Shown in pieces: positions 1 to 64,000 of a DNA stretch of 64,000 nt. Under the pieces are notes generated by a model. It had not been told where the DNA came from. It made no database searches and was given only the letters and a program-made list of their open reading frames with translations. The stretch comes from Roseovarius sp. THAF27 (GTDB lineage Bacteria; Pseudomonadota; Alphaproteobacteria; Rhodobacterales; Rhodobacteraceae), in NCBI RefSeq assembly GCF_009363655.1, contig NZ_CP045393.1, positions 2,046,001-2,110,000 on the forward strand, read 5' to 3'. Positions within the stretch are counted from its first letter, which is position 1, and every line of letters starts with the position of its first letter. Both the position numbers and the translations under genes were made by a program.

Positions 1-623
1 GCGATGGGACGGGTGGCGTGGATCACGGCATTGATCAGCCGGATCAGGTCGACGCGGTCGGTGGGGCGCACGCGTTCCTGCGCCTCGACCCGGCTGAGCG
101 ACAGCAGGTCTTTCACAAGGCGTTCCATCCGGCTGGCCTCGACCTGCATGGTGCCCAGAAACCGCTCTGTCGCCACGGTGTCATTGCGGGCGGGACCGCG
201 CAGGGTTTCGATGAAGCCCAGGAGCGCGGTCAGGGGCGTGCGCAGCTCGTGGCTGACATTGGCGACGAAATCGCGGCGCATCTGGCCGACCTGTTCCAGA
301 TGCGTGACATCCTCGAAACACAACAGCACGCCCGAGCCAGCGTCGGTGTCGACCGGGCTGCAGGTGACGATGAAGGTGGTGTCCTGCGCGCCGGCGCTGG
401 AGAGGTACCGCGTCTGGCGCATTTCGCGGTCGCGCAGGGACGCCTCGACCGCGTCGAGTACGGTGGGCTGGCGGATGGCGGTGATGAAATGACGCCCGGT
501 CAGCCCCGGCCCCAGAAGGGCCGTGGCACGGTCGTTGGCGCCAAGGATGCGCTCGCCCCGCCCGATCAGCAGCGCGGCCAGGGGAATCGCCTGCAAAAGC
601 GTGGCGATATTGCCCTGGTTCAT
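1..623 (-). CDS. phoR: Phosphate regulon sensor histidine kinase PhoR (3' part cut by window edge)
   Basis: This is the N-terminal 207 residues of a membrane-associated sensor kinase. A PAS-like domain occupies about residues 1-110. The H-box ([15 protein letters not shown]) follows, with phospho-acceptor His about residue 124 and the dimerisation helices after it. The ATPase domain lies beyond base 1. PhoR would phosphorylate PhoB in phosphate starvation. The ATG overlaps the stop of the upstream carbonic-anhydrase-like gene (ATGA), so translation is probably coupled. I see no clear N-terminal membrane helix, which is common for alphaproteobacterial PhoR. The PhoR assignment rests on this short N-terminus plus the H-box; another PAS histidine kinase cannot be excluded without the pst genes expected next. 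Confidence 0.75.
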
Positions 624-1150
624 TCCGTGTCGAGGCGGCGCAGTCCCGCCCGGTAGCGCGCGGCGTTCTTCTGGTAGTGCAGCGCGGTGGCCGTGAAGGC
701 GGCGATGGCCTGATCGTCCAGCTCGCGCACGATCTTGCCCGGCGCGCCCATCACGAGGCTGCCATCGGGGATCTCCTTGCCCTCGGTTATCAGCGCGCCG
801 GCCCCGATCAGGCAGTTCTTGCCGATCCTGGCGCCGTTCAGCACGGTCGCGCCCATGCCGATCAGCGTGTTTTCCCCCAGCGTGCAGCCATGCAGCATCG
901 CCTTGTGCCCGATGGTGCAGCCGCGCCCGATACTCAGCGGAAAGCCGGGGTCGGTGTGCATGACCACGTTTTCCTGCACGTTGCTGCCCTCCCCCACGAC
1001 GATCGGCTCGTTGTCGCCGCGCAGGGTGCAGCCGAACCAAACCGAGGCATTTTTTTCCAGCACCACCTTGCCGATGATGTTGGCGTCGGGGGCCACCCAG
1101 GTGCCGTCTTCCAGTTGCGGGATCACGTCGTCAAGCGCGTAGATGGGCAT
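620..1150 (-). CDS. Gamma carbonic anhydrase family protein (hexapeptide repeat)
   Basis: A 176-residue left-handed beta-helix protein of the YrdA/PaaY/CaiE type. Hexapeptide repeats (for example [15 protein letters not shown] and [10 protein letters not shown]) run from about residue 20 to 145. The three His of the Zn site appear as H65, H82 and H87. Family members are trimers; some hydrate CO2 and others have unknown roles, so the substrate cannot be read from sequence. It starts directly after gmk (ATG at 1150, gmk stop at 1151) and ends overlapping the phoR start, so the three genes look like one transcription unit. Confidence 0.85.
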
Positions 1151-1789
1151 TCATCTCTCCTCGAATTCGGCCTGCAGGCGTTGCACATGGGCGTTCAGAT
1201 CGGGCTGTTGCAGGCGGCGCAGGCGGGCGGCCGAGACAATGGTCTTCAGCGCGTTGTCGGTGGTATCCAGGTCGTCATTGACCAGCACGTAATCGTACTC
1301 GCCCCAGTGGCTGATCTCGTCCCAGCTTTTCTGCATCCGCTTGGCGATGGTTTCGGGGCTGTCCTGCCCGCGCGTTTCCAGCCGTCGGTGCAACTCGGTG
1401 ATCGAGGGCGGCAGGATGAAGATCGACAGGGTATGGGGGCCGAGAACCGAGTTCTGGATCTGCTGCGCGCCCTGCCAGTCGATATCGAAGAGCACGTCGC
1501 GGCCGGCGTCGATGGCGGCCTGCACGGGGCCGCGGGGCGAGCCGTAGAAATTGCCGAAGACATGGGCGTGTTCCAGCATCTCGCCCGCGGCCACCTGACG
1601 GCGGAAGGTGCTGTCGTCGAGGAAATGGTAATCCTGCCCGTCCACCTCGCCCGCGCGGGGCGGCCGCGTGGTGGCGGAGACGGAGAACGAGATCGTCCCG
1701 TCCCAGTCGCGCAGGCGGCGCGACAGCGTGGACTTGCCCGCGCCCGAGGGCGAGGAGAGGATGATCAGAAGACCGCGACGCTGCGTCAT
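1151..1789 (-). CDS. gmk: Guanylate kinase
   Basis: A 212-residue GMP kinase (ATP + GMP to ADP + GDP), the essential step of guanine nucleotide synthesis in the cytoplasm. The P-loop SSPSGAGKS lies near residues 12-20, the GMP-binding segment [17 protein letters not shown] follows, and the lid carries [13 protein letters not shown] chose the ATG at 1789 ([10 protein letters not shown]). The reading frame stays open upstream to 1846, but that 19-residue extension lies in the intergenic repeat and is absent from the family. It is followed without a gap by the gamma-carbonic-anhydrase-like gene. Confidence 0.95.
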
Positions 1790-1865
1790 GGGGCCCCCGG
1801 TGCGGGCACGCGGCCCGGCTTTTTCTTGCCCGAAATACTCATGCAAGCGCCGAAGGCGCGCTGCG

Positions 1866-1990
1866 GCGACGCCGAAGGCGGCGCAATTCCTTTGGCAGGG
1901 CGAGGGGGATTGGCCGGGAGGTCCCGGGTCAGGCCCGGGACGAGGTGGTACGAAATTGCCGGGAGATCCCCCCGGGTCAAGCCCGGGGCA
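1866..1990. repeat. REP-like palindromes between yicC and gmk
   Basis: Two copies of the same palindrome occur here: CCCGGG-TCAGG-CCCGGG at 1921-1941 (8-bp arms) and CCCCGGG-TCAAG-CCCGGGG at 1970-1988 (7-bp arms). A third palindromic block, CGACGCCGAAGGCGGCGCAA (about 1867-1886), recurs at about 42647-42666 between iscR and the desulfurase gene. This is the pattern of dispersed intergenic REP-type elements, which can stabilise or end transcripts. Confidence 0.6.
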
Positions 1991-2010
1991 GGCAGGATCA
2001 GGTCCGGGAT

Positions 2011-2037
2011 GACCTGCAAAACCCTGTTTTGCAGGTC
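2011..2037 (-). terminator. Hairpin overlapping the yicC stop codon
   Basis: An 11-bp perfect stem (GACCTGCAAAA / TTTTGCAGGTC) with a 5-nt loop. The stem reaches into the TGA of yicC (2036-2038). Its inner A/T base pairs give a T-run in the stem rather than after it. It is a candidate terminator or attenuator between yicC and gmk, or a stabilising 3' hairpin. Confidence 0.45.
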
Positions 2038-2944
2038 ACTCGACATTCTGCACCTGTTCGCGCATCTGTTCGATCACGCTTTTCAGCTCCAGCCCCACGC
2101 TCGTCAGGTCGCGACTTTGCGCCTTGGAACACAGCGTGTTGGCCTCGCGGTTGAATTCCTGCGCGAGAAAGTCGAGCTTGCGGCCCGCGGGGCTGCCCTT
2201 GGCGATGAGGTCGCGGGCGGCGGATACGTGGCTGCGCAGGCGGTCGATTTCCTCGGTGACGTCGGATTTCACGGCCAGCACGGCCAGTTCCTGGGCGATG
2301 CGCGCTTCCTCGACGCCGTCGGTATTGTCCATCACCCGCTGAAGCGCGGCGCGGAAATTGGCCTCGGTCTCGGGGCGGCGGGCCTCGGCGGCGGTGGCGG
2401 CGGCGTCGGTGAGCTCGGCGATCCGGGCAAGCTGGCCGCTCAGCACCTCGGCCAATGCGTCCCCTTCGCGGTGGCGCATCGACTGGAAACTGTCCAGAAC
2501 GGTCTCGAAATCCGCCACCAGCGCCTTGCCCAGGGCGGTGGTGTCCTCGGCCTGCGTGCCCGGCTCGAACACGCCGCGCAGGGCCAGCACGTCGGCGGCA
2601 TTGGCCGGCGCCAGCGACAGGCCGAGCGCCATGGCGCGGGCCTCGATCTCGGTCATCGCCGCCAGCACACGGTCGAGCTGGGCGGTATCCAGTTGCGCGG
2701 CCGCGCCGCCGTCCTGCGCCTGAAGCTTCAGCGAGAGCGTGACATTGCCGCGCGAAAGCGCCCCGGTCAGGCGCGCGCGCAGCGCCGCCTCCAGCCCTTC
2801 GATCCAGTCGGGCACCCGCAGGCGCAGATCGAGGCCCCGCCCGTTCACCGACCTGAGGTCCCACGTCCAGCCGAAACGCCCATGCGCCCCCTGCCCCGCG
2901 GCATAGCCGGTCATGGAAATCAGGGGGGACGGATCTTTTGTCAC
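2036..2944 (-). CDS. yicC: YicC family endoribonuclease-like protein
   Basis: A 302-residue member of the YicC family, recognised by ISMTGYAAGQG near the N-terminus and the C-terminal signature SPAGRKLDFLAQEFNREANTLCSKA followed by MREQVQNVE. The E. coli homologue is a stress-linked endoribonuclease that affects RyhB turnover; whether this one acts likewise is inferred from homology. The start used is GTG at 2944, with AAGGAT about 10 nt upstream. An internal ATG (the M of SMTGYA) lacks a Shine-Dalgarno sequence. YicC commonly sits upstream of gmk in alphaproteobacteria, as here. Confidence 0.9.
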   Translation of the reverse strand: MTKDPSPLISMTGYAAGQGAHGRFGWTWDLRSVNGRGLDLRLRVPDWIEGLEAALRARLTGALSRGNVTLSLKLQAQDGGAAAQLDTAQLDRVLAAMTEIEARAMALGLSLAPANAADVLALRGVFEPGTQAEDTTALGKALVADFETVLDSFQSMRHREGDALAEVLSGQLARIAELTDAAATAAEARRPETEANFRAALQRVMDNTDGVEEARIAQELAVLAVKSDVTEEIDRLRSHVSAARDLIAKGSPAGRKLDFLAQEFNREANTLCSKAQSRDLTSVGLELKSVIEQMREQVQNVE

Positions 2945-3261
2945 GGTGCAGCCTATCCTTCGCGCGCGGGCCGTGAAAACGCCCGGTCTCGTGCAGGTGT
3001 CCTAGTCTGTCGAGGCACCCTTCGCAAGCGCCCTGCGCGGAGCCGCGTTAACCACTGGGCAATAAAGTTGAACAAATTCGGGCAGAATTGTGGCAAGCTT
3101 GTTTCAAGTCGAGCTGCATCTGATTCAATTTGAAGGCGGTGCAGGACCGCGCGGGAGTGGCGCAGGGTCGATCTCGCACGGGGGCGTTCCGGGCGCGTGA
3201 TCGCGTTCGGATCGGAATATTCATGGTGAGGCCGGTGTCGTAGCCGGATGGGGAAAGACCG
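2945..3261. other. Intergenic region between divergent yicC and PAS gene
   Basis: 317 bases without a supportable gene. The stretch around 3045-3135 is clearly richer in A+T than its surroundings (TTAACCACTGGGCAATAAAG and the following bases), so it likely holds the divergent promoters. I could not pick a convincing -35/-10 pair. GGGAAAG just before 3262 is the ribosome site of the PAS gene. Confidence 0.5.
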
Positions 3262-3963
3262 ATGACGGATGATTCTGGAACCTCGTTCCCGGACAAGATT
3301 TCGGACTTGCAGCTACCGGGCGCAGGCGCGGCCCGCCGCCGGCGCGAGGCGGACCTGCGCAAGTTCGTCGACTACTGGTCGGCGATGCGACGGGGCGGCG
3401 ACGTGCCGCTGCGCACCGAGATCGACCCGCGCGGCATCGAGAGCCTGCTGGGCAATGCCTTCATCGTCGAAAAGGTCGCCCCCGGCATCGCCCGGCTGCG
3501 CATCGCCGGCACGCACCTGTCGGACGTGATGGGCATGGAAGTGCGCGGCATGCCCCTGTCGGCGCTGATCGCGCCCGAGGACCGGGCGCAGCTGGCCGAT
3601 GCGATGGTGGAGTTGTTCGAGCGGCCCGCGACGCTGCGGCTGGACCTGACCGCGCCCGCCGGTATCCGACGTCCGGCGCTGGCGGCGACGCTGATCGTGC
3701 TGCCGCTGCGCAGCGACCTGGGCGATATCTCGCGCGCGCTGGGCTGTTTCGTGACCGACGGGCCGATCGGCGCGACACCGCGGCGGTTCGGCATCGTGGA
3801 GTGCCAGGTGACGCCGGTCGATCTGACCGACGCGACCGCGCCGGGATTCAGTGAAGAGCAGGCGCCGTTGGAGCCCCCTGCGCCGAAGGCCCGGCATGAG
3901 CGGCCCGCGCCGCTGTCACACCCCAGCGAACGGCCCTATTTGCGACTGGTTCACAGCGACTGA
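3262..3963 (+). CDS. PAS domain-containing protein (PAS_5 type)
   Basis: A 233-residue soluble protein. Its core, about residues 30-165 (LRKFVDYWSAMRRGGDVPLR, DPRGIESLLGNAFIVEKV, and LRIAGTHLSDVMGMEVRGMPL), matches the alphaproteobacterial PAS_5 family of single PAS-like sensory proteins. There is no output domain, and the C-terminal 60 residues are proline-rich and low in order. The function is unknown; a cyclic-di-GMP or flagellar link is known for some relatives but not shown here. Its 3' end overlaps the convergent PNPOx-like gene by 13 bases. Confidence 0.8.
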   Translation: MTDDSGTSFPDKISDLQLPGAGAARRRREADLRKFVDYWSAMRRGGDVPLRTEIDPRGIESLLGNAFIVEKVAPGIARLRIAGTHLSDVMGMEVRGMPLSALIAPEDRAQLADAMVELFERPATLRLDLTAPAGIRRPALAATLIVLPLRSDLGDISRALGCFVTDGPIGATPRRFGIVECQVTPVDLTDATAPGFSEEQAPLEPPAPKARHERPAPLSHPSERPYLRLVHSD

Positions 3964-4577
3964 GCCGCGTCCAGGCGGGCCTTGAGCGCGGCGTTCTCGG
4001 CGCGCAGGTCGGCCAGCTCCTGCTGGAAGGGTTCGAGGATCGGGCCCAGTTCCTCGACCGTCAGACGGACGGGGATGTGCTGGGGACAATTCCAGTCGAA
4101 CCCTTCGACGGTGATGACCACGGCCCGTTCGGGGCGCGCCTTGTAGCCGTCATGCATCAGCCGCCCGATCACGTCGGGGTCCTCCGAGATCGCCACGCGG
4201 CCAAGGATCTTGAGCCGGGCGCTGTTGGGATAATCCATCAGGATCAGCGAAATACGGTCGTTGTCCGCCAGGTTGCCGGCAGAGATATACTGGCGGTTGC
4301 CGCGATAGTCGGCATAGCCCAGCGTTGTGTCGTCCAGCACCTTGAGAAAGCCGCGCGGGCCGCCGCGGAACTGCACGTAAGGCCAGCCCGTGGCGCTGAC
4401 CGTGGCCTGGTAGAACCCGTCGCGCAAGGCGATGAACTGTGTCTCGTTGGGGCCGAGGCGGTCGTCGGCGGGGGCATCGGGGGCAAGGCTGCGGGCGTAC
4501 GTGGCGGCAGAGCCCTGTTTTTCCTGCATGGCGCGGACGGCGTCGGTGAAAGCGAGTTCGTGGAATGTCTTGGCCAT
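3951..4577 (-). CDS. Pyridoxamine 5'-phosphate oxidase family (FMN-binding) protein
   Basis: A 208-residue protein with the split-barrel fold of PNPOx-like flavoproteins. The signature segments are TVSATGWPYVQFRGGPRGFLKVLDD and YADYRGNRQYISAGNLADNDRISLILMDYPNSARLKILGR, followed by a helical tail. The family includes flavin-dependent reductases of unknown substrate; it is not the vitamin B6 enzyme PdxH. The gene is transcribed leftward and runs into the end of the PAS gene. It is preceded by 85 bases after hflX. Confidence 0.8.
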   Translation of the reverse strand: MAKTFHELAFTDAVRAMQEKQGSAATYARSLAPDAPADDRLGPNETQFIALRDGFYQATVSATGWPYVQFRGGPRGFLKVLDDTTLGYADYRGNRQYISAGNLADNDRISLILMDYPNSARLKILGRVAISEDPDVIGRLMHDGYKARPERAVVITVEGFDWNCPQHIPVRLTVEELGPILEPFQQELADLRAENAALKARLDAAQSL

Positions 4578-4662
4578 GTCTTGCGTCCTTTCAGGTGCTC
4601 AAGGCCGCTAGATCGGGATGCAGCGGGTATTTCGCAAATCACGAGGCCGCGAGGCGGCGCGG

Positions 4663-5940
4663 TCAAAGCCCGTCGAACTGCGATTTCTGGGTGTCGTTCC
4701 AGCGCACGGTCAGGGTGTAGCCGTCCTCGTCCTGAACTTCGTCCTCGACAAGCCCCTTCTCGAACAGCCAGGCGCGTTTGCGGCCCGCGTCAAAACCCAG
4801 GGTGAACGTCTCGACATGCGTGGCCCCGGCAAGCCGCGTGATGATGGTGTCGCTGAGCGCGTCCATGCCCTCGCCGGTGATGGCCGACAGAAGCTGCACG
4901 TTCTCAAGGCGCGCGGCGCGGTTCTCGGCCAGGGTGCGGTCCTCTACCGACAGGCGGTCGATCTTGTTCCAGACCTCGATTTGGGGCGTGGTGTCCAGCA
5001 CGCCGAGGCTGGTGAGGATGTCGTGCACGTCGCCGGCCTGGTCCTCGGTCTCGGGGTGCGAGATGTCGCGGACATGCACGATCAGGTCGGCGGCCAGCAC
5101 TTCCTCGAGCGTGGCGCGGAAGGCGGCGACGAGTTCGGTTGGCAGGTCCGAGATGAAGCCCACCGTGTCGGACAGGATGACCTCGGGGCCGCCGCCCGGC
5201 AGGGCGATCTTGCGCATGGTGGGGTCGAGCGTGGCAAAGAGCATGTCCTTGACCATGACCTCGGCCCCGGTCAGGTGGTTGAACAGCGTGGACTTGCCGG
5301 CGTTGGTGTAGCCGACGAGAGCCACGATGGGGAACGGCACCTTGGCGCGGGCGGCGCGGTGCAGCGTGCGGGTTTTGACCACCTTGTCCAGTTGGCGGCG
5401 CAGGCGCACGAGCTGTTCGTCGATGGCGCGGCGGTCGGCCTCGATCTGGGTCTCGCCCGGACCGCCGACGAAGCCCAGCCCGCCGCGCTGGCGTTCCAGG
5501 TGGGTCCAGGCGCGCACAAGGCGGGTGCGCTGGTAGCTGAGCGCGGCCATTTCCACCTGCAACACGCCTTCGCGGGTGGCGGCGCGGTCGGAAAAGATCT
5601 CAAGGATCAGGCCGGTGCGGTCCAGCAATTTGACGCCCAGCTGCTTTTCAAGGTTGCGCTGCTGCACGGGCGACACCGGGCCGTCGATCAGCACCAGTTC
5701 GACCTCGTTGTCCTCGACCAGCGATTTCAGCTCGGCCAGCTTGCCCTTGGAGAACAGCATCCCCGGATGCGGGTCGCGCAGGCGCACGACCGAGCCGCCC
5801 AACACCATCAGCCCCGGCAGGGCATGGGCCAGCGACACGGCCTCTTCCAGCGCGAGCGCGGGGTCACGCTCGCGGTCTGAACTGGGAATATCCGGGTGCA
5901 GGACCCAGGCGCGGGTGTCCGAAACGTCGGTCTGGGTCAA
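4663..5940 (-). CDS. hflX: GTPase HflX
   Basis: A 425-residue ribosome-associated GTPase that splits stalled 70S ribosomes under stress. An N-terminal HflX domain (about 1-200, with the glycine-rich [19 protein letters not shown] segment) precedes a G domain: G1 GYTNAGKST at about 210-218, G3 DTVGF at about 270, and G4 NKID at about 345. Translation starts at TTG 5940, which overlaps the hfq stop (TTGA). Expression is therefore probably coupled to hfq, a linkage widespread in proteobacteria. Confidence 0.95.
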
Positions 5941-6176
5941 GACCCGTCATCGCCCTCGTAAAGGCTGACCGGCTGGGACGGCATGATGGTGGACACGGCA
6001 TGTTTGTAGACAAGCTGTGACTGCCCGTCGCGGCGCAGCAGGATGCAGAAATTGTCGAACCAGGTGATCACGCCTTGCAGCTTGACGCCGTTGATCAGGA
6101 AAACCGTGACCGGAATCTTGGTCTTGCGGACCTGATTCAGAAATGCGTCTTGCAGGTTTTGTCGGTCTGTCGCCAT
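5937..6176 (-). CDS. hfq: RNA chaperone Hfq
   Basis: A 79-residue Sm-like hexameric RNA chaperone that pairs small RNAs with mRNAs. The Sm1 segment includes [29 protein letters not shown] residues from about position 6. The Sm2 motif is YKHAVSTI, and the C-terminus is short, as usual in alphaproteobacteria. The start is ATG at 6176 (MATDRQ). The open frame continues upstream to 6272 without family support. The stop overlaps hflX by 4 bases. Confidence 0.97.
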
Positions 6177-6223
6177 TGTTTTTATAGCCTTTGTTCTTGC
6201 GTGGGGCGCGTTGCGGCCCCGGT

Positions 6224-6239
6224 CTCCCTCGCAAGGGAG
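6224..6239 (-). promoter_or_regulatory. hfq: Small hairpin in the hfq leader
   Basis: CTCCCT-CGCA-AGGGAG forms a 6-bp stem with a 4-nt loop, 48-63 nt before the hfq ATG. It may be part of the 5' leader and could influence hfq autoregulation, but this is inference from position only. Confidence 0.3.
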
Positions 6240-6335
6240 TATGGAGTGGGCGTTTCGGAGTTTCCAGCCCAAAAATCAAATCGTTGCGGCGTCTTGCCGG
6301 GAAGATATGTTACGACCGTGACACGCGCGCAACTT

Positions 6336-6355
6336 GGCCCGGCCTGCGCCGGGCC
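6336..6355 (-). terminator. Terminator-like hairpin after trkH
   Basis: A perfect 8-bp GC stem (GGCCCGGC / GCCGGGCC, loop CTGC) abuts the trkH stop codon. There is no T-run on the minus strand, so it may be a Rho-aided or stabilising 3' hairpin. It separates trkAH from hfq-hflX. Confidence 0.5.
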
Positions 6356-7906
6356 TCAGCGGCGCCACAGGCTGGGGTTGAACAGCGCGATCAGCGCCAG
6401 CGTCTCCATCCGGCCCAGCACCATGGCGGCGGAAAAGACCAGCTTGGCCGCCGGGCGCATCTCCAGCAGGGGAATGGGCGCGTCGGCCCCGACCTGGGTC
6501 AGCGGGCCGGCGGTGGCGAGGGCCGCGGTCGAGAGCACGATGGCGTTCTGCAGATCCTCGCCCAGGGCGGCCATCAGCACGGTCACCAGCGACAGCGACA
6601 GCGCGAAGAGCATGAAGAAGATCCACGCCACGAACGCGCCCTCGCGCCGCATCCGGCGGGTGTGGACCCCGGCGCGCCCCACCGACGAGGGATGCACCAG
6701 ACGCTCCATCTCGCGCTGGCCATTGAGGTAGAGCGCGTAGATCCGCAAGAGTTTCACGCCCCCCGCCGTGGTGGCCACACCGCCGCCGAACATCGCCAGC
6801 CCCATCAGCAGAAGGCCCGGCGTGCCGAGGCCCGACCAGCTTTGGGCCGCCTCCCATGCCGCGCTTTGAAAGCCGGTGGTGGACAGGAACGACATGACGG
6901 TGAACGTGCCGCCCCAGAGCGCCTGAAGCGCCATGCCCAGATCCTCGACCTGGTCGACGTCGAACGCGCCCAGCCAGTGGCGCGAGAAGAGGATCAGCGG
7001 CACGCCGACGACGAGGGCGCAGCCGATGCGGAACTCGGGGTCGCCCAGCACGCTGGTGGAGCGGCTGGTCAGCGTGTCCGAGGAGAAGGTCAGCCGCGAG
7101 AGCGCGAAGAACATGAACAGGAAGATCACGATCTCGCCGCCAAAGCCGCTGCCGGCATTCTCGACCCCGCCGACGGCGGAAATGCCGCTGGTGGCCATGG
7201 TGGACATGGCATGAACCACGGCGACGAGCGGTCGGTCGCCGCCGATCACCAGCAGGAGCCACAGAACGCCCGTCAGCCCCACGTAGATCGGCGCCAGTGC
7301 CTGGGTGCTCTGGGCGATGCGGCGGGCGGAGGTGGCGCGGCGGAAGCGGCTGAGCGCATCCTCGCCCTGCCCCGGCTCGGCCGAGACGGTGATCTCGAAC
7401 CCGCCCAGGTTCATCGGCGCCAGCACCGCCGAAGCCGCGATCCAGATAAGCAGACCGCCGAACCAGCCGACGAGACCGCGCCACAGATGCAGGCTGTCGA
7501 CCAGCCGCGAGGGGTTGTCGAAAAGCGTGGCGCCGGTGGTGGTGAGGCACGACACCATCTCGACATACGCGTTGAGAAAGCGCGTGGTCTCGAGCCCCTC
7601 GTAGAAGGGCAGCGCCAGAAAGACCGGCAACGCGGTATAGGCCAGCGCCAGCGAGGCGAGGTTCTGGATGTCGGTGTTGTCCTGCTGGCGGCGGCCGGAG
7701 ATTGCGAGGCCGATGAGCAGGATGAAGGTGATCCCGAGGACGCTGGAATAGAGAAAGGCGCGGGCGACGGAATGATCGTCCTGCACGAAGGCATGGAGCG
7801 CGGGGCCGAGCATGGCGACGCTGGCGATTCCGGTCAGCACGAGAATGAGCGGAAACCGCAGGAGACGGGCGGTCAGGCCCGGCGACGATGTCTCAGAAGA
7901 AATCAA
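6356..7906 (-). CDS. trkH: TrkH family potassium uptake protein
   Basis: About 516 residues with 10-12 hydrophobic segments, the K+-translocating membrane subunit of the Trk system. Selectivity-filter-like loops are visible (TTTGATLFDNPSRL, TMATSGISAVGG, STTGFQSAAW, ALATAGPLTQVG). It works with TrkA, encoded just upstream. The start is uncertain. The ATG at 7942 would begin inside trkA, and its first 12 residues look like out-of-frame trkA. TTG at 7906 overlaps the trkA stop region and gives the family-like short N-terminus, so I prefer it. Confidence 0.85.
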   Translation of the reverse strand: MISSETSSPGLTARLLRFPLILVLTGIASVAMLGPALHAFVQDDHSVARAFLYSSVLGITFILLIGLAISGRRQQDNTDIQNLASLALAYTALPVFLALPFYEGLETTRFLNAYVEMVSCLTTTGATLFDNPSRLVDSLHLWRGLVGWFGGLLIWIAASAVLAPMNLGGFEITVSAEPGQGEDALSRFRRATSARRIAQSTQALAPIYVGLTGVLWLLLVIGGDRPLVAVVHAMSTMATSGISAVGGVENAGSGFGGEIVIFLFMFFALSRLTFSSDTLTSRSTSVLGDPEFRIGCALVVGVPLILFSRHWLGAFDVDQVEDLGMALQALWGGTFTVMSFLSTTGFQSAAWEAAQSWSGLGTPGLLLMGLAMFGGGVATTAGGVKLLRIYALYLNGQREMERLVHPSSVGRAGVHTRRMRREGAFVAWIFFMLFALSLSLVTVLMAALGEDLQNAIVLSTAALATAGPLTQVGADAPIPLLEMRPAAKLVFSAAMVLGRMETLALIALFNPSLWRR

Positions 7907-9269
7907 TCGAAACCTGCAGGAGCTGTTCCACCCGGCCCACATCCGACGCCAGCGCGAAGATCACCACCACGTCGCCCGCCTCGATCCGCATGGTGCCGGA
8001 GGGCTTGAGCACCTTGCCGTCGCGCAGCACGCCGCCCACGAGCACGCCCTCGGGAAAGTCGATCTCGCGGATGGCGGCGCCGGCGATGTTGGAGGTGGAC
8101 ATGACCTCGGCCTCGATCACCTCGGCCTCGGCGTCGCCGATGGAATAGACCGAGCGCACGCGGCCGTGGCGGACGTGGCGCAGGATCGAGCTGACGGTCG
8201 TGGAGCGCGGGTTGATATAAGCGTCGATGCCCAGGGGCTCCATCATCGGCAGAAGCGTGGGGTCGTTGATCAGCGCGATGGCAAAGGGGCAGCCTTCGGC
8301 CTTGGCGCGCACGGCGGCGAGCATGTTGGTCTTGTCGTCGTCGGTGACGGCCAGCACCGCATCGGTGCGCGAGATGTTGGCCTCGGCCAGGAGTTGCGCG
8401 TCGAGACCGTCGCCGTTCAGGACGATGGTGCGTTCCAGGGCGTCGGCGGCGCGTTCGGCCACCCTGCGGTCGCGCTCGATCACCTTGACGCGGGTGCGCT
8501 TGCCGCGCTTCTCGATCCGCTTGGCGACGCTGAGGCCGATATTGCCGCCGCCGATGATGACCAGCCGTTCCTGCGTCTGCGAGGTCTTGCCGAAGACCTC
8601 CATGGTGCGCGGCACGTCCTCGGTGGGGGCAAAGACATAGGCGTCGTCGCCCACGAAAAGCTGGTCCTCGGCCTCGGGCGCGAAGAGCTTGCCGTCGCGG
8701 CGGATGGCCAGCACGACCACTTCGAGCGTCGAGAAGAGGTCGGTCAGCTGCCGCAGGGGCGTATTGACGATGGGGCAGTCATCCTCGATGCGCAGGCCCA
8801 TAAGTTGTGCCTTGCCTTCCATGAAGGTCTCGGTGTCGAAGGCCGCCGGCGCGGCAAGGCGTTGCAGGGCGGCCTCGGCCACCTCGCGCTCTGGCGAGAT
8901 GACCACGTCGATGGGCATGTGGTCGCGGCGGTAGAGGTCGGAATAGATCGCGTCGAGATAGGATTGCGACCGCAGGCGGGCGATCTTGCGGTTGATGGAA
9001 AAGACCGAGTGCGCCACCTGGCAGGTGACCATGTTGACCTCGTCCGAGTAGGTGGCGGCGATGATCATGTCCGCATCGCGCGCGCCGGCCTGGTCCAGCA
9101 CGTTGGGATAGCTGGCAAAGCCGTTGATGCCCTGCACGTCCAGCGTTTCCGTGGCGCGGCGCACCAGGTCGGGGTTGCTGTCGACCACGGTGACGTCGTT
9201 GCGTTCGCCCGACAGGTGGCGTGCGATCTGCCAGCCGACCTGCCCTGCCCCGCAGATGATGACCTTCAT
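7893..9269 (-). CDS. trkA: Trk system potassium transporter TrkA
   Basis: A 458-residue peripheral NAD(H)-binding regulator of TrkH. It has two RCK units, each an N domain with a Rossmann glycine motif (IICGAGQVGWQIARHL at about 4-19; IIGGGNIGLSVAKRI at about 235-249) followed by a TrkA-C domain. Full length for the family. It is followed by trkH with slight overlap, so the two subunits are co-expressed. Confidence 0.95.
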   Translation of the reverse strand: MKVIICGAGQVGWQIARHLSGERNDVTVVDSNPDLVRRATETLDVQGINGFASYPNVLDQAGARDADMIIAATYSDEVNMVTCQVAHSVFSINRKIARLRSQSYLDAIYSDLYRRDHMPIDVVISPEREVAEAALQRLAAPAAFDTETFMEGKAQLMGLRIEDDCPIVNTPLRQLTDLFSTLEVVVLAIRRDGKLFAPEAEDQLFVGDDAYVFAPTEDVPRTMEVFGKTSQTQERLVIIGGGNIGLSVAKRIEKRGKRTRVKVIERDRRVAERAADALERTIVLNGDGLDAQLLAEANISRTDAVLAVTDDDKTNMLAAVRAKAEGCPFAIALINDPTLLPMMEPLGIDAYINPRSTTVSSILRHVRHGRVRSVYSIGDAEAEVIEAEVMSTSNIAGAAIREIDFPEGVLVGGVLRDGKVLKPSGTMRIEAGDVVVIFALASDVGRVEQLLQVSIDFF

Positions 9270-9372
9270 GGGCTATGCCCTTATTGACCCAATCGAGCGC
9301 TTTGCATGACAGATGGGGCTGTCACGGTCAATTGCTTTGTCCTGCGGGGATTTGCCGGATAGGCTGGCGCGT

Positions 9373-9846
9373 ATGAGATGGTTCCGAGTCCCGCTTTTCA
9401 CCGTGATCGCGCTGCTGTTGGCAGGGTGCCTGCCGACCAATGTCTATTACAAGGAAGGCGCGCCGGTAAGCGGTGTCGCCCGGGACCGCACGCAATGCGA
9501 CGTGGACGCCCTGCGCCAAGTGCCGGTGCGCACGCTGACGCGGTACATTCCCCCGACTTACAGCTATCGGCAGGTCTGCAACGGAGCGGGCGCGTGCCGC
9601 ACGATCCGCGTGATCCTGTCCCCCGGCCGGTGGGAGCGGTACGACGCCAACGAGGGGCTGCGGGCGCGGGTGGCCAGGCAGTGCATGGCAGACCAGGGGT
9701 ATGAGAAGGTCAGCCTGAAGCCCTGCCCGCCCGAGGTGGTGGAGGCGACGGTGATCACCGCGACGCGCGTGCAGCCACCCCTGACGGAGAATTCCTGCGC
9801 GATCCGCATCAAGGGCGGGAAATACCAGATCGTGAACCCGGACTAG
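9373..9846 (+). CDS. Hypothetical lipoprotein
   Basis: A 157-residue secreted protein with a lipoprotein signal (MRWFRVPLFTVIALLLAGC, lipobox LLAGC, lipidation Cys at 19). The mature part contains further cysteines (QCDVDALRQ, RQVCNGAGACRTI, ARQCMADQG, KPCPPE, NSCAIR), which suggests disulfides in the periplasm. I chose the ATG at 9373 because it starts the signal peptide; the frame is open upstream to 9313. The gene lies on the plus strand between minus-strand trkA and ntrX. Function unknown. Confidence 0.8.
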   Translation: MRWFRVPLFTVIALLLAGCLPTNVYYKEGAPVSGVARDRTQCDVDALRQVPVRTLTRYIPPTYSYRQVCNGAGACRTIRVILSPGRWERYDANEGLRARVARQCMADQGYEKVSLKPCPPEVVEATVITATRVQPPLTENSCAIRIKGGKYQIVNPD

Positions 9847-9918
9847 GTCGCGTGACCAGGAGGAGCGCCTGCGGCGCGCTCGATGTCTCGGCGGCGTGCC
9901 GCCTCGGGACTGCCTCCG

Positions 9919-9952
9919 GCGGGGATATTTGGGGCCAGAGGAAGATGGGCGG
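9919..9952 (+). repeat. Dispersed intergenic repeat, copy 1
   Basis: GGGATATTTGGGGCCAGAGG and the bases around it (about 9921-9952) match, in opposite orientation, the segment at 42561-42592 (GGATATTT and GGCCAGAGGAAG identical). Both copies lie between genes. It looks like a short mobile-like repeat family of this genome, with nothing coding in it. Confidence 0.6.
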
Positions 9953-9972
9953 CCCCGTGCCGCCCGGCCCGG

Positions 9973-11388
9973 TCAGCCGGTGGCGGCCTGCTGGCTGTCC
10001 TCTTCCTCGTCAGAGAGCCGCGCGCCCTTGGCGCCGGTGACCACGCCCAGCGATTTCAGCTTGCGGTGCAGGGCGCTGCGTTCCATGCCGACGAATTCCG
10101 CCGTTCGGCTGATATTGCCGCCGAAGCGGTTGATCTGGGTCATCAGGTATTCACGCTCGAACGCCTCTCGGGCCTCGCGCAGCGGCATGGTGGCCACGGT
10201 GCCCGAGAGGACAACCCGGCTCTCGTCGCTGGGCGTGGCGCTGTCGCCGGGGATCTCACGCGCATTGATGTCGCCAGAGCTGTCGCCCAGGATCAGGATG
10301 CGTTCGATCACGTTGCGCAGCTGGCGCACGTTGCCGGGCCAGCGCATGGTTTGCAGGAGGGCCGCCGCCTCGTCGCCCAGGGCGCGGATCGGCAGCCCCT
10401 GTTCGCCGTTGAGCTTCTCGATGAAGTAGCCGGCCAGCACGGGGATGTCCTCGCGCCGGTCCTCGAGGCTGGGCACGGCGATGGGCACCACGTTGAGGCG
10501 GTGGTAGAGCTCGCGGCGGAACCGCTCGGCCCTGATCTCCGACTCGAGGTCGCGGGAGGTGGAGGAGATGACGCGCAGGTCGACCTGGACCTTGTCGCTG
10601 CCGCCCACCCGCAGGAAGGTCTGATCGACCAGCACGCGCAGGATCTTGCCCTGGGTGCCCATGGGCATGTCTGCGACCTCGTCGAAATAGATCACGCCGG
10701 TATTGGCCTCTTCCAGAAGGCCCGGGGTGACGGTGCCGTCCTCGGCCTCGCGCCCGAAGAGCACCTCTTCCATGCGGTCGGGTTCGATCGAGGCGCAGCC
10801 GGCGCAGACGAAGGGGCCGGCCGCGCGGTCAGAATTGGCATGGATGTAGCGCGCGGCCAGTTCCTTGCCCGAGCCGGCAGGCCCCGACAGCATGACCCGG
10901 CCGTTGGAGCGCGTGACCTTGTCGAGCTGGCCCACCAGGGTGCGGAAGGCGGGGCTTTCGCCCAGCATGTCGGCCGGGCCGCTGCCCTGGTGCTTGAGCG
11001 CGAGGTTCTCGCGACGCAGGCGGCTGGTTTCCATGCCGCGGCGGATCACCACCATCAGCTGGTCGATGTTGAAGGGTTTCTCGATGAAGTCGTAGGCGCC
11101 CTGCTTGATGGCCGCCACCGCGATCTCGATATTGCCGTGGCCCGAGATGATGACGACGGGCACCTCGGGATAGTCGCGTTTGACCGCCTTGAGGATGTCG
11201 ATCCCGTCCATGTTGCTGTCTTTCAGCCAGATATCGAGGATCAGAAGACCCGGCGGTTGGTCGCGGATCTCGGCCATTGCCTCGTCGGAATTGCCGGCAA
11301 GGCGGGTGGTGAAGCCTTCGTCCTGCAGGATGTCTGAAATCAGTTCTCGAATATCGCGTTCGTCGTCGACAATCAGGATGTCACTCAT
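9973..11388 (-). CDS. ntrX: Nitrogen assimilation response regulator NtrX
   Basis: A 471-residue NtrC-family response regulator partnered with NtrY. The receiver domain is residues 1-120 (acid pocket DDE; phospho-Asp in LLILDIWL; Lys in EKPFN). An AAA+ domain follows (P-loop GPAGSGKE, Walker B VIYFDEVAD), and a Fis-type helix-turn-helix ends the protein (NISRTAEFVGMERSALHRKLKSLG). The GAFTGA sigma-54 contact loop is missing where it is expected after EEVLFGREAEDG, as reported for alphaproteobacterial NtrX. It therefore probably acts with sigma-70 polymerase. It is separated from ntrY by 8 bases. Confidence 0.93.
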   Translation of the reverse strand: MSDILIVDDERDIRELISDILQDEGFTTRLAGNSDEAMAEIRDQPPGLLILDIWLKDSNMDGIDILKAVKRDYPEVPVVIISGHGNIEIAVAAIKQGAYDFIEKPFNIDQLMVVIRRGMETSRLRRENLALKHQGSGPADMLGESPAFRTLVGQLDKVTRSNGRVMLSGPAGSGKELAARYIHANSDRAAGPFVCAGCASIEPDRMEEVLFGREAEDGTVTPGLLEEANTGVIYFDEVADMPMGTQGKILRVLVDQTFLRVGGSDKVQVDLRVISSTSRDLESEIRAERFRRELYHRLNVVPIAVPSLEDRREDIPVLAGYFIEKLNGEQGLPIRALGDEAAALLQTMRWPGNVRQLRNVIERILILGDSSGDINAREIPGDSATPSDESRVVLSGTVATMPLREAREAFEREYLMTQINRFGGNISRTAEFVGMERSALHRKLKSLGVVTGAKGARLSDEEEDSQQAATG

Positions 11389-11396
11389 GGGTCACC

Positions 11397-13709
11397 TCAT
11401 ACGGCCTGTCGTTGGTCATATTCGTTCAAATCGGAATCGGAGTCGGGGTCCGGGTCGGTATCGGGGTCGGCATCTGGCGCCGCCTCGGCCCGGGTCAGGG
11501 GAAGGCGGATTACGGCCATGGCGCCGGGGCGGGCGCCGTCCGCGAAGGGTTCGGCGTCTTCCAGCGCAAGGTTGCCGCCATGTTCCTCGATGATCTTCTT
11601 GACGATGGGCAGGCCCAGGCCGGTGCCCTTTTCGCGCGTCGTCACGTAAGGCTCGAACAGGCGCGAGCGGTCCTCGGGCAGGCCGATGCCATTGTCCGAA
11701 ATGCGAATGACGGCATGGTCGTCCTCGCGCAGGCTGATCACGCGGATCTGCGGGACGTGGCCGTCGCCGCCTTCTTTTTCGTAAAGGCTTTCAATGGCTT
11801 CGCCGGCGTTCTTGATCAGGTTTGTCAGCGCTTGATGCAGCATGGTGCCATCGACCTCGGCCATCAGGGCATCCTCGGTGAGCGCGGTCTCGAAGGTCAC
11901 GTCGGGCTGACCGGCCTCCTGCAGAAGGACCGCCTCGCGCAGGAGCTTGGTCAGGCTTTCGACCTTGGTCTGCGGCTCGGGCATCCGGGCGAACTTGGAA
12001 AACTCGTCGACGATGCGGCGCAAGTCGTTGGTCTGGCGCACGACCACGTCGGTCAGCTGTTCCAGGCTGGCGGCCTGTTCGTCGTCCAGCACACGGGTGA
12101 ACTTGCGCTTGATGCGTTCCGCCGACAGCTGGATCGGGGTCAGGGGGTTCTTGATTTCATGCGCAATGCGGCGTGCCACGTCGCCCCAGGCGGCCATGCG
12201 CTGGGCGGTCACGAGGTCGGTCACGTCGTCGAAGGCGACCACGTAGCCCTCGCGCCGGCCGCCGTCGTTGGTGCGGGTGGACATGCGCACCAGCAGGTTT
12301 TCCATCCGGCCCGAGCGGCTGACCTTGATCTCCTCCTGCACGAAGCCGGTGTTGCTGTCTTTCAGCCGGTCGAAGAGCGCGCCGAATTCCGGGATCGCCA
12401 CCGACAGCGCCAGCGATTGCTGGTCCTCGTGCCAGTCGAGCAGGCGTTCGGCGGCGCGGTTGACGAAGGTGACGCGGCCCTTCACGTCGAGCCCCACCAC
12501 GCCCGAGGACACCGAGCCCAGAACGGAGTCGAAGAGCCTGCGGCGGCGTTCGATCTGCTCGGTGTTGGTCAGGAGCCTGTCGCGCTGCTGCTTCAGTTGG
12601 CGGGTCATCTGGTTGAAGTAGGTCGAGAGCATCCCGATCTCGTCGTCGCCGTCCTCTTCGCGCACCTGGGTGTCAAGATCGCCCTCGCCCACGCGCTGGG
12701 CGGCGCTGGTCAGGCGGCCCACCGGGCGGCTGAGGCGTTCGGCAAACCACATGCCCAGCCACACGGCGGCGAGGATGAGGATCAGCGCGAAGCCCAGGTA
12801 GAGCACGCCGAACTCGAACAGTACGCGGTCGCGTTCATCCTCGCGCTGCTGGTAGAAGCGCGCGGTTTCCTGGGTGTCGTCCAAGAGGCTGAGGATGTCG
12901 CCGTCGACATTGCGGCTGACATAGAGGTAGCGGTCGGGGATCTCGTCCAGCGGCAGGAGCGCGCGGAATTCGTTGTTGTCCCAGTCGCGGATGACGACGA
13001 CGCCCTCTTCGTTGGCCTGCTGAAACATGTCGCGCGAGGGTTCCTCGTAATCGAAGAGGTAGGAGCGTTCGCCGCGCGAGCGGATGTCGCCGGTGCCGTC
13101 GATCACGAAGGCCTCGCGCAGACCGCGCTGGATCTCGCGCTGGCCGCGCGACAGGATCTGGCGGATGTCGCCATCGTCGAGGAAGACGGCGGCGCGCTTG
13201 GTGGCGTTGATCAGCGACGCCAGGGCGCGCGCGTCGGTCAGCAGGTCGCGGCGGTGCTCGTCCTCATAGGCCTGGGCGGCGGCGACCGAGTTGTCGACGA
13301 CGCGCCCCACCCTGTCGGAGAACCACGCCTCCAGCCCCATGTTCACCGACAGCGTGGCGAAGACGGCGACGGTGATGGTGGGGAGAAGCGCCATCAGCGC
13401 GAAGACGCCGGTCAGGCGCAGGTGCAGGCGGGAGCCGGCGGATTTGCGGCGGCGGGCGGCAACCATCTGGACCACGCGCTGCAACACCAGCGCGGCGACC
13501 ATGATGATGTAGACCATGTCGGCCAGAAGGACGATGCGCAGGATGTTGGACGAGCTGCCCTGGTCGAGCGGGCCCATGACGAGATAGGTCAGGAATGCCA
13601 GCACCGGGCCCAGAACGACGAGGCTAAACGCGGCGGCATTGCGCACGCGCTTCATCCGGCGAAGACGCCCGAGCCTTTCCCACGTCAGTCTGCGTGCTTT
13701 TGCAGCCAC
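11397..13709 (-). CDS. ntrY: Sensor histidine kinase NtrY
   Basis: A 770-residue inner-membrane sensor kinase. Two N-terminal hydrophobic hairpins (about 20-120) frame a first membrane region. A periplasmic domain (about 125-305) and another helix (FGVLYLGFALILILAAVWLG) lead into HAMP (RLSRPVGRLTSAAQRV), PAS, and the kinase core with H-box RIAHEIKNPLTPIQLSAERI and the ATP-binding N/G boxes (NLIKNAGEAI, ISDNGIGLPE, GTGLGLPIVKKI). It would phosphorylate NtrX in response to nitrogen or redox state. An aspartate-rich repeat (DADPDTDPDPDSDSD) ends the protein. Confidence 0.94.
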   Translation of the reverse strand: MAAKARRLTWERLGRLRRMKRVRNAAAFSLVVLGPVLAFLTYLVMGPLDQGSSSNILRIVLLADMVYIIMVAALVLQRVVQMVAARRRKSAGSRLHLRLTGVFALMALLPTITVAVFATLSVNMGLEAWFSDRVGRVVDNSVAAAQAYEDEHRRDLLTDARALASLINATKRAAVFLDDGDIRQILSRGQREIQRGLREAFVIDGTGDIRSRGERSYLFDYEEPSRDMFQQANEEGVVVIRDWDNNEFRALLPLDEIPDRYLYVSRNVDGDILSLLDDTQETARFYQQREDERDRVLFEFGVLYLGFALILILAAVWLGMWFAERLSRPVGRLTSAAQRVGEGDLDTQVREEDGDDEIGMLSTYFNQMTRQLKQQRDRLLTNTEQIERRRRLFDSVLGSVSSGVVGLDVKGRVTFVNRAAERLLDWHEDQQSLALSVAIPEFGALFDRLKDSNTGFVQEEIKVSRSGRMENLLVRMSTRTNDGGRREGYVVAFDDVTDLVTAQRMAAWGDVARRIAHEIKNPLTPIQLSAERIKRKFTRVLDDEQAASLEQLTDVVVRQTNDLRRIVDEFSKFARMPEPQTKVESLTKLLREAVLLQEAGQPDVTFETALTEDALMAEVDGTMLHQALTNLIKNAGEAIESLYEKEGGDGHVPQIRVISLREDDHAVIRISDNGIGLPEDRSRLFEPYVTTREKGTGLGLPIVKKIIEEHGGNLALEDAEPFADGARPGAMAVIRLPLTRAEAAPDADPDTDPDPDSDSDLNEYDQRQAV

Positions 13710-13808
13710 GCAATCCCCCCATCAGGTTGTGGCGCGGGATGCGCCAGACCTCCAGATATGGCTTGGAACCTGGCAAGGCTTCCGAAGCGCCACAGTCATG
13801 TTGCAGTT

Positions 13809-15173
13809 TTACATCAACTTGCGGCGTCGTGTCACGCGAATATCAAGGTCGGTGATTTTCTTGCGTAGTGTATTGCGGTTAATGCCAAGAAGATCGGCGC
13901 ATTTGGCCTGATTTCCGCCCGTCGCATCGAGCGCGATCTCGATCAGGGGCATCTCCATCTCCTTGAGGATTCGCCCGTAGAGGCCCGGCGGCGGCAGGGT
14001 GTTGCCGTGCAGGTCGAAGTAGCGGCGCAGGTGGCGCGAGATCGAGGTCGACAGGGTTTCGCCTCCGCCGCCGCCGACCACCGGCGCGGCCTCGGGCTGG
14101 TTGCCCAGCACGGCCTCGACCTCGGAGCGAGTGATTTCGGAGGACCGCGCGGTGAGGCCCAGACGCTGGACCGCGTTTTCGATCTGGCGGACATTTCCGG
14201 GCCAGCTGTAGGCGCGCATCAGTTCCATCGCGTCTTCGGAGACGGTGCGCGGCGGCTGGCCCTCGCGCTCGGCCTTCAGGAGGAAGTGCTGGACCAGGAG
14301 CGGAATGTCGTCGACGCGGGCGCGCAATGACGGCACCTCGACCACGGCGCCCGACAGGCGGTAATAGAGGTCCTCGCGCAGCTTGCCCTCTTCCAGCCGG
14401 TCGGCCAGGCGGCCGAGCGAGGTGGCCATGAAGCGCGGCACGTGATCGCCCGGCGCGTCCATCATCCGCACCACGCGCGCCTGCGCATCGGTGCTGAGGT
14501 CGCCCACCCCGTCCAGCACGATGGTGCCGCCCTTGGCCCGCGCCATGACCCGCGCGGGCCCTTCCAGGTCGGCCAGGTCGGTGGGCGTCACGGTCACGAA
14601 GGGCAGCGTCCGCCGGTCGGAGAAGTCATGGATCGCGCGGGCGATGAGCGTCTTGCCGGTGCCGGATTCTCCGGTGATCAGCACCGGCAGGTCGGTGTTC
14701 ATCAGCCGCGCGACCACGCGGTAGAGCCCCTGCATCGCCGCGGTGCGCCCGACCAGCGGCAACTCGTCGGGGCGGTCCTCGGATTTCGGCTCGGTCGGGG
14801 GACGCTTGGTACGGGCATCAAGTGCCCGCGCGGTGCGTTTCATCAGGTCCGGCAGGTCGAACGGCTTGGGCAGGTAATCGAAGGCCGCGGCCTCTTCGGC
14901 CTGGATGGCAGTCATGATGGTGTTCTGGGCCGAGATCACGATCACCGGCATTCCCGGACGGTCCTGGTTGATCTTGGGCAGCATTTCCAGGCCGTTGCCG
15001 TCGGGCATCATGACATCGGTGATCACCGCGTCGCCCTTGCCCTCACCCACCCACCGCATCAGTGTGGTCAGCGACGAGGTGGCGTGCACCCGGCACCCCG
15101 CCCGTGTCAGGGCCTGCGTCAGAACCGTGCGGATCGTGCGGTCGTCGTCGGCGACCAGTACCGTGCCATCCAT
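13809..15173 (-). CDS. ntrC: Nitrogen regulation response regulator NtrC lacking the GAFTGA loop
   Basis: A 454-residue partner of NtrB. The receiver domain (1-120) has phospho-Asp in [11 protein letters not shown] and KPFDLPD. The AAA+ domain keeps the P-loop GESGTGKT. The segment that normally carries GAFTGA is shortened to [30 protein letters not shown]: no GAFTGA, and Walker B DE is replaced by DG. The C-terminal Fis HTH ([20 protein letters not shown]) is intact. Rhodobacter capsulatus NtrC has the same loss and activates sigma-70 promoters, so that mode is inferred here. It starts right after ntrB (TAG at 15174). Confidence 0.94.
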
Positions 15174-16253
15174 CTAGCTTTCCTCCATGTCCTTGCCGGC
15201 GCGCGGCAGCGATATCCTGAATACTGTGCGTCCCGGCACCGAGCTGACCGAGATCCAGCCGTCGAGGTCCGAGACGATCTTGGCAGCGAGCGCGAGGCCC
15301 AGGCCGGTGCCGTTCTCGCGGCCCGACACGAACGGCTCGAACACGTTGCCGGCGATTTCGGGCGGCAGGCCGGGGCCGTCGTCGATGACCTCAATCTGAA
15401 GCGGCAGCGACTTGCCCGGGCCTCCACTGTCCCGCCGCACCCGCAGGGATTGCTCGTAATAGCTGTGCAGGGTGATGGTGCCGCCCTTGTCGCCCGCGGC
15501 CTGTGCCGCGTTCTTCAACAGGTTCTGGATCACCTGCAACAGCTGGTCGGGATCGGCCACGGCGAGCGGCAGCGAGGGGTCGTAATCCTCGACGATGGTC
15601 ATGTGCGCGGCAAAGCCCACCAGCGCCGAACGGCGGGCGCGGTCCAGGACGTCGTGCAGGTTGACCGCGCGCAGCTTGGGCAGGCTGACATTGCCGAATT
15701 GCTCGACTTGTTCCAGCAGGCCGACAATGCGGCGGCTTTCCGACACGATGAGGTCGGTGAGTTCCAGGTCGTCCTGATCCAGGTTCATCGACAGAAGCTG
15801 CGCCGCGCCGGTGATGCCGGCGAGCGGGTTCTTGATTTCATGCGCCAGCATCTCGGCCATGCCGATGGCGGATTTGGCGGCGGATTTGACCGACTGGCTT
15901 TGGGTTACGCGCCCCGCCAGTTCGCGGGGCGAAATGAGCAGGATCATGTGGTCGTCCCAGCCCGAGACCGGCGCGATCTGCAGGTTGCACTGCATCGGGG
16001 CGCGGTCGCCGGTGCCCACGTCCACGTCATTGACGAAGAGCGGCGCGGATTTCTCGCGGGCGCGTTCCAGCGCTTCTTCGATGGGCGCGTCGACGGCCAG
16101 CTTGTCCCACACCGGCTGGCCGATGATCGAGCGGGCGGATGTCATCAGGAAGCCCTCGGCGGCGGGGTTGATCTGGACGATGCGGTCCTGCCCGTCGAGG
16201 ATCAGCCCCGGCACCGGCAGCGACGTCCAGACCATTTCATCCATCCCGGTCAT
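15174..16253 (-). CDS. ntrB: Nitrogen regulation sensor kinase NtrB
   Basis: A 359-residue cytoplasmic two-component kinase without membrane helices. A PAS domain (about 5-115) precedes the H-box MLAHEIKNPLAGITGAAQLL, the N box NLLKNAAQAA, and G boxes DDGPGLPPEIAG and GTGLGLALAAKI. With PII it controls NtrC phosphorylation in response to nitrogen. The start is ATG 16253, which overlaps the dusB stop (ATGA). A longer open frame to 16535 is dusB read in another frame and is not part of the protein. Confidence 0.94.
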   Translation of the reverse strand: MTGMDEMVWTSLPVPGLILDGQDRIVQINPAAEGFLMTSARSIIGQPVWDKLAVDAPIEEALERAREKSAPLFVNDVDVGTGDRAPMQCNLQIAPVSGWDDHMILLISPRELAGRVTQSQSVKSAAKSAIGMAEMLAHEIKNPLAGITGAAQLLSMNLDQDDLELTDLIVSESRRIVGLLEQVEQFGNVSLPKLRAVNLHDVLDRARRSALVGFAAHMTIVEDYDPSLPLAVADPDQLLQVIQNLLKNAAQAAGDKGGTITLHSYYEQSLRVRRDSGGPGKSLPLQIEVIDDGPGLPPEIAGNVFEPFVSGRENGTGLGLALAAKIVSDLDGWISVSSVPGRTVFRISLPRAGKDMEES

Positions 16254-17242
16254 GCGGCGGTCCTTTCCGGGGCGGTCATCGCGTCTTCGAGCAGGCGGTT
16301 GACGTTCGCGGGGTCGCGCTCGGTCAGGATGCGCTTGCGCAGGGCCTGGGGCGTGTCGCGCCCGTCCATGTACCAGCCCAGGTGCTTGCGGGCGACGCGG
16401 GTGCCCAGATCGGTGCCATAGAAGGACAGCATGGCCTCGTAATGGTCCTGCACCAGCCGCGTGAGGTCGCCGCCCTCGGGAATGTCCGGCGCGGGTGTGC
16501 CGTGCAACTCGTGCGCGACCTGCGCCAGGAGCCATGGACGCCCCTGCGCGCCGCGCCCGATCATGATGCCGTCCGCGCCGGATTTCATCAGCGCGTCGCG
16601 GGCGGTGGGGGTGCCGGTGATGTCACCGTTGGCGATGACGGGGATGCCGACCGCGTCCTTTACGGCGCGGATCGCGGCCCAGTCGGCATAGCCCTTGTAG
16701 AACTGGCAGCGGGTGCGCCCGTGGATGGTGATCATGCGCACCCCTGCCCCTTCGGCGCGCCGGGCGAGGTCCGGCGCGTTGAGGTTGCTGTCGTCCCAGC
16801 CAAGGCGGGTTTTCAATGTCACGGGAATGGACACCGCGCCCACCACCGCCTCAATCAGCTTGAGCGCATGGTCGAGATCCTTCATCAGCGCGGACCCGCT
16901 GGCGCCCGAGCCGCTGGCGCTGGTGACCTTCTTGGCCGGGCAACCCATGTTGATGTCGATGAGCGTGGCGCCGTTGCCTTCGACCTGGCGGGCGGCCTCG
17001 GCCATCCAGTGCGCCTCGCGCCCCGCCAGTTGCACCGAGGTGTCGGCGGCCTCGAAGCCCAGTTCGGCCTTTTCGCGCACGCCGGGTTTGGATTGCACCA
17101 TTTCCTGGCTGGCGACCATCTCGCTCACGACCAGTCCGGCGCCGAAGCGGCTGACCAGGGTGCGGAACGGAAGGTCGGTGATCCCCGCGAGCGGGGCCAG
17201 AAGAACCGGAGGATGTAGGTTTCGAGGGCCGATGTTGAGCAT
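16250..17242 (-). CDS. dusB: tRNA dihydrouridine synthase DusB (NifR3)
   Basis: A 330-residue FMN enzyme that reduces specific uridines in tRNA to dihydrouridine. The TIM barrel starts with PPVLLAPLAGITDLPFR. The catalytic Cys lies in DINMGCPAKKV, and FMN-phosphate contacts in VIANGDI and GADGIMIGRGAQGRPW. It is the first gene of the dusB-ntrBC-ntrYX run, the arrangement in which nifR3 was named. Confidence 0.95.
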   Translation of the reverse strand: MLNIGPRNLHPPVLLAPLAGITDLPFRTLVSRFGAGLVVSEMVASQEMVQSKPGVREKAELGFEAADTSVQLAGREAHWMAEAARQVEGNGATLIDINMGCPAKKVTSASGSGASGSALMKDLDHALKLIEAVVGAVSIPVTLKTRLGWDDSNLNAPDLARRAEGAGVRMITIHGRTRCQFYKGYADWAAIRAVKDAVGIPVIANGDITGTPTARDALMKSGADGIMIGRGAQGRPWLLAQVAHELHGTPAPDIPEGGDLTRLVQDHYEAMLSFYGTDLGTRVARKHLGWYMDGRDTPQALRKRILTERDPANVNRLLEDAMTAPERTAA

Positions 17243-17269
17243 GGGTGCCTAACGAATGAGCATATGGAC

Positions 17270-17298
17270 GTTTTATGACCGGGCGCGGCCAAGCACAA
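17270..17298 (-). promoter_or_regulatory. dusB: Predicted sigma-70 promoter of dusB-ntrBC
   Basis: Reading leftward, TTGTGC (17298-17293) and TAAAAC (17275-17270) are separated by 17 bp, 28 nt before the dusB ATG, in an A+T-rich gap between the divergent dusB and ispDF genes. Pattern match only. Confidence 0.4.
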
Positions 17299-17409
17299 TT
17301 TATGCGTGCTCAAATTAAAATCAAAAAGGTGTATTTGATTAAAAATTAGGCAAATACACGGCATCACGCGCCCATTGCATGCCTCTGCCCGCTTGCGTAA
17401 GCAAAGCAT

Positions 17410-18543
17410 ATGAGCATCGCAGCCATCATCGTCGCCGCAGGACGCGGCACCCGTGCCGGGGGCGAGCGGCCCAAGCAGTGGCAGCGCTTGGCCGGCAAAC
17501 GGGTGATCGACTGGACGCTGGCGGCGTTCCGCGCGGTGCCCGCGGTGGAGCGGATCGTGGTGGTGGTGCATCCCGACGACATGGGCGAGTTAAGCTGCGA
17601 GACCGGCATCACCGTGACCGAGGGCGCGGACACACGCGCGGGCTCGGTCTGCAACGGTCTGGCGGCGCTGGAGGGCGTGGGCGTGGCCCATGTGCTGATC
17701 CACGACGCGGCGCGGTGCTGCGTGTCGCCGGACCAGATCGCCGATGTGATCGCGGCACTTGGCCCCGACTGCCCGGCGGCGGCCCCCGCCCTGCCGGTCA
17801 GCGACGCGCTGTGGCTTGGCGAAGACGGGCTGGTGAGCGGCACGCAGGATCGCGCCGGGCTGTACCGGGCGCAGACCCCGCAGGGCTTTGACCTTGCCGC
17901 GATTGCCGCTGCCCATGCCACAGCCCCCGAAGGCACCGCCGACGATGTCGAGGTCGCCCGCGCCGCGGGCATCCCCGTGCGCATCCTGGCGGGGCGCGAA
18001 AGCAACCTGAAGATCACCACGCCCGAGGATTTCGCCCGGGCCGAGACCATCCTGAGAGGACCCATGGACATACGCACCGGAACCGGCTTTGACGTGCACC
18101 GTTTCGGCCCCGGCGACCACGTGATGCTGTGCGGCGTCGCGGTGCCGCATGACCGGGGCCTGCAAGGGCATTCGGATGCCGATGTGGGGCTGCACACGCT
18201 GGCCGACGCGATCTATGGCGCAATGGCCGAGGGCGACATAGGCCGGCATTTTCCGCCCAGCGACCCGCAATGGAAGGGCGCGGAAAGCCATGTGTTCCTG
18301 TCCCACGCGGCGGGCCTAGCTGCCGAGAAGGGCTTCCGCATCACCAACGTGGACCTGACGCTGATCTGCGAGACGCCCAAGATCGGGCCGCACGCGGCGG
18401 CGATGCAGGCGCGGGTGTCGGAAATCATGGGGCTTGCGGTGGATCGCGTGTCGGTCAAGGCCACCACGACCGAGCGACTGGGCTTCACCGGGCGGGGCGA
18501 AGGCATCGCGGCGCAGGCCGTGGCCACGCTGGTGCGGCCATGA
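17410..18543 (+). CDS. ispDF: Bifunctional IspD/IspF enzyme of the MEP isoprenoid pathway
   Basis: A 377-residue fusion. Residues 1-218 are IspD (MEP cytidylyltransferase): [20 protein letters not shown] binds CTP, with [13 protein letters not shown] and [10 protein letters not shown] downstream. Residues 219-377 are IspF (MECDP synthase): metal ligands in [24 protein letters not shown], and [14 protein letters not shown], with a [14 protein letters not shown] tail. The fusion is common in alphaproteobacteria. The next gene, pgpA, starts inside its stop (ATGA). Confidence 0.96.
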
Positions 18544-19037
18544 GGGCGGCGCAGCTGATCGCGACCTTCGGCGGCGTGGGCTATTTGCGCCCGGCACCGG
18601 GGACCTGGGGCTCGCTGGCGGCGTTGCCTGTGGCGGCGCTTTTGCATGTGCTTGGCGGGCCGGTTCTGCTTGGCTTAGGGATAGCGGTCTCATTCGCATT
18701 AGGATGGTGGGCCACGGCGCTGGAAACAAAGGGGAAAGAGGATCACGACCCGAGCGAGATCGTGATCGACGAGGTGGCCGGGCAATGGCTGGCCTTCCTG
18801 CCCGTGTCGATCGGCGCGGCCCATGCGGGCGCGGCGCTTTGGGCGCTCTGGCCGGGCTTCCTGACCGCCTTCCTGCTGTTCCGCCTGTTCGACATCTGGA
18901 AACCCGGCCCCGTGGGCTGGGCCGACCGTCAGGGCGGAGCTTTCGGCGTGATGCTGGACGATTTGATTGCGGGGCTTTTCGCCGCGCTGGGTGTGATGTT
19001 TTTCGCCTGGCTGTCGCACGGGGTGCTGGGGCTATGA
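18540..19037 (+). CDS. pgpA: Phosphatidylglycerophosphatase A
   Basis: A 165-residue membrane enzyme that dephosphorylates phosphatidylglycerol phosphate to phosphatidylglycerol. Diagnostic PgpA segments are [37 protein letters not shown], and [18 protein letters not shown], followed by [14 protein letters not shown]. There are three to four hydrophobic helices. Both ends overlap the neighbouring genes by 4 bases, so ispDF-pgpA-pncC form an operon. Confidence 0.93.
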
Positions 19038-19501
19038 GCGCCGGGGACGTGCTGAAGGCCGCCAAAGCGGCGGGGCTGATGGTGTCGGTGGCGGAGTCCT
19101 GCACCGGGGGCATGGTGGCCGCCGCGCTGACGGATATTGCCGGCTCCTCGGCGGTCGTCGAACGCGGGTTCGTGACCTATTCCAACACGGCCAAGCGGCA
19201 GATGCTGGGCGTTTCGCGCGACACGCTTGAGGCGCATGGCGCGGTCTCGGAAGAGGTCGCGCGGGAGATGGCGGAAGGCGCGCTGGACCATTCCGAGGCG
19301 GACGTCGCGGTGTCGATCACCGGCATTGCCGGCCCCGGCGGGTCCGAACACAAACCCGAGGGGCGCGTCTGTTTCGGCCTGGCCCGCGTGGGCCGCGTGA
19401 CGCAAGTGGAAACGGTCGAGTTCGGCGCCTTGGGGCGGGCCGAGGTGCGCGCCGCTGCACGGGACCATGCGCTGACGCTGTTGCTCAAGGCGCTGGACTG
19501 A
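19034..19501 (+). CDS. pncC: CinA family protein, nicotinamide-nucleotide amidase PncC
   Basis: A 155-residue stand-alone CinA C-terminal domain that deamidates nicotinamide mononucleotide in pyridine nucleotide recycling. Motifs: [22 protein letters not shown] with the catalytic Ser of [23 protein letters not shown], and [17 protein letters not shown]. It lacks the N-terminal MoaB/Mog-like domain of long CinA proteins. ATGA overlap with pgpA. Confidence 0.92.
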
Positions 19502-19569
19502 ATATCTTGCCCCGGCCCCTGCCCTGCGGCTAGGTCTTGCAGGCAGGGTTCAGCACGGGACATTCCGAC

Positions 19570-20001
19570 ATGACGACACGCGGCCATTGTCATTGCGGCG
19601 CAACGCGCTGGCAGTTCGAGGGCGCGCCCAACTGGGCGTGCTATTGCCATTGCGACGACTGCCGCCGCAATTGCGGGGCGCCGGTGGTGGCGTGGCTGGG
19701 CGTGCCGGTGGCGGCCTTCCGATGGACCGGCGCGACGCCCGCGACCCGCGAAAGCTCGCCCGGCGCCCACCGGCATTTCTGCGCCAGTTGCGGCACGCCG
19801 ATGGCATTCGAGGCGGATCACTACCCCGGCGACATGCATGTCTACGCGGCCGCGTTGGAGGACCCGGGCGCGGTGCAACCGGCCTTTCACGTGCATTATG
19901 ACAAGCGGCTGCCGTGGCTGACGCTGGACGACGATTTGCCGAAATATGACGGCAGCGTCGTGGACCTGCCCGAGGACGCCGTCATCTTCCCAAGGGACTG
20001 A
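19570..20001 (+). CDS. GFA family protein (CENP-V/Gfa zinc fold)
   Basis: A 143-residue zinc protein of the glutathione-dependent formaldehyde-activating enzyme family. Cysteine pairs that bind Zn appear in GHCHCGATRW, YCHCDDCRRNCGAP and FCASCGTPMAFE. True formaldehyde activation is not established for most members, and the substrate is unknown here. The ATG at 19570 was chosen because homologues begin at the CHCG segment; an ATG 33 bases upstream is also in frame. Convergent with the MmgE/PrpD gene, 5 bases apart. Confidence 0.88.
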   Translation: MTTRGHCHCGATRWQFEGAPNWACYCHCDDCRRNCGAPVVAWLGVPVAAFRWTGATPATRESSPGAHRHFCASCGTPMAFEADHYPGDMHVYAAALEDPGAVQPAFHVHYDKRLPWLTLDDDLPKYDGSVVDLPEDAVIFPRD

Positions 20002-20006
20002 CCGGC

Positions 20007-21305
20007 CTAACGCACCAGCAGCGCCGCGAACTCCTCTGGCGGGGCGTCAGCCTCGATCGCCTGCCAGATCGCCTCGGCGCGGCCTTCGCCCAACAGGGCG
20101 GCGGCCTTGGCGCGCACGCGTTTCTGGCGCGCGGCTAGGCCGGGATCAGCGTCGAGGTCGTGAAAGAGATCCTGCACGGACCCGTCCTTGAGCGTCACGC
20201 GCAGGCGGGCCTGCATTTCGGTCAGGCTGTCGTCGCTGTCCACCGTGACCCGTTCGCGCAGCGCGGCGAGGTCGGCGTCACGGCTGAGCGAGTCGGCGAA
20301 GCTTTCCAGCCGCGCGGTGTCATGCCCGGTCAGCGCCATGGCGGTGACCATGCGGTAGCTGAACTTGGACTGAAGCCCGCTTTCGGGCGCGGCGATGTTG
20401 CAGACGCTGAGCCAGCGGGGATGGGTGGAGATTCCGACTGTCTCGACCCGATCGGCCCCGGCATCGAGGTCGCGCAGCGCTTCCAGCGTGGCATGCAGGC
20501 CATGGCAGCAGGCATGGAACTTGTGCTGAACGCTCTCGAACAGCCAGTCCTGCCCCAGCGTGTCGAAGGCCCCACCATGCCCTTCGCCATGATGCGTCTG
20601 GCCGAACCCGTTCTGGCCGTCCATGGCGCCGGGCGCGCTGACGAATCCGCGCGCGGCCAGTTGCGCCGCCTCCACCCCGTTCGAGGCCGCAAGGCCCGCG
20701 TTCATCGGCTTGCCCATGGTGCCGAACTGCGCCTTGATCCCCGAAGCGCGGGTGGTGACGAGGCCGATGGCGTGCTGCATCTGTCCCTCGGTCAGCCCCA
20801 TAAGGCGCCCGCCGGCCAGCGTGGCGCCGAAAGCCCCCGCCGTGGCGGTCTGGTGATAGCCCACCTGGTAATGCGCCCGGCCCAGCCAGACGCCCACGCG
20901 GATCGACGCCTCGACGCCGATCAGCGCGGCCTCCTGCAGCGCGGTTCCGGTGGCGCCCATGGCCTCGCCCACGGCCAGGGCGGCGGGGATCACGGCCACG
21001 GACGGGTGGCCGATATGGGCGAAATGCGTGTCGTCATAATCGAGCGCGTGGGACACCGTGCCGTTGACCAGCGCGGCCATGCGGGCGGGCACACGCAGGT
21101 CGCTGCCGATGAGCCCCGCCTGCGGGCTGCCGCCCTCGTCCTGGGCCTGCGCGCGCAGGATCCCCGCCACGGGCTCGTCGCGCCCGGCGATGCCCACGGC
21201 GGCCCAGTCAAGCAGCGACAGGCGCAGGATTTCCATCGCGTCCTGGGCCTTCACGGGCCCGAGCGCGAAGCCGGCCAGCCGTTCGCCGATCTCACCCCCG
21301 TCCAT
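20007..21305 (-). CDS. MmgE/PrpD family protein
   Basis: A 432-residue member of the 2-methylcitrate dehydratase/cis-aconitate decarboxylase-like family, mostly alpha-helical. Signatures: LDYDDTHFAHIGHPSVAVIPAALAVGEA, GYHQTATAGAFGATLAGGRLMGL, QFGTMGKPMNAGLAASNGVEAAQLA, and KFHACCHGLHATLEAL. The substrate is unknown; there are no propionate genes nearby. Its start lies inside the end of the upstream START-domain gene (14-base overlap), so the two are co-transcribed. Confidence 0.88.
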   Translation of the reverse strand: MDGGEIGERLAGFALGPVKAQDAMEILRLSLLDWAAVGIAGRDEPVAGILRAQAQDEGGSPQAGLIGSDLRVPARMAALVNGTVSHALDYDDTHFAHIGHPSVAVIPAALAVGEAMGATGTALQEAALIGVEASIRVGVWLGRAHYQVGYHQTATAGAFGATLAGGRLMGLTEGQMQHAIGLVTTRASGIKAQFGTMGKPMNAGLAASNGVEAAQLAARGFVSAPGAMDGQNGFGQTHHGEGHGGAFDTLGQDWLFESVQHKFHACCHGLHATLEALRDLDAGADRVETVGISTHPRWLSVCNIAAPESGLQSKFSYRMVTAMALTGHDTARLESFADSLSRDADLAALRERVTVDSDDSLTEMQARLRVTLKDGSVQDLFHDLDADPGLAARQKRVRAKAAALLGEGRAEAIWQAIEADAPPEEFAALLVR

Positions 21306-21747
21306 AGAGCTTCTCCGCCCGCGTCTCGAAGGCGCGCACGATGCGCTTCATCGCCTCGTAGAAGAACAGCTCCGCCGCGCCCTGCAACAGCCTGTTCTTG
21401 AACTTGAAATCGACGTCAAAGCCGACCTCGCACTGGCCGTCGCCAACGTCGCGAAATTCCCAGTTGGAGCGCATGTGGTGGAACGGGCCATCGAGGTATT
21501 CGGTCTCGATCCGCTTCTTTTCCGGCCACAACACGACGCGGCTGCTGAAGCGTTCGCGGAAGACGCGGAAGCTGATCACCAGGTCGGCCTCCATCACCTT
21601 GCTGCCGTCGTCCTGCGGCGTGACGCTGGTCACGCGCGCGGCGGCGGTCCAGGGCAGAAATTCCGGATAGGAGCCGACATCGGCGACAAGGTCGTACATC
21701 TGCTGCGCGGTATAGGGCAGCGTCCGGGTTTCGGCATGAGTAGGCAT
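21292..21747 (-). CDS. RatA/COQ10-like START domain protein
   Basis: A 151-residue SRPBCC-fold protein. The N-terminal TRTLPYTAQQMYDLVADVGSYPEFLPW and the C-terminal VDFKFKNRLLQGAAELFFYEAMKRIVRAFETRA match the COQ10 (ubiquinone-binding) family, which is also annotated as RatA toxin. In alphaproteobacteria a role in ubiquinone handling is the more likely one. No antitoxin-like partner (RatB) is next to it. Confidence 0.88.
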   Translation of the reverse strand: MPTHAETRTLPYTAQQMYDLVADVGSYPEFLPWTAAARVTSVTPQDDGSKVMEADLVISFRVFRERFSSRVVLWPEKKRIETEYLDGPFHHMRSNWEFRDVGDGQCEVGFDVDFKFKNRLLQGAAELFFYEAMKRIVRAFETRAEKLYGRG

Positions 21748-21874
21748 GAAGGCAGATCGGTCCGTTGGGTTGTGGCGGTGCAGGTCTGTGTCGTAAACTG
21801 GTCCGCGAAATGCAAGGGAAACACGGAATGTCGCGCGAAAATGTCATGCGCTACGACACGGAACCGCAGCGTCG

Positions 21875-22054
21875 ATGAACCCCCGCTGGCTGTTCCGCAT
21901 GTCCCGATGGGCCCAGAACCCGCCGAGCGCGGGACGGGTCAAGTTCGTCTTCGCCATCGTCGCGATCTGTCTTCTGATTGCCGGGGCGGAGTATTTCATC
22001 GGCCTGCCCGACTGGATGTCCGTGGACCCCAAGAGCGGGCGGTATCGTCCCTGA
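21875..22054 (+). CDS. Small single-pass membrane protein (59 aa)
   Basis: A 59-residue open frame beginning MNPRWLFRMSRWAQNPPS, with one hydrophobic helix (FVFAIVAICLLIAGAEYFIGL) at about residues 25-45 and a short C-terminal tail ending in RYRP. The basic N-terminus suggests an N-in orientation. It is divergent from the START-domain gene. Small proteins of this layout recur in roseobacters, but I know of no function. The start has only a weak ribosome site. Confidence 0.65.
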   Translation: MNPRWLFRMSRWAQNPPSAGRVKFVFAIVAICLLIAGAEYFIGLPDWMSVDPKSGRYRP

Positions 22055-22100
22055 GCCGACACGGAGAGCCGGGAGCCTTTGCTTGAAGAGTTTGGGGGAT

Positions 22101-22122
22101 GGAAAATTCGTACGAATTTTCC
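22101..22122. repeat. 22-bp perfect palindrome
   Basis: The 11-base arm GGAAAATTCGT is followed directly by its exact reverse complement. It lies in the 210-base gap between the 59-residue membrane protein and the 3' end of the GntR gene, in a locally A+T-rich patch within GC-rich DNA. It could be a dispersed genomic repeat, a protein-binding site or a cruciform-forming terminator element. Confidence 0.6.
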
Positions 22123-22240
22123 TGGCGTCGCGCGGCCTCGGCGCGGATCTCCGGGGCTGGTGTCTGCGCCATGATGGCTCCCCTGCGTGGCAGGTTACAC
22201 GCTCGAGGGAGCGCAGCAGGTCCGTGAGGGCGCAGATCGG

Positions 22241-22266
22241 CCCCGGAGGGCTGGCACGGGGTTTTT
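22241..22266 (+). terminator. Possible rho-independent terminator
   Basis: CCCCG at 22241 and CGGGG ending at 22261 form a 5-bp GC stem with an 11-nt loop, followed by TTTTT. It would end rightward transcription from the 59-residue gene before it enters gntR. The stem is short, so this is tentative. Confidence 0.35.
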
Positions 22267-22948
22267 ACTCTGGAGAAGACGTCTGGATCAGGACCGAGAG
22301 AGGGCCTCCACGCGGGCGTTTCTTGCCGAAGTCGATTTCCGCCTCGATGTGGCGCAGGTGGATGTCGACCAGCTTCTGCGCCGTTGCCTCGTCGCGGTCG
22401 GCGATGCTTTCGACGATCCTGGAATGTTCGTCATCGTCACACAGGCTGGCGCGGTCCGATCCGTAAAGCCCGATGATCAGCGAGGTTCGCATGGTCAGTT
22501 CGGACAGGTAATTTTCCAGCACGCTGTTGCGCCCGATCCGACCCAGCAGCATGTGGAACGCGCGTGAGGCGCGAATCGCCCGGGGCCGGTCGCTGGCGTG
22601 GCGCACGCGGTCCTCTTCCTCCAGATGGGCGCGCAGGGCGGTCAGGTCGGCGGCGTTCGCGTTGCGCACGACGTTGCGGATGATCGTGGCCTCGATCGCC
22701 CGCCTGGCCTGGAACACGTCGCGCGCCTCGGCTTCGGACGGGGTGGCGACGAACGCGCCGCGATTGGGGATCAGATCGACCACCTGATGGGCGGCCAGGG
22801 TCGCCAGCGCACGGCGTACATGCGCGCGATTGCAGGAAAAAAGATCGCTCAGCGCCTGCTCTCCCAGCTTGGTGCCCGCCTGAAGGCGCTGATCCGCGAC
22901 CGCGTCCAAGACATGCTCCACGATCAAGAGTTCTGGATTTTCGGGCAT
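22265..22948 (-). CDS. GntR family transcriptional regulator (FCD subfamily)
   Basis: A 227-residue regulator. A winged helix occupies about residues 8-75 (QRLQAGTKLGEQALSDLFSCNRAHVRRALATLAAHQVV, with LIPNRGAFVA as the wing). The helical FCD ligand domain follows (EAEARDVFQARRAIEATI, RAFHMLLGRIGRNSVLENYLSEL, DDDEHSRIVESIADRDEATAQKLVDIHLRHIE; metal-site Asp/His residues visible). ATG 22948 has GGAG at the right distance; the frame is open to 23011. It is divergent from the allantoin genes, so it is probably their regulator, with a purine-pathway effector. Confidence 0.88.
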   Translation of the reverse strand: MPENPELLIVEHVLDAVADQRLQAGTKLGEQALSDLFSCNRAHVRRALATLAAHQVVDLIPNRGAFVATPSEAEARDVFQARRAIEATIIRNVVRNANAADLTALRAHLEEEDRVRHASDRPRAIRASRAFHMLLGRIGRNSVLENYLSELTMRTSLIIGLYGSDRASLCDDDEHSRIVESIADRDEATAQKLVDIHLRHIEAEIDFGKKRPRGGPLSVLIQTSSPE

Positions 22949-23026
22949 GGGAACTCCGCAATTCAGCCTGTGTCGCAAGGTGCCATTTTCCCCGACAAAA
23001 TTCGACTGCAAAAATTGTCTGTTTTG

Positions 23027-23038
23027 ATTGTTAACAAT
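23027..23038. promoter_or_regulatory. Candidate operator ATTGTTAACAAT for the GntR regulator
   Basis: A perfect 12-bp palindrome sits in the A+T-rich gap between gntR and the racemase gene, 38 bases before the racemase ATG. FCD-type GntR proteins commonly bind TTGT-ACAA palindromes. It lies between a TTGTCT (23015-23020) and TATGTT (23040-23045) that could serve as a weak rightward -35/-10 pair (19-bp spacer), where binding would repress transcription. Confidence 0.5.
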
Positions 23039-23075
23039 TTATGTTATCCAAAATGCAAATCAAGTGGAGGAGCAC

Positions 23076-23774
23076 ATGAAAATCGCCGTCATCAATCCGA
23101 ACGCCACGGTCAGCATGACAGACAAGATCGCAGCGACGGCGCGGTCGGTCTGCGCACCGGGCGTGGAGATAGAGGCACGCACCGGCATCGGCGCGCCGGT
23201 CAGCATCGAGGGCCATTACGACGAGGCGATGGCGATGCCAAAGCTTCTGGATCAGGTCCGCGAAGCCGAAGCCGGACAGGCCGACGCCATCGTCGTGGCC
23301 TGTTTCGACGACCCGGGCCTGGGCGCCTGCCGCGAGATCGCGACCGGCCCGGTGGTGGGGCTGTGCGAGGCGGCGGTGAAGGCCGCCAGCATGATCGCCA
23401 CGTCGTTCAGCGTGATCACCACCCTGCCCCGCTCTGCCCCGATCATCGAGGAGCTGGTGCGACGCTACGGGCTGGATCACCAGTGCCGCAAGGTGCGCGC
23501 GGCGGCGATTCCGGTGCTGGCGCTGGAAGAGCCCGGATCGAATGCCCGCATTCAGGTGCGCGACGAGATCCTGCGCGCGATCGAGGAGGATCGCTGCGAG
23601 GCCGTGGTGCTGGGCTGTGCCGGCATGTCCGATCTGGTGGAATGGCTGTCGGAGGAGACAGGCATTCCGGTGATCGACGGTGTCTCGGTGGCGACGAAAT
23701 TCGCCGAGGCGCTGGTCGGTGCGGGGCTGAAGACGAGCAAGATCGGAGCATACGCCGCACCAAACCCGAAATAA
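23076..23774 (+). CDS. Allantoin/hydantoin racemase (Asp/Glu racemase superfamily)
   Basis: A 232-residue enzyme. The two catalytic cysteines of the family are in IVVACFDDPGLGA (about 75) and AVVLGCAGMSDL (about 180). The N-terminal INPNATVSMTD is typical of HyuE/HpxA. Next to allantoinase, its likely role is to interconvert (R)- and (S)-allantoin so that both enantiomers can be used; hydantoin racemase activity is the alternative. ATG 23076 follows a GGAGG site; an upstream in-frame ATG at 23028 lacks one. First gene of the allantoin operon. Confidence 0.87.
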   Translation: MKIAVINPNATVSMTDKIAATARSVCAPGVEIEARTGIGAPVSIEGHYDEAMAMPKLLDQVREAEAGQADAIVVACFDDPGLGACREIATGPVVGLCEAAVKAASMIATSFSVITTLPRSAPIIEELVRRYGLDHQCRKVRAAAIPVLALEEPGSNARIQVRDEILRAIEEDRCEAVVLGCAGMSDLVEWLSEETGIPVIDGVSVATKFAEALVGAGLKTSKIGAYAAPNPK

Positions 23775-23795
23775 CAGACAACTGGGAGGAGACAG

Positions 23796-25172
23796 ATGAC
23801 AATTTCGGATACAAACAAGGGCGTCGGGTCAAAGGAAGACCACGTGCCCCATGCAATCGACAAGAAGGGCCTGGGCGAGGAATCGCTGGCCCCGCAGGAG
23901 ACCCGGATCATGGACCCCTGGTCGTACCTGTTCGCCTGGCTGGGCGGCTGCGTGTCGATCGGCACCTTTACCATCGGGTCGGGCCTTGTGGGCACGCTGA
24001 ACCTGCTTCAGGTGTTCATCGCCATCGCCATCGGCTGCACCGTCATCGGCTTTGCGCTGATGATCAACGGGGCGGCGGGCCACAAGTACGGCATTCCGAT
24101 GATGGTGCAGGTGCGCTCTGCTTTCGGGTTCACCGGCTCGCGCATTCCCGCGCTGGTGCGGTCGGTGCCGGCCATCGTCTGGTTCGGCTTTCAAAGCTGG
24201 ATCGGGGCCGGCGCGCTGAACCTGGTGAGCGAGACTCTGTTCGGCTATTCCAACATCGTGGTGTTCTTCATCGGCTTCCAGTTCCTGCAGATCTTCCTGT
24301 CGGTCCTCGGATTCCACGGCATCAAGTGGCTGGAGAACATCGGTTCGGTCTTCATCATCGGGTCGCTGGTCTACATGTTCGTGTCGGTGATCGGGAAATA
24401 CGGCGACGAGATCAGCACGAACCTGGTCAATGTCGAAGGCACCTGGGGCGCGCCGTTCTGGGGGGCGACGATGCTTTTCCTCGGGATCTACGCGACGATG
24501 ATGCTGAACGTGTCGGACTATTCTCGCGAATTGCGCCGGTCCGTCGGACGCACGCGGCAGGTGGTGATCTACGCCAACTCGATCCTGCCGGCGACGCTGT
24601 TCATGGGGCTGATCGGGCTGATGGTGTCGGGTGCGACCGGCGAGGTCGATCCGATCCGCGTGTTCTCGAACGCGGTGGACAACAAGCTGTTGCTGGTCAT
24701 CACCCTGCTGTTCATCGCCTTTGCACAGGTGACGACCAACATTCTCAACAACGTGGTGCCGCCGGCCTATGCGCTGATGGATGTCTTCAAGCTGAACTAC
24801 AAGACCTCGGCGGTGCTGGTCGGGCTGCTGGCCTTCGCCACCTTCCCGTGGGAACTGGTCAAGGACGAGTCCGCCGCCGGTCTGAACCTGTTCATCCAGA
24901 CCTACAGCGCCTTCCTCGGCCCGATCTTCGCGATCCTGGTGGTCGATTACTACGTGCTGCGCCGGCAGGTGCTGGACCTCGACAAGCTTTATGACGAGAC
25001 CGGCGACTACAAGGGATTCAACCCGGCGGCGCTGATCGCCATGGTGGTGGGCATCGCCGCGGCGCTGACCTTTTCGTCGGTGTCGTGGTATGCAAGCCTG
25101 ATCCCGGCGGGGCTGACCTATTACCTGCTGATGCGGCACCTGCCCGCCGCGCGCCGGTTCCTCGACGGCTGA
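23796..25172 (+). CDS. NCS1 family purine/allantoin permease (first copy)
   Basis: A 458-residue cation symporter with about 12 membrane helices. The N-terminal ETRIMDPWSYLFAWLGGCVSIGTFTIGSGLVG and the central RSVPAIVWFGFQSWIGAGALN carry NCS1 signature positions (the WFG and QSWIGA segments line the substrate site). Probable substrates are allantoin or another purine breakdown product, inferred from the neighbours. It follows the racemase by 21 bases and is itself followed by a strong hairpin. Confidence 0.88.
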   Translation: MTISDTNKGVGSKEDHVPHAIDKKGLGEESLAPQETRIMDPWSYLFAWLGGCVSIGTFTIGSGLVGTLNLLQVFIAIAIGCTVIGFALMINGAAGHKYGIPMMVQVRSAFGFTGSRIPALVRSVPAIVWFGFQSWIGAGALNLVSETLFGYSNIVVFFIGFQFLQIFLSVLGFHGIKWLENIGSVFIIGSLVYMFVSVIGKYGDEISTNLVNVEGTWGAPFWGATMLFLGIYATMMLNVSDYSRELRRSVGRTRQVVIYANSILPATLFMGLIGLMVSGATGEVDPIRVFSNAVDNKLLLVITLLFIAFAQVTTNILNNVVPPAYALMDVFKLNYKTSAVLVGLLAFATFPWELVKDESAAGLNLFIQTYSAFLGPIFAILVVDYYVLRRQVLDLDKLYDETGDYKGFNPAALIAMVVGIAAALTFSSVSWYASLIPAGLTYYLLMRHLPAARRFLDG

Positions 25173-25187
25173 GGCACGCATATCGCC

Positions 25188-25216
25188 CGGAAGGGGCCGC
25201 GCGCCGGCCCCTTCCG
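25188..25216 (+). terminator. Intercistronic hairpin between permease and puuE
   Basis: A perfect 12-bp stem (CGGAAGGGGCCG / CGGCCCCTTCCG) with a 5-nt loop, 15 bases after the permease stop and 50 bases before puuE. There is no T-run, so a partial terminator or mRNA-stabilising element is more likely than a full stop. Confidence 0.55.
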
Positions 25217-25266
25217 CCCGTCCGCCGCTGACGCGTGCCCGGACAGATTCCAACAAAGGAGCAGAC

Positions 25267-26517
25267 ATGACTCGCTATCCCCGTGACATGCGCGGCTACG
25301 GCGCGACGCCGCCGGATCCGCGCTGGCCCGATGGCGCGAAGATCGCCGTGCAATTCGTGCTGAACTATGAAGAGGGCGGCGAGAATTGCGTCCTGCATGG
25401 CGACGAGGCCTCCGAGGCGTTCCTGTCGGACATTCCCGGTGCGGTGCCCTGGCCGGGCCAGCGTCACTGGAACATGGAGTCGATCTATGAATACGGCGCG
25501 CGGGCCGGGTTCTGGCGGTTGCACGATCTGTTCACCGGGGCGGGTATTCCGCTGACCATCTATGGCGTCGCCACCGCCCTGGCGCGCAGCCCCGAACAGG
25601 TGGCGGCGATGACCGACGCCGGCTGGGAGATTGCCAGCCACGGCCTGAAATGGATCGACCACAAGGATATGCCCGAACACGAAGAGCGCGCGGCCATCGC
25701 CGAAGCGGTGCGCCTGCATACCGAGGTGGTCGGCGAACGGCCGCGCGGCTGGTACACGGGCCGGTGCAGCGCCAACACCGTGCGCCTTGTCGCCGAGGAA
25801 GGCGGGTTCGACTATATCTCGGATTGCTATGACGACGATCTGCCCCACTGGCGCGAGTTCGCCCGGCGCGATCAACTGATGATCCCCTACTCGCTGGAAA
25901 CCAACGACATGCGCTTTGCCGCCACGCCCGGCTGGGTGACGGGCGGCGATTTCGAGACCTACCTGAAAGACACGTTCGACACGCTGTATGCCGAGGGCGC
26001 GGCGGGCGCGCCGAAGATGATGACGGTGGGGCTGCATTGCCGGCTGATCGGCCGCCCCGGCAAGATCGCCGGGTTGCGCCGCTTCATCGAGCATGTGCAG
26101 CGTCACGAGGCCGTCTGGTGCCCACGCCGCAGCGACATCGCGCGGCACTGGGCCGCCACCCACCCCCACCATCGCCAGGAACGCCCCAGCGCAATGAAAG
26201 AGGCACGGTTCACCGAGGTGTTCGGACCGGCGCTTGGCGCGGGCAAGTGGCTGGCCCCGCGGGCCTGGGCGCTGGAACTGGGGCCGGGCCATGACAGCGC
26301 CATCGGGCTGCACAATGCCTTTTGCCGCGCCCTGCGCAGCGCCTCTGACACGGAGCGCGCGGCGCTGGCGCAGGAGATGGCCGGGGCGGCGCAGTCCGCC
26401 ACGGTCGGCGCGGGCGGCGATGATCCCGCGGCGGTGACAGACGCGCGCGCCGTCGACCGGGCCTGCACGGCGTATGAAGCCGCGCTTCTGCCGCGCCTGC
26501 GAGAGTTGCTGCCATGA
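25267..26517 (+). CDS. puuE: Allantoinase PuuE with a shortened UraD-like C-terminal tail
   Basis: 416 residues. Residues about 1-300 are the polysaccharide-deacetylase-like allantoinase PuuE (RYPRDMRGYGATPPDPRWPDGAKIAVQFVLNYEEGGE; WEIASHGLKWIDH; GWYTGRCSANTVRLV; LHCRLIGRPGKI), which opens (S)-allantoin to allantoate. Residues about 310-416 begin and end like OHCU decarboxylase UraD (FTEVFGPALGAGKWLAPRAW; LLPRLRELLP), a fusion partner known in related bacteria. This part is about 107 residues instead of about 165, and the conserved HPDLA catalytic segment is not there. The decarboxylase half is therefore probably inactive. ATGA overlap with allA. Confidence 0.88.
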   Translation: MTRYPRDMRGYGATPPDPRWPDGAKIAVQFVLNYEEGGENCVLHGDEASEAFLSDIPGAVPWPGQRHWNMESIYEYGARAGFWRLHDLFTGAGIPLTIYGVATALARSPEQVAAMTDAGWEIASHGLKWIDHKDMPEHEERAAIAEAVRLHTEVVGERPRGWYTGRCSANTVRLVAEEGGFDYISDCYDDDLPHWREFARRDQLMIPYSLETNDMRFAATPGWVTGGDFETYLKDTFDTLYAEGAAGAPKMMTVGLHCRLIGRPGKIAGLRRFIEHVQRHEAVWCPRRSDIARHWAATHPHHRQERPSAMKEARFTEVFGPALGAGKWLAPRAWALELGPGHDSAIGLHNAFCRALRSASDTERAALAQEMAGAAQSATVGAGGDDPAAVTDARAVDRACTAYEAALLPRLRELLP

Positions 26518-27010
26518 GCGGCGCGCGCATTCTGGCCGCGCCCTTGACGGCAGAGGCCTTTGCCCCGTTCGGCGACGTGATCGAGGCACGGGGCGCGCCC
26601 GATATCATGATAAACCAGGGGCGCTGTGGCCGGTTCCACGACCGCGCGCGGCTTGATTTCGGGGACGAGGGTCGCGCCGGGCTGAGCCTGTTCGATGCCG
26701 AGGCCGAGACCCTGCCCGTCAGCCTCGGGATGATGGAGCGTCACCCGCTGGGCAGCCAGGCCTTCGTGCCGATGGATCCCGTGGCGATGCTGATCTGTGT
26801 GGCCCCGGACGCGTCGGGCCGCCCCGGCGAGCCGCGCGCCTTTCTCAGCCAGCCCGGACAGGCGGTGAACCTGCTGCGCGGCGTCTGGCACGGCGTCCTG
26901 AACCCGATCGGCGGGCCGGGCCGGTTCCTGGTGATCGACCGGATCGGGGCGGGCAACAATCTCGAGGAACACTGGTTCGAGCACCCTTTCACAGTCCAGG
27001 GAGACCTGTC

Positions 27011-27014
<4 letters not shown>
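26514..27014 (+). CDS. allA: Ureidoglycolate lyase
   Basis: A 166-residue cupin-like enzyme that splits (S)-ureidoglycolate to glyoxylate and urea. Diagnostic segments: LTAEAFAPFGDVIEA, INQGRCGRFHDRA, MMERHPLGSQAFVPM, GVWHGVLNPIGGPGRFLVIDRIG. Full length for AllA. It overlaps puuE and the next gene by 4 bases each, so the three enzymes are translationally coupled. Confidence 0.93.
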
Positions 27015-27850
<836 letters not shown>

Positions 27851-27859
27851 GCGGCGCAT

Positions 27860-27889
27860 CCCGGCGGCGGTAGTCGACACGCCGCCGGG
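27860..27889 (+). terminator. Intercistronic hairpin after the aminohydrolase gene
   Basis: A perfect 10-bp GC stem (CCCGGCGGCG / CGCCGCCGGG) with a 10-nt loop, 10 bases after the stop and 46 bases before the second permease. No T-run follows. Confidence 0.55.
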
Positions 27890-27934
27890 CCAATTCAAAA
27901 AACAATAATCAAGTCGACGGACAGAGAGGACACA

Positions 27935-29380
27935 ATGACTGCAATCGAAACTAACCACGGCCATGCCGGGTCCACGCTGGACCCGGAGGGCAACACGCTG
28001 CAGCCGGTCAAGGCCAGCGAAAAGACTTGGGGATGGTTCGCCATCTTCAACGTCTGGGCCAACGACGTTCAGTCGCTGTTCGGCTATTCGCTGGTGGCGT
28101 CGCTGTTCATATCCTACGGAGTCAGCGGCTGGACCGCCTTTGCGGCGCTGATCGCCGCGGGCCTCTTTACCATGTGGATGGTCAACCTGTCCGGCGCGCC
28201 GGGCGAGAAATACGGCATCCCCTACCCGGTTCTGGCCCGCGCCAGCCTTGGCACCAGCGGCGCGCGCCTGCCCGCGGTTTTGCGGGCGACGGTCGCGGTG
28301 TTCTGGTACGGTGTGCAGGTCTACTTTGCCTCCACGGCAGTTGCGCTGCTGATCCGGTCCCTGACCGGGATCGAGGCCGGGGGCGCCGAGGTTCTTGGCC
28401 TGACCGGGATCGACTGGCTGTCGTTCTTCATCGTCTGGGCCTTTCATATCGTGATTTTCTGGCGCGGCATGAACTGGGTCGAGACCTTCCTGAATATCGC
28501 CGGTCCGCTTGTCTACCTGGTGATGATCGGCCTGCTGATCGTGCTGTGGCAAAAGGCCGACGGCCAGCTGCTCGAGGCGACGGCCACGATCTTTGCCAAC
28601 CCGGATGCGACTTTCCTCACCGAGTTCAACGGCTTCGTCGCGATCGTCGGCACGATGGTGGCCTATTTCGCCGCCGTGATGATCAACTTCAGCGATTTCT
28701 CGCGTTATTCCCGCGACAAGCGGTCGATGGTGATGGGCAACCTGGTGGGGCTGCCGTTCAACATGATCCTGTTCTCGGCGCTGGCCCTGCTGACCACCGC
28801 GGGCGCGGCTGTCGTCTTTGGCGAGGAAATCACCAACCCCAGCCTTATCGTCGAGCGCACCGACAGCGTGCTGCTGGGGGTCATCGCCGCGCTGACCTTC
28901 TTTGCGGCCACGGTCGGGATCAACCTTGTCGCCAATTTCATCCCGGCGGTGAACGGCATCGCCAACCTCGCGCCGGAAAAGATCAGCTTTCGCAAGGCGG
29001 GGCTGATCACCTCGTTCCTGGCGCTGATCATCGGCGGGTTCTGGACCAGCTTCATCAGCGAGGTCGGCATCAGCGGCTTCGTCAACACGCTGGGGGCGAC
29101 GCTGGCCCCGGTCTTCGGGATCATGATCGTGGACTACTACCTGCATCGCGGGCAAAGCCTGGATTTGGATGACCTCTACGACATGTCCGGGGGGCGCTAT
29201 CACTACAGCAACGGCTGGAACCTGACCGCGGTCAAGGTGTTCGCCATCGCCGCGATCTTCTCGGTCGCGACGGTCTGGGTGCCGTGGTTCGGGTTTCTGT
29301 CCGGGTACAACTGGGTGATCGGAGCCTGCCTTGGCGGCGCGTTGTACTACGCGATGGCCAGGACGTCCGCCACGACCTGA
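27935..29380 (+). CDS. NCS1 family purine/allantoin permease (second copy)
   Basis: A 481-residue symporter with about 12 helices. It starts with ETNHGHAGSTLDPEGNTLQPVKASEKTWG-like soluble residues, then WGWFAIFNVWANDVQSLFGYS. It has the NCS1 site segments GVSGWTAFAALIAAG and LRATVAVFWYGVQVYFAS. It is clearly divergent from the first copy, so it is not a recent duplication and may carry a different purine derivative. Last gene of the cluster. Confidence 0.88.
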   Translation: MTAIETNHGHAGSTLDPEGNTLQPVKASEKTWGWFAIFNVWANDVQSLFGYSLVASLFISYGVSGWTAFAALIAAGLFTMWMVNLSGAPGEKYGIPYPVLARASLGTSGARLPAVLRATVAVFWYGVQVYFASTAVALLIRSLTGIEAGGAEVLGLTGIDWLSFFIVWAFHIVIFWRGMNWVETFLNIAGPLVYLVMIGLLIVLWQKADGQLLEATATIFANPDATFLTEFNGFVAIVGTMVAYFAAVMINFSDFSRYSRDKRSMVMGNLVGLPFNMILFSALALLTTAGAAVVFGEEITNPSLIVERTDSVLLGVIAALTFFAATVGINLVANFIPAVNGIANLAPEKISFRKAGLITSFLALIIGGFWTSFISEVGISGFVNTLGATLAPVFGIMIVDYYLHRGQSLDLDDLYDMSGGRYHYSNGWNLTAVKVFAIAAIFSVATVWVPWFGFLSGYNWVIGACLGGALYYAMARTSATT

Positions 29381-29396
29381 CCCTTGCACGCATGAC

Positions 29397-29424
29397 GGCC
29401 GGCGGCAGGATCATGCCGCCGGCC
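29397..29424 (+). terminator. Terminator-like hairpin at the end of the allantoin cluster
   Basis: An 11-bp perfect stem (GGCCGGCGGCA / TGCCGCCGGCC) with a 6-nt loop, 16 bases after the permease stop. A weak CCCTTTT follows at about 29443. Confidence 0.6.
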
Positions 29425-29547
29425 TGTCAGACAACGTGCAGCCCTTTTGGCCCGGTCCATCCCCGGACAAGGCGCACATGCGCCGCACGAGAGCGGCCGC
29501 TTCCCCGAAAGGCGCCTTCACATTCCAAACTCCCCGGCGGCGGCCTG

Positions 29548-29682
29548 ATGAGCAAGATCGTTCCGGTCGAGGATGCCGCCACCGTCGCCACCTGTTTCGA
29601 ACTCATGCGGCAACTCCGTCCGCATCTTCTGCTGACGGCTGTTGGTCCTGGTCATGCGCCGCATCGGCAATCCTTGCCATAG
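29548..29682 (+). pseudogene. N-terminal fragment of a GNAT acetyltransferase
   Basis: The frame beginning MSKIVPVEDAATVATCFELM continues with RQLRPHL, the usual start of a GNAT N-acetyltransferase. It then leaves the family within about 30 residues and stops after about 44. No remaining part of the fold is visible downstream in any frame. It appears to be the stump left by a deletion. The rest of the 29425-29816 gap holds nothing else I can support. Confidence 0.5.
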
Positions 29683-29781
29683 AGCGAGCCACGGTGAGAG
29701 ATTTGCGCAAAGCGGGGCCCTCAGGACTCCCCCTGGCGGGTCGAAAATCGAAAGCCGAAGTCCCGACCGGGCACGGCCAAA

Positions 29782-29806
29782 CGTCATAACAGAGAGCTTT
29801 ATGACG
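29782..29806. promoter_or_regulatory. Inverted repeat before the FhuF-like gene
   Basis: CGTCATA and TATGACG are 7-bp arms around an 11-nt centre, ending 10 bases before the ATG at 29817. This could be an operator or a leader hairpin close to the ribosome site (GAGG). I cannot assign a regulator. Confidence 0.35.
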
Positions 29807-29816
29807 AGGTAACGCA

Positions 29817-30713
29817 ATGTGCGATGGCAGCGACCGCGGGTTCGGCACCCATCCAAACCCGCTCGAATTGGCTGGGAAAGTCGGTGGCCAGCCCGACGGG
29901 GAGCACGCCGGGCGCGACGTTTCACGCATCCCGGGCAACGTCCTGCCGTGCAGCGAGTTCTTTGCCGACGACGCAGCCCTTCTGAAGGCGTTCGAGTATC
30001 AGCGCAGCTTTTGCCTCGACGCGGACACCAAAGCCTCCGCGACCTTCATGTTGTCCGACTATATCGCGGTATTGATGAAAGTGCTGATCCCGCTCTTCAT
30101 GCATCACCGGATCGTGCCAAGCCTCGCCCCCCGGAATGTTGGGCTGAGCTTTCACCAGGCCACCGACCAGCCGACCGATCCGTCCCAACCACAGCCAAGG
30201 ACGATGCGTGTCGTCTTTTTGTCTTCCGATCTCGCGGCAGCGCCGGACCTGTCGGCCATTCCCACCCGGGAGGGTGCCACGAAGCCGGACCTGGCCGAAG
30301 CACTCAGAACGGAAACCGAACGCCATTTCGCGCCACTGATCTCTCGTCTGAGCGCCCTTTCCGGGCTGGCGCCTGCCGCATTCTGGCGCCTCGTGGCGGA
30401 TGGTATCGCGGCGGAATTTCTGACGGTCGGCAAAAACACAGGCGAGGAAGCGCCTGCCAAGGCCCTGGCGTTGAGGATCGTGAAAACGGAAGGCTCTCCG
30501 CTGAACAATGCACAGCTGCATTTCTTCGACCTCGAGCTGGCCGTCGCGGGCGAGCCGTCCAACCGCGTTTGCCTGCGCGCACGTGGAGGATGCTGCCGGT
30601 ACTATACGGTCGAGGCGGGCAGGTTCTGTACCACCTGCGTTCTGAAGACCCCTGCCCCACGCAACCGCGATCTTCGGATCGCTCTTCGCCGGCGCTTCGG
30701 ATTGAGCGATTAG
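29817..30713 (+). CDS. FhuF-like siderophore-iron reductase
   Basis: A 298-residue protein with a helical IucA/IucC-FhuF-type core and a C-terminal 2Fe-2S motif CC-x10-C-x2-C (RGGCCRYYTVEAGRFCTTC, about residues 260-278), the hallmark of FhuF. It would reduce ferric siderophore in the cytoplasm to free iron. ATG 29817 has GAGG upstream. It is followed by a broken TonB receptor gene, so its original uptake system appears lost. This frame itself looks intact. Confidence 0.8.
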   Translation: MCDGSDRGFGTHPNPLELAGKVGGQPDGEHAGRDVSRIPGNVLPCSEFFADDAALLKAFEYQRSFCLDADTKASATFMLSDYIAVLMKVLIPLFMHHRIVPSLAPRNVGLSFHQATDQPTDPSQPQPRTMRVVFLSSDLAAAPDLSAIPTREGATKPDLAEALRTETERHFAPLISRLSALSGLAPAAFWRLVADGIAAEFLTVGKNTGEEAPAKALALRIVKTEGSPLNNAQLHFFDLELAVAGEPSNRVCLRARGGCCRYYTVEAGRFCTTCVLKTPAPRNRDLRIALRRRFGLSD

Positions 30714-30722
30714 GCGCGGAAA

Positions 30723-30757
30723 GGACCATTGCGAATATTTTTTTACGAGAATGGTCC
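30723..30757. promoter_or_regulatory. Inverted repeat between the FhuF-like gene and the receptor remnant
   Basis: GGACCATT and AATGGTCC (8-bp arms) enclose a 19-nt A+T-rich centre with an eight-T run, 9 bases after the FhuF-like stop. It is either a terminator-like structure or a binding site before the receptor gene. Confidence 0.4.
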
Positions 30758-30856
30758 CAAGCGCAATGGCCCAAACGTCAGATAAGGGAACGGATCACAG
30801 CCGCCGCCACGCATCCGCGACAACCCAAGACAGATCGCGATGACGCGGAGGGCAGA

Positions 30857-33294
30857 ATGACACAGAATACCGAGGCTTGGCGCAACGCAGCACGCGTGCG
30901 AAAAACGTCCGTGAAGCCGACAATGGCCGCAGCAATACTGGCAAGCATTTGTCTGGCGACAGACGCTCCGGCCCAAAGCTTTCCCGCAACGGCGGACGCA
31001 CAGAAGATATCGGTCGCAGCGGGAAGCCTGACACAGGGTCTCAATGACCTGGCGCGGCAGACCGGCCTGCAGATCCTCTTCGATCCCGCGCTTGCCTCCC
31101 GAACATCGACGCCCTGGACTTGCTGCTTTCGGGCACGGGACTGGAGCCGCGCTTTGCCGGCGCCAACCAGGTCGTGCTGGAACGGAAAGCCGACGAGAGT
31201 GCCGCGACAATGCAGGATGGTGCCGTCAACCTGGGCACGATCACCATCTATGGCAACAGGAGCGCGACCACGCTCGGAAGCACCGATGCAAGTGTCGGCA
31301 TCGTCGGCTCGGACCAGATCCGCGACGGTCAGATCCGGTCTTTCCGGGACTCCTTCCGTCGACTGGGCAACGTCATCGATGGCGACTGGACGGATAACGG
31401 GTTCATCATCCGCGGCGTAAACTCCGAGGGATTGGTGCCGGGCGGAGCACCTCTGGCCTCGCTCTATGTCGATGGTGTCCAGCAGACGAGCCAAGGCACA
31501 CGGCGCGGCGCCCGCTCCCTGTGGGATGTCGAACAGGTCGAAGTCTACCGTGGCCCCCAGTCAACGCTTTCGGGCCGGGCTGCAATGGCCGGGGCACTCT
31601 ATATCAAGACAAAGGACCCTGTCTTCGAGAAGGAAGGAGAGATCTCCGGAACCATCGGTTCGAACGGCCTTCGCGGCACCGCATTCATGCTGAACACGCC
31701 GCTCAAGAACAACCAGGTGGCGCTTCGCTTCTCCGGGGTCTTCGAAAGAAGCGAGAACGATATCGAGTATCCGACGTTCTCGTCCTTCACCCATCTGGAC
31801 GATTTCACCACCGACACGAACTACCAGATTCGGGCCAAACTGCTGTTTGAACCGAAGGCTTCCCCATCCACGCGCGCCCTGCTGAGCTACTCGTTCTCGC
31901 ACGACGATCCCTACGTCCGCGATATCGGAGGGCCGGGCCTTGGCTTCGACTTTGATGACGAGCGCGGGGACTTCACGATCCCCGCCTATGTCGAACATCG
32001 CCCGACCGACGTGCACAATCTCGGCCTTGAGGTCACCCACGATCTGACAAACGCGCTGCGTTTCACCTCGATGACGGCCTTCAGCTACTCGGACACCCAA
32101 CGGCAATCGCCGAATTACCGGACACCGGGTGAGATCAACACCTATCACGGGCACTATAGAAACCTGTTGGCGTCCCAGGAGTTTCGCCTCAATTACGAAG
32201 ACGAAAGGCTGACCTGGGTCGCGGGGCTCTACGCCGCCTACGAGCACGAGGACAACTTTTACGACCGGACCATCTATGACTACCGGAACCAGGTCCAACG
32301 CAACGAAAGCTCCAGCGAAAACTACGCGATTTTCGGTGAGGCGACCTATGAGGTGATCCCGACGGTGAATGTCACACTTGGCGGACGCCTCGACTACACC
32401 CGTCAGGATATCCGCCAATACCTTGAAAGGACCGAACCCCTGGGGGGAGTCACCACGGTTCGCACCGCGTCGGACAACCGGCGGAGTTACGAGTCGGCCC
32501 GGCAGCTCTTTGGCGCAGCGGGACAGGCAATCGAATCCGACCCGGACCTCCGCGCCTTCGAGGCGAAGCCAGCCAGGCCGGCAGGCCCTAAGATTGCGGT
32601 CATCGCCGTGGCACTTGCCATTGGCATCGGCAGCTTTTTCTGGGCCGACGGCCCCATGCGGCTGCGGGCCGATCTGATCGCCGGGATTGACGAGATGCCG
32701 CGGGTAACGCTCGGGGATGGCTCGGTGGTGCAACTGAACGCGGGGTCCGCGATCGCGGTCGATCTCGACCCGGGACAGCGCAGCGTTCATCTGATGCGCG
32801 GCCAGGCCTATTTCGAGGTCGCGCCCGATCGCGATCGACCTTTCTCCGTAACCGCTGGCACGACCACTGTCGTCGCTCTCGGCACCGCATTCGATGTTCG
32901 GCTCGGCCAAGCCGATATCGCGGTCACGGTGACCGAGCATAGCGTTCTCCTTGACCTAGGCGAAGACAGGACAACGCAACTGAACGAGGGGCAACAGGGG
33001 CGATACCAGATCGCCGGCGCACAGCTTACCGTGGAAGACTCCGATCATCACCGCGCCCTGGCATGGCGAGACGGCAAGCTGCTTCTCGACGACACCCCGA
33101 TCGACGAAATCATCACTGAAATCGACAAACGAATGTCCGGGAGAATTTTCGTGACAGGGGCCTCCCTCGACAAAAGACGACTGAGCGGGACCATCGACAT
33201 CACCGATCCGGTTGCTGCTCTGTCCTTTATCGAGCAGGCGCTTGATGCCAGGACACTTCAAATCGGACCGATGATCATCATGAGGCTTGACTAG
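30857..33294 (+). pseudogene. Frameshifted TonB-dependent receptor joined in frame to a FecR C-terminal part
   Basis: Reading from ATG 30857, a signal peptide (ends TDAPAQS) and an STN domain (ISVAAGSLTQGLNDLARQTG, LQILFDPALASR) are followed by a frame change near 31095-31110. The second frame resumes the STN end (LDLLLSGTGLEPRFAGANQV) and goes through the plug (DVEQVEVYRGPQSTLSGRAA) into about half of the beta-barrel. Near 32480-32500 the receptor stops at TASDNRRSYE, and a FecR protein continues without its N-terminal domain: one membrane helix (IAVIAVALAIGIGSFFWADG) and a periplasmic part (VTLGDGSVVQLNAGSAIAVD), ending in a second STN-like region. No sigma factor gene is present. Probably non-functional. 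Confidence 0.8.
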
Positions 33295-33363
33295 GCCCAG
33301 GACCCTGCCCTGACACGCGCGCCGGAGGCGCCACAGCGTCACGTGATGATATATTCGGGAAAA

Positions 33364-33440
<77 letters not shown>

Positions 33441-33449
33441 CTGGTCGAC

Positions 33450-33478
33450 GCTATAACTCGTTCGGTCCAGTGCCGCAA
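33450..33478 (-). promoter_or_regulatory. Predicted promoter of tRNA-Arg
   Basis: Reading leftward, TTGCGG (33478-33473) and TATAGC (33455-33450) are separated by exactly 17 bp, and the tRNA begins 10 bases after the -10 box. Confidence 0.55.
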
Positions 33479-33523
33479 CGGCGAAAACGCCCGCGATGTG
33501 GTGCAGGCCGCGGGAGGTGTCGT

Positions 33524-33547
33524 GGCCCGGGCGGACGCGCCCGGGCC
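33524..33547 (-). terminator. Hairpin after the small lipoprotein gene
   Basis: A perfect 10-bp stem (GGCCCGGGCG / CGCCCGGGCC, loop GACG), 7 bases beyond the stop at 33555. It likely closes the suf transcript before tRNA-Arg. There is no T-run. Confidence 0.5.
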
Positions 33548-33554
33548 GCACGGG

Positions 33555-33854
33555 TCAGGGACGCGCGCCGCCCTGGGTGCCGGCGCCCTGGTTGCCCCCG
33601 CCGCTCGACTGAGGCTGGCCCGTGGGGTTGCGCGGGGTTTGCGGATAGTCGTCCGGCAGGCATTCCTCGCCGCCGCCGGCAGTGCCTTGCTGGCCGCCGC
33701 CCGGACAGCCGCCGCCGCCCCCGTCGCTGTCATACTTGGTCATGATCGGGTCGGGCGTGATCGCGGCCCGGCTCGGGGTCGTGGGGGGCTCGGTGCAGGC
33801 CGACAGGCTGGCGCCCATCAGGGCGACGAAGGCGGTTGTGTGAAGTTTGAACAT
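33555..33854 (-). CDS. Small glycine-rich lipoprotein, hypothetical
   Basis: 99 residues. A lipoprotein signal (MFKLHTTAFVALMGASLSAC, Cys about 20) is followed by a low-complexity tail rich in Gly, Pro and Gln (DGGGGGCPGGGQQGTAGGG). An AAGGAG ribosome site precedes the ATG. It is downstream of sufS on the same strand, 68 bases away. No recognised domain. Confidence 0.7.
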   Translation of the reverse strand: MFKLHTTAFVALMGASLSACTEPPTTPSRAAITPDPIMTKYDSDGGGGGCPGGGQQGTAGGGEECLPDDYPQTPRNPTGQPQSSGGGNQGAGTQGGARP

Positions 33855-33922
33855 GATGCTCTCCTTGGTGGTCCGGCCATGGGTCGGCCCGCCAGGAGGA
33901 TCCGTTCAAACTTTTCCGGCCG

Positions 33923-35143
<1,221 letters not shown>

Positions 35144-35144
35144 C

Positions 35145-35756
35145 TCAGATAGCTCCTGTAAATCCGCCCGCGATGCCGCCGATGACGCCCATGATGATCG
35201 AAAGGCCGATCAGCACGCCGAATATGGCGACGATCATCACGCCGAAGGCCTTCAGCGGGCTGTCGAAGGCGTGCGCCACGTCCAGCATGTTGGACACCGC
35301 CCACATCCACCACACGAGGAAGACCAGCAGTCCCAGCGACGACACGAAGGGGATGAAAAGGCCCAGAATGGTAAACCCGGCCACCAGCACGAAGCTGACC
35401 GCCTGCAACAAGGTGACCACGGCCAGCACCTCGGGGACCGTGCCCCGGCCGCCAAGCGCGCGGCCGATCCAGAACAGCATGAAGACCGAAAAGACCGCCC
35501 GCGCCCATTGCATGCCAGCGAAGATCAGCGGCGAGCTGTAGACCGGCGACGCTTCCAGCATACGCCCCAGGTCGCCCTCGGGCATCGGCGCGGCCTGCAC
35601 CAGCGCGGCGACCAGCGCAGAGGTCACGACCGAAATCAGCGACAGCGCGATCCACAGCGCCTGAACCGGCCACCTCAGGGCGATCATTTGCTCGGCGCCC
35701 ATGCGCGGGTCGCGGATGGTGGTTGCGAAAAGGGGTTTCAGCACCGCCGCGTTCAT
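35145..35756 (-). CDS. YIP1 family membrane protein
   Basis: 203 residues with about five hydrophobic helices (for example ALWIALSLISVVTSALVAALV, VLAVVTLLQAVSFVLVAGFTILGLFI, FGVMIVAIFGVLIGLSIIMGVIGG). It matches the bacterial YIP1-like layout. Its position between sufD and sufS is conserved in Rhodobacterales suf operons, but I know of no assigned role. The ATG overlaps the stop of the preceding gene (ATGA). Confidence 0.75.
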   Translation of the reverse strand: MNAAVLKPLFATTIRDPRMGAEQMIALRWPVQALWIALSLISVVTSALVAALVQAAPMPEGDLGRMLEASPVYSSPLIFAGMQWARAVFSVFMLFWIGRALGGRGTVPEVLAVVTLLQAVSFVLVAGFTILGLFIPFVSSLGLLVFLVWWMWAVSNMLDVAHAFDSPLKAFGVMIVAIFGVLIGLSIIMGVIGGIAGGFTGAI

Positions 35757-36238
35757 GTCTGCCCCCATCCGGCTTCGCGCAGGTCGGACAGCCAGACCCA
35801 CAGAAACGCCACAAGCCATATCGCGCCCACCGCCGTCAAGCCCGGGCCGGGGCCGATGAACCCCGCCACGAGGCCATGCAGCAGCTTGATCGGGCTGGCC
35901 ACCAGCCACGCCCAGAACAGCGCCAGCCGCGTGGCATAGGTCGAGGCGCGCCCGCCCATCAGGCGCAGCACAAGCTGGGTGATCGTCCCGATGGCGTAGA
36001 AGATCAGCGGCGCGATGAAGATCCACCCCAGCAGCGCCCCGCCCAGCATCGGGTTCAGCTCCTGCCCGGTCAGGTGCGCCTCGCGCGCCAGGCGCGGCCA
36101 TTCGGACACGAAGAAGATCGCGCAGCCGGCCATCAGGATGGCCAGCGCACGCCCTTCATTCGCGCCCATCGCCAGCAGGCGACGGAACACCGTTCGCGGG
36201 CCGCGATAGGCGGCCACGATATCGGTGGTGACCGGCAT
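35753..36238 (-). CDS. YIP1-like membrane protein
   Basis: 161 residues, about four helices (ALAILMAGCAIFFVSEW, GALLGWIFIAPLIFYAIGTI, LALFWAWLVASPIKLLHGLVAG, AVGAIWLVAFLWVWLSDL). It begins PVTTDIVAAYRGPRTVFRRLL and overlaps sufD by one base at its start. It resembles its downstream neighbour, and the pair may form a complex. Confidence 0.75.
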   Translation of the reverse strand: MPVTTDIVAAYRGPRTVFRRLLAMGANEGRALAILMAGCAIFFVSEWPRLAREAHLTGQELNPMLGGALLGWIFIAPLIFYAIGTITQLVLRLMGGRASTYATRLALFWAWLVASPIKLLHGLVAGFIGPGPGLTAVGAIWLVAFLWVWLSDLREAGWGQT

Positions 36239-37524
36239 CAGCCGCGCCGCCGCACCAGCCAGCCTTCGAGGCGCTCGACGATCCCGTCGCGCAGGCCCTC
36301 GTCCTCGATCTCTTCCACCGCCTCGGCCAGGAAGGCCAGCGTCAGAAGGTCGGTGGCGATGGGCCTGGGCACGCCGCGCGCGCGCAGGTAAAAGAGCGCC
36401 TCCTCGTCGATCGCGCCCGAGGTCGAGCCATGCGAGCAGGCCACATCGTCGGCGTAGATTTCCAGCTCCGGCTTGGCCAGGAACTCGCTGTCGCCATCCA
36501 GCAGCAGCGACTGGCTGATCTGGTAACCGTCGGTCTTCTGCGCGCCCGCTTTCACCAGGATCTTACCCTGGAAGACGCCGGTGGCACCGTTGCGCAGGAC
36601 CTTCTTGAACACCTGCCGGCTTTCGCAATTCTCGGCGTCATGGGTGATGAAGACGGTGTCGTCATGGTGGAAATCACCGTCGCCCACGCAGGCGCCCGCG
36701 ACATGCGCAATGGCATCGTCGCCGGTCAGCTCGATCACGCATTCATTGCGCGTCAGCACGCCGTTGGCGGTCATGGTGAACGACTTGAAGGCGCTTTCCC
36801 GTCCCAGCCGCGCGAAGATATGCGTGACCGCGCGCCGCTCGTGGTCGCGCCCTTGCGTGCGCACGTGGTTGAACGCGGCGGTGTCGGCCACCTCGACCTC
36901 CATCACCTTGTTGAACCGCGCGGCGGCGGGACCGTTTTCCAGCACGGTCAACTCGGCGCCCGAATCCAGCTTGATCACGTGGTGCAGGATCGCGTCGGAA
37001 GTCTCTGATTCGTGGTGATAAATCAGGTTTATCGGCTTCGATGCCTTGCCGGTCACGTGGATCAGCACGCCGTCAGTGGCGGCCGCCGTGTTGAGCGTCG
37101 CGAGGGGCCGCGCCACCGGCGTCTGGCCATTCGTTTCCAGCGCGCCGTAAAGGTCCTTGGCCCAGTGAATGTCGGCCTGCCCGGCCTCGGCCAGACGGTC
37201 GATCTTCACGCCTTCGAGGCTCAGGTCGTCGCTGGCATCCGCGTCGAACACACCGTCGCGGAACACGATCTTCAGGCGCTCGACATCGTCGAACATCTCG
37301 GTCTCGTCGCTCTCGAACACCGCGGCCTTGGGCGCCTCGGCGTCGACCAGCGTGTCGGGGCGGGTGAATTTCCAGTATTCATCCCGCGCGTGCGGCAGGC
37401 CCGCGGCCCGCAGCCGCGCCAGCGCATCCTCGCGCGGCGCTTTCGTCCAGCCCGACGCCTCGGGCAGGCTCAGCGCGGCAAGGCGCGCCTCAGTGGCGTC
37501 CTGTTTCGCTTGGGGCAAGGCCAT
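36238..37524 (-). CDS. sufD: Fe-S cluster assembly protein SufD
   Basis: A 428-residue beta-helix scaffold subunit of SufBCD. The C-terminal core shows the SufD signatures RNECVIELTGDDAIAHVAGACVGDGDFHHDDTV, VFQGKILVKAGAQKTDGYQ, and EIYADDVACSHGSTSGAIDEEALFYLRARGV, with the conserved CSHGS Cys/His. Stop and start codons overlap with sufC (TAATG) and the YIP1-like gene. Confidence 0.95.
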   Translation of the reverse strand: MALPQAKQDATEARLAALSLPEASGWTKAPREDALARLRAAGLPHARDEYWKFTRPDTLVDAEAPKAAVFESDETEMFDDVERLKIVFRDGVFDADASDDLSLEGVKIDRLAEAGQADIHWAKDLYGALETNGQTPVARPLATLNTAAATDGVLIHVTGKASKPINLIYHHESETSDAILHHVIKLDSGAELTVLENGPAAARFNKVMEVEVADTAAFNHVRTQGRDHERRAVTHIFARLGRESAFKSFTMTANGVLTRNECVIELTGDDAIAHVAGACVGDGDFHHDDTVFITHDAENCESRQVFKKVLRNGATGVFQGKILVKAGAQKTDGYQISQSLLLDGDSEFLAKPELEIYADDVACSHGSTSGAIDEEALFYLRARGVPRPIATDLLTLAFLAEAVEEIEDEGLRDGIVERLEGWLVRRRG

Positions 37525-38279
37525 TACGCCACCTCCGCCTTGATCTCGGCATACCCGTTCTTCTCGACCTCAAGGGCCAGTTCAGGCCCGCCGGTTTTAA
37601 CGATGCGGCCATCGGACATGATGTGCACCACGTCGGGTTTGATGTGGTCCAACAGGCGCTGGTAGTGCGTGATCACCAGGAACCCGCGACCCTGATCGCG
37701 CAGCGCGTTCACGCCTTGCGACACCAGCTTCATCGCGTCCACGTCAAGGCCGGAATCCGTCTCGTCCAGGATGCACATTTTCGGTTCCAGAACAGCCATT
37801 TGCAGGATCTCGTTGCGCTTCTTCTCACCGCCCGAGAAGCCGACGTTGACGGGGCGCTTCAGCATGTCGTTGCTCATCTCCAGCGTGGCCGCCTTCTCGC
37901 GCACCAGCTTGAGGAAATCGGCGGCGCTGATCTCGTCCTGCCCGCGCGCCTTGCGCTGCGCGTTCAGGGCGGTGCGCATGAAGGTCATGTTGCCCACGCC
38001 GGGGATCTCGACCGGGTATTGAAACGCCAGGAAAAGCCCCGCCGCGGCGCGCTCTTCGGGTTCCATGTCCAGGATGTCCTCGCCTTCCAGCGTGGCCGTC
38101 CCGCCCGTGACCTCATAGCCGTCACGGCCCGACAGAACATAGCTCAGCGTCGACTTGCCAGAGCCGTTCGGCCCCATGATCGCGTGCACCTTGCCCGCCT
38201 CGACGGTCAGGTCGACGCCTTTCAGGATGGTCTTGTCCTCGTCTTCAAGATCGACCTTCAGGCCTTTGATCTCCAACAT
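37524..38279 (-). CDS. sufC: Fe-S cluster assembly ATPase SufC
   Basis: A 251-residue ABC-type ATPase of the SufBCD complex. Walker A GPNGSGKSTLSYVL is at about 36-49, with the ABC signature SGGEKKRNEILQMAVLEP, Walker B MCILDETDSGLDVD, and switch His in FLVITHYQRLLD. A GAGAG ribosome site precedes the ATG. Confidence 0.97.
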   Translation of the reverse strand: MLEIKGLKVDLEDEDKTILKGVDLTVEAGKVHAIMGPNGSGKSTLSYVLSGRDGYEVTGGTATLEGEDILDMEPEERAAAGLFLAFQYPVEIPGVGNMTFMRTALNAQRKARGQDEISAADFLKLVREKAATLEMSNDMLKRPVNVGFSGGEKKRNEILQMAVLEPKMCILDETDSGLDVDAMKLVSQGVNALRDQGRGFLVITHYQRLLDHIKPDVVHIMSDGRIVKTGGPELALEVEKNGYAEIKAEVA

Positions 38280-38308
38280 CTTTCTCTCCTTTTCCTGTCG
38301 CTGCCCCC

Positions 38309-38911
38309 TCAGGGGCGCAGCATCATCTCGATCACGTTCAACAGCTCGTTCTGCGGCAGGTTCAGCGGTTTAATCTCGAACCCCGCCATGCGCCCCGTCA
38401 TCTGCGGGGCGCCAATGAAATTCTCGACCACGTGGTACTGCTTGCGCCGCTTGTAGTCGTCGACGAACAGCTGCACCGGCCGCTCGGTGCGCAGCGCCGT
38501 GGCCATCACGCATCCCGTCCGAAACCGGCCATCCACCAGCACCACGTCGGGCTGTCGGAATTCGGGCAGATCCCAGACCTCCAGCGGATAGCGCGGATAG
38601 CGCATGTACTGCTCCGCGTCGGTCGGATAACCCCACTCTTTCGTCGGGCCTATGTCGGACCAGATCACGTCCACCTCGGTGCCTTTCGCGGGCGCGTTCT
38701 CGTCGAACCAGCCGCGCATCATCAGCGCCCAGTCCTTGTCGCTTTCGACCGAAAAGACCCGCTTGCCCGGCATCTCGCCCGCCATCACGGTCGACCCGCC
38801 CGACCCGTATTCCAGGATCACGTCTGCACCCGCGTAGGCCGCGCGCAGCACCTCCGCCTCGGCCTCCGGCAGCGTCAGCTCGGGCCGCGATATGGTGGCG
38901 GTCGGGGTCAT
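38309..38911 (-). CDS. Methyltransferase-like protein, function unknown
   Basis: 200 residues with a Rossmann-like pattern: ILEYGSGGSTVMAGEMPGKRVFSVESD resembles SAM-binding motif I and the acidic loop, and QPDVVLVDGRFRTGCVMATAL follows. Some required residues for methyl transfer cannot be judged. It is embedded in the suf operon between ybjQ-like and sufC genes. The start is 2 bases before the preceding stop. Confidence 0.65.
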   Translation of the reverse strand: MTPTATISRPELTLPEAEAEVLRAAYAGADVILEYGSGGSTVMAGEMPGKRVFSVESDKDWALMMRGWFDENAPAKGTEVDVIWSDIGPTKEWGYPTDAEQYMRYPRYPLEVWDLPEFRQPDVVLVDGRFRTGCVMATALRTERPVQLFVDDYKRRKQYHVVENFIGAPQMTGRMAGFEIKPLNLPQNELLNVIEMMLRP

Positions 38912-38912
38912 G

Positions 38913-39227
38913 TCAGTCCAGCACCACTGCCGTCCCGCTGGCCGAGACCATCAGCATGGAATCCGCAACTACTTCATAGTCCAGATCTACACCCACCACG
39001 GCATTCGCGCCCACCGCCTTGGCCCGCTCCTCCAGCTCGCGCATGGCGGTGTCGCGGGCATCCTGCAACTTGGTCTCGTAGGCGCCCGAGCGCCCACCGA
39101 CGATATCCGTCACCTGGGCGAAGAAATCGCGAAAGACATTCGCCCCCATTATCGCCTCGCCCACCACGATACCGCGGTAGTCGATGATCTTGCGTCCTTC
39201 GATGTTCTGCGTGGTCGTGATGATCAT
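38913..39227 (-). CDS. YbjQ family protein
   Basis: A 104-residue member of the YbjQ/UPF0145 (heavy-metal-binding-like) family, recognised by [37 protein letters not shown], and [17 protein letters not shown]. It forms pentamers in known structures; the function is unclear. The start at 39227 overlaps the stop of the upstream membrane protein gene (ATGA). Confidence 0.85.
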
Positions 39228-39574
39228 TTTCTTACCCTTGGAATTTTCGACTGTGCCCGAAGCATCTGGTCGATCCCCTTTTGCGTTTCCGCTTCGCGCA
39301 TGGCGCGATACGCGTTCTGCGCCTTCCGCTTCGCCGAGGTTTGCAGGCCTCGTATCCAGGCGCCAACCACGATCCCGCCGACAGCCGCCACGAAAAGCGT
39401 CACGAAGATCTTCCAGTAGAGCGGTAGCCAGGCGATCTCGACAGCGGAGAACGTGACCGTCCCGGCCAGGCACAGGGCTGCGAACGTCGCGAAGCCTTCG
39501 CGCCCCCCGTCCGTATGCCCGGGATGGTGGATGTCACGCAGCATAGCGTCGTCCCGATCGAACCCGCTGAACAT
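39224..39574 (-). CDS. Small membrane protein in the suf operon (116 aa)
   Basis: Two hydrophobic helices ([24 protein letters not shown] and [21 protein letters not shown]), followed by a basic helical tail ([19 protein letters not shown]). The ATG shares bases with the stop of the 33-codon YbjQ-like frame (TGATG). Not recognised as a named family. Confidence 0.7.
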
Positions 39575-39675
39575 CAGCCCACCGTCCTTCCGACCATGAT
39601 CGCGCCGCCCGGCATGGCGCCGCTGCCGGCGACGATATTGCGCCCTTCGATGCTGTGCGTGGTCGTGTCGATCAT
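39574..39675 (-). pseudogene. 33-codon truncated YbjQ-like frame
   Basis: The frame MIDTTTHSIEGRNIVAGSGA continues about 13 residues and stops. It matches the first 30 residues of the full YbjQ protein 350 bases downstream (shared TTT, IEGR-I, G-AIM). It starts one base after the preceding TAG and ends in TGATG with the next gene, so it is set to be translated by coupling. It may be a remnant of a duplicated gene or a real micropeptide. Confidence 0.6.
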
Positions 39676-39676
39676 T

Positions 39677-39994
39677 CTATCGTTTCGCCTTGCCGTCCGA
39701 GGCCGCGCGTGCCTCCTGCAAAAGTCCTGCCACGCGCACGCTCAGCCACCCCCAGATCATGAACAGGACCAGCCCCATGCCAAGTTCGGCCAGCTCTGCC
39801 TGACCGGGCCGGATCCAGCCGCTTTCGACCGCCTGCAGCGCGATCTCGTCATGGCTCATCGCCAGAACGAACACCAGGAAATGACCAAGCAGCAGCATGG
39901 TAAAGGTCCGGGTGCCGGACCGCAGGCGCCCCGAATGGCCAAGCCTCGGCAGCCGGCTCCGGGTCGCCTCGGGTGTCCGGCACCCTTCGGTCAT
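39677..39994 (-). CDS. Small membrane protein downstream of sufB (105 aa)
   Basis: 105 residues: a basic N-terminus ([24 protein letters not shown]), then two helices ([19 protein letters not shown] and [23 protein letters not shown]). ATGA overlap with sufB. No recognised family; its place in the suf operon is the only hint. Confidence 0.7.
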
Positions 39995-41511
39995 CCCACG
40001 CTGCCTTCCAGCGAAATCGCCACCAGTTGCTGCGCCTCCATGGCGAACTCCATCGGCAGGGCCTGAAGCACATCCTTGCAGAACCCGTTCACCACCAGCG
40101 CCACGGCCTCTTCCTCGTCCATGCCGCGCTGGCGGCAATAGAACAGCTGGTCGTCATCCACCTTCGACGTGGTCGCCTCGTGCTCCACCCGGGACGAGTT
40201 GTTCTTGACCTCGATATAAGGCACCGTGTGCGCCCCGCATTCCGAGCCAATGAGCAGGCTGTCGCACTGGGTGTAGTTGCGGCTGTCCTTCGCCTTGGGA
40301 TGCATCGAGACAAGGCCGCGATAGGTGTTCTGCGCATGCCCCGCGCTGATACCCTTCGAGACGATCCGGCTCTTGGTGTTCTTGCCAAGGTGGATCATCT
40401 TCGTGCCAGTATCGGCCTGCTGCCAGTTGTTAGTGATGGCGATGGAATAGAACTCGCCCTGGCTTTCATTGCCGCGCAGGATGCAGCTGGGATATTTCCA
40501 CGTCACGGCCGAGCCGGTTTCCACCTGCGTCCACATCACCTTGGCCCGGTCGCCCCGGCAATCGGCGCGCTTGGTGACGAAGTTGTAGATGCCGCCCTTG
40601 CCGTCCTCGTCGCCGGGGAACCAGTTCTGCACCGTGGAATATTTCACCTCGGCATCTTCCTCGACGACGATCTCGACGACCGCCGCGTGAAGCTGGCTGG
40701 TGTCACGCTGCGGCGCGGTGCAGCCTTCGAGGTAGCTGACGTAAGAGCCCTTGTCGGCGATGATCAAAGTCCGCTCGAACTGGCCGGTGTTCTCGGCATT
40801 GATGCGGAAATAGGTGCTCAGCTCCATCGGGCAGCGCACGCCCGGCGGGACGTAGACGAAGGACCCGTCCGAAAAGACCGCCGAATTGAGCGTCGCATAG
40901 AAGTTGTCGCTCACCGGCACGACCGAGCCGAGGTATTTCTTCACCAGTTCGGGATGCTCGCGAATGGCCTCGGAGATCGAGCAGAAGATCACGCCGGCCT
41001 TCTCCAGCTCCTTCTGGAAGGTCGTGCCGACGGACACAGAGTCAAACACCGCGTCCACGGCCACCTTGCGGCCCTCCGCGGGCGCCTCCTCGGCGCCTTC
41101 GACGCCAGCCAGGATCATCTGTTCCTTCAGCGGAATACCCAGCTTTTCATAGGTCTCCAGCAGCTTGGGGTCGACCTCGTCCAGCGACTTGGGCTTCTGC
41201 TCCATGCTCTTGGGCCGGGCATAGTAATACTGGTTTTGAAAGTCGATCTCGGGATAATCAACCATCGCCCAATCCGGCTCTTCCTTCTGCAGCCAGCGCT
41301 CATAGGCCTGCAAGCGCCACTCGGTCATCCACTCCGGCTCGCCGTTCTTTTCCGAGATCAGCTTGACGATCTCCGGCGTGAGGCCCTTGGGCGCGTATTC
41401 CATCTCGATGTCGGTTTCCCAGCCGTACTTGTACGTGCTGATGTCGCGCACCGCATCGACCGTTTCCTTGTCGACGCCTTCCTTGACTTGGGTTTCGTCC
41501 AGTGCCGCCAT
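39991..41511 (-). CDS. sufB: Fe-S cluster assembly protein SufB
   Basis: A 506-residue scaffold subunit of SufBCD. Diagnostic segments: [67 protein letters not shown], and near the C-terminus [31 protein letters not shown] 41511 is used; the open frame extends to 41745 through the upstream desulfurase gene without family support. Confidence 0.97.
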
Positions 41512-41536
41512 TGGGCCACCTCCTCGGTTTTGTCTC

Positions 41537-42556
41537 TCACGCCGCACGGGCGCGGAACTTCTCGTGTTGCCTGGCCCAGGCTTGCGCGAAGGCCACAACG
41601 TCGTCTTCGCTCGTGTCGGGGCCCAGCGAGACCCGGACGGCGCTGGCCGCCTCAGCCTCGTCGAACCCCATCGCCGCCAGCACGCGGCTGGCCTTGACCT
41701 TGCCGCTGGAACAGGCCGAACCGGCCGAAATGGCGAACCCCGCAAGGTCCATCGCCATCACCTGCGTCTCGCCCTTCCAGCCGGGCGTGATGAAGCAGGA
41801 CGTGTTCGGCAGCCTTTCTTCGGATTTCCCGACAAAAATAGTCGCTGGGGCGGATTCCTCAATAGCATTTTCTAGAATCCTTCTAAGTTTTTTCACCCGC
41901 TCCCACGCGCCATCCTCCAGATCGCGCTGCGCCGCGCCGACCGCGGCGCCGAAGCCCGCGACGCCGATGATGTTCTCCGTGCCCGACCTGCGACCCATCT
42001 CCTGCCCGCCGCCAGCGCTGAGCGCCGGAATGTCCACGCCCTGCCGGACGATCAGCGCGCCGACACCCTTGGGCCCGCCCAGCTTGTGCGCCGACATCAC
42101 GGCCAGGTCCGCACCGGACCAGGCAAACGAAAACGGCAGGCGGCCCACCGCCTGCGTGATATCCAGAAGCAGCAGGGTCTCGCCGGTCTCGGGCTGCGTC
42201 ACAACCCCGGTCTCGGAATTGGCCAGCCCCATCGCGCGCACCACTGGCTCAGCCTGACCCGGCGCGTGATGCGCCCAAAGCGCGTCATGCGCGGTCGCCT
42301 GCACATCCACGCTGTCGAAGCCCGCCAGGACCCGCGCCGCCTCGGTCGCGCCTGAGGTGAACACCACCTCCTGCGGCTTGCAGCCCACCGCGGCGGCCAC
42401 CTGCCCCCGCGCCCGCTCCACCAGCGCCTTGGCGCTGCGCCCCTCGCCATGCACCGAAGACGGGTTGCCGACCACATCCATCGCCGCGACCATCGCCTCC
42501 CGCGCCTCGGCCCGCAACGGCGCGGTCGCGTTGTAGTCGAGGTAGACCCGGCTCAA
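41537..42556 (-). CDS. IscS/NifS-like cysteine desulfurase
   Basis: A 339-residue class V aminotransferase. It starts at TTG 42556 ([14 protein letters not shown]), with GAGG upstream. PLP Lys is in [17 protein letters not shown], and the catalytic Cys in [12 protein letters not shown]. The central part between [13 protein letters not shown] and LANSETGV is shorter than in typical IscS. An upstream ATG (42610) would add residues encoded by the intergenic repeat and is unlikely. Second gene of the iscR-suf operon. Confidence 0.88.
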
Positions 42557-42686
42557 ACCGCCCACCCCTTCCTCTGGCCAAAAATATCCCGGGGGGAGCG
42601 GCGAACCCATGGGTTCGCCGTTGGGGGCAGAGCCCCCTCCCGCCGCGACGCCGAAGGCGGCGCAAAACCTGTCGCCGCAGGCGTCC
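42557..42686. repeat. Dispersed intergenic repeats between iscR and the desulfurase gene
   Basis: 42561-42594 is a copy, in opposite orientation, of the repeat at 9921-9952. 42602-42620 contains the palindrome GCGAACCCATGGGTTCGC. 42647-42666 repeats the 20-base palindromic block found near 1867. Three repeat types are stacked in 130 bases. Confidence 0.6.
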
Positions 42687-43148
42687 TCATTCCTCGTCCA
42701 CCACGGCGAAAAGCGACGGAACGGCGGGACAAGGCGCCAGCGAATTGCCCACCACGTCGCTCAGCCTCGTCTGGTGCAGGAACACGTAGACCTGCGCGCT
42801 CAACCCCTCCCACAGCCGGTTGGTCATGCTCTGCGCCCGCGAGCCGCTCGTGGCGCCCGAGGCGCCCGCGCCCTTGTGCATCGCATCGATGGTCTCGTCC
42901 ACCGCGGCCAGGATGTCCACCGCCCGGATCTCGGACGCCGGCCGCGCCAGCTTGTAGCCGCCGCCGGGCCCGCGCACCGAACTCACCAGCTCGGCCCGGC
43001 GCAGTTTCACAAACAGCTGCTCCAGATAGGGCAGCGAGATGCTCTGCCGGTGCGAGATGTCGCTGAGCGTCACCAGCCCGTCCTTCTGCTGCAACGCGAT
43101 ATCGACCAGCGCGACCATCGCGTAGCGTCCCTTGGTGCTGAGTTTCAT
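42687..43148 (-). CDS. iscR: Rrf2 family regulator IscR, without the Fe-S cysteine triad
   Basis: 153 residues. The winged helix (MKLSTKGRYAMVALVDIALQ, TLSDISHRQSISLPYLEQLFVKLRRAELVSSVRGPGGGYKLARPASEI) is clear. The region that holds three cysteines in E. coli IscR reads DETIDAMHKGAGASGATSGSRAQSMT, with no cysteine; the only Cys is C140 near the C-terminus. Rhodobacterales IscR is known to depart from the usual ligands and to serve as an iron regulator. ATG 43148 has a GGGGGAG site. First gene of the suf operon. Confidence 0.93.
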   Translation of the reverse strand: MKLSTKGRYAMVALVDIALQQKDGLVTLSDISHRQSISLPYLEQLFVKLRRAELVSSVRGPGGGYKLARPASEIRAVDILAAVDETIDAMHKGAGASGATSGSRAQSMTNRLWEGLSAQVYVFLHQTRLSDVVGNSLAPCPAVPSLFAVVDEE

Positions 43149-43257
43149 CGTCTCCCCCAAATACCCGGCGAGTCAGTGGCTTGGCGGGCGGGGAAATGAT
43201 TGACCTTGCCCCATCAACCCCCTATCTCGCGTGAAGCCGCAGAATCCATTCGGTTGT

Positions 43258-43295
43258 TTAGAATAGTTCTAAGGTGCTTGATCAATTCCGTCAAG
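43258..43295 (-). promoter_or_regulatory. iscR: iscR-suf promoter with two overlapping palindromes
   Basis: Reading leftward, TTGACG (43294-43289) and TAGAAC (43271-43266) have a 17-bp spacer. The -10 is covered by TTAGAA-TAG-TTCTAA (43258-43272), which resembles the Irr/ICE box of alphaproteobacteria. The -35 is covered by CTTGA-N9-TCAAG (43277-43295), a candidate IscR or other iron-regulator site. Dual iron control is inferred. Confidence 0.6.
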
Positions 43296-43329
43296 AATTG
43301 ACCGGCGCCCGAAATGCAAGGGGACACGC

Positions 43330-43983
43330 ATGCCCGAGGTCATCTTTCCCGGCCCCGAGGGCCGCCTGGAAGGCCGCTACCACCCGCAACGAGAGCGCGA
43401 CGCGCCCATCGCCATCATCCTGCACCCGCACCCGCAGTTCGGGGGCACGATGAACAACAAGGTGGTCTACAACCTGCACTACGCGTTCCACAAGCTGGGC
43501 TTCACCGTCCTGCGCTTCAACTTCCGCGGCGTGGGCCGCAGCCAGGGCGAGTATGACCAGGGCGTGGGCGAGCTTTCCGATGCCGCCTCGGCGCTCGACT
43601 ACCTGCAGTCGATGAACGCCAACTCGAAACATTGCTGGGTCGCGGGCTTTTCCTTCGGCGCGTGGATCGGGATGCAGCTCTTGATGCGCCGCCCCGAGAT
43701 CACCGGCTTCGTGTCGGTGTCGCCGCCGGCCAACATGTACGATTTCTCGTTCCTCGCCCCCTGCCCGTCCTCGGGCCTGATCATCAACGGCAGCGCCGAC
43801 CGCGTGGCGCCGCCCGCCGACACGCAGGCCCTCGTGGGCAAGCTGCACGAGCAGCAGGGCATCACCATCACCCACGAACAAATCGAGGGCTCGGGGCACT
43901 TCTTCGAGGAGCCGCACATGGAGACGATGATCGGCACCGTCAGCGATTACGTCAAACGCCGCCTTACCGAGACCACGAGGTAA
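43330..43983 (+). CDS. Alpha/beta hydrolase
   Basis: A 217-residue small serine hydrolase. The nucleophile elbow is GFSFGAWIG (Ser about 106), the oxyanion region LHPHPQFGGTMNNKVV, the Asp of the triad in NGSADRVAPP, and the His in EGSGHFFEEP. It matches the widespread bacterial family of dienelactone-hydrolase-like esterases that are often next to iron-sulfur or quinone genes. Divergent from iscR. Substrate unknown. Confidence 0.85.
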   Translation: MPEVIFPGPEGRLEGRYHPQRERDAPIAIILHPHPQFGGTMNNKVVYNLHYAFHKLGFTVLRFNFRGVGRSQGEYDQGVGELSDAASALDYLQSMNANSKHCWVAGFSFGAWIGMQLLMRRPEITGFVSVSPPANMYDFSFLAPCPSSGLIINGSADRVAPPADTQALVGKLHEQQGITITHEQIEGSGHFFEEPHMETMIGTVSDYVKRRLTETTR

Positions 43984-43989
43984 CGGCCC

Positions 43990-44253
43990 ATGGGCGTGAC
44001 CGAGGATCTGGCCGACGAACTGGCGCTCAAGGTCATCAAGTATGTCGATGCCTCCGGGGACGACGGCGTGATCTCGGAAATCGTCGGCATCCTCGGCGCC
44101 ACCTCGCAATCCGCCGAAGAGGCGTTCCTGACCTCGATGCGGGTGCGCCGCGCCAACATGGCGGCGCGCGCGCATCTGCTGAACCGGGTCAGGAAGTTCC
44201 AGGAACAGCAGGGCACGGAGGGCGGCGCGGCCAAGGACGCGCCCGAAACCTGA
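43990..44253 (+). CDS. Conserved hypothetical protein (87 aa)
   Basis: A small helical soluble protein (MGVTEDLADELALKVIKYVD, then ISEIVGILGATSQSAEEAFLTSMRVRRANMAARAHLLNRVRKFQ). It starts 6 bases after the hydrolase stop, so it is co-transcribed. No known domain. Confidence 0.7.
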   Translation: MGVTEDLADELALKVIKYVDASGDDGVISEIVGILGATSQSAEEAFLTSMRVRRANMAARAHLLNRVRKFQEQQGTEGGAAKDAPET

Positions 44254-44367
44254 CGGCGATCGCACTTCGCACGGGCGATCCGTGCCAAGCGGGCTAGGTG
44301 CCCGTCCAGACACGTGCGGCGCCGGGCTCTCGCCCCGCGCACGACAACCAAGCAGGGAGACACCATC

Positions 44368-45342
44368 ATGGCACGCACCATCATCATCGAAGAGTTCGGC
44401 GGACCGGAGAACCTCAAGCTCGTTGACCGCGAGGTCGGCGAACCCGGCCCCGGCGAGGTGCGCATCGCCCACGTCGCCTGCGGGCTGAACTTCATCGACG
44501 TCTACCAGCGCACCGGGCTGTACCCGCTGGAGCTGCCCCATGCCCTTGGGATGGAGGCCGCGGGCATCGTCGAGGCGGTGGGCGACGGTGTGACCCACCT
44601 GCAACCGGGCCAGAAAGCCGCCTATGCCGCCACCCCGCCCGGCGCCTATTCCGAGGCCCGGGTCATGCCCGCCGCGCAGGTCTGCCCCCTGCCCGACGAC
44701 ATCCCGTTCGAGGACGCCGCCTCGATCATGCTTCAGGGCATGACGGTGGAATACCTCTTTCACCGGGTCTGGCCCCTGAAAAAGGGCGACACCGTGCTCT
44801 TTCACGCCGCCGCCGGGGGCGTGGGCCTGCTGGCCTGCCAATGGGCGCGCTCCGAGGGCATCACCCTGATCGGCACCGCCGGCACGGATGAAAAATGCAA
44901 GATGGCTGTCGATAACGGCGCGTCGGCCTGCATCAACTACCGCACCGAGGATTTCGTGGCCGAGGTCAGGAAACTGACCGACTACAAGGGCGTCGACGTG
45001 GTGATGGACGGGGTCGGCAAGGACACGTTCGACCGCTCGCTCGACTGCCTGAAACCCCTGGGCATGATGATGTCCTTCGGCAACGCCTCCGGCCCGGTCG
45101 AGCCCGTCAGCCTGCTGACCCTGGCGCAGAAAGGCTCGCTGAAGCTCACCCGCACGACGCTCTTCACCTTCCTGGCGGACCACGAACGCTGCCAGGAAAT
45201 GGCGCGCCACCTCTTCTCGAAGGTGCAGTCCGGCGACGTGAAGGTGAATATCGGCCAGACCTGGAAACTGGAGGATATCGCCGAGGCGCATCGCGCACTC
45301 GAGGCGCGCGAAACCACCGGCTCGACCATCCTCACGCTTTGA
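44368..45342 (+). CDS. qor: Quinone oxidoreductase (zeta-crystallin type)
   Basis: A 324-residue zinc-free medium-chain dehydrogenase that transfers electrons from NADPH to quinones. N-terminal IIIEEFGGPENLKLVDREVGEPGPGEVRI, NADPH site HAAAGGVGLLACQWARSEG, and C-terminal QTWKLEDIAEAHRALEARETTGSTILTL. The ATG at 44368 has an AGGGAG site. In-frame extension upstream to 44314 is unsupported. Confidence 0.93.
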   Translation: MARTIIIEEFGGPENLKLVDREVGEPGPGEVRIAHVACGLNFIDVYQRTGLYPLELPHALGMEAAGIVEAVGDGVTHLQPGQKAAYAATPPGAYSEARVMPAAQVCPLPDDIPFEDAASIMLQGMTVEYLFHRVWPLKKGDTVLFHAAAGGVGLLACQWARSEGITLIGTAGTDEKCKMAVDNGASACINYRTEDFVAEVRKLTDYKGVDVVMDGVGKDTFDRSLDCLKPLGMMMSFGNASGPVEPVSLLTLAQKGSLKLTRTTLFTFLADHERCQEMARHLFSKVQSGDVKVNIGQTWKLEDIAEAHRALEARETTGSTILTL

Positions 45343-45362
45343 TCACGATTGCGGGAACTTTC

Positions 45363-45420
45363 CTTGGCGTGGTGCAGTTGAGCGACTGCACGCCAAAGCG
45401 GGCACGCCAATTGTGCCCGC
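45363..45420 (+). promoter_or_regulatory. Tandem hairpins between qor and a 24-aa gene
   Basis: 45363-45398 forms a stem of about 12 bp (GGCGTG-type arm pairing with TGCACGCC, small bulge). 45398-45420 forms GCGGGCAC / GTGCCCGC with a 7-nt loop. They are 25 bases before the next ATG. They may end the qor transcript or act as a structured leader. Confidence 0.45.
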
Positions 45421-45444
45421 CCGGCAAATCGGAGAAGAAGACCC

Positions 45445-45519
45445 ATGAACAACATCATCTATATCGTCGGCCTTATCGTCATCGTCGTTGCCATCCTTTC
45501 TTTCATCGGCATCGGGTGA
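45445..45519 (+). CDS. Very small membrane protein (24 aa)
   Basis: The frame MNNIIYIVGLIVIVVAILSF ends four residues later (IGIG). It is one hydrophobic helix with almost nothing else. A GGAG site lies 9-14 bases upstream. Proteins of near-identical pattern are seen in other roseobacters. Function unknown; it precedes the DUF2254 gene by 37 bases and may be co-expressed with it. Confidence 0.65.
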   Translation: MNNIIYIVGLIVIVVAILSFIGIG

Positions 45520-45556
45520 ACGAGGTCCCGGGGTCCGACCTCCAGGGAAGAACTGA

Positions 45557-46732
45557 ATGAACAAACGGGCGCTTTTGCTCAAACTGGCGCAGGACATGCG
45601 CGCCAGCTACTGGTTCATTCCGGCCAACATGGTGTTGTTCGCGATCGTTCTGGCCTACGGGTCGGAATGGCTCGACCACAATGCCGAGATCCTTCCGTTC
45701 CAATTCCCCGAATCCCTTATAGATACCCAGGTCGAGGGCGCGCGCAGCACGCTCTCGACCATCGCGACCTCGGTGATCGGTGTCACCGGCGTGATGTTTT
45801 CCATGACCATCGTCGCGGTGTCCTTCGCCGCGGGTAATTACGGCCCGCGCCTGATCGGGAATTTCATGCGCAACCGGGGCAACCAGATCAGCCTCGGCAT
45901 CCTGATCGCCACCTTCGTCTATGCCCTCTTGATCCTGCGCGCCGTGCAGGACCCCTCCGAGACCGCCGAGATCGAGGCCTTCGTGCCGCAATATTCCATG
46001 CTGCTGGCCATGCTCGGCTGCATCATCGCGGTCTTCACGATGATCTATTTCGTCCACCACGTGCCTGAAACGATCAACGTGGGCAACATCACCGCCGGCC
46101 TGGGCCAGCGGCTGGAGGCCGAGATCAAGGCCATCATCGACGCCGAGGACGCCCGCGACAAGCGCCGCGAGGTCACCTATCCCGACCGCGACCCGGACCA
46201 CCGGATCGCCCTGAACGCCGCCGGCTACATCCGCACGCTGAACTACCAGCAGGTCGAAAAACTGACCGACCGCGACGACTGGCTCCTGCGGATCGAACAG
46301 CAGCCGGGCGATTTCGTCAGCTCCTTCACGCCGGTGATGTCGGTCTGGTCACACGAGGCGCTGTCGGACGACGATATCGCGGAGCTGCGCGACTGCTACG
46401 CGCTTGGCACCAGCAAGACCGAGCATCAGAACGTGCTCTTTCTCGTCGATGAACTGGTCGAGGTGTTGGCCCGCGCCCTCTCCCCCGGCGTCAACGATCC
46501 GTTCACGGCGATCAACTGCCTCAACTGGATGCAGAACGCCCTGTCGGTCGCGCGGCACCATGGCGAGGGTCTGGGCGAGGACGGCGCCGGCAAGCACGCG
46601 CTGGGGCCTCGCCTGACCTACGACACCCTGTTCGAGCGCAGCTTTCTGGCCTCCAAGCCCTATACCGACACGGACGAGCTGACCAAGGCGCAGTACGAAA
46701 AGCTGGTGGCGGAGTTGAAACGGTCGCAGTGA
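45557..46732 (+). CDS. DUF2254 domain membrane protein
   Basis: 391 residues. Four predicted helices in the first 180 residues (WFIPANMVLFAIVLAYGSEW, IATSVIGVTGVMFSMTIVAVSFAAG, QISLGILIATFVYALLILRAV, MLLAMLGCIIAVFTMIYFVHHV) precede a cytoplasmic domain with GYIRTLNYQQVEKLTDRDDWLLRIEQQPGDFV and ALSPGVNDPFTAINCLNWM. The family is of unknown function. Confidence 0.88.
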   Translation: MNKRALLLKLAQDMRASYWFIPANMVLFAIVLAYGSEWLDHNAEILPFQFPESLIDTQVEGARSTLSTIATSVIGVTGVMFSMTIVAVSFAAGNYGPRLIGNFMRNRGNQISLGILIATFVYALLILRAVQDPSETAEIEAFVPQYSMLLAMLGCIIAVFTMIYFVHHVPETINVGNITAGLGQRLEAEIKAIIDAEDARDKRREVTYPDRDPDHRIALNAAGYIRTLNYQQVEKLTDRDDWLLRIEQQPGDFVSSFTPVMSVWSHEALSDDDIAELRDCYALGTSKTEHQNVLFLVDELVEVLARALSPGVNDPFTAINCLNWMQNALSVARHHGEGLGEDGAGKHALGPRLTYDTLFERSFLASKPYTDTDELTKAQYEKLVAELKRSQ

Positions 46733-46737
46733 GCGCC

Positions 46738-46872
46738 GCGCGATTGCCAGACCGCGGGGTGGCGACCCGTCGGCTGTTCAACGCACTTTATCGCAGCCAC
46801 ATCCGTAAAGCCTCAGATTGATGCGCTAACGTGCCCGAATCGCCAGCCCGGGGGGCGGTCTGGCGATCGCGC
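46738..46872. repeat. 135-bp element with 18-bp terminal inverted repeats
   Basis: GCGCGATTGCCAGACCGC (46738-46755) and its inverse complement with one mismatch (46855-46872) bound 99 unique bases. No open frame. It sits just after the DUF2254 stop. It could be a MITE-like element or a large structured 3' end for the convergent DUF2254 and mfd genes. Confidence 0.5.
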
Positions 46873-46875
46873 GGC

Positions 46876-46894
46876 GGCGCGGCGGTGCCGCGCC
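46876..46894 (+). terminator. Terminator after the DUF2254 gene
   Basis: A perfect 8-bp stem (GGCGCGGC / GCCGCGCC, loop GGT) followed by TTGATT. It lies in the convergent gap before mfd. Confidence 0.5.
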
Positions 46895-46918
46895 TTGATT
46901 CCGCGCGAAGGCGGCTCC

Positions 46919-49900
46919 TCACCCCTTCTTGCCTTCCTTCACCTTCTCCGCCAGGTCGCGGGCGATGGCAAACGCGCCCTTGATCTTGTCGGCGTCCGAT
47001 TTCCAGCTGCGCTTGACCACGATCTTGTTGTCCTTGACCTTGGCCAGCCCCTTCTGGTCCTTGATGAAATCGACCAGCCCCTGCGGATTGGAAAACTTGT
47101 CGTTGTGGAACTGGATCGTCGCCCCCCGCGGCCCGCCATCCAGCTTGGCGATGCCGGCGCGCTTGCACATCGCCTTGATCCGCACCACCAGCATCAGCGT
47201 GTTCACCTCGCGCGGCAGCTTGCCGAACCGGTCGATCAGCTCGGCGGCGAAGCCTTCCAGTTCAACTTTGGTCGCCAAACCACTGAGACGGCGGTACAGT
47301 CCCAAGCGCACGTCCAGGTCGGGCACATACTCCTCGGGGATCAGCACCGGCACACCCAGGTTGATCTGCGGCGCCCATTGCTCATCGGCCTCGCTCAGCC
47401 CTTCCAGCTGACCCGACTTGATCTTGGCAATCGCCTCTTCCAGCATCGACTGGTAGAGCTCGTACCCCACGTCGCGCATCTGCCCGGACTGTTCCTCGCC
47501 CAAGAGGTTGCCCGCCCCGCGAATATCGAGGTCCTGGCTGGCCAGCGTGAACCCCGCGCCCAGCTGATCCAGACTTCCCAGCACCCGCAACCGCTTCTCG
47601 GCGCCGGGCGTCAGCCGCATCCGGGGCTTGGTCGTCAGGTACGCATAGGCTCGCGTTTTGGCCCGCCCCACGCGGCCCCTTATCTGGTAAAGCTGTGACA
47701 GGCCGAACATGTCGGCGCGGTGCACCACCATCGTGTTGGCGGTGGGAATATCGAGGCCCGATTCCACGATGGTTGTGGCCAAGAGCACATCGTACTTGCC
47801 GTCGTAGAAGGCGTTCATCCGCTCGTCGAGTTCCTTGGCCGCCATCTGCCCATGCGCCACGACAAAGCTGACCTCGGGCACCTGATCGCGCAGGAAGGCC
47901 TCGATCTCGGCGATGTCGCTGATCCGCGGCACCACGTAGAAACTCTGTCCGCCCCGGTAATGCTCGCGCAACAGCGCCTCGCGGATCGTCACCGTGTCGA
48001 ACTCGCTGACATAGGTGCGGATCGACAGCCGGTCGATGGGCGGCGTGCCGATGATGCTCAGGTCCCGCACGCCACTCAGGCTCAACTGCAAGGTCCGCGG
48101 GATCGGCGTCGCCGTCAGGGTCAGCACATGCACTTCCGAGCGCAGCGACTTCAGCCGCTCCTTGTGGGTCACGCCGAACCGCTGTTCCTCGTCGATCACC
48201 AGCAGGCCAAGGTTCTTGAACCGGATGTTCTTGGCCAGAAGCGCGTGCGTGCCCACCACGATATCCACCGTGCCATCGGCCAGCCCCGCGCGGGTCTTCG
48301 TGGCCTGGCTCGCGGGCACGAAGCGCGACAAGGGCGCCACCGACACCGGAAAGCCGCGAAACCTCTCGGCAAAGCTCTGGTAATGCTGCCGCGCCAGCAG
48401 GGTCGTCGGCGCGATCACCGCCACCTGCATCCCCGACATGGCGGCGATGAAGGCCGCACGCATCGCCACCTCGGTCTTGCCAAAGCCGACGTCGCCGCAG
48501 ATCAGCCGGTCCATCGGCGTGCCGCTGTCGAGGTCGGCCACCACGTCCTCGATGGCCCGCAACTGGTCGTCCGTCTCCTGGTACGGGAACCGGGCCGAGA
48601 ACGCCTCCCACGCGTGGTGCTCGGGCTCCAGCACAGGGGCCTTGCGCAACGCCCGCTCGGCGGCGATCCGGATCAGGCGGTCGGCCATCTCGCGGATGCG
48701 CTCCTTCAGCTTGGCCTTCTTGGCCTGCCACGCGCCGCCGCCCAGACGATCCAGCAGGCCCTCTTCATGGCCATAGCGGCTGAGCAGCTCGATATTCTCG
48801 ACCGGCAGGTAAAGCTTTGATTGCTCGGCATATTCCAGCAACAAGCACTCATGCGCCGCGCCCGCCGCGGTGACCACTTCCAGCCCCTTGTAGCGACCGA
48901 TCCCGTGATCGACATGCACCACCAGGTCGCCGGGCGACAGGCTCTGCGCCTCGGTCAGGAAGTTCTCGGCCCGCCGCCGCTTCTTGGGGGACCGGATCAA
49001 ACGGTCGCCGAGAATATCCTGCTCGGCGATCACCGTCATGCCGGGTGCGGTAAACCCGTGCTCCAGCCCCCAGACCGCCAGATGCAGCCCGCGCTTGCCG
49101 ATGGCCCCGGCGTTCTTCACCGTGACCGCGCCCAAGAGGCCCTCGTCTTCCAACAGCCCTTCCAACCGCTCCCGCGCGCCGTCGGAATAGGACGCGACCA
49201 GCACCGGCCCCTCGGCCATGCGCGCATCAACATGGTCTTTCAGGACACTGAAAAGGTTTATCTTTTCCTGTTGACGCTCGGGGGCGAAATTGCGCCCGAT
49301 GCGCCCGCCCGCGTCGATCACCCCCGGCCCCGGCGCCTGTGGCAAGGGCGACAAGGCCAGCACGCGGCGGTCGCCCAATGCGGCGCTCCAGGCGTCGTTG
49401 TCGAGATACAGCAGATCGGGCGCGATGGGCTTGTAGACGCTGTCTTCGCGGCCCTTCTGGGTCATGGCGTGCCTGCGGGCATCATACTGGTCGGCGATGG
49501 ACACCCACCGCGCCTCGCGCGCCGCCTCCACCTGATCATCCAGGCTGACCGGCGCGCCGGGAATATAGTCAAAGAGCGTCTCGAGCCGCTCGTGAAAGAG
49601 CGGCAGCCAATGCTCCATCCCGGCCTGCTTGCGCCCCGCGCTCACCGCCTCGTAAAGCGGGTCGTCACTGCCCGCCGCGCCGAACTCGATCCGGTAGTTC
49701 TGGCGAAAGCGCGTGATCGCGGCCTCGTCCAGAATGACCTCACTGACCGGAGCCAGCTCGATCCGGTCCAGCTTCTCGGTGGTGCGCTGCGTCGCAGGAT
49801 CGAACCGGCGCACACCGTCCAGCACATCGCCAAAGAGGTCCAGCCGCACCGGGCCGCTCTCGCCCGGCGGGTAGATGTCGATGATGCCCCCGCGCACGGC

Positions 49901-50365
49901 ATAATCGCCCGGCTCCATCACCGTGGGCGCCTGGGTAAAGCCCATCCGCACGAGGAAGGATTTCAGCGCCTCCTCGTCGATCTGGTAATCCACCTGCGCC
50001 GAGAACGCCGCCTCGCGCAACACCTCGCGCGCGGGCACGCGTTGCGTCGCGGCATTGAGGGTCGTCAGCAGGATGAACCGCGACGGCCCGCCATGCACCA
50101 GCCCCGCCAGCGTCGCCATCCGCGTGGCGGCGATATCGGCATTGGGCGACACCCGGTCGTAAGGCAGGCAATCCCAGCCGGGAAAGCGGATCACCGGCAT
50201 GTCGGGCGCGAAAAAGCGCAGCGCCTCCTCCATCGCCGCCATCCGCTTGTCGTCGCGCGCGACATGGATCACGGGGCCCTTCGCACGGGCGGCCTCGTCG
50301 AGGATCAGCTTGGCGTCGAAGCCTTCTGGCGCGCCGCCAACGGCGATACGGGTGCTGCCTGCCAT
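46919..50365 (-). CDS. mfd: Transcription-repair coupling factor Mfd
   Basis: A 1148-residue DNA translocase that removes stalled RNA polymerase and recruits UvrA. The N-terminal UvrB-like part includes LPYDRVSPNADIAATRM. The RNA-polymerase interaction domain contains GDLVVHVDHGIGRYKGLE. Helicase motifs: ICGDVGFGKTEVAMRA (Walker A), VIDEEQRFGV (Walker B), LTATPIPRTLQLS. The TRCF C-terminus has LDVRLGLYRRLSGL. Transcribed leftward. Confidence 0.97.
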   Translation of the reverse strand: MAGSTRIAVGGAPEGFDAKLILDEAARAKGPVIHVARDDKRMAAMEEALRFFAPDMPVIRFPGWDCLPYDRVSPNADIAATRMATLAGLVHGGPSRFILLTTLNAATQRVPAREVLREAAFSAQVDYQIDEEALKSFLVRMGFTQAPTVMEPGDYAVRGGIIDIYPPGESGPVRLDLFGDVLDGVRRFDPATQRTTEKLDRIELAPVSEVILDEAAITRFRQNYRIEFGAAGSDDPLYEAVSAGRKQAGMEHWLPLFHERLETLFDYIPGAPVSLDDQVEAAREARWVSIADQYDARRHAMTQKGREDSVYKPIAPDLLYLDNDAWSAALGDRRVLALSPLPQAPGPGVIDAGGRIGRNFAPERQQEKINLFSVLKDHVDARMAEGPVLVASYSDGARERLEGLLEDEGLLGAVTVKNAGAIGKRGLHLAVWGLEHGFTAPGMTVIAEQDILGDRLIRSPKKRRRAENFLTEAQSLSPGDLVVHVDHGIGRYKGLEVVTAAGAAHECLLLEYAEQSKLYLPVENIELLSRYGHEEGLLDRLGGGAWQAKKAKLKERIREMADRLIRIAAERALRKAPVLEPEHHAWEAFSARFPYQETDDQLRAIEDVVADLDSGTPMDRLICGDVGFGKTEVAMRAAFIAAMSGMQVAVIAPTTLLARQHYQSFAERFRGFPVSVAPLSRFVPASQATKTRAGLADGTVDIVVGTHALLAKNIRFKNLGLLVIDEEQRFGVTHKERLKSLRSEVHVLTLTATPIPRTLQLSLSGVRDLSIIGTPPIDRLSIRTYVSEFDTVTIREALLREHYRGGQSFYVVPRISDIAEIEAFLRDQVPEVSFVVAHGQMAAKELDERMNAFYDGKYDVLLATTIVESGLDIPTANTMVVHRADMFGLSQLYQIRGRVGRAKTRAYAYLTTKPRMRLTPGAEKRLRVLGSLDQLGAGFTLASQDLDIRGAGNLLGEEQSGQMRDVGYELYQSMLEEAIAKIKSGQLEGLSEADEQWAPQINLGVPVLIPEEYVPDLDVRLGLYRRLSGLATKVELEGFAAELIDRFGKLPREVNTLMLVVRIKAMCKRAGIAKLDGGPRGATIQFHNDKFSNPQGLVDFIKDQKGLAKVKDNKIVVKRSWKSDADKIKGAFAIARDLAEKVKEGKKG

Positions 50366-50375
50366 GCCCGGCCCC

Positions 50376-50903
50376 TCAGCCGCCCAGCACGCCGGTCGAC
50401 ATGTTGACCAGCATACCCCACATCGCGGTCACCAGGATCGACAGGATGCCCACCAGCTGCGTGGCGATGCGGTGATAATGCATCCGCTTGTAAAGCGCCG
50501 CGCCCACCAGTTCGTCCCGGGTGATGCGGTGCGCCGTGAAGACGGCCATCAGTGCCACCAGCGTCATCGGAAACCCCAGCAGGAACAGCGCCTGGCTGAA
50601 CTCGTTGCCGTAAACGAAGCCCAGCAGCGCCGCCGAGGTCAGAACGAAACAGATGAACCCCGCCATCAGCAGCCCGGTCTCACGCGCGATGTAAAGGATG
50701 CGGTTGCAGTTGATGCGCACCATGTCGTGCAGGTCCACGACGCCCTGCTCGTCGCCGCCCTTGGCCCGCTGCACCATGTCCCACGGCACGCCCAGCACCC
50801 AGTGGCTGGTCGACGACCACAGCACCGCCAGAACGATCCAGAACCACAGGTTGCTGAAGCTGCGCATGTCGATCAGCTCGAAAATCGTCTCGATCAGGTC
50901 CAA
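50376..50903 (-). CDS. Membrane protein annotated in relatives as a component of the SufBCD complex
   Basis: 175 residues with about four helices (LWFWIVLAVLWSSTSHWVLG, GLLMAGFICFVLTSAALLGFVY, ALFLLGFPMTLVALMAVFTA, VGILSILVTAMWGMLVNM). It starts at TTG 50903 (DLIETIFELIDMRSFSNLWF), the conserved N-terminus in Rhodobacterales, with GAGG upstream. The SufBCD name is a database label, and I see no sequence evidence for it. Confidence 0.75.
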   Translation of the reverse strand: MDLIETIFELIDMRSFSNLWFWIVLAVLWSSTSHWVLGVPWDMVQRAKGGDEQGVVDLHDMVRINCNRILYIARETGLLMAGFICFVLTSAALLGFVYGNEFSQALFLLGFPMTLVALMAVFTAHRITRDELVGAALYKRMHYHRIATQLVGILSILVTAMWGMLVNMSTGVLGG

Positions 50904-51043
50904 TGCCGGTGCCTCGTTGCGTCGTTGCGCTGTGCCGCGCTCTATCCGGGCACCTCTTAGCGCCGCTTGGCGCCAATTCCTACCCTTGAGATGGCGGAAT
51001 TTCCATGCCACTCAGAAGGCGCATCAGAAAAAGGATGGCAACC

Positions 51044-52042
51044 ATGCGTCCCACCCAAGGGCCCTTTCCCGTCACGCGCCTGCGGCGCACCCGCGCCACC
51101 CCGGCGATCCGCGCGCTGGTGGCGCAGAACACGCTGACCCCGGCCGACCTGATCTGGCCCGTGTTCGTGCGCGACGGGGACGGCGTCGAGGAACCCGTGC
51201 CCTCCATGCCCGGCGTCCTGCGCCGCAGCGTCGACCGCGTGGTCGAGGCCGCCCGCGAGGCGCACGGCCTTGGCATCCCCGCCATCTGCCTCTTCCCCTA
51301 TACCTCGGCGCAGAACCGAACCTCGGATTGCGCCGAGGCGTGGAACCCCGACAACCTTTCCAACCGCGCGACGCGGGCGATCAAGGATGCGGTGCCCGAC
51401 ATCGCCATCATGACCGATGTGGCGCTCGACCCCTATTCCGATACCGGCCATGACGGCTTTGTCGTGGACGGCGAGATCCTCAACGACGAAACCATCGAGG
51501 CGCTCGTGAAACAGGCCCTCAGCCAGGCCGCGGCGGGCGTCGATATCATCGGCCCCTCGGACATGATGGACGGCCGCATCGGCGCCCTGCGCGCGGCGCT
51601 GGAATCCGAAGGCCACAAGAACACGCTTCTGCTCAGTTACGCCGCCAAGTACGCCAGCGCCTTCTACGGCCCCTTCCGCGATGCGGTCGGCGCATCGGGC
51701 GCACTCAAGGGCGACAAGAAAACCTACCAGATGGACCCGGCCAATTCCGACGAGGCGCTGCGCTGCGTCGCCCGCGACCTTTCCGAGGGCGCCGACATGG
51801 TCATGGTCAAGCCCGGCCTGCCCTATCTCGATATCTGCCGCCGGGTGAAGGACACCTTCGGCGCGCCCACCTACGCCTACCAGGTGTCGGGCGAGTACGC
51901 GATGATCCAGGCCGCCGCGCAGAACGGCTGGATCGACCACGACCGCGCCATGGTCGAAAGCCTGATGGCCTTCAAACGCGCCGGCTGCGACGGGATTCTC
52001 ACCTATTTCGCCCCCGCCGTGGCACGGATGCTGAACGGCTGA
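51044..52042 (+). CDS. hemB: Delta-aminolevulinic acid dehydratase (porphobilinogen synthase)
   Basis: 332 residues; it condenses two 5-aminolevulinate molecules in tetrapyrrole synthesis. Active-site lysines are in LSYAAKYASAFYGPFRDA and ADMVMVKPGLPYLDI. The metal-site segment is DVALDPYSDTGHDG: the three zinc cysteines are replaced, as in the Rhodobacter-type enzyme. The ATG at 51044 has AAGG at proper spacing; ATGs at 51005 and 51035 are less suited. Confidence 0.95.
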   Translation: MRPTQGPFPVTRLRRTRATPAIRALVAQNTLTPADLIWPVFVRDGDGVEEPVPSMPGVLRRSVDRVVEAAREAHGLGIPAICLFPYTSAQNRTSDCAEAWNPDNLSNRATRAIKDAVPDIAIMTDVALDPYSDTGHDGFVVDGEILNDETIEALVKQALSQAAAGVDIIGPSDMMDGRIGALRAALESEGHKNTLLLSYAAKYASAFYGPFRDAVGASGALKGDKKTYQMDPANSDEALRCVARDLSEGADMVMVKPGLPYLDICRRVKDTFGAPTYAYQVSGEYAMIQAAAQNGWIDHDRAMVESLMAFKRAGCDGILTYFAPAVARMLNG

Positions 52043-52074
52043 CACAAGCGCGGGTTCTCGCTTATGCCCAAGTG

Positions 52075-52091
52075 CACCACAATCTGTGGTG
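52075..52091 (+). terminator. Small hairpin after hemB
   Basis: CACCACA-ATC-TGTGGTG, a 7-bp stem with a 3-nt loop, 32 bases after the hemB stop. No T-run; weak evidence. Confidence 0.35.
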
Positions 52092-52178
52092 ACACCGCCG
52101 GCGATAGCCCCTATACTCAGCCCCAGACCGGCAATTTCAAAAGACCGGCCAACGATCAGGCAACGAACAGGCAGTATC

Positions 52179-52739
52179 ATGAAAAACCTTTCCCGGCGAA
52201 GCTTCACGCTCGGCGCATTGGCCGCGTCCCCCCTTCTGGCCGCTTGCGGCAACGGGGTCGGCAGCGTCGGCTCGCAAAAGATCGACGCCCGCGTTAACTC
52301 GACGCTCAATTACCTTTACCAACGCTATCCCCAGACCCGCGACATCTCGAACAAGTCGGTGGGCCAGCTGGTCATGCCGCTGATCACCGAGGGCGGCTTC
52401 ATCGTCGGCGGCGGCTATGGCCGGGGCGCCCTGCGCGTCGGCGGCGTCAGCGTCGATTACTATTCCGCCACCAAGGGCAGTGTCGGGCTGCAGATCGGGG
52501 CACAGCAATTCGCCCATGTCCTGTTCTTCATGACCGAGGATTCGCTGGCCAACTTCCGCCGCGCCTCCGGCTGGGTCGCGGGCGCCGATATCGAATACGT
52601 GTTCTCGGACCAGGGCGAGAACCTGCGCGCCGACACCACCACCGCCAGCTCGCCGGTGCTTGCGGTGATCTTCGGCCAGGCCGGTGCGCTGATCGGCGCG
52701 TCGCTGGAAGGCATCAAGTACACCCGCATCATTCCCTGA
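52179..52739 (+). CDS. Tat-exported SYLF (YSC84) domain lipoprotein
   Basis: 186 residues. The signal has a twin-arginine motif (LSRRSFTLGALAASPLLAAC) and a lipobox (LAAC), so it is probably sent folded through Tat and lipidated. The SYLF lipid-binding domain follows (VGQLVMPLITEGGFIVGGGYGRGALRVGG, SVGLQIGAQQFAHVLFFMTE, GENLRADTTTASSPVLAVIFGQAG). ATG 52179 chosen because it starts the signal. Confidence 0.88.
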   Translation: MKNLSRRSFTLGALAASPLLAACGNGVGSVGSQKIDARVNSTLNYLYQRYPQTRDISNKSVGQLVMPLITEGGFIVGGGYGRGALRVGGVSVDYYSATKGSVGLQIGAQQFAHVLFFMTEDSLANFRRASGWVAGADIEYVFSDQGENLRADTTTASSPVLAVIFGQAGALIGASLEGIKYTRIIP

Positions 52740-52834
52740 CGACCGCGCGGGGATTGAACCGCCCCGGGACGGCGACCGACCCATGAAGGGCGCGTGAACA
52801 CCTCGCGCGCTCTGTGTCACGAAAGAGGTCGCCC

Positions 52835-53290
52835 ATGCCCCGTACCGCAGCACTTGCCGCGCTTGTCACCCTCTGCACCGCGGCCCATGCCGCCGCCTGC
52901 GCCCTGCCGCCGCCGGTCTGCGAGGTCCCGAACGGCCAGCGTGCCACGCTCGAACATGCCAGCGGCAGCACCGTCCTCTTCTCGCAGCTTGATCCCGACG
53001 CCACGGGATACCGGCCGACCTATGTTCTGGTAGATTGCAGCAAGCGGCAGGCCGTGGCCCTGGGGCACCTGCCGGAAGGGGCCGATGACTCCGCAAGCCA
53101 GACCCATTTCGATGGCCGCATGGTGATGGATCTCGAAGTCTCGGCCGGCGCGCGCCCCCGGCTGGGCCAGGTGCATCGCCAGCTTCAGCGGATGGGCTTG
53201 CGCAGCAAACGCTTCACCCTGCTGAAATCCCATTGCGGCTGCGCCCTGCCCGACATTCCCCCGCCGCCCGCGAACTGCCCGACCTACTGA
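52835..53290 (+). CDS. Secreted hypothetical protein
   Basis: 151 residues with a signal peptide (MPRTAALAALVTLCTAAHAA) and cysteines at the ends of the mature part (CALPPPVCEVPNG; SHCGCALPDIPPPPANCPTY), probably disulfide-bonded. A GAGG site is upstream of ATG 52835; a GTG 21 bases earlier is also in frame. Convergent with the BrnA-like gene. Function unknown. Confidence 0.7.
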   Translation: MPRTAALAALVTLCTAAHAAACALPPPVCEVPNGQRATLEHASGSTVLFSQLDPDATGYRPTYVLVDCSKRQAVALGHLPEGADDSASQTHFDGRMVMDLEVSAGARPRLGQVHRQLQRMGLRSKRFTLLKSHCGCALPDIPPPPANCPTY

Positions 53291-53311
53291 TCGGGGCGCG
53301 GGCGGCGCGCC

Positions 53312-53779
53312 TCATTCCGCGCCATCGCCGAAATCTATCGTGATCCCTGGCAGCGGGGTGTCGTCGCCCTCCTCCGTCGCGCCCACATCCGCCTCGTCCC
53401 CGTTCCGCCGCCGGGCGCGCTGCTCTTTCAGCATCTCCATCTGCCGGTTCAGGTATTCGGCAAATTGCGGTCCCGCGCCGTTCTCGTCCCAATGCGCATA
53501 GACCCGTCCCTCGATCAGGGCCAGCCAGTACAGCCGCAGCACCCGGTTGATGCGCGCGCCATAGCCGGGGCCAAGGCGGCGGAACCATTTCACCATGTCG
53601 CTGTCCAGCCGGATGGTGACCCGCGTTTTCGGGCGCGCGATCGGTTCGCGGCTTTCCAGCCCCTGCCACTCCTCGGGCAGGGATCGGTCCAGCCAGTGCT
53701 CGGTCAGCGATTCCTGCAATTGTCGCAGTTCGTCCATCAACGCGGCGCGGTTGTTCTGCGGCGGCGGCGTGCGGCGCAT
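53312..53779 (-). CDS. Orphan BrnA-like antitoxin (ribbon-helix-helix)
   Basis: 155 residues. The central KTRVTIRLDSDMVKWFRRLGPGYGARINRVLRLYW matches the RHH DNA-binding domain of BrnA/CopG-type antitoxins. A helical, acidic C-terminus follows. An AAGGAA site precedes ATG 53779. No BrnT toxin is next to it: the downstream neighbour is convergent and the upstream neighbour is usg. Three phased repeats lie in its upstream region, so it may regulate itself or other genes. Confidence 0.75.
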   Translation of the reverse strand: MRRTPPPQNNRAALMDELRQLQESLTEHWLDRSLPEEWQGLESREPIARPKTRVTIRLDSDMVKWFRRLGPGYGARINRVLRLYWLALIEGRVYAHWDENGAGPQFAEYLNRQMEMLKEQRARRRNGDEADVGATEEGDDTPLPGITIDFGDGAE

Positions 53780-53866
53780 CGGGGGTTCCTTTCAACGGGA
53801 GGACACGGGGGGTGAATGCCCGTCATCCTGCCGCCGAGACGTTAACGCCGCTTGGCGGCACCGCCC

Positions 53867-53896
53867 GGTGCACGGGGGGTGTACGCGGGGTGCACG
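53867..53896. promoter_or_regulatory. Three GGTGYACG repeats at 11-bp spacing upstream of the BrnA-like gene
   Basis: GGTGCACG (53867), GGTGTACG (53878) and GGTGCACG (53889) are exactly 11 bases apart, about one helical turn. RHH proteins often bind such tandem sites side by side. A separate palindrome TCGGTTAACCGA lies at 53932-53943. Confidence 0.55.
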
Positions 53897-53949
53897 CCTG
53901 TCACCCCCGCGATTTCGGCCCGTTGCGCGGATCGGTTAACCGACCGTGC

Positions 53950-54231
53950 TCAGTTCATGTAAAACTCGCCGGTCACCTGCCGCCATTCGCCGGGGCTGAT
54001 CATCTTGCGGTGGATGAACTGCACCGAATGCAGCGGTCCGTCGATTTCGTCCTGCCAGAATTCGATGAACTTGAACAGCTTGGGATGGTCCGGGGCAAGA
54101 TCATAGTCCTGCCAGACGAAGGTATTGATAACATGCGCATAATCCGGCATGTGGTAATAAAATTCCGCCGTCGTCAGGCCATAGCCTTTCAGCATCAGTT
54201 CGGTTTCCGAAAGCTCCGTCGTGTTATCCAT
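53950..54231 (-). CDS. Usg-like family protein
   Basis: A 93-residue small soluble protein of the Usg family (TELMLKGYGLTTAEFYYHMPDYAHVINTFVWQDYDLAPDHPKL, FWQDEIDGPLHSVQF). The family was named for genes near pyrimidine or trp loci; its function is unknown. The A+T-rich 54232-54422 gap holds its promoter and that of divergent gyrA. Confidence 0.85.
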   Translation of the reverse strand: MDNTTELSETELMLKGYGLTTAEFYYHMPDYAHVINTFVWQDYDLAPDHPKLFKFIEFWQDEIDGPLHSVQFIHRKMISPGEWRQVTGEFYMN

Positions 54232-54348
54232 GTTGGCACCACTCTTATTGTTATGAATCAGAGTGTGGCACGAAATAATTAGTTTTCAATAAAAACAGCA
54301 TGTTATCACCCTGCCCGGCTGGCTGCCAAAGGTCGGGGACACGGGCCA

Positions 54349-54378
54349 TTGCACCCCATATCCTGCCTCTGGTATAGT
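54349..54378 (+). promoter_or_regulatory. gyrA: Predicted gyrA promoter
   Basis: TTGCAC (54349-54354), an 18-bp spacer and TATAGT (54373-54378), 44 bases before the gyrA GTG. Pattern match in an A+T-rich gap. Confidence 0.45.
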
Positions 54379-54422
54379 TTCGTTAACAAGATATAGACAA
54401 ATGCGACAGGACGGGACAGCAC

Positions 54423-57185
<2,763 letters not shown>

Positions 57186-57305
57186 GCCGATGACCTGCCG
57201 TGCAATTCGCGTGGTTTCGAACGAATTCTGCCCCAATTTTTCGGCAAAAAAAGGTCAAGGAAACTCCGGGCTTTTGCTGCCCCCGGGGTAGGGTTTTTCG
57301 CCTTG

Positions 57306-57935
57306 GTGCAAAGACGGCAACGCTGGGTCGAATACACGGGTCTGAATTTGATCCGAATCGTCATCGGATCGTATTTCATGGCAATCGCGCTTGGCCTGAT
57401 CTCCGGTGTGGTGCCGCCCGCGTTGTTCCTGTCGTTTACCGACCCGCAGACGGCTGACCTGATTGGCACCGTTCTGCTGTTTTCCGTCACCGCCGTATTC
57501 ATGCTTGGGCTGTGGTTGCGACTGACATCTTTGATGCTGGCGATCTTCGTGTTTGCCACCAGCGTGGCGCAGAACCTGGTGCTGGCCGATACGCCGCTGG
57601 TCGAGCCGTTCTGGCGCGATCTGGCGCTCGTCGGTGCCGTCCTTCTGAGCTACACCGGCCTGAAACGGACCGAAATCAGCCGGGCCGCATTTGTATGGCG
57701 CCGCAGCACGCCGCGGCTGCGCAACGATCAGGTGGTGGTGCCGCGCCGCGTGACAGCGGGGGCAACCGCCGCGGACCGGGCACAACAGCGGGCGCGGACG
57801 ACATCCGCGATGCAGCCATTGACCAGGACACAAGCCGTATCGCCCCAGCCTGCACTGGAACGCCAGAAACCCAGGCTGGTCTCGGCGACGCATGGCGACA
57901 GTGACGAGGTCGAGAACATCTTCGCCGCCCTGTGA
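57306..57935 (+). CDS. DoxX-like membrane protein
   Basis: About 209 residues. Four predicted helices (LNLIRIVIGSYFMAIALGLISG, LIGTVLLFSVTAVFMLGLWL, LTSLMLAIFVFATSVAQNLVLA, LALVGAVLLSYTGL) resemble the DoxX family. A disordered tail (RRVTAGATAADRAQQRARTTSA) follows. Start is uncertain between TTG 57303 and GTG 57306. First gene after gyrA, leading into a polysaccharide region. Confidence 0.7.
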   Translation: MQRRQRWVEYTGLNLIRIVIGSYFMAIALGLISGVVPPALFLSFTDPQTADLIGTVLLFSVTAVFMLGLWLRLTSLMLAIFVFATSVAQNLVLADTPLVEPFWRDLALVGAVLLSYTGLKRTEISRAAFVWRRSTPRLRNDQVVVPRRVTAGATAADRAQQRARTTSAMQPLTRTQAVSPQPALERQKPRLVSATHGDSDEVENIFAAL

Positions 57936-58018
57936 CGATCGCGACGCTCGCACCCGGCAACGATTTCGCAACGGTTTGCTGTCAGTCTGCCTGCGTTCGA
58001 CCAGGGGCGTTGCGCGAC

Positions 58019-58369
58019 ATGAACATCTACACCTGCCAGATAGACCTGAAAAAAGACGCGCAAGCGATGTTGTTCGCAGCCGCGCTCGACAACTGGATGT
58101 CCCATCTGCAGGCGGCCGGTGTTGTCGGCCAATGGTCGCTCGTCCGGCGCAAGCTCAACCTTGCATCCGACAGCTTTCGCGATTTCCTTTTGAGGATCGA
58201 GGTGGCCGACCTCGCGCAGCTTGATCAGGCCTTTCGATGGGTCGGACAACAGGGTGACGAGGCGGAGACGCTCTACACACGGATGCACGACATGATCGAC
58301 ACCGCCGACTATGCGCTGTACCGCCCATTTCCCGACCCCGAGCGCGCAGAGCGGCTGGCCATAATCTAA
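58019..58369 (+). CDS. DUF6614-type protein
   Basis: 116 residues, no membrane helix. LKKDAQAMLFAAALDNWMSHLQAAGVV, SLVRRKLNLASDSFRDFLLRIEVADLAQLDQAF matches a small family known as DUF6614 in related bacteria. Its stop abuts the convergent export gene at 58370. Function unknown. Confidence 0.65.
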   Translation: MNIYTCQIDLKKDAQAMLFAAALDNWMSHLQAAGVVGQWSLVRRKLNLASDSFRDFLLRIEVADLAQLDQAFRWVGQQGDEAETLYTRMHDMIDTADYALYRPFPDPERAERLAII

Positions 58370-59488
58370 TCAGTTGCTGACGTTGTTCACCGAGCTGGTC
58401 ACACCGATGATCGTTCCAAACAGACCGATAACCGTGCGCGCCGAATTGATGGGGGATTCGGTGGCATAAAGTGTATCGTCGGGCTGGATGAAGAACTGTC
58501 GCGCCGCGAACAGGCCGTCGGCCGAAGTCAGATCGAAGCTGAACACGACCTGCTGTTTGTTCGGACCCGCCAGTCCCGGCTTCAGGTCCCTGGGCTGGTA
58601 ATCACGCAGGACGAGTACGCCCTTGGGGTTGGCTGTTCCCGCATTCAGACCGCTTGTGGACGAGAGCGCTTCCACCACCGTCATGCGCTCCTTCTCGAAA
58701 TAGATCACCTTCTGTGCGCCGGTCGCGCCGAGAGACGTGAAACTGCGTTCGTCCTCGACCACCACGATCTGGTCACCGCCGACGACACGCACGTTGCGAT
58801 TGGCGTTTTCCAACAGCGACGAGACGCGGGCCTCGTAGGTTCGGCCCCCGCGTTGAAGGCGAATCATCGGGTTGCGCAGGGCGGGATTCACTCCGCCGCT
58901 CTGGGCCACCACGCCCAGTATCTTGGTGTTCCGGCTGTCGAGCGGATAGCGACCCGGCGCCGCGACCCCGCCGACAACGTCGACAGAATTGTTGCGTCCG
59001 GGCGTCACGGACAGTTGCACCTGCGCCGAAGGCTGGATCTGTTCGAACTGCGATTGCAGCCGGGCTCTTGCCGAGGATGGGGTTAGGCCCCGCACCGACA
59101 CCTCGCCGACATAGGGCAGGAAGATGCGGCCTGCCGCGGAAACCTCCTGTGGGGGGATTTCGGCTGCGGTTCCGTTCAGTCCGGTCAGAAGAGAGTTGTC
59201 TTCGCTGTCCCAGACCACGATATTGACCGTATCGCCGGTCTGGATAGCCGAGGAATCAGGCCCTTGATCGGCCCCGAACCAGTGGAATTTGGCGCTCGCG
59301 CCGCTGTGCGGCCATTTCGCGATCAGCGGCGTCAGCTCGCGCGTCACCTCGACCAACTGAAACGACGGCTTCTCAGAGCGTTGTTCCTTCAATATTTCGG
59401 ACTGCACGGCAGCGCCACGCGGCAACGCGCATCCTGTAAGCGCAACAACGCCGACGGCCAAAAATAGAAACCGGATCGTCTTCAACAA
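58370..59488 (-). CDS. Polysaccharide export outer-membrane lipoprotein (Wza/KpsD type)
   Basis: 372 residues. Lipoprotein signal (FLFLAVGVVALTGC, lipobox LTGC). The poly-export domain is GDTVNIVVWDSEDNSLLTG and AAGRIFLPYVGEVSVRGLTPSSARARL, followed by SLBB-like repeats (VDVVGGVAAPGRYPL). It would form the outer-membrane channel for capsule or exopolysaccharide. No Wzc-like co-polymerase is visible in the window. Divergent from the epimerase gene. Confidence 0.9.
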   Translation of the reverse strand: MLKTIRFLFLAVGVVALTGCALPRGAAVQSEILKEQRSEKPSFQLVEVTRELTPLIAKWPHSGASAKFHWFGADQGPDSSAIQTGDTVNIVVWDSEDNSLLTGLNGTAAEIPPQEVSAAGRIFLPYVGEVSVRGLTPSSARARLQSQFEQIQPSAQVQLSVTPGRNNSVDVVGGVAAPGRYPLDSRNTKILGVVAQSGGVNPALRNPMIRLQRGGRTYEARVSSLLENANRNVRVVGGDQIVVVEDERSFTSLGATGAQKVIYFEKERMTVVEALSSTSGLNAGTANPKGVLVLRDYQPRDLKPGLAGPNKQQVVFSFDLTSADGLFAARQFFIQPDDTLYATESPINSARTVIGLFGTIIGVTSSVNNVSN

Positions 59489-59555
59489 TGTCGTGTCCCC
59501 CCGCGGGCATGCATTGGTTTCCTATCCCATGCACGTGATGATAGACAATGGGGTA

Positions 59556-60425
59556 ATGGAAAAAGAGGGCAATCCGGCGAGATTGCCCGGGCTGGACGTC
59601 GGGATGCGGATACTTGTAGCGGGCTCTGGTGGACGGCTTGGTCGATTGCTGCATGCCGCAAGGACTACGGGCGCCTGTTGTGACGCCGAGTTCATATTTC
59701 AGTCCGGCGGACCGGACCGGGACGTGCGTTGGACACCCGATGACTCGTTGGACCGGCTGCCGGCCTGCGACATGATGATTGCGCTGTGGGGCAAGACCGC
59801 CGGCACGAGCGATGACCTTGCAATGAATACCGCGCTTGTGGGCCTGTCGCGCCGCGTAGCGCAGCATTGCGGTGCTCGGCGGCTGTTCCATATTTCCACG
59901 GCCGCCGTTTACGGCCCCGGCGCAAAACTGACCGAGGACGCACCATTGCGCCCGATCGGCCCATACGGGGAGGCGAAACTGAACATGGAGCGCACGGTGA
60001 CCTCAGGCGACAGCGCCGTGTCAGAGCATGTGTTGCGCCTGGCCAACGTGGTCGGCGCTGACAGCCTGGCACCAGCGCTGGCAAAGGGTGGCGGGGTCAC
60101 GCTGGACCAGTTTGCGGATGGACGCGGCCCCATTCGCAGTTATATCGGGGCGACCGACCTGCTTGCGGTGTTGAAACGCCTTTCCGACACGGAGACAAAA
60201 CCGATGCCACGCGTGCTCAATATTGCCGCGCCCGGGCCGGTGGCGATGGAAGACCTGGTGGTGGCTGCGGGCCGGCACGTTCTGTGGCGCCCTGCCCCCG
60301 ACAGCGCAATCAAGGAAGTGTCGCTGGACGTCGGGCGCCTGCAGGCCCTGCTGCCCGACCATCGATTCACCTCCGACGCAGGCGAGATGATCGCAGATTT
60401 GAACCGACTGGAGGTACGCCGATGA
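59556..60425 (+). CDS. NAD-dependent epimerase/dehydratase
   Basis: About 289 residues, an extended SDR with glycine motif VAGSGGRLGRLL, STAAVYG, and the Tyr-x3-Lys in GPYGEAKLNME. It would modify a nucleotide sugar for the polysaccharide. The start is uncertain: ATG 59556 or 59604 (MRILVAGSGG). Its stop overlaps the sugar transferase start. Confidence 0.8.
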   Translation: MEKEGNPARLPGLDVGMRILVAGSGGRLGRLLHAARTTGACCDAEFIFQSGGPDRDVRWTPDDSLDRLPACDMMIALWGKTAGTSDDLAMNTALVGLSRRVAQHCGARRLFHISTAAVYGPGAKLTEDAPLRPIGPYGEAKLNMERTVTSGDSAVSEHVLRLANVVGADSLAPALAKGGGVTLDQFADGRGPIRSYIGATDLLAVLKRLSDTETKPMPRVLNIAAPGPVAMEDLVVAAGRHVLWRPAPDSAIKEVSLDVGRLQALLPDHRFTSDAGEMIADLNRLEVRR

Positions 60426-61036
60426 GTCCCGGCAAGCGGGTCATGGACATCGCATTGGCCCTGTTGCTGGTCGTGGTGTTGTTGATCCCGACGCTGCTGG
60501 TGGCCGCGGCCATTCTTGTCCTCGACGGCCGGCCGATCCTTTATCCGTCGAAACGCATGAAGGCGCCGGGACAGAGCTTTATCCTGTGGAAGTTCCGAAC
60601 GATGACGAATTCGGGCCGGGATGCGTCCGTGTCCGGGGCGTACAAGCAGAGCCGCATCACCAAGACCGGAAGATTCCTGCGTCGCAAACGCCTGGATGAG
60701 CTGCCGCAGCTGTGGAATATCCTGAAAGGCGACATGAGCTTTGTCGGCCCGCGACCGCCCCTGCCCCGCTTCGTCCGTCTGTGCCCTCTGGTATATGCCG
60801 AGGTTCTGGAAAACCGCCCCGGTGTCACGGGGCTGGCGACGCTGGTGTTTCATCGTCGGGAGGAACAGCTCTTGTCGAGATGCCATTCACAGGCCGAAAC
60901 CGATGATGTCTATCTGCGTCGTTGTGTGCCGGCCAAGGCAAAAATCGACCTTATCTGGGCCAGAAACAGGACGCTCTGTTTCGACGCCGCACTGATCGTC
61001 AGGACGGTTAGGCGGGTTTTCGCCTCAGGCGGCTAA
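60422..61036 (+). CDS. Undecaprenyl-phosphate sugar transferase (initiating)
   Basis: 204 residues. One N-terminal helix (VMDIALALLLVVVLLIPTLLVAAAI) and the catalytic bacterial-transferase core: FILWKFRTM, FLRRKRLDELPQLWNILKGDMSFVGPRPPLP with the conserved Asp-Glu pair and PRP. It would place the first sugar-phosphate on the lipid carrier, as in PglC/WbaP C-terminal parts. Confidence 0.92.
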   Translation: MSPGKRVMDIALALLLVVVLLIPTLLVAAAILVLDGRPILYPSKRMKAPGQSFILWKFRTMTNSGRDASVSGAYKQSRITKTGRFLRRKRLDELPQLWNILKGDMSFVGPRPPLPRFVRLCPLVYAEVLENRPGVTGLATLVFHRREEQLLSRCHSQAETDDVYLRRCVPAKAKIDLIWARNRTLCFDAALIVRTVRRVFASGG

Positions 61037-61228
61037 CCTATACGAAGCTATAACAGATACATGCTAAGACTGGAATCCGCACATGCATTGCATACGCAGC
61101 AGAATTCACTTGTGACGCGGAGATTTTCCATTCTATGTACCGTGTTGCGTTTCGTTGGGATGATGTGATTTGTTTAAGTTGTATTTGCCAATAAAGGTTC
61201 AACTCATGGTCGTACGAGGCGGGGCTTG

Positions 61229-63109
61229 ATGCTTTACAAGTTGGCGGTTTCCCTTTCGCGTCATCAAAAGCGGAAAATCCTGCTTGCAGTCGACGGTGTC
61301 CTGATCGCGGTATCTCATATCGTAGCCGGGTTCCTGTTGCTGGGCATGGACGGTGTCACGGCGCATGCCGATGCGTTCCTGATGAGCGTGACCTGCGTGA
61401 CAGGAGTCGGCCTGGCTCTGATCTTCGTGCTGGGACTGCACCGGATCAAGCTGAACGCCTATCAGATGCAAGGCGTGGTCGAATCCGCCTTTGTTGCGGC
61501 CGTGATGATCGGTACCGGCGCGCTGATGTCGGCGGTGTTCTTCGGGATGACCTTTCCAGCGCCGCTTTTCGTGGTCATGGGAATGCTTTTTCTCATCCTC
61601 TCGGTGTCGTCACGGCTGCTGATGCGGCAAGTACTTCTGTCCGTCTACCGGCGCGGCAATGCAAGATTGCCGATCATCATCTACGGCGCGGGACAGACCG
61701 GGCAGCAACTGGCGACCGCGCTGTCTGTCGACGACGCGGTAGAGCCCGTCGCTTTCGTGGATGATGACTTGCGGTTGCAGGGCATCACCATTGGAGGGCT
61801 GCGCACCTATTCGCCTGGCGACCTCGAAGACCTGATCCAGAGGTACCAGGTCAAGCGCGTCGTCCTGGCCATGCCAAGCGCCAATCGGGCGGTTCAGTCC
61901 AGTATCATCAAACGTCTGGCCAGCACATCCTGCGAAGTCCATTCGATGCCGTCCTTCGCGGATCTGGTTGCAACATCGTCCGCGAGCCTGTCCGAAACCA
62001 AGCCCGTCGACGTCAATACACTGCTCGGCCGTGCCGGCTTTGACGACGATCTGCCCGGTGTCTTCGAAACGTACCGGAACCGCAATATCCTGGTGACCGG
62101 CGCAGGCGGGTCGATAGGCGCGGAACTGTCTCGCCAGATTCTGTCCTGCGAACCGGGCAAACTCGTCTTGCTGGACCACAGCGAGCTGGCCTTGTTCGAG
62201 ATCCACCGCGAACTGAATGCGATCCTGCCCGAGGCGACGGTCATCCCCGTCCTGGGCAGTGTCACCGAAGAGCCGCTGGTTGCCGACGTCATGCGCACAC
62301 ACCAGATCGAGATCGTCCTGCACGCCGCGGCCTACAAGCACGTGCCCATGGTCGAGCACAATGCGCTGGAAGGAATCCGAAACAACGTGTTCGGAACAAG
62401 GACCGTCGCCAGCGCGGCGATGCGTACGGGCGTGGAACGCTTCATCCTCATTTCCACCGACAAGGCGGTGCGCCCGTCCTCGATCATGGGCGCCTCGAAA
62501 CGGTTTGCCGAACTGACGGTGCAGGATCTGGCGACGCGGTCGAATGGCACTCGGTTTTCGATGGTGCGGTTCGGCAACGTTCTTGGCTCGTCGGGGTCGG
62601 TCATCCCGCTATTCCAGGAACAGATTTCTCGGGGCGGTCCGGTGACGCTGACCCATACCGATGTCACCCGGTATTTCATGACCATCCCGGAAGCAGTGCG
62701 GCTGGTCCTGCTGACCGGCTCCTTCGCCCGCGGCGGCGACGTGTTCGTGCTCGACATGGGCAAACCCGTACCGATCTACGAGCTGGCACGCAGAATGATC
62801 GAGAATGCCGGACACACCGTGCGCGACGCTGAAAACCCGGGCGGCGACGTCGAGATCAAAATCACCGGCCTGCGCCCCGGCGAGAAATTGCACGAGGAAC
62901 TGCTGATCGGCTCCGATATGCTGACGACGCCGCATCCGAAAATCCTGCGGGCACAGGAAAAGCACCTTTCAGAAATCGAAATGGCCAACGCCCTGCAATC
63001 CTTGCGGCAAGCGATCGACACGCGGAATGCGGAACAGATGGAAGCGACGCTGCATCAGTGGATCGAGAAGAGCGAAATGGGGAAAGGCGGCAAATCGGTG
63101 AACGAGTAG
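61229..63109 (+). CDS. Nucleoside-diphosphate-sugar C4,6-dehydratase (CapD/WbpM type)
   Basis: 626 residues. Four N-terminal helices precede a CoA-like Rossmann region (IIIYGAGQTGQQLATAL) and a C-terminal SDR (NILVTGAGGSIGAELSRQIL). The catalytic region is FILISTDKAVRPSSIMGASKRFAE: Met takes the place of the usual Tyr (SMK triad), as in WbpM. It would make a 4-keto-6-deoxy UDP-sugar for the polysaccharide. A GAGG site precedes ATG 61229. It is preceded by 192 A+T-rich bases (61037-61228), a likely promoter region in which I could not fix the boxes. Confidence 0.92.
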   Translation: MLYKLAVSLSRHQKRKILLAVDGVLIAVSHIVAGFLLLGMDGVTAHADAFLMSVTCVTGVGLALIFVLGLHRIKLNAYQMQGVVESAFVAAVMIGTGALMSAVFFGMTFPAPLFVVMGMLFLILSVSSRLLMRQVLLSVYRRGNARLPIIIYGAGQTGQQLATALSVDDAVEPVAFVDDDLRLQGITIGGLRTYSPGDLEDLIQRYQVKRVVLAMPSANRAVQSSIIKRLASTSCEVHSMPSFADLVATSSASLSETKPVDVNTLLGRAGFDDDLPGVFETYRNRNILVTGAGGSIGAELSRQILSCEPGKLVLLDHSELALFEIHRELNAILPEATVIPVLGSVTEEPLVADVMRTHQIEIVLHAAAYKHVPMVEHNALEGIRNNVFGTRTVASAAMRTGVERFILISTDKAVRPSSIMGASKRFAELTVQDLATRSNGTRFSMVRFGNVLGSSGSVIPLFQEQISRGGPVTLTHTDVTRYFMTIPEAVRLVLLTGSFARGGDVFVLDMGKPVPIYELARRMIENAGHTVRDAENPGGDVEIKITGLRPGEKLHEELLIGSDMLTTPHPKILRAQEKHLSEIEMANALQSLRQAIDTRNAEQMEATLHQWIEKSEMGKGGKSVNE

Positions 63110-63121
63110 CGCCGGCCAAGG

Positions 63122-64000
63122 CTAGCCGGTGTTCTCGGCCTTCTCCGCCAGAAGAAGCCATTCCTCTTCGGCCTCGCCCAGTGCCGCCTGCCGTTGGTTC
63201 AAACCTTCGGTCGCCTTGGCGAACTTCGAAGGGTCCCGGGTATAAAGCCCCGGGTCGGCAAGCAATTCCTCCAGCTTCGCGATCTCGGCTTCCAGCCGGG
63301 CGATCTGATCGGGCAGAGTGTCAAGCCGGTGCTTGTCCTTGAAACTGAGTTTCTGTTTGCTCGCGTTGCCCGCTAACCGCTGCTGTCCCGCGGCCGGCGT
63401 AGGCTTTTGCGGCTTTTTTTCAGGCGTAACCTCGGGCGCCACACGCTGCGCCTGATAATCGGTCCAGCCCCCCGCATAGACGGTATGCCTGCCGCGCCCC
63501 TCCATTGCGACGGTGGTGGTCGCCACCCGATCCAGGAAATCCCGGTCGTGGCTGACCAGCAGAACCGTGCCGTCATAGTCGTCCAGCAGTTCCTGCAGCA
63601 GATCGAGCGTTTCGATATCCAGATCGTTGGTCGGTTCGTCGAGCACAAGCAGGTTGCTTTCCCGCGCCATCAGCCTGGCCAGCAACAGGCGCGCCTTTTC
63701 CCCGCCCGAGAGCGACCGGACGGGGGCGCGCACCTGCCGCTCGTCGAACAGAAAATCCTTGAGGTACCCGACAACGTGACGCGGCACGCCGCGCACCATG
63801 ACCTGATCGGCCTGCCCCGAGACGCGCATGTCCGGATCGCCGGTCAGACTGTCCCAGAGCGTCATGTCGGGAGCCAGCTTTGCCCGCGCCTGATCGAACA
63901 CGGCCGGCACAAGATTCGTACCGTGCCGCACTTCTCCCTCGTCGGGTTCGAGCGATTTCATCAGCAGCTTCAGAAGCGTTGTCTTGCCCACCCCGTTCGG
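63122..64000 (-). CDS. uup: ABC-F family ATPase, Uup-like (5' part beyond window)
   Basis: The second ATPase domain and C-terminal end of an ABC-F protein. Walker A PNGVGKTTLLKLL lies at the window edge; the signature is SLSGGEKARLLLARLMA, Walker B NLLVLDEPTNDLDI, and the switch VLLVSHDRDFLDRV. The C-terminal coiled coil (DQIARLEAEIAKLEELLADPGLYTRDPSKFAKATEGL) is typical of Uup. The protein acts on ribosomes or DNA structure; the first half is not in the window. Confidence 0.9.
   Translation of the reverse strand, partial: PNGVGKTTLLKLLMKSLEPDEGEVRHGTNLVPAVFDQARAKLAPDMTLWDSLTGDPDMRVSGQADQVMVRGVPRHVVGYLKDFLFDERQVRAPVRSLSGGEKARLLLARLMARESNLLVLDEPTNDLDIETLDLLQELLDDYDGTVLLVSHDRDFLDRVATTTVAMEGRGRHTVYAGGWTDYQAQRVAPEVTPEKKPQKPTPAAGQQRLAGNASKQKLSFKDKHRLDTLPDQIARLEAEIAKLEELLADPGLYTRDPSKFAKATEGLNQRQAALGEAEEEWLLLAEKAENTG

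Follow-up and report, generated by a model that had tools for sequence, protein, structure and literature searches.

Organisation of the receptor-FecR locus

The window analysed here is a 64,000-nucleotide stretch of the Roseovarius sp. THAF27 genome. An open frame of 724 codons in the ORF list (31120-33294, forward strand) joins part of a TonB-dependent receptor to part of a FecR regulator, in agreement with an earlier note that had described a frame of this length following an upstream frame change. The features of the locus are listed below, where L003 is the locus of Alloyangia mangrovi, the best named relative, P0004 is an intact 804-aa receptor and P0123 is the A. mangrovi FecR.

29817..30713, + strand: fhuF-like ferric reductase gene, complete frame of 298 aa (Pfam FhuF and FhuF_C, both above cut-off)
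30857..31114, + strand: 5' part of the receptor gene, comprising the start, signal peptide and first part of the STN domain (translation; aligns with the N-terminus of P0004)
31108..31116, + strand: approximate site of a 34-nt deletion, relative to L003, in the STN domain (nucleotide alignment with L003; protein alignment with P0004 and P0005)
31279..31596, + strand: receptor plug domain (Pfam PF07715, E 7.2e-14, P0001 residues 62-167)
31597..32466, + strand: receptor beta-barrel, first half, up to the counterpart of residue 548 of 804 (Pfam PF00593; P0004 alignment)
32461..32475, + strand: deletion junction from receptor to fecR (window sequence; last receptor codon ends at 32466; edges of the L003 blastn blocks at 32467 and 32476)
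32467..33294, + strand: 3' part of fecR from about residue 40, comprising the remaining cytoplasmic domain, transmembrane, periplasmic and C-terminal parts (Pfam PF04773, E 5.1e-18; P0123 similarity)
32590-32652, + strand: fecR transmembrane segment (by eye)
32683-32946, + strand: periplasmic FecR domain (Pfam PF04773)
33364..33440, - strand: tRNA-Arg(CCG), flanking the remnant on its right (ARAGORN)

A profile search of both halves, which had been proposed as a check, placed a Plug domain, a TonB receptor barrel (residues 271-446) and a FecR domain (residues 530-617) in the translation P0001 (31096-33291), all above the Pfam curated cut-offs, with the barrel match covering profile positions 19-207 of 436. 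The plug, half barrel and FecR parts of the proposed chimera were therefore upheld, but the STN domain that had been counted with them is broken by the 34-nt deletion, and Pfam reported no STN domain in either receptor piece. The receptor start (ATG at 30857) and signal peptide lie in a different frame from the plug, and that frame ends at a stop at 31420. Measured against a functional TonB-dependent receptor, the locus has the plug domain and lacks both a signal peptide that shares the frame of plug and barrel and a complete barrel, the match to P0004 ending at residue 548 of 804. Measured against a sigma regulator, it has the periplasmic FecR domain and lacks a complete N-terminal anti-sigma domain, the first approximately 39 residues being absent relative to P0123. 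The adjacent FecI-type sigma factor of a cell-surface signalling operon is likewise missing.

Comparison with intact receptors and operons

In a protein search with the fused frame, the top match was the window's own protein, P0003, followed by P0004, which is present in three contigs. P0004 is collinear with the window to T548, the codon for which ends at 32466; past that point it has the rest of a normal barrel where the window becomes FecR. Across the plug and half barrel, from the STN lesion to the junction, the two differ at eight of 452 residues, a comparison that omits five non-comparable residues at the start of the stretch and two at its end; the N-terminal piece of 86 residues differs at two positions. 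A FecI protein named Roseovarius sp. (P0244), whose longest contig equals that of P0004 in length (4314698 bases), suggests that the genome encoding P0004 may also keep fecI; the operon order around P0004 is one that we infer. A search of the genus with P0004 (84 genomes, own included, E up to 1e-60) gave a match in eight other genomes, the best covering residues 126-802 at 43% identity, with shorter pieces at up to 53%.

The A. mangrovi locus carries, on one strand, fhuF, an 804-aa receptor, a binding protein, permeases, an ATPase, a FecI-type sigma factor and a 314-aa FecR, of which the binding protein, permease and ATPase names are our reading of the translations, and FecI and FecR were also named by protein searches. 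The window aligns to it by blastn in two collinear blocks, L003 6808-9360 (75.7%) and 14774-15590 (75.1%), which sit eight bases apart in the window, the first ending at 32467 and the second restarting at 32476, so that approximately 5.4 kb of L003 is unmatched. What the window retains is fhuF, which precedes the receptor as it does in L003 (pieces 58.6% and 67.9% identical), the receptor as far as residue 548 of 804 (the half being 87% identical) and fecR from about residue 40. As expected of a deletion pseudogene, relatives hold both genes and the segment between them, and the window is collinear on either side of one breakpoint. A second lesion, well separated from the first, was found by nucleotide alignment near 31110, where the window is 34 nt shorter than L003 inside the STN domain and the frame shifts; a gene hit twice, at places well apart, is more in keeping with decay than with a new function. 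Values of dN/dS from a codon-level comparison with L003 were 0.089 for the receptor half, 0.313 for fhuF and 0.268 for fecR, but these mostly reflect the long period that preceded the break and are no indicator of present selection on the window. The fhuF copy of A. mangrovi (L003 7411-7566) shifts frame shortly before the C-terminal cysteine motif, where the window's copy is whole, and looks either broken or affected by a sequencing error.

The comparison with relatives carrying intact gene sets, also suggested in the earlier note, drew on 79 relative loci, the whole locus set from the search, some of them short or ending early. Of these, 27, A. mangrovi included, carry receptor, binding protein, permease, fecI and fecR in this order on one strand, with receptor and fecR kept separate by several genes. 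The remaining 52 comprise 19 with fecR upstream of the receptor, two with a partial downstream order and 31 with no fecR detected beside the receptor. The 19 upstream cases prompted consideration of a permuted operon, with the fusion as a tandem-duplication junction, which was dropped on the grounds that fecR in L003 lies downstream in the same operon.

No other receptor-FecR fusion was found: none of the 79 loci had both matches in one open frame, only P0003 carried both domains among the best 120 of 657 proteins, only the window's own match spanned both halves in a search of 100 genomes (own included), and none appeared in 385 genomes (own included; E up to 1e-40, at most two candidates scored per genome). 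An ancestral fusion from which the separate receptor and fecR genes elsewhere were derived is a negligible prospect; no support for it was found, and it is opposed by the 27 loci with several genes between the pair, the 19 with fecR upstream and the lack, among the 79, of any locus joining them in one frame.

Junction and FecR part

The in-frame passage from receptor to FecR that had been described is real, but lies at about 32466 rather than at 32480-32500, some 15-35 bases earlier. Downstream of it the protein resembles A. mangrovi FecR from about residue 40 of 314, with 69% identity to P0123 over 99% of the query (32473-33291). Sigma regulators of the PupR type consist of an anti-sigma domain (PupR residues 1-82), a single transmembrane helix and a periplasmic domain (PMC7186176). 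The view that the N-terminal cytoplasmic domain of FecR is absent from the window was too strong: approximately 39 residues are lost and approximately 40 remain before the transmembrane segment. Among the matches listed in a search with the FecR part, none was an intact FecR more than 69% identical to that of the window, and the exact parental fecR may be hidden in the cluster represented by P0003 (six member sequences) or be absent.

By eye, the two parental ends are alike over at most approximately 4 nt (AC.G) at the junction, a likeness such as is seen for illegitimate deletion, judged on L003 rather than on the exact parental DNA. The same observation bears on an assembly artefact, in which the segment would be present in the strain and lost in assembly, since ends sharing just approximately 4 nt leave no evident repeat on which to collapse. 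Such an artefact is very unlikely, given also that the contig is large (the window lies at 2.05-2.11 Mb of C1, in a genome of six contigs) and that the independent 34-nt lesion, together with the lack of any match to the missing receptor half on any contig, fits biological loss.

Search for the lost genes in the same genome

The missing receptor half had no match in the genome at E 0.001, in a search run without a positive control. The binding protein had a 29% homologue as its sole match, and A. mangrovi FecI gave three matches, 23-27% identical and all distant from the window. A FecR family search, positive in four of 14 control genomes, matched the window copy alone, giving no second FecR in the genome, and no other FecR-type signalling system was detected there. 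Elsewhere in the genome, the first 15 kb of contig C2 are 100% identical to a plasmid of Roseovarius sp. THAF8. Six plug domains were found in total. One of these plug domains (G000:C1:2979394-2979732; locus L171, ORF 1471-1959) stands in an open frame of just 172 codons, with no barrel-like frame of at least 90 codons listed after it and with a gene that we read as LysR-like overlapping on the opposite strand; it is a probable second receptor remnant.

Surroundings of the remnant

In a close relative (G035, locus L163), the counterpart of window 20504-22135 (86.5% across the main 1551 bases) directly abuts that of 33363-34159, with the same tRNA-Arg, and synteny extends on both sides. Approximately 11 kb beside tRNA-Arg(CCG) (window 22135-33363), containing what we read as purine breakdown genes and a permease, and the iron remnant, is therefore absent from this place in the relative. 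In a further genome (G012, locus L164) the tRNA and sufS side match the window and the stretch to the left of the tRNA does not. Genes at window positions of about 25267-29380, read as purine breakdown and permease genes, occur in the same order in three genomes (G036, G041 and G024), and the 14-kb stretches taken from these gave no match to iron genes beside them. An attachment-site repeat at the tRNA was considered and rejected, as a 19-base tRNA-end pattern (up to three mismatches) matched at the tRNA itself alone.

A probable deletion remnant of a siderophore uptake operon

Almost certainly, the fused frame is a pseudogene, what deletions of approximately 5.4 kb and 34 nt have left of a siderophore uptake operon with FecI/FecR cell-surface signalling. 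The ancestral order, as seen in relatives, would have been fhuF, receptor, binding protein, permeases, ATPase, fecI and fecR on one strand. A single deletion, its size of approximately 5.4 kb coming from the L003 comparison, would then have taken out the second half of the barrel and all that followed up to about codon 39 of fecR; that the two genes were thereby united in frame was probably chance. The second deletion, of 34 nt in the STN domain, cuts the signal peptide off from the rest, as is plain in the alignment. Any product would lack a signal peptide, a closable barrel, adjacent transport genes and a FecI partner, and would presumably serve neither transport nor signalling.

Deletion decay had been the leading reading in the earlier note, and it is supported by the operon of relatives, the near-identical intact receptor elsewhere and the independent frameshifting lesion. 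The in-frame meeting of two interacting partners, which that note had regarded as unusual, carries little weight: since receptor and fecR belong to one same-strand operon, one deletion suffices to join them, and a random junction is in frame one time in three. Against decay alone, no stop or frameshift was found in the fused frame 3' of the STN lesion, a state not kept for long by decay; the probable reason that the frame remains open is that decay set in recently, with few changes accumulated so far.

The same open frame, with its transmembrane segment and periplasmic FecR domain kept over 724 codons, is what would speak for a working protein. Translation from an internal start could, for instance, give an inner-membrane protein that combines a FecR periplasmic domain with a misplaced receptor half. 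The likelihood of a working protein is slight indeed, and the reading was rejected: the signal peptide lies in the other frame, the barrel is cut at half, the FecI homologues in the genome are distant only, and no second fusion was found in any of the loci, listed proteins and genomes searched. In addition, no Shine-Dalgarno-like sequence is obvious by eye before the TTG at 31120. Fainter still is the prospect that a protein made from an internal start acts as a stable inner-membrane sink or decoy, its FecR periplasmic domain binding the STN domain of another receptor.

The deletion remnant can also be set beside known systems. Siderophore uptake operons with FecI/FecR signalling in A. mangrovi and rhizobial relatives have the same order and orientation of fhuF and receptor, but compared with the A. 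mangrovi type the window is without the second half of the receptor, the binding protein, permeases, ATPase, fecI and the start of fecR. PMC7186176 describes, for FecA-FecR-FecI of Escherichia coli and PupB-PupR-PupI of Pseudomonas capeferrum, the same kinds of domain as in the window, namely a receptor with an N-terminal signalling domain and a regulator with an anti-sigma domain, a transmembrane helix and a periplasmic domain. In those systems the partners are separate proteins, whereas in the window both are truncated and fused to one another. A natural fusion of two cell-surface signalling partners is offered by IutY of Pseudomonas putida (PMC9249621), which is described as working and joins sigma to anti-sigma factor, in contrast to the receptor and sigma-regulator parts, deletion junction and frameshift of the window. 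The fused frame is most readily taken as ordinary gene decay, and as a deletion scar rather than a designed chimera.

The importance of this finding is small beyond annotation, where the frame would be labelled a TonB receptor carrying a FecR domain and might plant a false architecture in domain databases. The locus also illustrates, on a small scale, the loss of a signalling uptake system, in which half of the receptor, the transporter and the regulator were lost apparently in one step and the reductase gene was left.
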